Shown one piece after another: positions 1 through 33,351 of a stretch of 33,351 nucleotides of DNA. The notes beneath the pieces are model-generated. The model was not told the origin of the DNA. It did no database searches and was given only the letters and a program-made list of their open reading frames with translations. This stretch comes from Candidatus Kaiserbacteria bacterium RIFCSPLOWO2_12_FULL_50_10 (GTDB lineage Bacteria; Patescibacteriota; Minisyncoccia; Phycocordibacterales; UBA918), in NCBI GenBank assembly GCA_001783515.1, contig MFMN01000013.1, positions 1 through 33,351 on the forward strand, in the 5' to 3' direction. Both the position numbers and the translations under genes were made by a program. Every line of letters begins with the position of its first letter. Position 1 is the stretch's first letter.

Positions 1-222
1 AAGATATGCCTGGCCGCTTACAGTCGGTACCGCGGTGCCAAGCGCACCTGCACCGTAGTCTGCGACGCTGAGGGTTGCGACAGTCCGTGCGTCCGTGGTT
101 GCGGCAATTTCTTCGGAGGTGTCACCACCCATAAAGAAGAAGGCGAGAAGGATAAGTGCAAGTGCGCCCGCGCTGATGCGGACTGATTTTTTCTTGCAGA
201 ATGATTGCATATTATTTTTCAT
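1..222 (-). CDS. Membrane-fusion/HlyD-like periplasmic adaptor, N-terminal fragment (continues past window start)
   Basis: Open minus frame from ATG at 222 (MKNNMQSFCKKKSVRISAGALALILLAFFFMGGDTSEEIAATTDARTVATLSVADYG...VSGQAYL): N-terminal TM helix then a V.G-type segment typical of RND adaptor N-termini; its start overlaps the marR stop. Confidence 0.5.
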   Translation of the reverse strand, partial: MKNNMQSFCKKKSVRISAGALALILLAFFFMGGDTSEEIAATTDARTVATLSVADYGAGALGTAVPTVSGQAYL

Positions 223-682
223 AGATGGTTGTTGCTATTTTTTTGGTAAGTCGCGCATATTCGGCGAGTTCGTCATCAGTTAATGAGGTGAGAATTTTTT
301 CAAATTCTTGCGTTACGATTTTGTCAGTTTTTGCAAGATTACGCTTGCCGGCAGCAGTAGGGTGGAGGAGGAGGCTGCGGCTGTCCTCTGGGTTCGGTAC
401 TTTTTTTACAAGGTCCTGCGACGCAAGCTCTTGTATGAGCTGTGTTGCTGCAGGACTCGTAATGCCTAAGAGCTCGGCAATCTTTTTTATGGTCATATCC
501 GTGCGAGCGCAGATACTGCCGAGTGCCATGCATTGCGGTAGGGAAGTAATACGTTCTGCGCGTACGCGTTCACCGATGCGTACATGCATGTGCTGTTTAA
601 TGCCGCGCCATGCATTTGAGATGTTCTGCAAAGTCTCCGCACGCGTAGGTGGGGGAGATGTTGCTACATTATTTCTTGTCAT
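212..682 (-). CDS. MarR-family transcriptional regulator (start at internal Met, MTRNNVATSPPP)
   Basis: Winged-helix pattern: MTIKKIAELLGITSPAATQLIQELASQDLVKKVPNPEDSRSLLLHPTAAGK. Confidence 0.85.
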   Translation of the reverse strand: MTRNNVATSPPPTRAETLQNISNAWRGIKQHMHVRIGERVRAERITSLPQCMALGSICARTDMTIKKIAELLGITSPAATQLIQELASQDLVKKVPNPEDSRSLLLHPTAAGKRNLAKTDKIVTQEFEKILTSLTDDELAEYARLTKKIATTIYEK

Positions 683-687
683 ATATG

Positions 688-702
688 TAAGTATCTTACT
701 TA
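688..702. promoter_or_regulatory. Candidate MarR operator: palindrome TAAGTA-TCT-TACTTA overlapping the marR -10 region
   Basis: Perfect 6-bp inverted repeat just upstream of the inferred marR start (682). Confidence 0.5.
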
Positions 703-794
703 TCTTTCGTGCGGTGTCAAGAACACGAGAGCGCAGGGTGGGTGCGCCTATATAGAACTTTGCATTTTCAAGGTCTTGCTGGTAGATTAGGCAC

Positions 795-2492
795 ATGTCT
801 CCACATTCGCCACAGCACATGCTCAAAGAAGCAATTCAAGCGGCCGTTCACGAAACCTTCGGGGTATTTACCGCGTCGTTTACCGTTGAACATCCGGCAG
901 AGCTTGCGCATGGCGACTACGCAACGAATGTCGCGCTGGTGATTGCCAAAGAAGTTGGGCAGTCGCCACGCGATATTGCGTCGCAGCTCAAGGCAAGGCT
1001 CGAAGGTACGCTCCCCGAGGTAGCGGCCATCGAAGTCGCTGGCGCGGGCTTTCTCAATTTTCGCCTTGCACGCTCCTATTTTGCGGATGTTGTTTCTGGA
1101 ATCCTTGCAGCGCCACACGCATGGGGCGCGTCGACGCACTTCGCCGGAGAGAAGGTGCTGCTTGAATACACAAGTCCTAACCTCATCAAACCACTTCACG
1201 TCGGCAATCTCGTCGGCAACATTATTGGTGAATCGCTCGCGCGTCTCTATGCGTTTGCAGGCGCGCAGGTTACCCGTGTGAATTACCCGTCCGATATCGG
1301 ACTCACGGTCGCAAAAGGCGTCTGGGCGCTGAAAGAGCACGGGCTCGACGTGCACGATATTCACGCAGTCGGCAAAGCTTACGTGCTTGGCAATGCAGCC
1401 TATGAAGACGGTTCGCGTAAAGACGACATCGAAGCAGTAAACCGCGCGCTGTATGCAAAAAACGACGAGGAACTTACCGCGCTCCATGAAGCAGCACTCC
1501 GTACCGCGCTCGGCGAGCTCGATACGCTTTGTGCGCAGCTCGGCACGACGTTCGACGACGTTATCTACGAAAGCGAAGCTGGCCCACGCGGACTCGAAAT
1601 GGTTCGTGCCCATATTGCTGACGGCGTGTTCGATGAATCAAACGGCGCGGTTATCTACCGTGGTGAAAAAGTTGACCTGCACACACGTGTCTTTATCAAC
1701 GCGCAAGGACTGCCAACCTACGAAGCAAAGGATATTGGCAACTTCGCCCTCAAGCACGAGCGACATCCTGCGTGGACGCGCATGCTGGTGGTCACGGGCG
1801 GCGAACAACGCGAGTATTTCAAAGTCATGTTCGCTGCCGCCCGTGAAGTATTCACCGAGGCTTCAAACCGAATCATGCAGCACGTTCCCACTGGCTTTCT
1901 CACACTTACGACCGGCAAAATGTCGTCACGCCTCGGCAATGTCCTCACTGCGGACGAAGTGCTCGGCGACCTCCGCGAAGCCGCACGCGAACGAGCCGCA
2001 GAAAGTCGCGCAGAAAACATAGACGAGCTCGCGGACCTCATTGCTGTTGCTGCACTCAAGTACCAAATCCTCCGCCAAGCAATTGGTTCAGATATTGTGT
2101 TTGATAAAGAGCGGGCACTCTCCTTTGAAGGCGCATCGGGTCCATATCTCCAATACACGCACGCACGCATCGGCTCGCTTACTGAAAAAGCACTCGCGGC
2201 AGGCGTCGCAGAAGTCGCAACAATTACTCCTGAGGGGCCCTACGAAATAGAGCGAGTGCTCTACCGTTTCCCTGAAGTTGTCGCGGAAGCAACCACCGCA
2301 CACGAACCGCATCAGCTCGTCACCTATCTCACCGAACTTGCAGGAAGCTTCAATAGTTTCTACGCACATGAACGTATTGCCGATGCCACCGACCCGTACG
2401 CTCCGTATAAACTCGCCATTGCGAAGGCGGTAAAGGCAACCATCGCAAACGGCATGTACCTCCTCGGCACCACCGCACCAGAAAAAATGTAG
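795..2492 (+). CDS. argS: Arginyl-tRNA synthetase
   Basis: AHGDYATNVAL..., EYTSPNLIKPLHVGNLVGNIIGESLARL (HIGH-like), terminal ALBP-type domain; extended -10 TGgTAGATT ends 6 nt before ATG 795. Confidence 0.95.
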   Translation: MSPHSPQHMLKEAIQAAVHETFGVFTASFTVEHPAELAHGDYATNVALVIAKEVGQSPRDIASQLKARLEGTLPEVAAIEVAGAGFLNFRLARSYFADVVSGILAAPHAWGASTHFAGEKVLLEYTSPNLIKPLHVGNLVGNIIGESLARLYAFAGAQVTRVNYPSDIGLTVAKGVWALKEHGLDVHDIHAVGKAYVLGNAAYEDGSRKDDIEAVNRALYAKNDEELTALHEAALRTALGELDTLCAQLGTTFDDVIYESEAGPRGLEMVRAHIADGVFDESNGAVIYRGEKVDLHTRVFINAQGLPTYEAKDIGNFALKHERHPAWTRMLVVTGGEQREYFKVMFAAAREVFTEASNRIMQHVPTGFLTLTTGKMSSRLGNVLTADEVLGDLREAARERAAESRAENIDELADLIAVAALKYQILRQAIGSDIVFDKERALSFEGASGPYLQYTHARIGSLTEKALAAGVAEVATITPEGPYEIERVLYRFPEVVAEATTAHEPHQLVTYLTELAGSFNSFYAHERIADATDPYAPYKLAIAKAVKATIANGMYLLGTTAPEKM

Positions 2493-2509
2493 CGCACGCT
2501 ACATTTTTT
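2482..2509. terminator. Bidirectional intrinsic terminator shared by convergent argS and NUDIX gene
   Basis: AAAAAATGTAGCG-CA-CGCTACATTTTTT, perfect 13-bp stem with A/T tails. Confidence 0.85.
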
Positions 2510-2912
2510 GTATGCCCTTGAGAAGCTCTGTATATTCCGCCAAGGTTTCTGTAAATGCATCAGGATGTACCCACTGCGCGACGCGGATTTCGCGGGACGG
2601 ACTGAGTGTGATGTCGCCCCTGAGTTCGATGCGAAAAAGGTGAGTCACTGTTTTGTAGGGGAGTCCGATGTAGAACACCCAGTGCGTGTGTGCGCCGAGA
2701 TAGGTGGTTGTATGAAGGTTATCGCCGGGGCAAGTGAATGCAATTTCTTCTTCGAGTTCTCGCCAAAGTGCTTCTTCAGGCGTTTCGCCTTGTTCGAGCC
2801 CGCCACCCGGGAGCGACCAGCGGCGTCGCCACGGCTCAAGCCAGCCACGCACGCCAACATGCATGCCGTCGCGACGAGTAATAAGTGCCTTTGCGCGTTG
2901 CCTTGGTTTCAC
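2499..2912 (-). CDS. NUDIX hydrolase (GTG start)
   Basis: Nudix box-like GGGLEQGETPEEALWRELEEEI. Confidence 0.88.
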   Translation of the reverse strand: MKPRQRAKALITRRDGMHVGVRGWLEPWRRRWSLPGGGLEQGETPEEALWRELEEEIAFTCPGDNLHTTTYLGAHTHWVFYIGLPYKTVTHLFRIELRGDITLSPSREIRVAQWVHPDAFTETLAEYTELLKGIQKM

Positions 2913-2990
2913 TCTTCGATACTAGCATTTCCGTGATGAACGTGCTAGTGTTTATTCGATTGTTCTTCAACCCCTTTTAGGAGCACTCCC

Positions 2991-3998
2991 ATGTTTCGCA
3001 CCATCCTACGATTCATTCGGCACGTGTTCCTAGAACTACGTGAACGAAAAAGCACCTACACCCGTATTCGCAATAGCCTGCACATTGCCATGCTCGCACG
3101 CCACGCAAGTGACGCTGATCGAGCTGAGGCAGACGCCATTATCGAGTACAAACTCGGCCACGCTCGGCCACGAGTGATTGGCGGCATCGTTGCGCTGCGG
3201 CTTCTCTTTGAAACCGTGCGTATGCCCAAAATGGCACGCCGCGCAGGAAGTGAACGCTTCATGCTCATGTGGCTCTACCTCACGACGCTCTCCGATATGC
3301 TCGACAGCATGAGCGCGTCGCTCGCGCCGGATGAATTGCGTGATCGGGTACATGCGTCGCTCCTTTTGCGCTCGATATCGGTGCGCATCTTAGCGCTGCT
3401 GCATCAGGCGCGTATGCCAAGCTCCCGTATTCGCAACGTGGAAATGCTGCTCGAGAAACTCCGCGAGCACTGCATCCGCGAGGTCAGTGGGCGAAGCGCG
3501 CAGGCGAAGCAGCTCACCAGCTCTGCGTGTCGCAATCGGCATCGGGCGAAGATGCATCTGTGTGCTGAGCTTTTCATGCATATGCTCTACCCGCTCTCGG
3601 CACTCTCGGCGCAAGACGTGCAGACATTCGCAACGTTCATGGCACGCACGCAGATGATCGGCGACGTAGCGGATCTCTCGCAAGACATCCTGCTGAAAAA
3701 TCACGACAACGCCGCCTGCATGAAATTGCTCCTTTTCCCGAAGGAGTACGAGGCGATGCTTGCGTATGCGCACAAGCACCCACGTGAGAAGGTGAATCCA
3801 CGGACGCTCAGGCGTCATGTACCGTATGCGTATTACGCGCTCCTGCGATGGCATGCGCAGCTCGGCAACGTCATGGTGGCAAACCGGGGTGACCCTGCAT
3901 GTCGCCTGCTGCGATGGTGGGGAAGCATGTTCTTTCTTCTTTACCCAAACCTTCGAAACTGCATCTATCGCATCGCGCCTCATCGCGCCGTGTTTTGA
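2991..3998 (+). CDS. Hypothetical alpha-helical protein (possible distant isoprenoid-synthase-like fold)
   Basis: 335-aa ORF with SD (aggag) before ATG and a terminator after; two Asp-rich helices (LTTLSDMLDSM; QMIGDVADLSQDI). Confidence 0.75.
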   Translation: MFRTILRFIRHVFLELRERKSTYTRIRNSLHIAMLARHASDADRAEADAIIEYKLGHARPRVIGGIVALRLLFETVRMPKMARRAGSERFMLMWLYLTTLSDMLDSMSASLAPDELRDRVHASLLLRSISVRILALLHQARMPSSRIRNVEMLLEKLREHCIREVSGRSAQAKQLTSSACRNRHRAKMHLCAELFMHMLYPLSALSAQDVQTFATFMARTQMIGDVADLSQDILLKNHDNAACMKLLLFPKEYEAMLAYAHKHPREKVNPRTLRRHVPYAYYALLRWHAQLGNVMVANRGDPACRLLRWWGSMFFLLYPNLRNCIYRIAPHRAVF

Positions 3999-4020
3999 TC
4001 AGAGAGAAAAGAGGAATAAA

Positions 4021-4053
4021 AGCCGGACGCTCCCAAGCGCCCGGCTCTTTTTT
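4021..4053 (+). terminator. Intrinsic terminator
   Basis: AGCCGGACGCT-CCCA-AGCGCCCGGCT then TTTTTT. Confidence 0.75.
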
Positions 4054-4080
4054 GTGAATATATAACTCTGTTAAACACGC

Positions 4081-4143
4081 GGATTTAACTACACAGTAAT
4101 CAAAAACATTACACGCCACTTTTGTCATCCTGGAAGGATCCAG
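4081..4143 (+). repeat. Repeat family A, solo 63-bp unit
   Basis: GGATTTAACTAC...CACTTTTGTCATCCTGGAAGGATCCAG; same 63-bp layout as other copies. Confidence 0.85.
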
Positions 4144-4187
4144 TCGCTAGAAGATAACATCTTCAGACTTGTTGCTAAGCCTAATGG

Positions 4188-4829
4188 CTACTCTTTAGAA
4201 GGACTAATACGAGGTTTTCGCGCCTGCCGACGACGATATTCTTCGGGAGTTTCTTTCTTTTTGTTCCCGAACTTTTTCTTCATCTTATCAACACGGTCGG
4301 CATAGCCAAGCATGCGGTGGTCAACTTGGTGCATCGAGCCAATAGCTCGGCGTGCCTTTTGCCACATTTTATTTTGCGGACGATTTTGCTTCACGCCGCG
4401 CCACGAGTTGCAGCGCGCATGCGTGAGCTGGAGGTTCGAAACATCGCTATTGAGCGCGCCGTTTTCATCCATAGTGGTATCGATATGGTCGAGTGAGAAG
4501 TCGCCATTGAGCGGCCTCTTGCAGAGCATACAATTCGCACCATCACGCTCGAGGAGTGCTTCGCGCAGCTTCTCCTTGTTATTTTGAAACTTGGTATCGT
4601 ATTTTTGCTTGCTACGCATGGTGCGCTTGCGGCGGCGATATGAGACCTCATCGAAGACGCACATGAAGCGCTGGAGGAGCATCTCGTCCGCACGCTCAGG
4701 CGGCAGCTTCGCGTATTCCTCCTCGCTCATGTAGGTATTGAGCCAACGCCAAAGCCACCGGAAGGGCGCCGGCTCAGAGAAGAATTTCTGGTACCAATCG
4801 GTATAAATAAAGCTATAATCGACCTGCAT
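4188..4829 (-). CDS. HNH endonuclease (start probably internal Met at 4829)
   Basis: LLERDGANCMLCKRPL...FSLDHIDTTMDENGALNSDVSNLQLTHARCNSWRG: Cx2C + DHI + N + H HNH core. Confidence 0.85.
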   Translation of the reverse strand: MQVDYSFIYTDWYQKFFSEPAPFRWLWRWLNTYMSEEEYAKLPPERADEMLLQRFMCVFDEVSYRRRKRTMRSKQKYDTKFQNNKEKLREALLERDGANCMLCKRPLNGDFSLDHIDTTMDENGALNSDVSNLQLTHARCNSWRGVKQNRPQNKMWQKARRAIGSMHQVDHRMLGYADRVDKMKKKFGNKKKETPEEYRRRQARKPRISPSKE

Positions 4830-4959
4830 AGGAAACTGCACGCATGCTACCAGAGCCTTTGCACAATAGCAATATGAATCAAGGTAAGTTTGTGGTACGA
4901 TGATTACGCATTGCCGAGGTAGCATGCCTTGGTTCTTTCACTTTTTTGAGGAGTATTCC

Positions 4960-5385
4960 ATGGAAACATCCGTCGCGGCAGACTTCGACATACAAGTCGA
5001 AATGAAAGACTTTTGCGAGGGAGACTGGTGGCTCGCCTATCTTCTCCTTGTCCGGCACCATACGCATATTCATATCGGAACCATTACCGGGAAGTTCGAC
5101 ACCAAACGCGCCTTCACGTTTGTTGTCGAGCGTCCTCAAGGCGGCGCGAAGGGGTGTGTGCATGATTCAAGAGGTCACATTGGCTTTGACTTCGAAGCGC
5201 TCAACTTCTTGGACGAGTGTTCTGCCGAAGAAGCCCTGCGCACGCTCGCGGATACCATCTGGGAAAACGTCTGCGTCGCATACACGCACGCTCTGGCACG
5301 GAACGATACGCGCACCATGGATGCACTTCTCAAATTTCAAGACAGGCACAGCGCGTCAATCCGCCGCTTCATGCATCCCGTGTAA
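4960..5385 (+). CDS. Hypothetical protein
   Basis: ORF METSVAADFDIQVEMKDF...; SD gaggag 7 nt upstream; upstream extended -10 TGgTACGAT. Confidence 0.6.
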   Translation: METSVAADFDIQVEMKDFCEGDWWLAYLLLVRHHTHIHIGTITGKFDTKRAFTFVVERPQGGAKGCVHDSRGHIGFDFEALNFLDECSAEEALRTLADTIWENVCVAYTHALARNDTRTMDALLKFQDRHSASIRRFMHPV

Positions 5386-5422
5386 CACCCCCACACCCAC
5401 CATTGTTCCTTGCACTTTTTGC

Positions 5423-5449
5423 AAAGAGCGGCACCCGCCGCTCTTTTTT
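5423..5449 (+). terminator. Intrinsic terminator
   Basis: AAAGAGCGGC-ACCC-GCCGCTCTTTTTT. Confidence 0.8.
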
Positions 5450-5484
5450 CTTGCATCGTGAAGCGACAGTGGTACGATGCTCAC

Positions 5485-5763
5485 ATGAGCAAAGCATCTT
5501 CGACAGAAAAAACATTCACAGAGCGTGTACTTGATGCTGTGCGCGCAGTTCCTGCAGGCGAAACCCGATCCTACGCAGAAATAGCCCACCTTGCCGGAAG
5601 CCCGCAGGCAGCACGCTCAGTCGGGAGCATTATGAAAGCAAATACCGACCTTTCCGTACCATGCCACCGCGTTATCCGCAGCGACGGCACACTCGGCGCC
5701 TACAACGGCATCCGCGGACAATCAAAAGAGTCGCTCCTTCAAGCAGAACGCACAGGCGCATAG
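5485..5763 (+). CDS. Methylated-DNA--[protein]-cysteine methyltransferase, catalytic domain only
   Basis: VPAGETRSYAEIA...VPCHRVIRSDGTLGAYNGI: PCHRV active-site motif with Cys intact. Confidence 0.88.
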   Translation: MSKASSTEKTFTERVLDAVRAVPAGETRSYAEIAHLAGSPQAARSVGSIMKANTDLSVPCHRVIRSDGTLGAYNGIRGQSKESLLQAERTGA

Positions 5764-5834
5764 TGCCGCTTGGGTGTATAGTATGAAGAGGTGGCACACG
5801 ATAGGTTATTAAATAAATTGAATATACTATGTGT

Positions 5835-6194
5835 ATGAAATGTTATAACCAACGATGCTGGGCGAAGCGCATTGGTTACTACGCGGTCATGCTTGCAGCA
5901 CTCGTGCTCGCACTCCATGGCCTCGGAGCAATTCTAGGAATGGATCTAAGCCTCACCGGCATCCTCGGCGTAAGCGCCGTAGCAGAAGGCTGGGCGCATG
6001 TACTCCTCGGCGGAGTCGGACTCGTAGCAATGGTAGCACACTGCCGCTGCAGAAACTGCGAAGCCGCAACCGGAAACATGGACACGGACGATATGTCCAC
6101 GGGCGGTATGAGTATGAGCATGGGTCACAACTCCACAAAAAAGTGCGACAACTGCATGCAATGCAAAGGCGGCTGCACCCATCATGAGAGGTAG
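5835..6194 (+). CDS. Small membrane protein with Cys/His/Met-rich metal-binding-like tail (ORF could also start at 5829)
   Basis: Two hydrophobic segments, then CRCRNC, MDTDDMSTGGMSMSMGH, CDNCMQCKGGCTHH. Confidence 0.7.
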   Translation: MKCYNQRCWAKRIGYYAVMLAALVLALHGLGAILGMDLSLTGILGVSAVAEGWAHVLLGGVGLVAMVAHCRCRNCEAATGNMDTDDMSTGGMSMSMGHNSTKKCDNCMQCKGGCTHHER

Positions 6195-6221
6195 CAAAAA
6201 GCAAGGAAAAGAGAAGAGAAC

Positions 6222-6258
6222 AAAAGAACCACCGCAATCCCACAGCGTTGGTTCTTTT
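6222..6258 (+). terminator. Intrinsic terminator-like hairpin
   Basis: AAAAGAACCA...TGGTTCTTTT, perfect 10-bp stem. Confidence 0.6.
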
Positions 6259-6350
6259 ATTTCAGACGGAAGTGTAAAGAATAAGTTTTCAATATCCTGT
6301 CATATAATAAAAACAATTGCTATTCGGGTATATTTTGCTATAGTTTTCGT

Positions 6351-7685
6351 ATGACAGAAGAAGCATCAAAGAAGGTTCTAGAGGAACTTACAAAAAAACA
6401 GTTCGATAAACGCATATCTGACGCGCTTAATCAGTGCCGTAAAATTGGAAGGGAATACAATAGATATTTTCAATCAAAGAACGAGAATAAGCCAGCAATT
6501 ATTGATAGTATAGAGTCACGCCTGGACAAGGTAGTGGAAACTTACAAGGATTTATATACTCCAGTTGGTAGCTCAAAGATAGTTAATTTGCAAAAGCAGA
6601 TTGGTGAAATTAAAAAATTTCACATCACTCTTCTTGATGGTGATAAGTCGATAAGTTCAAAAATAAACGAGACACAGGAGAAAATTATTGATTTCTATAG
6701 CTATCTTTTTAATGTTGATGAGTCTGGTGTTGATAATGAAACAAGAATAAAATCAGCGATATCGGATATTGTAAAATTTTACGATAAGTATACAAGTGTA
6801 GATGAGAAAAATCCTGGATACAAGTTGGTAATAGAAAAGGCTCATGCGGAGATAGTCGGTTTCCATAAAGATGTGTTTTCTGCGAAAACTGGTAAGAAAA
6901 GTAAGGCTGATGATCTGTCTGACCAAATTGAAAAAATTGGTAGTTACCACGCATACTTAGAAAGAGAACTGAAGCCGTTCATTGCTGATACAAGAAACGC
7001 CATTCAGAGCGACAGAGAGGCGGTGAGTACATTGCTAGGGAATACAATTGGTCCTGTACTATATGAGGGGTTCCTGGAGTCAAAAAAGGAGTATGCTCAA
7101 ACACCAAGATATTTTGATTTATCAAAAGTTAAAAGTCTACAACTATATGTGGGATATCTCGTACTGAATCTCTGTATTTTGCTGTGGAGTAAGTTCGTCT
7201 CGTTCTTAAACTACGCTTTCTTTATTCTGCCTCTTTTGACATCGGCTGCTATTTTTGCCGTGTCACCAGAGAAGTTGTCCGAGTTTGTTACGCTTGGTGT
7301 AAATAATAAATTTCTTTCTGATGCATTAAATACAGTTCCTGTTTCGGCAAGAATAGTTATCAGTCTCCCATTGTGGTGGATTGCATGGTTTGGACATAAA
7401 AATTTAATGTACAACAAACGGATGTCTGAAGAATACAACCATAAGGCTCAGGTAACAAGAATGTATATTAAATTTACCTCTGATTCTGAGTCAAAAAAGT
7501 ATCCCCTACACGACACTCACAGAGTACGATTGTACGATGAGGTCATAAATGTGATTGCGAGACATCCAGGTAAGGTATTTGGTAAAGACGAGACCTTCCT
7601 GGATAAGGTTCTCGGAATCTTCTCGAAGAATATCAGTAATTCAGCAAATACCAAAACGTTGGCTTCGACTTTAAAAGACAACTAA
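6351..7685 (+). CDS. Hypothetical coiled-coil protein with two TM segments at the edge of the R-M island
   Basis: Long helical N-terminus, hydrophobic LQLYVGYLVLNLCILLW...FILPLLTSAAIFAV and IVISLPLWWIAWFG, then MSEEYNHKAQVTRMYIKF; extended -10 TGcTATAGT 6 nt before ATG. Confidence 0.75.
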   Translation: MTEEASKKVLEELTKKQFDKRISDALNQCRKIGREYNRYFQSKNENKPAIIDSIESRLDKVVETYKDLYTPVGSSKIVNLQKQIGEIKKFHITLLDGDKSISSKINETQEKIIDFYSYLFNVDESGVDNETRIKSAISDIVKFYDKYTSVDEKNPGYKLVIEKAHAEIVGFHKDVFSAKTGKKSKADDLSDQIEKIGSYHAYLERELKPFIADTRNAIQSDREAVSTLLGNTIGPVLYEGFLESKKEYAQTPRYFDLSKVKSLQLYVGYLVLNLCILLWSKFVSFLNYAFFILPLLTSAAIFAVSPEKLSEFVTLGVNNKFLSDALNTVPVSARIVISLPLWWIAWFGHKNLMYNKRMSEEYNHKAQVTRMYIKFTSDSESKKYPLHDTHRVRLYDEVINVIARHPGKVFGKDETFLDKVLGIFSKNISNSANTKTLASTLKDN

Positions 7686-7706
7686 GAAACGTAGGAAGTA
7701 AAACAT

Positions 7707-7730
7707 AAAACTCATCTTGCAGTGAGTTTT
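7707..7730 (+). terminator. Intrinsic terminator-like hairpin
   Basis: AAAACTCA-tcttgcag-TGAGTTTT. Confidence 0.55.
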
Positions 7731-7940
7731 ATTAAAGTCCATGTTGCGTTTTCCCGCTACACGAGAGGTGAATCTGGATATAGGATATGGAAAGAGTTTA
7801 TACGAGACGAACTTCAGAGTAAAGACATGTAGTTGTGCTGGAGGCGCTGAAAGGCTACCTCTATAACGGTAAATGAATAACTGGACTGGGGGAAAGAACA
7901 AAATATGTAAATAAAAGTAAACCGTGGTAAACTATCAATT

Positions 7941-8120
7941 ATGAGCGAGGAAAAAGATTTTTACACAGCTCAGCAAATTGCTGAAAAGCTTCAGGTCAAT
8001 ATTATGACTATTTACCGGTATATAAATGCCGGAAAGCTTAGCGGATATAAATTTGGTAAAGAATTTAGGATATCTGTTGAAGATTTTGAAACATTTTTAA
8101 AGGAGAACAAAGTTAAGTAA
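7941..8120 (+). CDS. 59-aa excisionase/MerR-type helix-turn-helix DNA-binding protein (below the ORF-track length cutoff)
   Basis: Own translation: MSEEKDFYTAQQIAEKLQVNIMTIYRYINAGKLSGYKFGKEFRISVEDFETFLKENKVK*; 3 nt before mod start; TGgTAAACT 7 nt upstream. Confidence 0.8.
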   Translation: MSEEKDFYTAQQIAEKLQVNIMTIYRYINAGKLSGYKFGKEFRISVEDFETFLKENKVK

Positions 8121-8123
8121 TAT

Positions 8124-10043
8124 ATGAAGCACTTAAAACAAAAATTAAAAGAGGCACTACAAACTGAACCTAGTTTTCTGGATGCGGAGTCTGGTGAAAT
8201 AAATTATATAAAGGTAAAGGACTCTGCCGATACTGTAGATGCAAAGCTTATTGCCCTCCTGGCGGACTCTCCTGATCTGAAAGAGAAGTTTTTTACAAAG
8301 ATTAAGGATGTGTATGTCTTCAATATCCGTGATTTTAAGTTTTTCCTTGATGAGAATAAAATAGATAATTCATACACTCGGTATGCAAACAGAATAGGGC
8401 TTAGTGATAATAACGGACCGCTTGGTGAAACTGGCTCAGTAGTGCTTGATTTTCCATTTAAGGATTGCGTGCTTGAGGGGGGGCAGAGTACTGAGGAAGG
8501 TACAGATACTTATTTTGAACAGGATAAAACGGGTGAGTATCAGGCAAAGACTGCAAAGAGAAATGAAATATTTTTTAATCAGGTACTTGCTCACGATGAA
8601 ATAGACAGACTTCTTGATAAGAAGGCTTTTGTAAATTGGAAGCGATTTACAAAAGCTAGCGGAAAGGATGGTGAAGATGTTGGTGAAATCAAGCGTGATG
8701 AGAACGGCATAATCAAAGAAAACCTTATTATTAAGGGTAATAATCTACTTGCTCTGCACAGTCTCGAGTCTGAGTTTACTGGCAAGGTGAAGCTTATTTA
8801 TATTGATCCCCCGTATAATACTGGCACTGATAGTTTTGCATATAATGATAATTTCACGCATTCTACCTGGTTGACTTTTATGAAAAACCGCCTAGAAATA
8901 GCAAGAGAACTTTTGTCGGACGATGGAGTTATATTTGTCTCTATTGATGATAGAGAATATTCTTATCTTAGAATACTGATGGATGAAATTTTTGAACAGT
9001 CTAATTATCGCAACGTGATAAAATGGAGGAAGGTTCTTAGTGCGAAGTCTCAAAGTAAGAATCTTTCGAGTGTCTCAGAGTATATTATTGTTTTTTCAAA
9101 AAGTGAGGCATTTCAATACAAGGAATACTACCTTGAAACTGATACTGAAAAGGATAAAGACAATTACAGATACACAGAGGAAGCGACTGGAAGAGTATAC
9201 AGACTTTCTGATTTCACACAAAAAGGACAAGGCCCCGCAAAGTATTTTGGAGATAAACTATTGAATCCGCCTTCCGGCAAACATTGGATATGGTCACAAG
9301 ATAAAATAAATGAAGCAATGTCGAATAACCGCATAGTTTTTTCAAAAACAGGAATGCCTAGTGTGAAAAGATACCTTGATGAGAAAATGGGAATTCCGCT
9401 ATCGGACCTTTGGAGCGATGATGACGTTAAGATAATATCAGCAAATGATAAAGAGCGGAGGGATTTTGATGGGCAAAAACCTGAAGGGTTGCTAAAAAGA
9501 ATAATTGAAATAGCAACTGATAAAAATGATATAGTCTTGGATTATCATTCAGGGACAGGAACAACCTGTTCCGTAGCTCAAAAACTTGGCAGGCAGTGGA
9601 TTGGAATTGAGCAAATGAATTACCAAGATAATAATCCAGAAACTCGCTTGCAGAGTGTGATTATGGGCGACAATACCGGTATATCAAAAGAAGTAAACTG
9701 GACAGGTGGAGGCAATTTTATCTATCTTGAACTTGCAAAATGGAATGATAATGCAAAAGAAGAAATACAAAATACAAAAGATTTTTCTGCTTTGGTAAAA
9801 ATGTTTGATACACTTTATGAGCGATATTTCTTAAACTATAATCTTAAGATTAAGGAGTTTAAAGAGAAGGTAGTCAAAGAGGAAGAATTTAAAAAACTTT
9901 CACTTGATGAACAGAAACGAATGTTTTTGACAATGCTTGATCTTAATCAAATGTATGTAAACGAAAGTGAGATGGCAGATAATCGATTTGGTATCAGTAC
10001 AGAAGATCAGAAACTTACAAACGCCTTCTATGGCAAGAAATAG
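8124..10043 (+). CDS. mod: Type III restriction-modification DNA methyltransferase (Mod), beta-class N6-adenine/N4-cytosine MTase
   Basis: Catalytic LIYIDPPYNTGTDSFAYNDNF, then VLDYHSGTGTTCSVAQKLGRQWIGIE (SAM motif); immediately followed by res. Confidence 0.92.
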   Translation: MKHLKQKLKEALQTEPSFLDAESGEINYIKVKDSADTVDAKLIALLADSPDLKEKFFTKIKDVYVFNIRDFKFFLDENKIDNSYTRYANRIGLSDNNGPLGETGSVVLDFPFKDCVLEGGQSTEEGTDTYFEQDKTGEYQAKTAKRNEIFFNQVLAHDEIDRLLDKKAFVNWKRFTKASGKDGEDVGEIKRDENGIIKENLIIKGNNLLALHSLESEFTGKVKLIYIDPPYNTGTDSFAYNDNFTHSTWLTFMKNRLEIARELLSDDGVIFVSIDDREYSYLRILMDEIFEQSNYRNVIKWRKVLSAKSQSKNLSSVSEYIIVFSKSEAFQYKEYYLETDTEKDKDNYRYTEEATGRVYRLSDFTQKGQGPAKYFGDKLLNPPSGKHWIWSQDKINEAMSNNRIVFSKTGMPSVKRYLDEKMGIPLSDLWSDDDVKIISANDKERRDFDGQKPEGLLKRIIEIATDKNDIVLDYHSGTGTTCSVAQKLGRQWIGIEQMNYQDNNPETRLQSVIMGDNTGISKEVNWTGGGNFIYLELAKWNDNAKEEIQNTKDFSALVKMFDTLYERYFLNYNLKIKEFKEKVVKEEEFKKLSLDEQKRMFLTMLDLNQMYVNESEMADNRFGISTEDQKLTNAFYGKK

Positions 10044-10045
10044 TT

Positions 10046-12751
10046 ATGCAAAATCTATACGAAACTATAGGCGGACAGGCGTATAATCTAGGACTTCTTA
10101 AGCCTGAAATTCCGGAACATATCACAAACAATATCTGCAAAGAACCTTTCTATTGGCAAAAGGAAGCTTTTGTGAATTTACTTACTTATGAAGCAATACG
10201 AGAAAAAACAAATGCAGATGGTCCGGTGCATCTAATGTTCAATATGGCTACCGGTACGGGTAAAACGCTTGTAATGGCAGGCTCCATTTTGCATTACTAT
10301 AGGAAAGGCTACCGAAAATTTATTTTCTTTGTAAATCAGAAAAATATTATTTACAAAACAGTAAATAATTTTATTGACAGAAATCATCCAAAGTATTTGT
10401 TTGCTGATAAGATTATTATTGATGAGAAAACTATATCAATTAAGAAAGTAGATACTTTTTCAAATAATAAGGATGATATAGAAATTATACTCACTACTAT
10501 TGGTCAGCTTTACAGTGATATCCATACTGAGAAAGAGAATAAAGTAGTTCTCGGTGATTTCTTAAAAAAGGATATTGTAATGCTTGCTGATGAGGCACAT
10601 CACTTAAACTCAAAAACAAAGGCAACCGGACAAGTAAAAATTGATTTACCTATAGAGCTTACCGATAAATCAAGTGAGGAAGATATTGAGAAAAGTGGAT
10701 GGGAACACACTGTAAACGAACTATTGTTAAATAAAAATGGCTCAAAGAAAGAAAATAAGAATATCCTGCTTGAGTTTACTGCAACAGTGCCAGAACTTCC
10801 AAGTGTGATTGATAAGTACGCTCAAAAGATCATCTACAAGTTTGGACTCAAGGAGTTTCTTTCTGCTGGGTATACAAAAGAAATAAACCTCCTTTCTTCT
10901 AATTTGGATAAAAGGGACCGTATTTTGCAGGCTTTGCTTTTCAGTTGGTACCGGCACAAGATTGCACTTAAGAATAATATTGCAAACTTTAAGCCGGTAA
11001 TTCTTTTCAGAAGCAAAACTATTGAAGACTCAAAGAATGACTTTGAGGAGTTTGGTGCGATTGTGAATGGTCTAAAAGAATCAGATTTTGATTTTCTTAA
11101 AGACGTTGAGGATAAGTTTATTCAAGGAGAATATGCTTATGAACAGGGAAAATCACGAGTGATTGATCTGATTAAATTCATAAAGAGTAATGACATTAAA
11201 AAGTCTGAAATAGTTGACTTTATTCGTGATAACTTCGTTATTGGTAGGAATTGTGTGATTACAAACTCTGGATCAAAGAAGACAAAAGAAGAAATAAGTC
11301 AGGATCTAGAACAGTTACTTAATAATCTTGAAGATAAGGGTAATAATATTAGAGCCATCTTTACAGTTATGAGACTTACAGAAGGGTGGGATGTTCTGAA
11401 CTTGTTTGATATCGTACGTCTATATTCAGGTCGTGATGAAGGAAGGGATAAGGAGGGAAACAGAAAGGCAGGAAGTACCACAGTGTCTGAAATTCAGTTA
11501 ATCGGGCGTGGTGTGCGATATTATCCATTTGCATATGCTGATCATCAGAAAAATAAACGAAAGTTTGATGAGGATCTTGGCAATGAGATGCGTGTACTTG
11601 AAGAGTTGTATTATCATAGCGAATCAGACCATCGCTATATTGATGAGTTAAAGCGTGAACTTAAAAATAAGGGAATGCTTGACGACAAAAAGATAGAAAA
11701 GCGATTCAAGATAAAGAAAAACTTTGCAGAAAGTGATTTCTTTAAGGATGTTAAAATCTGGAAGAATGAGAAGATTGATAATCCAAATAGACAGAAAAAT
11801 ACGCTAGAGCACTTACAGTCAGAACCTCTGGAGTTTAACCTTGAAGGTACAGAAATTAAAGAACAGGAAATTGACTTTGATAAAAAAGACTCAGACAAGG
11901 ACCGTCTTTCTATGGCGGATTCAAAAAAATCAACAATAGAAATAACAATTAAAGACTTTGAAAAGCATATCTTTGAAAAGGCTGTGCATATAAAGGCAAA
12001 GTCAGCAGGATCTATTTTAAGATTCAGCGCTTTGCAAAATGAGGTGAAAATTGATTCTCTTGAAGATTTTAGAGTCCGTATTCTTGGAGGTTTCAAGGTT
12101 AAGCTTAAATCGCTAGAACCGGATTTTGATAAGATTCCAAATACTACAAAGCTTGTAATTCTGCTTGAGTCCTTTGATATTATCTGTGCAAAGCTAAAAC
12201 AAAATGTACAGCCATATAATGGCGGTGAGTTTGTGTCATATAAATTCTCTGAGTTCTTTAGTGGCGAGGTTCGTAAAAGTGTAGATAAAAATCCAGATAA
12301 TGAACGCCTTGAGGAGGCTCTGAAGGATCAGGATTGGTACGTTGTTGATCAGTTTTACGGTACAAGCGAAGAGCGGAGCTTGGTGGAAGATCTTAACGAT
12401 ACAATGATTGATCTGGAGAGGAAATATGGGGAAGGGAGGGTATTTCTTTTGCGAAATGAAGAGCAGTATAAGATTTATGAATTTGATACAGGTCGTGGAT
12501 TCCAGCCAGACTTCCTGCTTTTAATAGCGGATAAAAAGAACATTCATTATCAAGTCTTCATAGAGCCGAAAGGTGATAACTTGTTAGATCACGATAAATG
12601 GAAGAATGATTTCTTGGTAAAGATTACTGAGAAATACGGAGAAGAGAACATACTCACAATAGAGAACAAAGGATATAAATTAATAGGGCTACCACTTTAC
12701 AACAAAAATAGTAATGCAGCTTTTTCAGAGGCGTTTCAGGCGTTTAAATAG
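10046..12751 (+). CDS. res: Type III restriction endonuclease subunit (Res), DEAD/DEAH helicase plus PD-(D/E)XK nuclease
   Basis: MATGTGKTLVMAG (Walker A), VMLADEAHHL (motif II), QLIGRGVRYYPF (motif VI), C-terminal QPDFLLL...YQVFIEPKG. Confidence 0.92.
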   Translation: MQNLYETIGGQAYNLGLLKPEIPEHITNNICKEPFYWQKEAFVNLLTYEAIREKTNADGPVHLMFNMATGTGKTLVMAGSILHYYRKGYRKFIFFVNQKNIIYKTVNNFIDRNHPKYLFADKIIIDEKTISIKKVDTFSNNKDDIEIILTTIGQLYSDIHTEKENKVVLGDFLKKDIVMLADEAHHLNSKTKATGQVKIDLPIELTDKSSEEDIEKSGWEHTVNELLLNKNGSKKENKNILLEFTATVPELPSVIDKYAQKIIYKFGLKEFLSAGYTKEINLLSSNLDKRDRILQALLFSWYRHKIALKNNIANFKPVILFRSKTIEDSKNDFEEFGAIVNGLKESDFDFLKDVEDKFIQGEYAYEQGKSRVIDLIKFIKSNDIKKSEIVDFIRDNFVIGRNCVITNSGSKKTKEEISQDLEQLLNNLEDKGNNIRAIFTVMRLTEGWDVLNLFDIVRLYSGRDEGRDKEGNRKAGSTTVSEIQLIGRGVRYYPFAYADHQKNKRKFDEDLGNEMRVLEELYYHSESDHRYIDELKRELKNKGMLDDKKIEKRFKIKKNFAESDFFKDVKIWKNEKIDNPNRQKNTLEHLQSEPLEFNLEGTEIKEQEIDFDKKDSDKDRLSMADSKKSTIEITIKDFEKHIFEKAVHIKAKSAGSILRFSALQNEVKIDSLEDFRVRILGGFKVKLKSLEPDFDKIPNTTKLVILLESFDIICAKLKQNVQPYNGGEFVSYKFSEFFSGEVRKSVDKNPDNERLEEALKDQDWYVVDQFYGTSEERSLVEDLNDTMIDLERKYGEGRVFLLRNEEQYKIYEFDTGRGFQPDFLLLIADKKNIHYQVFIEPKGDNLLDHDKWKNDFLVKITEKYGEENILTIENKGYKLIGLPLYNKNSNAAFSEAFQAFK

Positions 12752-12835
12752 GCAAGATAAGTTCGAAAATAAAGGGGCAGGCGCGTTTATTTTGGTAGAA
12801 GTGTGGTGTAATTGATTAATATTGTAAGGGAGATT

Positions 12836-13153
12836 TTAGACGGAATGGTTTATTGTAATCCCAACATCAAGAAGCTCATCTGCGAGGAGGGCTTCTTTTT
12901 TGCGGACTTGGGATTTTATGGGGAGGAGGTAGGTGGTGGATTTTGTGTCGAAGAACATGCTGGTGCGCCAGGTGGTTTCGCCTATGGTTACCTCTACTGG
13001 CAGGGAGTTCCAGCCTTTGTGGGTTCTTTTGTATTTTTCACGGAGCGGTGCGGCGATTGCTTCTGGTACAGAAACAAAATGCCAGCTCGCGTGGGCGCCG
13101 GGGTAAATCCAAAGTTTTGCGGAAAATTTGATTTGGTGGATGTTTGTGTTCAT
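12836..13153 (-). CDS. DUF1905-type domain protein
   Basis: FSAKLWIYPGAHASWHFVSVPEAIA...GWNSLPVEVTIGETTWRTSMFFDTKSTTYLLPIKSQVRKKE matches the family pattern as remembered; TGcTATATT exactly 6 nt upstream. Confidence 0.8.
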   Translation of the reverse strand: MNTNIHQIKFSAKLWIYPGAHASWHFVSVPEAIAAPLREKYKRTHKGWNSLPVEVTIGETTWRTSMFFDTKSTTYLLPIKSQVRKKEALLADELLDVGITINHSV

Positions 13154-13211
13154 AAAGAAAATATAGCATTTCCATAAGAATATTCGAGGGCTGTGCTATA
13201 CTTTTTTTGGT

Positions 13212-13994
13212 ATGAAAAAAATCTTTGTGTGGTGCATTGGTGGTTATCTGCTGATTGGTTTGTGCTTCGGTATTTTTGTGACACGACCAGGGCATTTCTC
13301 GTATGTTTGCACTGTAGATAGTGAGCCTGACGGTGTGAGCATACTGAGTGACTCGACTAAAAATCCCGATTATTCGCGATGCGAGAATATGCAGCCGCTT
13401 ATGAACATAGTCGCAACAGTAGCTTATTTTACAGTATTATGGCCTGGAATCATTGCGTCGAACGCACTTGATGTGCCGCTGCTCGATCCTGCTTGGTGGT
13501 TTGGTCCGAATGAGACTGAGGTGATACAGGTTGATTCGGAAAGGGGTGCTGGTATTTTAAACATTGCTGCACCAGGGGGTTGGTACATGAGAATAGATGT
13601 TCCGTACAGCGCTAAGCAAGTGTATTTTACGCGAGCGCCGAATACAGAATGGTATGAGAATCATGGTTTTGACGAATTCATTCATGTTTCTCTGCACGAT
13701 ATTGAGGGCGATCCGAAGCTGTGGGTGGAGGAATATGCTGCCTGTGGTGATGTAACCGCTTTTACTTGTGAGTGGGACGTTGTAGGTAGGCGATATCATA
13801 TGCGTGTCGACCATATGACACCCGCATCAGATGCGCGAACTGATTACTTTGTGGAAAACGGAGAGGTCGCCATCGCTACACTGTATCCGCTCACCATCGA
13901 TATTGCTTCACAAAAAGCATATGAAATATTTCTGGGTACTGTGGTTTCGCAGCTTATCGGTGATGAGTATACTCTCAAGATTCTGAAAAAATAA
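13212..13994 (+). CDS. Hypothetical membrane-anchored protein
   Basis: 260-aa ORF with N-terminal TM; TGcTATACT upstream. Confidence 0.65.
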   Translation: MKKIFVWCIGGYLLIGLCFGIFVTRPGHFSYVCTVDSEPDGVSILSDSTKNPDYSRCENMQPLMNIVATVAYFTVLWPGIIASNALDVPLLDPAWWFGPNETEVIQVDSERGAGILNIAAPGGWYMRIDVPYSAKQVYFTRAPNTEWYENHGFDEFIHVSLHDIEGDPKLWVEEYAACGDVTAFTCEWDVVGRRYHMRVDHMTPASDARTDYFVENGEVAIATLYPLTIDIASQKAYEIFLGTVVSQLIGDEYTLKILKK

Positions 13995-14105
13995 CACAAT
14001 AAGAACAATTTGATGCAGACAAAAGAAAAACGGGCTAGGAACTTTGTTCCTGCCCGCGATTTTTGTGTGCGTGTGGGGACGCTGTTTGCTTTACGTTGCG
14101 GCGGC

Positions 14106-14408
14106 CTACTGCATGAGGGTGCCGAGCCAGACGAGAGCTCTGCCGACGTAGCCGGCTTCGATGAGTACGCCGAGGGCAAAGCAGACTGTGACGGCCGTGC
14201 TCCGTAGGTGGCTTGAAATTTCATAAGTGCTCCAGTGCGTGCCGAAGCCCCAGCGTCCATAGCTCTCAGTGAGAATGGCGGTGACGAGGATGGCAGCTGC
14301 GGGCAAGAGCAGAAGGAGTGCTGGCGAGCTGAACGACTCGAGCGTGTCAGCGAACACCATGCCGAGAAGCAACGCGATGAGGAATCGCGGCACGAGATAT
14401 TTCATCAT
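14106..14408 (-). CDS. Small multi-TM protein, paralog of the next gene
   Basis: SD AGGAG before ATG; hydrophobic; C-terminus FALGVLIEAGYVGRALVWLGTLMQ. Confidence 0.7.
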   Translation of the reverse strand: MMKYLVPRFLIALLLGMVFADTLESFSSPALLLLLPAAAILVTAILTESYGRWGFGTHWSTYEISSHLRSTAVTVCFALGVLIEAGYVGRALVWLGTLMQ

Positions 14409-14453
14409 GAGAATTCTCCTATGAAGGGAAGGAACAGGGTGCTCGGGGGTGCA

Positions 14454-14765
14454 TTACTGAACGAGCGTGCCGAGCCATACAAAGAACGGGCGGACTTGCT
14501 CAGACCCAATGAGGGTGCCAAACGCAAAGGACAGGACGCTTGCCAGGCTTCGTGCGAGGCCGAATTCAGGGTGGCTGCGCAGGCTTTTGAAGAAGAAGCG
14601 CAAGCACTTCACAATCCCCGCATGCATGAGCACGAAGAGGACGCAGCCAGCGAGCACAAGGGCAACATGCTCAGGCTTGAGGAGCATCAATAGGTCGTTA
14701 AATATAAAGCCGAAGATCATGCCGACAAGCAACATGAAGGTCAATGGCGGTGCAGTATCCTTCAT
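14454..14765 (-). CDS. Small multi-TM protein, paralog of the previous gene
   Basis: SD AAGGAG before ATG; C-terminus FAFGTLIGSEQVRPFFVWLGTLVQ. Confidence 0.7.
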   Translation of the reverse strand: MKDTAPPLTFMLLVGMIFGFIFNDLLMLLKPEHVALVLAGCVLFVLMHAGIVKCLRFFFKSLRSHPEFGLARSLASVLSFAFGTLIGSEQVRPFFVWLGTLVQ

Positions 14766-14961
14766 GAGAAACTCCTTTGCGTAGGTGGAATGAACAGGTT
14801 GTCTTCAACTATAGCTATAAAAATGGTTTATGCAAGGAAATATGTCTATCCCGACATTCGTTTTGGTAATCACTAAAAATCTAGCGACACATCCCCCAGG
14901 ATTGTCATCACCACACGGAGTACTTCCATTTTTATAGTCGCCATCGCTCCTTAAAAATTTG

Positions 14962-15122
14962 GTCGCCTCGGGGTCTATGAAAGTAATGAGGCTCTGCCGA
15001 ATACACTTTCAAGACAGCCGGGGATCCAGGAGTTAGAGCTATAGTTTTTCAGTCTGGATCCCCGGTTCGTTTGAAAATATACTCCGCTCTGCTTCGTTAT
15101 TTTCATAACGTCCGAGGATGAC
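14962..15122. repeat. Repeat family B element: two inverted ~69-bp stem-loop units around a 24-nt spacer
   Basis: CCGGGGATCCAG (15018-15029) / CTGGATCCCCGG (15054-15065) inverted; each arm has an internal TGAAA..TTTCA stem; right end GGATGAC. Confidence 0.75.
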
Positions 15123-15253
15123 AAGAATTAGAGTTACTAGTATGTCTCCGGCAGGTTTGGTAGATTACCTATGCGAAAAACCTTGAAGAGCCGAAACAGG
15201 GACTTTTGCGGGTGCTTATTTTGTGTATTCCTAGGTATTCGTATACTTAGGGT

Positions 15254-15982
15254 ATGGACTGGGCATTTTTGGTGATTGCGTTTTTTGCGGATTTTGTGGG
15301 GACGATTGCGGGGTTTGGGTCTTCGACGATTGCGCTGCCGCTGTCGCTTTTTATGTATCCGTTTGAGACGGCGCTGGTGCTTGTGGCGTTTTTGCATATT
15401 TTTGGGAATCTGGGGAGAATTGGATTTTTCCGTCATGGTATCGACCGGCGACTTATTGCGCAGTTCGGTGTGCCGAGTGTGCTTCTGAGCTTTGTTGGTG
15501 CACTTCTCGTTTCTTGGGTTCCTCCAGACATTTTGAAAATGGTGCTGGGTGCGTTTCTTGTCGGGTATATGTTCTTTGCGTGGTCGGGGAAGCTTACGGT
15601 CAAACCATCGCTGTCGGCATCTATTCTCGGCGGCAGTGTCTCTGGATTTTTTGCAGGGCTCATTGGCACGGGTGGCGCGCTTCGTGCTGCGTTTCTCACG
15701 GCGTTTAATCTGCCGAAGGAAAAATACATCGCCACGGCAGCCGCGATTGCCTTTGCGGTTGACCTTACGCGACTCCCGCTCTACCTTGCACAAAGATTTT
15801 TTCCCGAGGAACTTTACAGCACACTCCCTGCGCTTCTTGGTGTCGCACTCTTTGGTACGTATCTCGGAAAGCTTGTTGTGGGCAAAATCCCGCAGGAAAT
15901 CTTCCGTCGTATCGTACTCGTGTTCCTTGGCTTCATTGGCGCACTTTTTCTCGCACGAAGCATTAGCTCACTCCTCTTGTAA
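15254..15982 (+). CDS. TauE/SafE-family (sulfite exporter-like) membrane protein
   Basis: Multi-TM; DFVGTIAGFGSSTIALPL and GGSVSGFFAGLIGTGGALRAAFL repeated-half pattern. Confidence 0.85.
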   Translation: MDWAFLVIAFFADFVGTIAGFGSSTIALPLSLFMYPFETALVLVAFLHIFGNLGRIGFFRHGIDRRLIAQFGVPSVLLSFVGALLVSWVPPDILKMVLGAFLVGYMFFAWSGKLTVKPSLSASILGGSVSGFFAGLIGTGGALRAAFLTAFNLPKEKYIATAAAIAFAVDLTRLPLYLAQRFFPEELYSTLPALLGVALFGTYLGKLVVGKIPQEIFRRIVLVFLGFIGALFLARSISSLLL

Positions 15983-15993
15983 AACACAAAACA

Positions 15994-16027
15994 AAAAACA
16001 ACCGCCTTGTGGGCGGGTGTTCTTTTT
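15994..16027 (+). terminator. Intrinsic terminator
   Basis: ACAACCGCC-ttgtg-GGCGGGTGT then TTTTT. Confidence 0.65.
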
Positions 16028-16034
16028 GCGTGGA

Positions 16035-16244
16035 TTACGCGAGGCTAACCTTGATAGCGTTTTGCTTTCCTGGCTTGTCTGGTGAGTCGATTACTTCGAA
16101 AGTAACCTTGTCGCCTTCACGGATATCGTCGAATGATGTTCCAACGAGTTCGTTTGCGTGGAAGAAGAGGTCTCCCTCTGCTCCCTCACGTGAAATGAAA
16201 CCGTATCCATTAGTGTTCTTGCGAACGATGGTTCCTGTTTGCAT
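16035..16244 (-). CDS. Cold-shock domain protein
   Basis: MQTGTIVRKNTNGYGFISREGAEGDLFFHANEL...GDKVTFEV. Confidence 0.93.
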   Translation of the reverse strand: MQTGTIVRKNTNGYGFISREGAEGDLFFHANELVGTSFDDIREGDKVTFEVIDSPDKPGKQNAIKVSLA

Positions 16245-16389
16245 GATGCGTACTGAATTTAGTGTGTAAATTATCAGTCAGTAGGCCGAGAGACTAGAGT
16301 CGATCCCCCTTTCTTTGGATCGGCGCTGAATTGATGTCAGTACTGTACACTAGTTTACGAAAATATTCAATAGGCTAACTGTGGAAAAC

Positions 16390-17046
16390 CTATTCTCCCG
16401 CGGCAGTCGAGAATACGGCGATGATTTTGTTTTCGCTGCTGCGATAGAAGACGACAAGTTCCGCCTTCGTGTATTCGAGTATTGCGTCGCCCTCGATGAG
16501 TTTTTTGAAGAGTCCTCCTTGCGCCGCTATTTTTGCAGCGTCGGTGACACGGTAGACGGTTGGTACTTCGTCCGCAACGCCGCTTACGTGGGCGCGTATG
16601 TTGTCTGCAATGCTTGCGGGAGTGTCTTCTGGAGCGTCGCGCGTGAATCGATAGAATGCACCGCCACCAAGGGCAAGGACGGCAAGAAGCACGAAGTTCA
16701 GTCGCCAGGACAGAGTCAAAAGGAAGGCAAAAGGGTTTTTGTGCGAAGTGCGATGCGTGCCGAGCGGACGCTCGATATCAAAGGATGCGTGCCCGCTAAA
16801 TAAAGGGTGTGGCGACAGGGGAAATGCATACCGCGAAGGTTCCGCTTCGTGGCGGGTGTGTTCTCGCATGCGCGCAGTAAACAGTGCATGCTCTGCAAGA
16901 ATGTTGCGCGCCGCCGCAGAAGCAGTGGGCGACTCGGTGTCAGCGTAACGCGGGGTATTCTTTGCTTTTGGAACACGGGGCGTACGGACGGTCTTCGATG
17001 CTGGTTCAACGGTAGCGGCGTGCGTACGTGGAGTACGTGCTACCAT
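16390..17046 (-). CDS. Hypothetical single-TM protein (start at internal Met MVARTPRTH)
   Basis: Basic/low-complexity N-terminus, TM LNFVLLAVLALGGGAFY, soluble C-terminal domain. Confidence 0.6.
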   Translation of the reverse strand: MVARTPRTHAATVEPASKTVRTPRVPKAKNTPRYADTESPTASAAARNILAEHALFTARMREHTRHEAEPSRYAFPLSPHPLFSGHASFDIERPLGTHRTSHKNPFAFLLTLSWRLNFVLLAVLALGGGAFYRFTRDAPEDTPASIADNIRAHVSGVADEVPTVYRVTDAAKIAAQGGLFKKLIEGDAILEYTKAELVVFYRSSENKIIAVFSTAAGE

Positions 17047-17139
17047 GATGCGCTTAGTGTAGCACGAAACGCTCACGCGGTACTCCTGTGCATAACTCGA
17101 CGGGTTGGTATTGTTTGCAGTATGGCGTATACTGATGCC

Positions 17140-18219
17140 ATGCATACAAAACATACTATTTTTATAACCGGTGGCGCAGGCTACGTCGGCGAAATGCTGT
17201 GCGACCAGTTTTCAAAGCGCGACGACGTTACGCAGATTATTACGCTTGATAAAGAGCCGCAGTCGGAGTTTAGCAAGACAATTCCGAAGCTCACGTATAT
17301 ACAAGCGAACACCGCAGATGGTGCGTGGCAGGAAAAGGTGGCTGCATATTCGCCAGATGTCGTGATTCATACCGCATGGCAGATTCGCGCCATGTATGGC
17401 AACCCCGCAGAAGAATGGCGGTGGAATGTCGACGGTTCTGATGCGGTCTTCGCGTTTGCATTTGAGACGCCATCTGTCGAACGCCTCGTGTATTACTCAA
17501 CCGCGTCGGGCTACAGCGCGCGAAAGGATAACACCTTTGAGCACTTCTTCACTGAAGACGAAGGTTTCCGTGAAGACGACTATATCTATGCGCGCGAAAA
17601 GGCGGTTGCTGAGGAACGTCTTCGTGCGCGCTATGAAGCGGCACGCGAAGCAGGGAGGCGTATGCCGCACATTGTGGTGATGCGCCCCGCAGCAATTACC
17701 GGTCCGCGCGGACGCTACATGCGTATACGTTTTGGACTTCAGTCGGCATTGCAGGGAAACCTCAAGGGCGGCTTTGTCAATCGTATCGTCACGCTCCTTA
17801 CTTCGTTTGTTCCGGCCACAAGTGGTTGGGTTCGCCAGTTTATTCACGAGGACGACATCACCGACGCAACCATTCAGTTTGCAACGGGAGATGACACCTA
17901 CGACTATGAGGTGTTCAACCTCACCCCGACGGGGACACCAGTCTTCTCAAAAGACATGGCGCAAGCGGTGGGAAAGCGCGTGCTTCCTATTAAGCCGTGG
18001 ATGGCTCGCCTCGCGTTCTTCTTCTTTTGGCATGCGACGCGCGGACGTATTCCGACCTGTCCTGGCTCGTGGCGCTTCTATTCGTACCCCGTACTTATGA
18101 GCGGCGAAAAGCTTGCAAAGGTCTACGCATGTGTCTACAGCAGTCGCGACGCGTTTCGCTATACTGACGGACGCTACGAGGAATATGTGCCAGAGCAGCT
18201 CCGTGCGCCTGCGCCGTAA
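17140..18219 (+). CDS. NAD-dependent epimerase/dehydratase (extended SDR)
   Basis: HTIFITGGAGYVGEML Rossmann motif; TATACT 6 nt upstream of ATG 17140. Confidence 0.88.
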   Translation: MHTKHTIFITGGAGYVGEMLCDQFSKRDDVTQIITLDKEPQSEFSKTIPKLTYIQANTADGAWQEKVAAYSPDVVIHTAWQIRAMYGNPAEEWRWNVDGSDAVFAFAFETPSVERLVYYSTASGYSARKDNTFEHFFTEDEGFREDDYIYAREKAVAEERLRARYEAAREAGRRMPHIVVMRPAAITGPRGRYMRIRFGLQSALQGNLKGGFVNRIVTLLTSFVPATSGWVRQFIHEDDITDATIQFATGDDTYDYEVFNLTPTGTPVFSKDMAQAVGKRVLPIKPWMARLAFFFFWHATRGRIPTCPGSWRFYSYPVLMSGEKLAKVYACVYSSRDAFRYTDGRYEEYVPEQLRAPAP

Positions 18220-18247
18220 TTATCTCGTTCTCCAACGAAACACTAGC

Positions 18248-18278
18248 AAAACACACCATCTTCGTGATGGTGTGTTTT
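18248..18278. terminator. Intrinsic (bidirectional-looking) terminator
   Basis: AAAACACACCATC-TTCGT-GATGGTGTGTTTT, perfect 13-bp stem. Confidence 0.85.
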
Positions 18279-18306
18279 GTCGAGACTGTGTATACTGTTC
18301 TCTAGC

Positions 18307-19560
18307 ATGCGAGAAGGAGCAGAGAAGTCAGTTGTGGTGATTGGTGGTGGGCCAGCAGGGATGTTGGCGGCTATTACGGCGGCGCGTGCTGGCGCACAGG
18401 TGACGCTTCTTGAGAAAAATAAACGACTCGGCGAGAAGCTCCGTATTACGGGTGGTGGACGGTGCAATGTGACGAATAACACACAGGATGTTGCGAAGCT
18501 ACTCAAAAAATATGGCGATGCTGAACAATTTTTGTATGCGCCGTTTTCGCAGTTTGCGGTGGAGGATACGATTGCGTTTTTTACGGAGCTTGGCGTACCG
18601 TTTAAAGAAGAGGCGGAAGGAAGAATGTTTCCTTCGACAGAGCGCGCTGAAACAATTGCTGAAGCGCTTATCGCGGAGATGCAAAAATTGGGTGTAAAGA
18701 TTTATACGGGCGATGCGGTGCGCGGGTTTACTGTCGATCAGGACAAGATACTCTCTGCGCGCACCGCTTCTGGTGCAGTACATTCTGGGGGTGTCTTCAT
18801 TATCAGCACTGGCGGCACGTCGCGACCCGAAACGGGTTCAGAAGGTGATGCGCTCCCCTGGCTCGCTGAGCTGGGGCACACTATCGTGAAGCCGGACGTC
18901 ACCCTTGTACCCGTAAAGACGCGCGAGACATACACGCACGACATGAGCGGGCTCGCCTTCGAAGACGCAAAAGTTTCTGTCGTGCAAGGTGGCACAACAC
19001 TGCGAAAAGGGCGAGGAAAAATTCTCTTCACCCATTTTGGACTCAGTGGTCCGCTTATTTTGAATATGAGCAAAACCGTTGCGGAGGCACTTCGCGACGA
19101 TCCTGTCTCGCTCATCATCGACCTTTTCCCGAACGAAGACGACGGCGCGCTCGCCGCGCGCCTTCTTGCACATCTACAAACAAATCAAAACAAAACCCTC
19201 CGCAACACGCTCCGCACTTTTGTGCCACCGCTTCTCGCTTCGGCGCTTGCGACAAAGTTCGATATCAGCGAAACGGTGCGCGCCCAGGAATGCCCCCGCA
19301 CCCTGCGCGTCAATATTGTGCAGACACTCAAACGCATGACACTCTCCGTTACAGGCGTCCTCGGTGCAGAAAAATCCATCGTCTCCTCAGGCGGAGTGCC
19401 ACTCGAAGAAATAGACACGCGCACGATGCGCTCGAAAAAAGTAGAAAACCTCGCCATTATCGGCGACGTCCTCAACATCGACCGCCCCTCGGGCGGCTAC
19501 TCCCTCCAACTCTGCTGGACCACTGGCTACGTTGCAGGAAAATCTGTAGAGGTTATATAA
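18307..19560 (+). CDS. HI0933/YhiN-like FAD/NAD(P)-dependent flavoprotein
   Basis: VVVIGGGPAGMLAAITAARAGAQVTLLEKNKRLGEKLRITGGGRCNVTNN; C-terminal GDVLNIDRPSGGYSLQLCWTTGYVAG. Confidence 0.9.
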   Translation: MREGAEKSVVVIGGGPAGMLAAITAARAGAQVTLLEKNKRLGEKLRITGGGRCNVTNNTQDVAKLLKKYGDAEQFLYAPFSQFAVEDTIAFFTELGVPFKEEAEGRMFPSTERAETIAEALIAEMQKLGVKIYTGDAVRGFTVDQDKILSARTASGAVHSGGVFIISTGGTSRPETGSEGDALPWLAELGHTIVKPDVTLVPVKTRETYTHDMSGLAFEDAKVSVVQGGTTLRKGRGKILFTHFGLSGPLILNMSKTVAEALRDDPVSLIIDLFPNEDDGALAARLLAHLQTNQNKTLRNTLRTFVPPLLASALATKFDISETVRAQECPRTLRVNIVQTLKRMTLSVTGVLGAEKSIVSSGGVPLEEIDTRTMRSKKVENLAIIGDVLNIDRPSGGYSLQLCWTTGYVAGKSVEVI

Positions 19561-19620
19561 AATGGTTCTTCAGACTTTCGTGTGGGTGACAATTGAAAAA
19601 TTATATACACTTCACGAACT

Positions 19621-19800
19621 GTCATCCTCGTGATGTAGAGAGTAAACGAAGTACCCAAAGGGCATAAACTTCGCGGAGTATTACTCTCACATACACGGGG
19701 ATCCAGGATGAAAAGCAATAGTTCTAGAGCCTGGATCCCCGGGTTCTTAGAAAAGATACTACGCTATCGCTCCGTTATTTTCTAAAGCCCGAGGATGACA
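19621..19800. repeat. Repeat family B element: inverted units 19621-19706 and 19731-19800 around a 24-nt spacer
   Basis: GTCATCCTCG...CACGGGGATCCAG / CTGGATCCCCGGG...CCCGAGGATGAC; internal stems GAGAGTAA..TTACTCTC and TTAGAAAA..TTTTCTAA. Confidence 0.8.
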
Positions 19801-19928
19801 GATATTTAAGTTATTGGCTCTTCTAAGTTTCCTGTGGGTAACTTCATCTAAGGATACATCTCAAGCAATGGTTGCGTTTTGGTTTCAACAAACGAAGATG
19901 CCTATATTTGAAAGAATTGATCATTTTT

Positions 19929-20054
19929 CTGGATCCCTCCTGGATGACAAAATGAGGGAATAGTGTTTAAAATTAACAGATGGTTAAGATCGATTTTAAC
20001 TTCTAATTATTTTAAATAATTACACCCAAAGTTTGTCATCCAGGAGGGATCCAG
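19929..20054. repeat. Repeat family A element: two abutting inverted 63-bp units (19929-19991, 19992-20054)
   Basis: CTGGATCCCTCCTGGATGACAAA ... TTTGTCATCCAGGAGGGATCCAG; central GTTAAGATC|GATTTTAAC. Confidence 0.88.
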
Positions 20055-20195
20055 CGTTAGTGCGGTAAAATTTCGGTCTTGATCTGTTGTTTTTTATATC
20101 TACCCACATGAATGTTTGAATAGCCAAGTTATTTACATTTCTCTGACAGGTTTGCAATATTACTCATGCGAAACCTTGAAGAGCCAGTATTTTGG

Positions 20196-20666
20196 TTAGC
20201 GTTCAAAGTGGCAGGTATAGCCGTGAGGGTTCTTTTGGAGATAGTCTTGGTGTTCTTCCTCAGCAGAATTGTAGTTCTTGAGGGGCTCGAGAGTGGTTGT
20301 GACAGGGTTTTCCCACTTTCTTGATGCGTTGATTTCGGCAATTATTTTTTCTGCGGTTTGCTTTTGTTCACCGGTTACGTAGAAAATTACGGAACGGTAG
20401 GACGTGCCGGTATCGTTACCTTGTCTATCTTTTGTTGTTGGGTCGTGGATTTTGAAAAAGTAATGGAAGATGTTTTCGAGATTGGTGACACCTGTGTCGT
20501 AGGTTATTTTGAGTACCTCAGCATGGCCTGGGTGGTTTTCGTAGGTTGGATCTACGTTTTCTCCACCTGCATAGCCGACTTCAGTACCCGTAACGCCTGG
20601 TTGTTTACGGAATAATTCCTCCATCCCCCAAAAGCAACCGCCGCCGAGTGTGATTTCTTTGTGCAT
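20196..20666 (-). CDS. msrA: Peptide-methionine (S)-S-oxide reductase
   Basis: ITLGGGCFWGMEELFRKQPGVTGTEVGYAGG. Confidence 0.95.
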   Translation of the reverse strand: MHKEITLGGGCFWGMEELFRKQPGVTGTEVGYAGGENVDPTYENHPGHAEVLKITYDTGVTNLENIFHYFFKIHDPTTKDRQGNDTGTSYRSVIFYVTGEQKQTAEKIIAEINASRKWENPVTTTLEPLKNYNSAEEEHQDYLQKNPHGYTCHFER

Positions 20667-20667
20667 A

Positions 20668-21048
20668 TTATTTTAGTTCTAACGAAGTGCTGTTAATACA
20701 GTAGCGGTCGCAAACTTTGTCGCCTTTCATCGGGCCGTCAGGAAAGACGTGTCCGAGGTGCGCGCCGCAGGTAGCACATCTAACTTCTGTGCGACGAATT
20801 CCAAACTTCGTATCGTCATGAAGCGTTACGGCATCTTTGACGGCCGGATCGGTAAAGGACGGCCAACCCGTGCCGCTATCGAACTTTGTATCCGAAGAAA
20901 AGAGCGGCGCACCGCATACCGCACAGTTATACATGCCGTCCTTCTTTTCATCGACATACTTGCCACTAAACGCGCGTTCCGTGCCGCCTTCGCGCGCAAT
21001 GTGGTAGAGCTCGGGGTTCTCCAGCTCTAATTGTGTATCGGTTTTCAT
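20668..21048 (-). CDS. msrB: Peptide-methionine (R)-S-oxide reductase (start MKTDTQ; ORF-track start 21063 would lie upstream of the -10)
   Basis: CAVCGAPLFSSDTKFDSGTGWPSF...CATCGAHLGHVFPDGP...RYCINSTSL. Confidence 0.95.
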   Translation of the reverse strand: MKTDTQLELENPELYHIAREGGTERAFSGKYVDEKKDGMYNCAVCGAPLFSSDTKFDSGTGWPSFTDPAVKDAVTLHDDTKFGIRRTEVRCATCGAHLGHVFPDGPMKGDKVCDRYCINSTSLELK

Positions 21049-21095
21049 ACCGAAAGTATACACCTCGTTCTAGAAAAATATGCTAGACTTATCGC

Positions 21096-21413
21096 ATGAA
21101 AGGTACAACGTACGGCGAGCGTGTGGTGGAAATTGCACGAGCAATACCCGCAGGGCGGGTTGTAACCTATGGCGATATCTGCAAAGCGGCAGGCGGGGCG
21201 CCCATGGCGGCACAGGGTGTGAGCGGCATACTTGGTCGCGCGTATGAAAAGGGTATCACGGATATTCCGTGGCACCGTATTGTGTATGCAAACGGTAAGG
21301 TTTGGCTTAGTGAAGCGTACGCAGCAGAGCGGCTTCGTCTCTATAAAAAAGAGGGCATCGCGCTCGACAGCAAGAATCGCATTGTGAATTTCGAAGATAT
21401 TCGCGGATTTTGA
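21096..21413 (+). CDS. Alkyltransferase-like (ATL) protein: MGMT domain with active-site Cys replaced by Trp
   Basis: IPAGRVVTYGDICKAAGG...TDIPWHRIVYANGKV: PWHR instead of PCHR. Confidence 0.88.
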   Translation: MKGTTYGERVVEIARAIPAGRVVTYGDICKAAGGAPMAAQGVSGILGRAYEKGITDIPWHRIVYANGKVWLSEAYAAERLRLYKKEGIALDSKNRIVNFEDIRGF

Positions 21414-21452
21414 TTTGTATTGTTGTGCAAGATGCGGTATGGTGTGGGTTCT

Positions 21453-22931
21453 ATGCCACAGGGACTTATTATGTTTAAAGACGTGTCGTTTGAATACGAT
21501 GCGATGCGACCTATTTTGAAGGAGGTGAGTTTTTCCGTGCGTCGTGGTGCGAAGTTTGCGCTCATGGGGCAAAACGGCGCAGGGAAGAGCACGCTCTTTG
21601 GGCTTATTACCGGGAAGCATAAGCCGGACCTCGGAACTATTACGATTGATCCGCGCACGACGGTCGCGCTTTCGCGTCAGGTTATTCCGCGCGAGGAGCT
21701 CGAGCTCACGGTTCGCGACTTTTTCCAGAAGTGCTTCAAAGAGAAAGTGTATGACATCGACCCGCGAATTGATGAAGTGCTTGAGGTTGTGAATCTTGCC
21801 TTGCCAAAGGAAGACGAACGTGCGGCATTTAAAGACCGTATCGTGAAGTCGTTTTCAGGCGGGCAGCAAGCACGGCTTCTCCTTGCGAGCGCGCTTATTC
21901 AGAATGCTGATGTACTCCTCCTCGACGAACCGACCAACAACCTCGACGTTGAGGGGATTGTACACCTTACGAACTTCCTTCGTGAGTATCGCAAGACCGT
22001 GCTCGTGATTTCTCACGATGCCGAGTTCTTGAATGCCTTTACCACCGGTGTGCTCTACCTCGATGTGCACACGCATGTTATCGAGCAGTATGACGGCAAC
22101 TACAACGATGTGCTCAAGGATATTTCAGCACGCGTCGAACGCGAAAACCGTGCAAATGCACTTCTTGCAAAGGGAATCCAGGAAGACAAAGACAAGATTA
22201 ACTACTTCGCGCAAAAGGGTGGCAACATGCGTCTTCTTGCAAAGAAGCTTCGTGACCGTGTTGAAGAAGCCGAAGAAGAAAAAATCGTCGTACGAAAAGA
22301 AGATAGAACTATTCGTTCGTTTACGATTGAGGCGCAGAAAGATTTGCCTTCTGAAGTTCTTAAACTTACCTCGTACAAAGTAATTAAAAATCACGCGCCC
22401 AAAGAGGTTGCGTGCGACATGACGCTCCGTCGTGGACGCCACCTCCAGCTCGTCGGGCCGAACGGTATTGGCAAAACAACCCTCCTCGAGTCACTTGCCT
22501 CGGGGCATGCGAAAGGCGAGCAGATTACTGAAGGAGTAAAAATCGGCTACTATCGCCAAGACTTTTCGACACTTGATTTTGAGCAGACGGTCTATGATTG
22601 TCTTCTTGACGCCATGGAAGAACCGCATGACGAAAAACTCCGCGCATGTGCCGCAGGGTTCCTTATCGACAAGGAGCTCCTCAAATCAAAAATCGGTACG
22701 CTCTCAGAAGGACAAAAAGGACTCGTGGCCTTTGCGCAACTCACCCTCATGAAGCCAGGGCTGCTCATTCTCGACGAACCGACGAACCACATCAACTTCC
22801 GTCACATCCCCATCATCGCCGAAGCACTCCACAACTACGAAGGTGCGATGATTATCGTTAGTCACGTACCCGAATTCATCGAGCAAATTCGTATTGACGA
22901 AATCCTCGACCTTGCAAAGCCGAAGAAGTAG
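21453..22931 (+). CDS. ABC-F family ATPase (tandem ABC domains, no TM); exact start uncertain
   Basis: GQNGAGKSTLF / SFSGGQQARLLLASALIQNADVLLLDEPTNNLD and GPNGIGKTTLL / LSEGQKGLVAFAQLTLMKPGLLILDEPTNHIN. Confidence 0.92.
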   Translation: MPQGLIMFKDVSFEYDAMRPILKEVSFSVRRGAKFALMGQNGAGKSTLFGLITGKHKPDLGTITIDPRTTVALSRQVIPREELELTVRDFFQKCFKEKVYDIDPRIDEVLEVVNLALPKEDERAAFKDRIVKSFSGGQQARLLLASALIQNADVLLLDEPTNNLDVEGIVHLTNFLREYRKTVLVISHDAEFLNAFTTGVLYLDVHTHVIEQYDGNYNDVLKDISARVERENRANALLAKGIQEDKDKINYFAQKGGNMRLLAKKLRDRVEEAEEEKIVVRKEDRTIRSFTIEAQKDLPSEVLKLTSYKVIKNHAPKEVACDMTLRRGRHLQLVGPNGIGKTTLLESLASGHAKGEQITEGVKIGYYRQDFSTLDFEQTVYDCLLDAMEEPHDEKLRACAAGFLIDKELLKSKIGTLSEGQKGLVAFAQLTLMKPGLLILDEPTNHINFRHIPIIAEALHNYEGAMIIVSHVPEFIEQIRIDEILDLAKPKK

Positions 22932-22939
22932 AGAACTTC

Positions 22940-23070
22940 CTGGATCCCTCCTGGATGACAAAAGTGGCGAGTACTGCATAACATAAATAAGTAGTTAAAT
23001 CCGACTTGGATTTAACTACTTATTTATTTAAAGATATATACGTAACTTTTGTCATCCAGGAGGGATCCAG
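22940..23070. repeat. Repeat family A element: two inverted 63-bp units (22940-23002, 23008-23070) with 5-nt centre
   Basis: Perfect 26-bp terminal inverted repeats CTGGATCCCTCCTGGATGACAAAAGT and perfect 20-bp inner stem ATAAATAAGTAGTTAAATCC-GACTT-GGATTTAACTACTTATTTAT. Confidence 0.93.
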
Positions 23071-23073
23071 CTG

Positions 23074-24348
23074 CTACGCCATTTTCGCCATTTCTTCTCG
23101 CACAACCGCTGCATCATCCCACGGTTGCTTGGTATTGTTCGGTCCCATAATGAACGGATCGGTGCCTTTGCCGCTGATGAGGACGATGGCGTTTTCTGGG
23201 GCGTTTTTGAGCGCGGTGCTGATTGCTTCGCGGCGGTCGAGGATTGTCTCTACGGGTGCGTCTTTCGACATGCCAGTACGCATTTCTCGTAGAATCTTTT
23301 CAGGGTTTTCGTCGTAGGGGTCTTCGTTCGTGAGAATAATCTGATCACAATATTGCTCAGCAATACGTCCCATGGGGGGGCGCTTCCAGGTGTCGCGTCC
23401 GCCGCCAGTATTGCCAAGCACGCAGACTTTGTATTCCTTGGGGAATGCTTGATAGAGTTTCTCGAGTGAATCGGGGGTGTGTGCGTAGTCGACAACTGCA
23501 GTGACTTTTTTCGCTGCTCCTTCAGGCGAATGGATTTTTTCAACACGTCCACGAATCGGCGCTAGGTGCTCAAGTGCGTAAATGATTTTCTTTTGTGGCA
23601 CGCCATATGCCGAGGTGAGCGCAATTGCCGCGAGCATGTTGTAGACATTGAAGAGCCCCACAAGCGGCGCACGAATGGTGGTGCCATCAGCGATAATGCT
23701 CACGCTGTCGTTGTTGAGGTGATATCGTTCGACATCCTTCAGCGAGTAGGGGATCCGTTTTTCTACCTTCATGGCGAGAAACTTTGCGCCCTCGGCGTCG
23801 TCGCTGTTGGCAACCATGACGCGCGGGCGCTTCTTTGAACGAGCGAGCGCTTTTGCGAGAAGGAGTTTTGCGGCGACGTATTTTTCGTAGGAACCATGCG
23901 ATTCAATATGTTCAGGCGAAAGGTTCGTAAAGACAAGCGCGTCAAGGTCGATGAATTTGTGACGGAACTGTTTTGCGCCTTCGGAGGTCATTTCAAGAAT
24001 CGCAATCTCGCAACCAGCATCCGCCGCGTCACGCAAGAACTTATGCACGAAGAAACGCCCAGGAATCGTCATTTTGCGCAGATTCCGCTCTGAGTGGTCG
24101 CCTATTTTGAAACGAATGGTTGAAAGCACTGCAGTTCGTTTACCATCGGCTTCAAAAATAGCGTTAATAATCTCCGTGACCGACGACTTTCCTTTGGTGC
24201 CGGTAACGCCGATTACAATGAGCTCCTTTGACGGCATTCTATAGAAAGTTGCACCGAGTACCGCGAGCAGATAATGGTACGCCGGCTGAAAAAACCGAAA
24301 GACTGACTTCGGGATTATTTTTTTGAGGTGGTAGAATAGTGTTTCCAT
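23074..24348 (-). CDS. murE: Mur ligase, MurE-like (UDP-MurNAc-tripeptide synthetase family)
   Basis: VIGVTGTKGKSSVTEII, LEMTSEGAKQFRH, DYAHTPDSLEKL, TNEDPYDENPEKI, GKGTD. Confidence 0.88.
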   Translation of the reverse strand: METLFYHLKKIIPKSVFRFFQPAYHYLLAVLGATFYRMPSKELIVIGVTGTKGKSSVTEIINAIFEADGKRTAVLSTIRFKIGDHSERNLRKMTIPGRFFVHKFLRDAADAGCEIAILEMTSEGAKQFRHKFIDLDALVFTNLSPEHIESHGSYEKYVAAKLLLAKALARSKKRPRVMVANSDDAEGAKFLAMKVEKRIPYSLKDVERYHLNNDSVSIIADGTTIRAPLVGLFNVYNMLAAIALTSAYGVPQKKIIYALEHLAPIRGRVEKIHSPEGAAKKVTAVVDYAHTPDSLEKLYQAFPKEYKVCVLGNTGGGRDTWKRPPMGRIAEQYCDQIILTNEDPYDENPEKILREMRTGMSKDAPVETILDRREAISTALKNAPENAIVLISGKGTDPFIMGPNNTKQPWDDAAVVREEMAKMA

Positions 24349-24393
24349 GATTTATTTTTTTACTACAGCTCTGCTGTGGTAAAAAATTAAATT

Positions 24394-24544
24394 AGATTTA
24401 ACTTTTTACCACTCTAAAACTTTTTCCGTTACTTTTGTCATCCTGGAGGGATCCAGGCTGATAGGTTATTGCTCTAACTCCTGGATCCCGTCAGGATGAC
24501 AAAAGGGAAATGTAGTGATTAAAGATTACTTAGTAGTTAAATCC
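24394..24544. repeat. Repeat family A element in opposite arrangement: units 24394-24456 (+) and 24481-24544 (-), GGATCCAG ends facing inward around a 24-nt spacer
   Basis: ACTTTTGTCATCCTGGAGGGATCCAG ... CTGGATCCCGTCAGGATGACAAAAG ... TAGTTAAATCC. Confidence 0.88.
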
Positions 24545-24552
24545 ACGTCACG

Positions 24553-25134
24553 TTACTTCTTCCCAATCATCGCGAGCGTTACTCGCATTGCCACCTGCAT
24601 ATCTGCAATATCATTCGGTAATTCTCGTGCTGCATCCCGTGCCTCCTTTGGCGCATAGCCGAGCGCGATGAGCGCTTCAGCGACCTCGGTGCGAATATTC
24701 GTGGCGGCGTCGTTTTCGTCCGCGATATCGGCAATGTCGGTAATGTCGATCTTTCCCTTAAGTGCGAGCACAATTTTTTCGGCATTTTTCTTCGAGATAT
24801 CTGAGAGGCGTTCAAGGTATGATGGGTCTTCATTAAGAATCGCGCGCTTGAGGATAGTGAGCTGCGCCTGCTTCAAGAACTGCATAGCGCTCTTCGGGCC
24901 AACTTTCGGAATTTTCAGGAGAAGCTCAAACATGTCGAGTTCGGCGCGGTCCGAGAATCCAAAAAGGCTCATGGCGTCCTCACGCACGACCATATACGTG
25001 TGTAAAAAGAATTCTTCCCCTACAATTGGTAAAAAAGAAGGAAGCGTCGTAAGGCGATACCCGACGCCACAAACCTCAAGAAGCGTTGTTTCGCCCTCGT
25101 GCTGAGTAACCGTGCCACGGAGTGATCGTATCAT
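24553..25134 (-). CDS. ruvA: Holliday junction DNA helicase subunit RuvA
   Basis: MIRSLRGTVTQHEGETTLLEVCGVGYRL...LLKIPKVGPKSAMQFL...ALIALGYAPKEA. Confidence 0.92.
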   Translation of the reverse strand: MIRSLRGTVTQHEGETTLLEVCGVGYRLTTLPSFLPIVGEEFFLHTYMVVREDAMSLFGFSDRAELDMFELLLKIPKVGPKSAMQFLKQAQLTILKRAILNEDPSYLERLSDISKKNAEKIVLALKGKIDITDIADIADENDAATNIRTEVAEALIALGYAPKEARDAARELPNDIADMQVAMRVTLAMIGKK

Positions 25135-25227
25135 GGGGATATTCTACCACACCGAGCAGAAAGCCGCGTTGTTGCATTTTTGTCACTCATGATGTATAGT
25201 GCCGTCACTAACAAGTACAATATATAT

Positions 25228-25497
25228 ATGCCAATTACACGAGGAGCACGTAAAGCACACGAAGCATCGCTACGCAAGCGCGTTTTCAACATCCGCCGCA
25301 AGTCGGTTCTTCTCGACGCAACAAAGGGCGTCAAGAAGCTTGTATCCGCAGGCGACGCTGCTGGCGCACGTGCCGCACTCCCTGCAGCACAGAAGGCAAT
25401 TGATAAGGCGCTTAAGCGCGGCATCATCAAGCCAAACACTGCATCACGCAAAATCGCTCGCCTTGCTGCAGCCGCAAAGAAGGTTGTTGCAAAGTAA
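25228..25497 (+). CDS. rpsT: 30S ribosomal protein S20
   Basis: MPITRGARKAHEASLRKRVFNIRRKS...AIDKALKRGIIKPNTASRKIARLAAAAKK. Confidence 0.9.
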   Translation: MPITRGARKAHEASLRKRVFNIRRKSVLLDATKGVKKLVSAGDAAGARAALPAAQKAIDKALKRGIIKPNTASRKIARLAAAAKKVVAK

Positions 25498-25524
25498 CAA
25501 AAACGACCGGAGGGTCGTTTTTTT
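25498..25524 (+). terminator. Intrinsic terminator
   Basis: AAACGACC-ggag-GGTCGTTTTTTT. Confidence 0.85.
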
Positions 25525-25621
25525 GTGCTTGGAGCCTGTGCAGAGCTTGGCTTGCGTATCGGTGCCGCCTCAGGTAGAGTTGCTTTGCACTGATCTTTCA
25601 AACCCCTTAAGGAGAACTTGC

Positions 25622-26251
25622 ATGAAGCGTGGCATTTTTATTGTCATCGACGGCCTCGATGGCGCCGGGAAAACAACAGCGATTGAGCACCTCAAGAAGG
25701 TGTTCGCAGGCCGCGACGACGTCGTCTTCACTCGCGAGCCGGGCGGCACGCCCGAGGCAGAGGAGCTGCGTGAATTCTTTTTGCGCACTCGCGAACAGCC
25801 CCTCGAGAAAGCAACGGAAATTTTGCTCGTTGAGGCGGCACGTGCGGAACATCTTGCAAAAGTCATCGTGCCCGCCCTTCTTGACGAGAAGCTCGTCATT
25901 TGCGACCGCTTCGATGTCTCGACCTACGTGTACAACGTCCCCAAAGACGACACTTCGCTCGAGTCGCTCTTTCGAGAGACGAACAGACGTGTCGTCGGAA
26001 GTTCTGCTCCCGACTGCTACATCTTTTTGAACCTTCCACCCCATGTTTCCTTGGAGCGCTCGCGTGGACGTGGCGACGAAACACGTTTCGATGAAGCAAG
26101 TCTCGAGGCCTATTTTGAGCGCCGCACGCGGTACATGGACTTCTTCAATTTCGCCTTCAACAGCAATGTCAAAATCGTCGATGCCGAGCAAAGCATTGCG
26201 GCTGTCTGCGCAGAGGTGGAGCTGTGCGTCCTGAACTTCTGCAGGGAATAG
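25622..26251 (+). CDS. tmk: Thymidylate kinase
   Basis: GIFIVIDGLDGAGKTTAIEHL, FTREPGGTPEAEELR, VICDRFDVSTY; SD aaggag. Confidence 0.92.
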   Translation: MKRGIFIVIDGLDGAGKTTAIEHLKKVFAGRDDVVFTREPGGTPEAEELREFFLRTREQPLEKATEILLVEAARAEHLAKVIVPALLDEKLVICDRFDVSTYVYNVPKDDTSLESLFRETNRRVVGSSAPDCYIFLNLPPHVSLERSRGRGDETRFDEASLEAYFERRTRYMDFFNFAFNSNVKIVDAEQSIAAVCAEVELCVLNFCRE

Positions 26252-26269
26252 TCTATCGACCTTTTTTGC

Positions 26270-26296
26270 AAGCGCCTCAACCCGGGCGCTTTTTTC
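26270..26296 (+). terminator. Intrinsic terminator
   Basis: AAGCGCC...GGCGCTTTTTT. Confidence 0.7.
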
Positions 26297-26314
26297 TTGC
26301 TTGCGGCTACGGGC

Positions 26315-26342
26315 TTCACAAATTCAAGATTTTATGTATAAT
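26315..26342 (+). promoter_or_regulatory. tRNA promoter: TTCACA-16-TATAAT with TG extension
   Basis: TTCACA 26315-26320, tgTATAAT 26337-26342. Confidence 0.7.
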
Positions 26343-26392
26343 GCGGGGCACGAGAGGACCGAACGCCTTGAGCGCCTGTTTCCAATCGTAAT

Positions 26393-26464
26393 GCTCTCAT
26401 AGTTTAATGGATAGAATATAGGTTTGCGGTACCTGTGATCGTGGTTCGATTCCACGTGAGAGCA
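26393..26464 (+). tRNA. tRNA-Arg, anticodon GCG
   Basis: Acceptor GCTCTCA/TGAGAGC (7 bp), D arm GTTT-AATGGATA-GAAT, anticodon arm TAGGT-TTGCGGT-ACCTG, T arm CGTGG-TTCGATT-CCACG, discriminator A; Arg identity A20 and C35 present; CCA not encoded. Confidence 0.92.
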
Positions 26465-26471
26465 CAGTAAC

Positions 26472-26500
26472 AAAAGAGTCACGGTAACGTGACTCTTTTT
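26472..26500 (+). terminator. Intrinsic terminator after tRNA
   Basis: AAAAGAGTCACG-GTAA-CGTGACTCTTTTT. Confidence 0.88.
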
Positions 26501-26588
26501 GTCGGAGAGCAAAATCCAAAAAGAATTACAGGTTTTCTAGAGCTGATGGTATACTGCGGAGTATTCTAGTAGTTAAGTATTTTCAAAG

Positions 26589-28193
26589 ATGTTCTTCGAA
26601 GCGCAAAAAAATGTTGTTCAAAATGTTGGGATAGGGTTGTTCCTCCTTCAGATTATTCTTCTCGCCCTTCTGCCGCAGAAAGGTTTTGCCGCGGCATATG
26701 ATTTTGCTGAGGTCTCGTATGTGGGCGCTGCGCTTTCTGTTGCTGCTGAGGACGCGGTGCCGTTCGGTATGCTTTTTGACAACACGGGCACGAAACTTTA
26801 TGTGCTCGGCACAACAGGAGATGATATTAGCGAATATGCACTCACTACACCATTCGACATTAGTACGGGCTCATTCACGCAAGTCGCACTTTCTGTTGCC
26901 GCACAAGAAGCGACGCCTGTAGCCATGGTGTATAACAACGACGGTACCAAACTCTATGTACTTGGTGCTAGCGGCGACTTTGTGGTTGAGTACGCACTTT
27001 CAACGCCGTACGACATTAGTACGGGCACCTATACAAAAATCGCCCTTCTGTTCTTGGCGCAGGAGACAAATCCCCGATCAATGCTCTATAACAACAACGG
27101 CACAAAATTATATCTTCTCGGTACGTCAGGCGATGATATTAATGAATATGCGCTCGCAACACCCTATGACATCAGCACCGGCACGTTCACCCAAGTTGCA
27201 CTTTCTGTCGCTACAGAAGACACCGCCCCTGCATCCATGATCTATAACGATGACGGTACGAAGCTCTACGTTGCTGGCGCAGGTACTGACGCGATATACG
27301 AATACACCCTCGCAACACCCTATGACATCAGCACCGGCACCGGGGTGCAATTGATACTTTTTGTTGCTTCAGAAGAAACCACCCCTACCGAGATAATGTT
27401 TAGTAATGACGGCACAAAGCTCTACATGCTCGGCACTTCCGCTGCAGACATTAAGGAATACACACTTGTGGCGCTTGACACGGAAAGTCCGAGTGTTGCG
27501 ATGACGACACCTGTGGACGGGGCGGTCATTTCAGGTGAAGTAGAGCTTACAGCGTCGGCAAGCGACGACGTTCAAGTGGTGTCACGACAATTTTATGTCA
27601 ATGGTGAGCAAGCAGGAAATGTAAGTGTGCGAGGGTCATTCAGAACCCTCTGGGATACAACAACCGTTACTGATGGAGTTAAAACGTTGGTGGCAGTTGC
27701 ACAGGATTCATCAGGAAACACTGCGACATCGACAGCGATTACGATAACCGTTCAAAATAACGCAGTAGAAGTAACCCCGGCACCATCGTCCCCAAAGAGC
27801 TCAGTTGTCGGTGGATACGACCCGGTAGCTCGCGCTGCGTATCTTGCGAAGCTGGGCGATACCATTGCGCTTCGCTCGCTTCTTGAACAGCGGCTTGCAA
27901 GTCTTATGTCGCAGCTCGCCGCGCTACAGCCTGCGAAAAAATCTGTAGCAGGAGTTTCTGTTACGGTATTTGCGCGAGAGTTCGGCATGCAAGATGAAGG
28001 TGATGATGTGCGAGCACTTCAGCAATACCTTGTGCAGAACGGCTACGCAATTCCGGCCGGTGCCACGGGCTACTTCGGCGGACAAACTCGCGATGCACTT
28101 ATTGCGTTACAGCACGCACACAACATCGAACCAGCTACTGGTCACTTTGGACCAAAGACGCGCTCATTTTTGAATAGCGTTAGCACAAGGTAA
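26589..28193 (+). CDS. Secreted protein: ~5 propeller-like 52-aa repeats, Ig-like domain, C-terminal peptidoglycan-binding domain
   Basis: Signal peptide-like N-terminus; repeats of (Y)NNDGTKLYVLGTSGDDIxEYALATPYDISTGT; Ig-like PSVAMTTPVDGAVISGEVELTASASDD; C-term DDVRALQQYLVQNGYAIPAGATGYFGGQTRDALIALQHAHNI. Confidence 0.85.
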   Translation: MFFEAQKNVVQNVGIGLFLLQIILLALLPQKGFAAAYDFAEVSYVGAALSVAAEDAVPFGMLFDNTGTKLYVLGTTGDDISEYALTTPFDISTGSFTQVALSVAAQEATPVAMVYNNDGTKLYVLGASGDFVVEYALSTPYDISTGTYTKIALLFLAQETNPRSMLYNNNGTKLYLLGTSGDDINEYALATPYDISTGTFTQVALSVATEDTAPASMIYNDDGTKLYVAGAGTDAIYEYTLATPYDISTGTGVQLILFVASEETTPTEIMFSNDGTKLYMLGTSAADIKEYTLVALDTESPSVAMTTPVDGAVISGEVELTASASDDVQVVSRQFYVNGEQAGNVSVRGSFRTLWDTTTVTDGVKTLVAVAQDSSGNTATSTAITITVQNNAVEVTPAPSSPKSSVVGGYDPVARAAYLAKLGDTIALRSLLEQRLASLMSQLAALQPAKKSVAGVSVTVFAREFGMQDEGDDVRALQQYLVQNGYAIPAGATGYFGGQTRDALIALQHAHNIEPATGHFGPKTRSFLNSVSTR

Positions 28194-28265
28194 CCGCACA
28201 GCGTCACTACGTACAAGCATCAAAAACGCTTGAATGTAGTGGCGTTTTGTGGTATGGTGACGCCA

Positions 28266-28345
28266 CGCGTAACAGATGCATTCATGCATTCGGGAGTAAC
28301 GGTGTACACATCTTGTACAGACCAGCTCCCACGCAATTATTACGC
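28266..28345 (+). ncRNA. Candidate structured 5' leader of the S14-S8-L6... operon
   Basis: Nested pairing GCGTAA/TTACGC, GGGAG/CTCCC, GGT/ACC, GTACA/TGTAC; followed by hairpin CTTTCTTCA-gttta-TGAAGAAAG (28345-28367). Confidence 0.4.
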
Positions 28346-28388
28346 TTTCTTCAGTTTATGAAGAAAGTCTCTAACATACATCATTGTC

Positions 28389-28574
28389 ATGGCACGATTG
28401 TCATTGAAAGTGAAGGCTGAGCGTGAACCAAAGTTCGCGTCTCGCGTTGTACGTCGCTGCCACAAGTGCGGTCGTCGTCACGGCTACCTTCGCGATTTCG
28501 ACCTTTGTCGTATTTGTTTCCGCGAGGAAGCACTCAAGGGTCATTTACCAGGTGTTAAGAAGGCAAGTTGGTAA
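28389..28574 (+). CDS. rpsN: 30S ribosomal protein S14, zinc-binding type
   Basis: [39 protein letters not shown]. Confidence 0.95.
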
Positions 28575-28578
28575 TTCT

Positions 28579-28971
28579 ATGGTTAACGATCCAATTTCAG
28601 ACCTTATCATCCGCATCAAAAACGCAGGCATGGTTTCGAAGGCAGAAGTAGCACTTCCGTATTCGAAACTCAAGCATGCTGTTGCTGACACGATGGTCAA
28701 GGCCGGCTTTCTTACGAAGGCCGAAAAGCACGGCAAGTCTGTGCAGAAGGAACTCGTGGTCACGCTCAAGTATACCGAGCGCGGTCACGCAATTCACGAC
28801 GTCAAGCGAATCTCAAAACCAGGTCGCCGTTTGTACGTCAAAGCTGCGGATATTCATTCGTTCAAGTACGGTAAGGGAAGCCTTATCCTCTCGACACCGA
28901 AGGGTATCCTCACGGACAAGGAAGCGAAGGCTGCCAATGTCGGTGGAGAACAGCTCTTTACTATTTGGTAA
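28579..28971 (+). CDS. rpsH: 30S ribosomal protein S8
   Basis: MVNDPISDLIIRIKNAGM...STPKGILTDKEAKAANVGGEQLFTIW. Confidence 0.94.
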   Translation: MVNDPISDLIIRIKNAGMVSKAEVALPYSKLKHAVADTMVKAGFLTKAEKHGKSVQKELVVTLKYTERGHAIHDVKRISKPGRRLYVKAADIHSFKYGKGSLILSTPKGILTDKEAKAANVGGEQLFTIW

Positions 28972-28982
28972 TCATTCACAGT

Positions 28983-29519
28983 ATGTCACGTCTAGGAAAG
29001 AAGCCGATTGCAATTCCGAAGGGAGTTGAGGCAACTTTTGCAGAGGGAGTTCTCACTGTGAAAGGTCCAAAGGGTACCCTCGTTCGCCCGGTGCGCGAAG
29101 AAGAAATGCAGGTTGTCATTGCTGACGGCTTCATCACCTTCACGCCCAAGAACGAGACCAAGCTCGCATTTGCTCTCTGGGGTACCTACGCTGCACTCTT
29201 CCGCAATATGGTCAAGGGTGTTACCGAAGGCTTTGAGCGCAAGCTTGAAATCGAAGGTGTGGGATACCGTGCAGAGCTCGTAGGTGCAGACCTCAAGCTC
29301 CTCATGGGATACTCACATCCCGTTATGCTCAAGACTCCCGAAGGCATCAAGGTTGAAGTGGTTAAGAGCCTCATCACTCTTTCAGGTATCGACAAGGAAG
29401 CGCTTGGACAGCACGCTGCAAACATTCGCGCGGTACGTAAGCCAGAGCCATACAAGGGCAAGGGAATCCGATACCAGGGGGAATTCATTATCCGTAAACA
29501 GGGTAAGAAATCCGTCTAA
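28983..29519 (+). CDS. rplF: 50S ribosomal protein L6
   Basis: MSRLGKKPIAIPKGVEATFAEGVLTVKGPKG...EPYKGKGIRYQGE. Confidence 0.95.
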   Translation: MSRLGKKPIAIPKGVEATFAEGVLTVKGPKGTLVRPVREEEMQVVIADGFITFTPKNETKLAFALWGTYAALFRNMVKGVTEGFERKLEIEGVGYRAELVGADLKLLMGYSHPVMLKTPEGIKVEVVKSLITLSGIDKEALGQHAANIRAVRKPEPYKGKGIRYQGEFIIRKQGKKSV

Positions 29520-29527
29520 AACATTCT

Positions 29528-29636
29528 AAAATGAGCGCACTTGCATTTGCTTCAGACATTTTTCGACGCTCACCGTACATTTGGGTACGGCTCGGTCAAA
29601 AAATGTCCTCCAGCAAACGCAATTGCATCTCATTTT
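29528..29636. other. ~109-nt long imperfect hairpin between rplF and rplR
   Basis: AAAATGAG/CTCATTTT, TTGCATTTGCT/AGCAAACGCAA (1 mismatch), GACATTTTT/AAAAATGTC, GAC/GTC, CCGTAC/GTACGG. Confidence 0.85.
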
Positions 29637-29675
29637 GAAAGTTTTAGATTGTTCTAATCTATATTTTCTAAATAT

Positions 29676-30023
29676 ATGTCAACAGCAAAGAAAATTCTTA
29701 CCCGTGCGCAGCGCCACAAGCGTATCCGTGCACGCGTTGAAGGAACAGCAGCTCGCCCACGTCTCGCTGTATTTCGTTCGAACAAAGCGCTCTACGCGCA
29801 GGTTATCGACGACGTAGCAGGTAAGACACTCGCTGCGATTGATACTCGCAAGCTCGCAGGCGCAAAGCCTACTGAGCGCGCAGCATCAGCAGGTACTGCA
29901 ATTGCAGAAAAGGTAAAGGCGCTCGGCCTCGACACTATCGTGTTCGACCGCGGTGGCTTCGCCTACGCAGGTTCTATCGCCGCACTCGCAGACGCTGCGC
30001 GTGCAGCAGGACTTAAGTTCTAA
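29676..30023 (+). CDS. rplR: 50S ribosomal protein L18
   Basis: RAQRHKRIRARVEGTAARPRLAVFRSNKALYAQVIDD...DTIVFDRGGFAYAGSIAALADAARAAGLKF. Confidence 0.95.
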   Translation: MSTAKKILTRAQRHKRIRARVEGTAARPRLAVFRSNKALYAQVIDDVAGKTLAAIDTRKLAGAKPTERAASAGTAIAEKVKALGLDTIVFDRGGFAYAGSIAALADAARAAGLKF

Positions 30024-30051
30024 TAATTATTAACGATTCATCATATATAAT

Positions 30052-30708
30052 ATGACAGATGTACAGACTACAGAGTCAGCAGCACCGGTCGTAGCAGACG
30101 CTACACCAGTCGTGCCTGCTGCGAATGAAACGAAGACTGATGAACGAGGTGCTCGCGGAGGCTTCACTCGCGGCGCCCGTGGTCCCCGCACTGGCGGCGA
30201 CCGTGGCGCACGAGGTGGCGACCGTGGAGGCCGTGGACGTGGCGACCGAGGTGGTCGTGGCGGACGCGGAGACCGTCCTCGTCCAGAATTCGAACAGAAG
30301 ATGATCTCTATCCGTCGCGTAACGCGCGTTATGGCAGGAGGTCGTCGCTTCGCATTCTCTATCGCTATGGTTATTGGCGACAAGAAGGGCAAGGTAGGTG
30401 TTGGTATCGGTAAGGCAGGCGATGTGCAGGCTGCAACCGAAAAGGCTATCCGTGACGCAAAGCGCCACATGATCCTTGTACCACTCCAGAAGAACGGCTC
30501 AATCCGTCACGACGTGCAGGCAAAGGAATCATCAGCAGTGGTGATGATTAAGCCAGCTCCAGGTCGCGGACTTGTGGCAGGTGCTGCAGCACGTGTCGTC
30601 CTCGAACACGCAGGTGTCAAGGACGTAACGGCAAAGTTCCTCTCACGCACCAAGAATCAACTTAACAACGCTCGCGCAACTATTGAGGCGCTCAAGCAGC
30701 TTATCTAA
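30052..30708 (+). CDS. rpsE: 30S ribosomal protein S5 with RGG/RG-rich N-terminal extension
   Basis: FEQKMISIRRVTRVMAGGRRFAFSIAMVIGDKKGKVGVGIGKAGDV core. Confidence 0.95.
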   Translation: MTDVQTTESAAPVVADATPVVPAANETKTDERGARGGFTRGARGPRTGGDRGARGGDRGGRGRGDRGGRGGRGDRPRPEFEQKMISIRRVTRVMAGGRRFAFSIAMVIGDKKGKVGVGIGKAGDVQAATEKAIRDAKRHMILVPLQKNGSIRHDVQAKESSAVVMIKPAPGRGLVAGAAARVVLEHAGVKDVTAKFLSRTKNQLNNARATIEALKQLI

Positions 30709-30715
30709 TACGACT

Positions 30716-31165
30716 ATGCAACTTCACGAAGTAGTTCCATTCTACGCGCCGGTAGCGGCAAAGCGTATCGGTCGCGGCGGAAAGCGCGGCAAGACCTCAG
30801 GTAAGGGCGGCAAAGGACAGACAGCTCGCGCTGGCGCACGTCCTCGCCCAGAGATGCGTGACTTCATCAAGAAGCTTCCAAAGCTTCGTGGTCACGGTGT
30901 CAACCGCGCACGCGGTGTAAACAACGAGCGCAAGCTCTCGGAGGTAGTAAACCTCAGCGCTCTCTCAGCAGCTTTCAAGGCAGGTGAAATCGTTGATCCA
31001 AAGAACCTTGTCGCAAAGGGCCTCCTCGAGGTTCGCGCAGGCAAGACACCAATGGTGAAAATCCTTGGTACCGGTACCCTCGAACACAAGCTTACCTTCA
31101 AGAAGGTAACCGTGTCAGCGACCGCAAAAACAAAAATCGAAGCAGTCGGCGGAGAAATCCTCTAA
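30716..31165 (+). CDS. rplO: 50S ribosomal protein L15
   Basis: KRIGRGGKRGKTSGKGGKGQTARAGARPRPE... Confidence 0.94.
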   Translation: MQLHEVVPFYAPVAAKRIGRGGKRGKTSGKGGKGQTARAGARPRPEMRDFIKKLPKLRGHGVNRARGVNNERKLSEVVNLSALSAAFKAGEIVDPKNLVAKGLLEVRAGKTPMVKILGTGTLEHKLTFKKVTVSATAKTKIEAVGGEIL

Positions 31166-31178
31166 TTGCTTTCGAACG

Positions 31179-31210
31179 AAAATCACCTCCATTTATGGAG
31201 GTGATTTTTT
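31179..31210 (+). terminator. Intrinsic terminator after rplO
   Basis: AAAATCACCTCCA-TTTA-TGGAGGTGATTTTTT, 13-bp stem. Confidence 0.9.
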
Positions 31211-31226
31211 GTGGTAGAGTGCTGAC

Positions 31227-31631
31227 ATGGAAATAAAAAGTGGATACTACCGCATCAGTGTCAATGCGCTTATACTAAATGAAGAACGAGATAAGTTTTT
31301 AGTGTGTAAGAAAGCCAATGGGAATTGGGTGCTTCCCGGCGGCGGACTTGACTGGGGCGAGACGCCGCACGAGGGTATTGTGCGCGAGATTAAAGAAGAG
31401 ATGGTGTGTACCGTAACAAACGTTGCAGACAAGCCGTCCTACTTTTTAACCACCCCAAATAGAAACAAGGACCAGTGGGTTGCGAATGTTATATACGAAA
31501 CAGAGCTCGATAGTCTTGCATTTACCCCAACAGACGAATGTGTCGAGATAAAATTTATAAACAAGGATGATCTAACCTCACTTAATGTTCCTGAAAAACT
31601 TGAAAAGTTTGCGCACATGTTTAATTCTTAA
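31227..31631 (+). CDS. NUDIX hydrolase
   Basis: LPGGGLDWGETPHEGIVREIKEEM. Confidence 0.9.
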   Translation: MEIKSGYYRISVNALILNEERDKFLVCKKANGNWVLPGGGLDWGETPHEGIVREIKEEMVCTVTNVADKPSYFLTTPNRNKDQWVANVIYETELDSLAFTPTDECVEIKFINKDDLTSLNVPEKLEKFAHMFNS

Positions 31632-31683
31632 AATAAGCAACATATAGGCCTGCGAGACACACGTCGCCGGGCTTTTCTTTTGC

Positions 31684-31718
31684 TTGACAGAACTATACCT
31701 CTGTATATACTTCGGTAT
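31684..31718 (+). promoter_or_regulatory. TA-operon promoter TTGACA-16-TATACT, 7 nt before ATG, overlapping inverted repeat TATACC..GGTATA
   Basis: TTGACA 31684-31689, TATACT 31706-31711, ATG 31719. Confidence 0.7.
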
Positions 31719-31988
31719 ATGAACACGGCAACAATTCTCAACATAAAGACGAGCAAGAGTCTCAAGGAAGAGGCGAAAAACATTGCTTCGGAGCTGGGGC
31801 TTCCGCTCAGTACGGTGATTAATGCATTTCTGCGTCAGTTTGTCCGTGAGCGTTCGGTTACTTTTGATGCGAGGCTCACCCCAACACCATATCTCGAGCG
31901 CGTCATGGAAGAGGCGAGGCGTGAATACAAAGCGGGCGAATCAAAAAATGCAAAGGATTTTGTCGCTCATCTCAAATCGCTCGCCTAG
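31719..31988 (+). CDS. RelB/DinJ-family antitoxin
   Basis: TILNIKTSKSLKEEAKNIASELGLPLSTVINAFLRQFVRER (RHH), directly upstream of toxin. Confidence 0.85.
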   Translation: MNTATILNIKTSKSLKEEAKNIASELGLPLSTVINAFLRQFVRERSVTFDARLTPTPYLERVMEEARREYKAGESKNAKDFVAHLKSLA

Positions 31989-31989
31989 T

Positions 31990-32250
31990 ATGCGATACCT
32001 CACGTCGAAGCAGTTCGAAAAAGATTTTAGGAAACTTACGCCAACACTTCGGAACAAAGTTCTTGAGCGCATAGAGATTTTCATTACAAACCAACACGAC
32101 ACCCGCCTTCGAGTACATGCGCTAAAAGGCGAGTGGCATGGCTACTATAGTATTGATATCACGGGAGATATCCGTGCTGTGCATGTCTATATTGAAGAAG
32201 AAATCGTTCAGTTTATCGCAATCGGTACACATGGTCAGCTTTACAGATAA
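31990..32250 (+). CDS. YafQ/RelE-superfamily mRNA interferase toxin
   Basis: MRYLTSKQFEKDFRKLTPTLRNKVLERIEIFITN...LRVHALKGEWHGYYSIDITGDIRAVHVYIEEEIVQFIAIGTHGQLYR. Confidence 0.85.
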   Translation: MRYLTSKQFEKDFRKLTPTLRNKVLERIEIFITNQHDTRLRVHALKGEWHGYYSIDITGDIRAVHVYIEEEIVQFIAIGTHGQLYR

Positions 32251-32253
32251 TTT

Positions 32254-32279
32254 AAAAACTCAGAACGGTCTGAGTTTTT
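32254..32279. terminator. Intrinsic terminator between convergent genes
   Basis: AAAAACTCAGA-ACGG-TCTGAGTTTTT. Confidence 0.85.
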
Positions 32280-32285
32280 ATTTCA

Positions 32286-32612
32286 TTAATCAACACGTGT
32301 GGCGATTTCTTTTGCAAGAAGGCGCTTTTTATCGTAGTTCTTTTCTTCGGCAAACGTGGTGAGAAGCGTTTTGATTGCTTCAATTTCTTCCTGGTCGTTG
32401 TCCTCCTCGATGATGCCAAATCCAGAAAAATTACCACCGATACGATTGAATGCGTAGTCGAGTATTTCTATGTCGCCAGGCTCGAGTGATGCGGCAAGCT
32501 TCACGAGTGTTGAGTGAGGGAATTTCTCTTGCGCACTTGCAAGGTCGATGTTTTTTGAGACTTCTACGCGGGGTGCGGTTTGCTCGTTTCCAGGGGTGAT
32601 TCGTTCGTGCAT
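32286..32612 (-). CDS. Hypothetical acidic protein
   Basis: 108-aa ORF; TATACT exactly 6 nt upstream of ATG. Confidence 0.65.
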   Translation of the reverse strand: MHERITPGNEQTAPRVEVSKNIDLASAQEKFPHSTLVKLAASLEPGDIEILDYAFNRIGGNFSGFGIIEEDNDQEEIEAIKTLLTTFAEEKNYDKKRLLAKEIATRVD

Positions 32613-32654
32613 ACTAAGAGTATACGCGATATGACTAAAAAAGAAAGCGTGCGA

Positions 32655-33351
32655 TTACAGAGAAAGGCTACCGTTTGCGGCAAGGGTTTCGGTGTTCATG
32701 GATGCCTGTGCGAGGCGGGCGTGGCCGGAGAGGGCTATCATGATGGCGTTGTCGGTTGAGAGCGCTCTGTCGGGCAGATGGAGCGTGACGTCGGGGAACT
32801 CTTGTGTAATAAGGGTTTCAAATGCAGCGCGAATGTTGCTGTTTGCAGTGACGCCGCCGCCGAGGATGAGGGTTTGTGCATTGGTATGCATAAGTGCGCG
32901 AGTTGCTTTTTTGATAAGCACTTCCGTTGCTGCGTCTTCGAAGTCACGTGCGACAATTGCTCGTTCGTCGTCAGTTATTACTTTATCAAGGACGCGAGTG
33001 CGGACTGCTGTTTTAAGTCCTGAAAATGAGACATTAAAATCGGGAGTGTGGAGCATCGGGCGTGGAAGTGATGGGAGAAGGGGCGGGAGATTTTCTGCAC
33101 GGGCATGCGCGGCAAGGCGAGAGATTTCAGGGCCGCCAGGATAGGGAAGCCCGAGCATTCGTGCGGCTTTGTCGAAGGCTTCGCCGACAGCGTCATCGAG
33201 GGTGCTGCCGATTTTTTCATACGCAGCAAAATCCTTCATGAGAACAAATTCGGTATGTCCGCCAGAAATGAGGAGCGCAAGTGCGGGGAAGTGCATGGCG
33301 CCGAGGTGATTGCCTTCGAATACTGAGGAGAGAATGTGTCCCTCCATGTGG
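32655..33351 (-). CDS. tsaD: tRNA N6-adenosine threonylcarbamoyltransferase TsaD, C-terminal part (5' end beyond window)
   Basis: (H)MEGHILSSVFEG...LALLISGGHTEFVLM...LPYPGGPEISRLA...NVSFSGLKTAVR...LILGGGVTANSNIR...STDNAIMIALSG; frame open to window end. Confidence 0.93.
   Translation of the reverse strand, partial: HMEGHILSSVFEGNHLGAMHFPALALLISGGHTEFVLMKDFAAYEKIGSTLDDAVGEAFDKAARMLGLPYPGGPEISRLAAHARAENLPPLLPSLPRPMLHTPDFNVSFSGLKTAVRTRVLDKVITDDERAIVARDFEDAATEVLIKKATRALMHTNAQTLILGGGVTANSNIRAAFETLITQEFPDVTLHLPDRALSTDNAIMIALSGHARLAQASMNTETLAANGSLSL

Follow-up and report, generated by a model that had tools for sequence, protein, structure and literature searches.

The window, by which we mean the whole stretch of DNA analysed here (33,351 nucleotides), is one contig (C13) of the 819,113-base genome of a Candidatus Kaiserbacteria bacterium (G000, 95% complete), in which a Mur-ligase gene lies between an ABC-F gene and ruvA and is flanked on each side by two inverted units of a repeat that we call family A. 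The first pair is arranged head-to-head, with a left arm at 22940-23002 on the minus strand (profile E 1.4e-15; REP end 22940-22962) that is 84% complementary to the right arm at 23008-23070 on the plus strand (E 1.2e-15; REP end 23048-23070). It starts 8 bp past the ABC-F stop codon and ends 3 bp before that of the Mur ligase, and as a single strand the whole 22940-23070 sequence folds with -48.9 kcal/mol (z = -16.5 against dinucleotide shuffles). The second pair is arranged tail-to-tail, with units at 24395-24456 (plus strand, E 7.1e-15) and 24481-24544 (minus strand, E 2.6e-13), the latter 8 bp from the ruvA stop codon. A solo unit occurs at 4081-4143 (plus strand, E 8.1e-17), downstream of a terminator-like hairpin, and a third pair, with its left arm at 19929-19987 (minus strand, E 1.3e-11) and its right arm at 19995-20054 (plus strand, E 1.4e-10), belongs to a subtype with an ATCGAT centre which is dominant in the nearest genome, a congener (G001, 97% complete).

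An initial annotation of this DNA had listed seven intergenic units of 63-64 bp, some of them ending close to stop codons, and had described perfect 26-bp outer and 20-bp inner inverted repeats in the 22940-23070 copy. All of this holds in our analysis, with slightly shifted edges at 19987, 19995 and 24395. The window also contains four units of a sister family, B: a tail-to-tail pair at 14966-15029 (plus strand, family B profile E 2.4e-13) and 15054-15123 (minus strand, E 4.4e-17, with covariation in its hairpin), and a unit with a longer hairpin at 19620-19706 (plus strand, E 3.8e-10), whose partner lies at 19731-19800 (minus strand, E 3.4e-15). Two other features of the window were noticed by eye. 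Neighbouring open reading frames at 8124-12751 resemble the mod (639 aa) and res (901 aa) genes of a type III restriction-modification system, and a predicted secreted protein carries four tandem coding repeats of ~156 bp, 61-75% identical (26769-27436), together with a C-terminal peptidoglycan-binding-like region.

Anatomy of the Repeats

Family A is not confined to the window. An iterated profile run across the 819-kb genome called 88 units and gave each unit of the window an E value between 1e-10 and 1e-17; a separate repeat search agrees on the units of the window. Two pair arrangements had been described previously, and both occur, although the one with the GATTTAAC ends inward is the standard form: the genome holds 35 such inverted head-to-head pairs and 18 other units, two of which make up the tail-to-tail pair of the window. 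Full pairs measure about 130-155 bp and have no coding capacity, solo halves are common, and at the 51 loci of this genome predicted genes, positioned with a simple gene caller, do not overlap family A by more than a few bases. Both genomes are draft MAGs in which long palindromes break assemblies, and one family A element contains an N gap.

From end to end, a full pair reads: tail, CTGGATCC[N5]GGATGACAAA, ~30 variable bases, GTTAAATCC, ACGT, GGATTTAAC, variable bases, TTTGTCATCC[N5]GGATCCAG, tail. Each unit thus ends in a small tagged hairpin with the core TGTC-ATCC-N5-GGAT-CCAG. The TGTC tag occurs in almost every unit of either family, A or B, and CCAG directly follows the stem in both. 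The family A stem starts with AT and has 4-5 bp, enclosing a loop of 5 nt with a 4-bp stem or of 3 nt where a fifth pair forms. Many inward pairs of this genome share the centre ATCC-ACGT-GGAT. Beyond CCAG follows a weakly conserved tail of ~12 nt, roughly G[CA]G[TC][TC]AGAGCA, and the 24-nt "spacer" previously reported for the tail-to-tail arrangement is made of the repeat's own tails, two of which abut at 24457-24480 (GCTGATAGGTTA and the reverse complement of GAGTTAGAGCAA); junctions of 24 nt recur in families A and B.

The expectation of compensatory changes in the stems was borne out for the end hairpin and failed for the long palindrome. Among 99 cores from both genomes, the third stem pair is C-G in 82, T-A in 15 (a paired change from ATCC/GGAT to ATTC/GAAT) and broken in two, and the T-A form may go back to one event that was later copied. 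The REP alleles of the two arms of one element agree beyond expectation (P = 0.0015). Covariation along the long stem of family A was sought and is absent: within one element the arm middles resemble each other less than when arms are paired at random (z = -2.5). What is maintained is therefore not the long palindrome. The pairs of this genome apparently have two arm types, AGTAATC..ATTAC and TCTCTCTAAAACAATAC, one element often having each, and solo units seem biased to the first type. We also considered integron attC sites, defined by GTTRRRY/RYYYAAC boxes, and rejected them, the tail being degenerate and devoid of an invariant GTT. A scan of Rfam returned tRNAs only and no match to the repeats.

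Family B has the same ends as family A, enclosing a long hairpin (TGTCATCC-TCGGG..CCCGG-GGATCCAG) whose stem is longer and interrupted and whose loop is not of 4-5 nt. There are 55 units in this genome and 34 in the congener, mostly tail-to-tail (24 and 13 pairs, respectively; a single head-to-head pair was found in G000). In 28 sequences of this hairpin, 98.1% of the pair cells are paired and 11 of the 21 pairs show changes on both sides, with far lower pairing and covariation in shuffles and slid structures; this covariation by itself is no proof of an RNA role, since template-switch repair of quasi-palindromes could also yield it.

A third element, family C (~45 nt, GGAGGTGAATTGGTACGAAGTACCAAGAGAGGCTGCCCTGGGGTA), was seen inserted inside REPs, always after ..GA: the site is GGATGA^CAAA for all eight copies of the congener, and GGA^TCCAG for two of the three in G000 (G000 sites C7:28649, C11:37657 and C24:10974; G001 loci L216, L217, K3, K6, K17, K18, K20, K22 and K25). 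It has no match in Rfam, and its appearance is that of a small, site-specific insertion element directed at REPs.

Distribution and Turnover

Among 59 relatives searched at the DNA level, family A was found in the congener only, apart from one weak 25-base match elsewhere, and a scan of 47 other genomes of the host's family with the REP pattern yielded stray single matches only. The congener has 26 family A loci, most of them with an ATCGAT centre instead of ACGT. The presence/absence polymorphism expected of a mobile repeat is there: for 37 loci of G000 with orthologous flanks, the element is present in the congener at 11 and absent at 26. Both pairs that flank the Mur-ligase gene of the window are among the empty ones, the ruvA/Mur-ligase junction of the congener measuring ~4 nt in place of the tail-to-tail pair, and its ABC-F/Mur-ligase junction being occupied by a family B hairpin where G000 has the family A pair. 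One empty site of the congener retains a 14-nt scar, CTGGAAGGATCCAG, pointing to a probable loss of the element at that one site. Flanks are only ~75-85% identical between the two species, and no target-site duplication or clean boundary is readable at the empty sites. Some occupied gaps are shared (e.g. C5:9551 and K20:3012, or C27:21515 and K14:93335) and contain species-specific centres, ACGT or ATCGAT, which suggests either repeated insertion at hot spots or replacement by conversion.

As for gene context, elements in G000 are enriched between convergent genes, where 16/50 of them lie as against 68/460 of all gaps of 60 bp or more. Few (3/50) lie between divergent genes, a position which holds 7 of 23 elements in the congener. 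About seven solo units of G000 were seen by eye directly behind a terminator-like hairpin.

GIY-YIG Genes between Repeats

In G000, just three genes are framed on both flanks by family A at a distance of no more than 150 bp: the Mur ligase and two genes for stand-alone GIY-YIG proteins. The latter are paralogues, 83% identical, located between inverted repeats at C15:50536-50838 and C23:20301-20597, and at the DNA level their two loci are homologous over the left REP, the gene and the right element as far as its centre. Their PF01541 domains score 55.5 and 55.0 bits (gathering cut-off 22.6), and the closest solved structures by sequence are UPF0213 proteins. At C23:16972-17301 lies a third member of this subfamily, whose stop codon is followed after 6 bp by a family B pair; the syntenic homologue of this gene in the congener has lost the N-terminal part, has a broken frame and likewise precedes a family B pair.

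The association extends to other genomes. Of 380 Patescibacteria genomes sampled, 132 have CGTC-type REPs, in many cases dozens of them, and reversed-pattern controls were near zero. In a first survey of REP-rich genomes, a mixed set of 31 GIY-YIG genes included just three with REPs nearby, a low count explained by the mixing of several GIY-YIG subfamilies and by a strict REP definition, and resolved when the subfamilies were split. With the subfamily defined by a profile (A2) seeded from REP-rich genomes, its genes in those genomes are housed in a repeat > gene < repeat unit: 38 of 44 subfamily genes from REP-rich Patescibacteria and plasmids have a tagged hairpin no more than 110 nt away on one or both sides, compared with 1 of 47 other GIY-YIG genes. 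At an exact 5-bp stem, the REP-rich Patescibacteria account for 30 of 32 (18 with hairpins on both sides) and the plasmids for 8 of 12, and dummy intervals show a tagged hairpin in 1.3% of cases on the 5' side, 1.2% on the 3' side and 0.07% on both. With a stricter stem (7 nt, one mismatch) the figures for at least one side are 24/32, 8/12 and, for other GIY-YIG genes, 0/47.

The subfamily split and the 5-bp stem were chosen after earlier results, so that the fairer checks are the plasmid set, whose members were picked by protein search alone (Azospirillum, Sinorhizobium, Rhizobium, Shinella, Neorhizobium, Aeromonas and others), and a presence/absence test. In this test the subfamily (E <= 1e-25) occurs in 37 of 45 REP-rich and 6 of 46 REP-free genomes (Fisher P = 1.3e-11, which like our other P values is descriptive, since the loci are related by descent and the counts are not independent events). 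The plasmid search also matched Azospirillum lipoferum, Sinorhizobium meliloti and Neisseria, three carriers of CGTC REPs (PMC3733652); the N. gonorrhoeae member adjoins such REPs, which are oriented there in the opposite way. Other widespread intergenic palindromes were observed flanking subfamily genes, namely GTCATTGCGAG..GCAATC, GTCATCCCGAG..GGGATCT and GTCATTCTGAG..GAATCTC (L308, L311, L312 and L335-L337), mostly in the same orientation to the GIY-YIG gene.

A Proposed Mechanism of Mobility

We propose, with a probability of about 0.62, that family A is a dispersed, non-autonomous REP doublet which is cut and spread by a GIY-YIG nuclease with the aid of host repair. The doublet has TGTC-tagged mini-hairpin ends, each with an outer tail of ~12 nt, and these ends are carried on a pair of ~40-nt inner arms joined at a palindromic centre. 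The GIY-YIG protein would recognise and cut its cognate repeat end, probably as a single strand or hairpin, a substrate that could be exposed during replication or on DNA imported through ComEC; imported single strands are a possible substrate because ComEC is encoded in both genomes. To our knowledge, a GIY-YIG nuclease alone has no strand-transfer activity, and insertion must therefore borrow host functions: host repair or recombination would copy the cut, repeat-ended DNA into new positions, and such copying, according to our proposal, would make repeats and nuclease gene spread together. Gene-less copies would persist where they are least harmful, at the 3' ends of genes and after terminators, and each of the two families, A and B, would depend on a nuclease paralogue of its own. 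The repeats outlast the enzyme, as seen in the congener, which has 26 loci and only a decayed subfamily gene. The different centre subtypes at loci shared by the two species are not simply predicted by this explanation.

In a broader and more tentative form, to which we grant somewhat less than an even chance, CGTC-tagged REPs and the GTCATTGCGAG- and GTCATTCTGAG-type repeats would all be mobilised by dedicated stand-alone GIY-YIG nucleases, in units that resemble the RAYT REPtrons with an unrelated enzyme and with one cognate paralogue per repeat family, the A and B families of Kaiserbacteria making up a genome with two such systems.

Some alternatives retain the nuclease and change its role. 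The repeats could be target sites kept for a host function, in which the enzyme cuts strands imported through ComEC and modulates natural transformation. A GIY-YIG single-strand nuclease of Neisseria meningitidis, Ssn, reportedly (~2025) acts on a sequence repeated hundreds of times and modulates transformation, a precedent that, with ComEC in both genomes, speaks for such a role. We consider it rather unlikely, given that the sister species have few repeat positions in common (26 of 37 absent), unlike host-selected sites, and that the congener keeps its repeats with a decayed nuclease. Alternatively, the GIY-YIG genes would be homing passengers copied into cut REP sites, and the repeats would spread by another route. 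In well-resolved cases the gene does lie between two repeat tails, as would a homing gene that splits its site, and the gene-less tail-to-tail pairs could be empty sites; however, presence of the subfamily tracks REP abundance (37/45 vs 6/46) and one genome holds two repeat families with separate paralogues, so that a working dependence fits better than parasitism and this second option seems to us quite unlikely.

The remaining explanations dispense with the nuclease. A length of ~130-155 bp, an inverted structure, dispersal and the absence of coding capacity would suit classical MITEs whose DDE transposase has since disappeared or is encoded at another place. Such an origin is made improbable by a conserved part that is a tagged local hairpin and not a plain terminal repeat, by the frequent solo halves, and by the lack of any identified target duplication (congener flanks having diverged). 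Retention as bidirectional terminators or as hairpins at mRNA 3' ends would account for the strong hairpins and for the convergent enrichment and divergent scarcity in G000 (16/50 vs 68/460, and 3/50), but no U-run follows the hairpin, the ~7 solo units mentioned are already behind a terminator-like hairpin, divergent gaps hold 7/23 elements in the congener and orthologous gaps often have no element, all of which renders this function very improbable. Finally, REPINs mobilised by a RAYT are hardly credible despite the matching REP-doublet anatomy and placement, since the tag is TGTC and not GTAG, Y1_Tnp (PF01797) has no match in G000 or in G001, and 17 of 46 REP-rich Patescibacteria have no Y1, which contradicts a RAYT save for gene loss or a location in the missing few percent of the assembly. 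The failure to see a RAYT in the window therefore extends to the genome as assembled, and of the likeness to REPIN/MITE doublets proposed in the initial annotation, the REP doublet stands (tagged end hairpins, inverted pairs, dispersal, location at gene 3' ends and presence/absence), whereas a REPIN in the strict sense, with its Y1/RAYT, does not. Across Patescibacteria, Y1 is a weak predictor of REP-rich genomes (29/46, compared with 177/380 overall by hand tally).

Comparison with Known Systems

Like ERIC sequences and bacterial MITEs, family A consists of intergenic imperfect palindromes of ~130 bp; it differs from them in its tagged REP ends and its common half-elements, and no target duplication was found at its diverged flanks. 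With Ssn, as reported, the proposed partner shares the character of a small stand-alone GIY-YIG enzyme linked to a highly repeated sequence. In the papers that we searched, nothing relevant on GIY-YIG nucleases linked to REPs was found; the link between enzyme and repeat may already be partly known through the Ssn report, which lowers our claim to novelty.

REPIN/RAYT systems consist of inverted REP doublets with a GTAG/GGAG tag and a Y1 enzyme gene flanked by repeats (Bertels and Rainey 2011, PMC3116915). Family A resembles them in its inverted doublets, dispersed as non-autonomous units, and in an enzyme gene flanked by repeats, and departs from them in its TGTC tag and in the GIY-YIG nuclease that takes the place of Y1.

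Family A also resembles the CGTC-tagged REPs, a superfamily with an unpaired CGTC (or TGTC/CCTC) tag on one end, an 8-9 bp stem starting with a paired AT, a loop of 4-5 nt and a CCA tail, in which head-to-head dimers predominate and tail-to-tail ones are rare, and for which neither an associated Y1 transposase nor a dedicated enzyme was reported and GIY-YIG proteins went unmentioned (Di Nocera, De Gregorio and Rocco 2013, PMC3733652). Family A shares with them the TGTC tag, the AT-starting stem, the short loop and the CCA tail, the intergenic location between convergent and co-directional genes without Y1, and the dominance of head-to-head pairs (35, and one tail-to-tail, in G000). Unlike them, it has a stem of 4-5 bp instead of 8-9, borne by inner arms that are long and conserved. 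Family B also departs from them, in its long covarying stem and its mostly tail-to-tail pairs. The host of both families, a Patescibacterium, lies outside the five phyla listed (PMC3733652), and a GIY-YIG partner is proposed. Because their stem lengths depart from 8-9 bp, we treat families A and B as a variant and do not file them under CGTC-1 to -4.

CGTC-tagged REPs are widespread in bacteria, yet were reported in 2013 to lack a dedicated enzyme (PMC3733652). The gene found between repeats in Patescibacteria and Proteobacteria, and tracking their abundance, reduces this question to a simple biochemical test. If our reading is true, the streamlined genomes of Patescibacteria would host repeat/nuclease pairs, two unrelated classes of enzymes, Y1 and GIY-YIG, would have converged on palindromic repeats. 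The GIY-YIG nucleases are a testable candidate for the enzyme that a large class of bacterial repeats has so far lacked.
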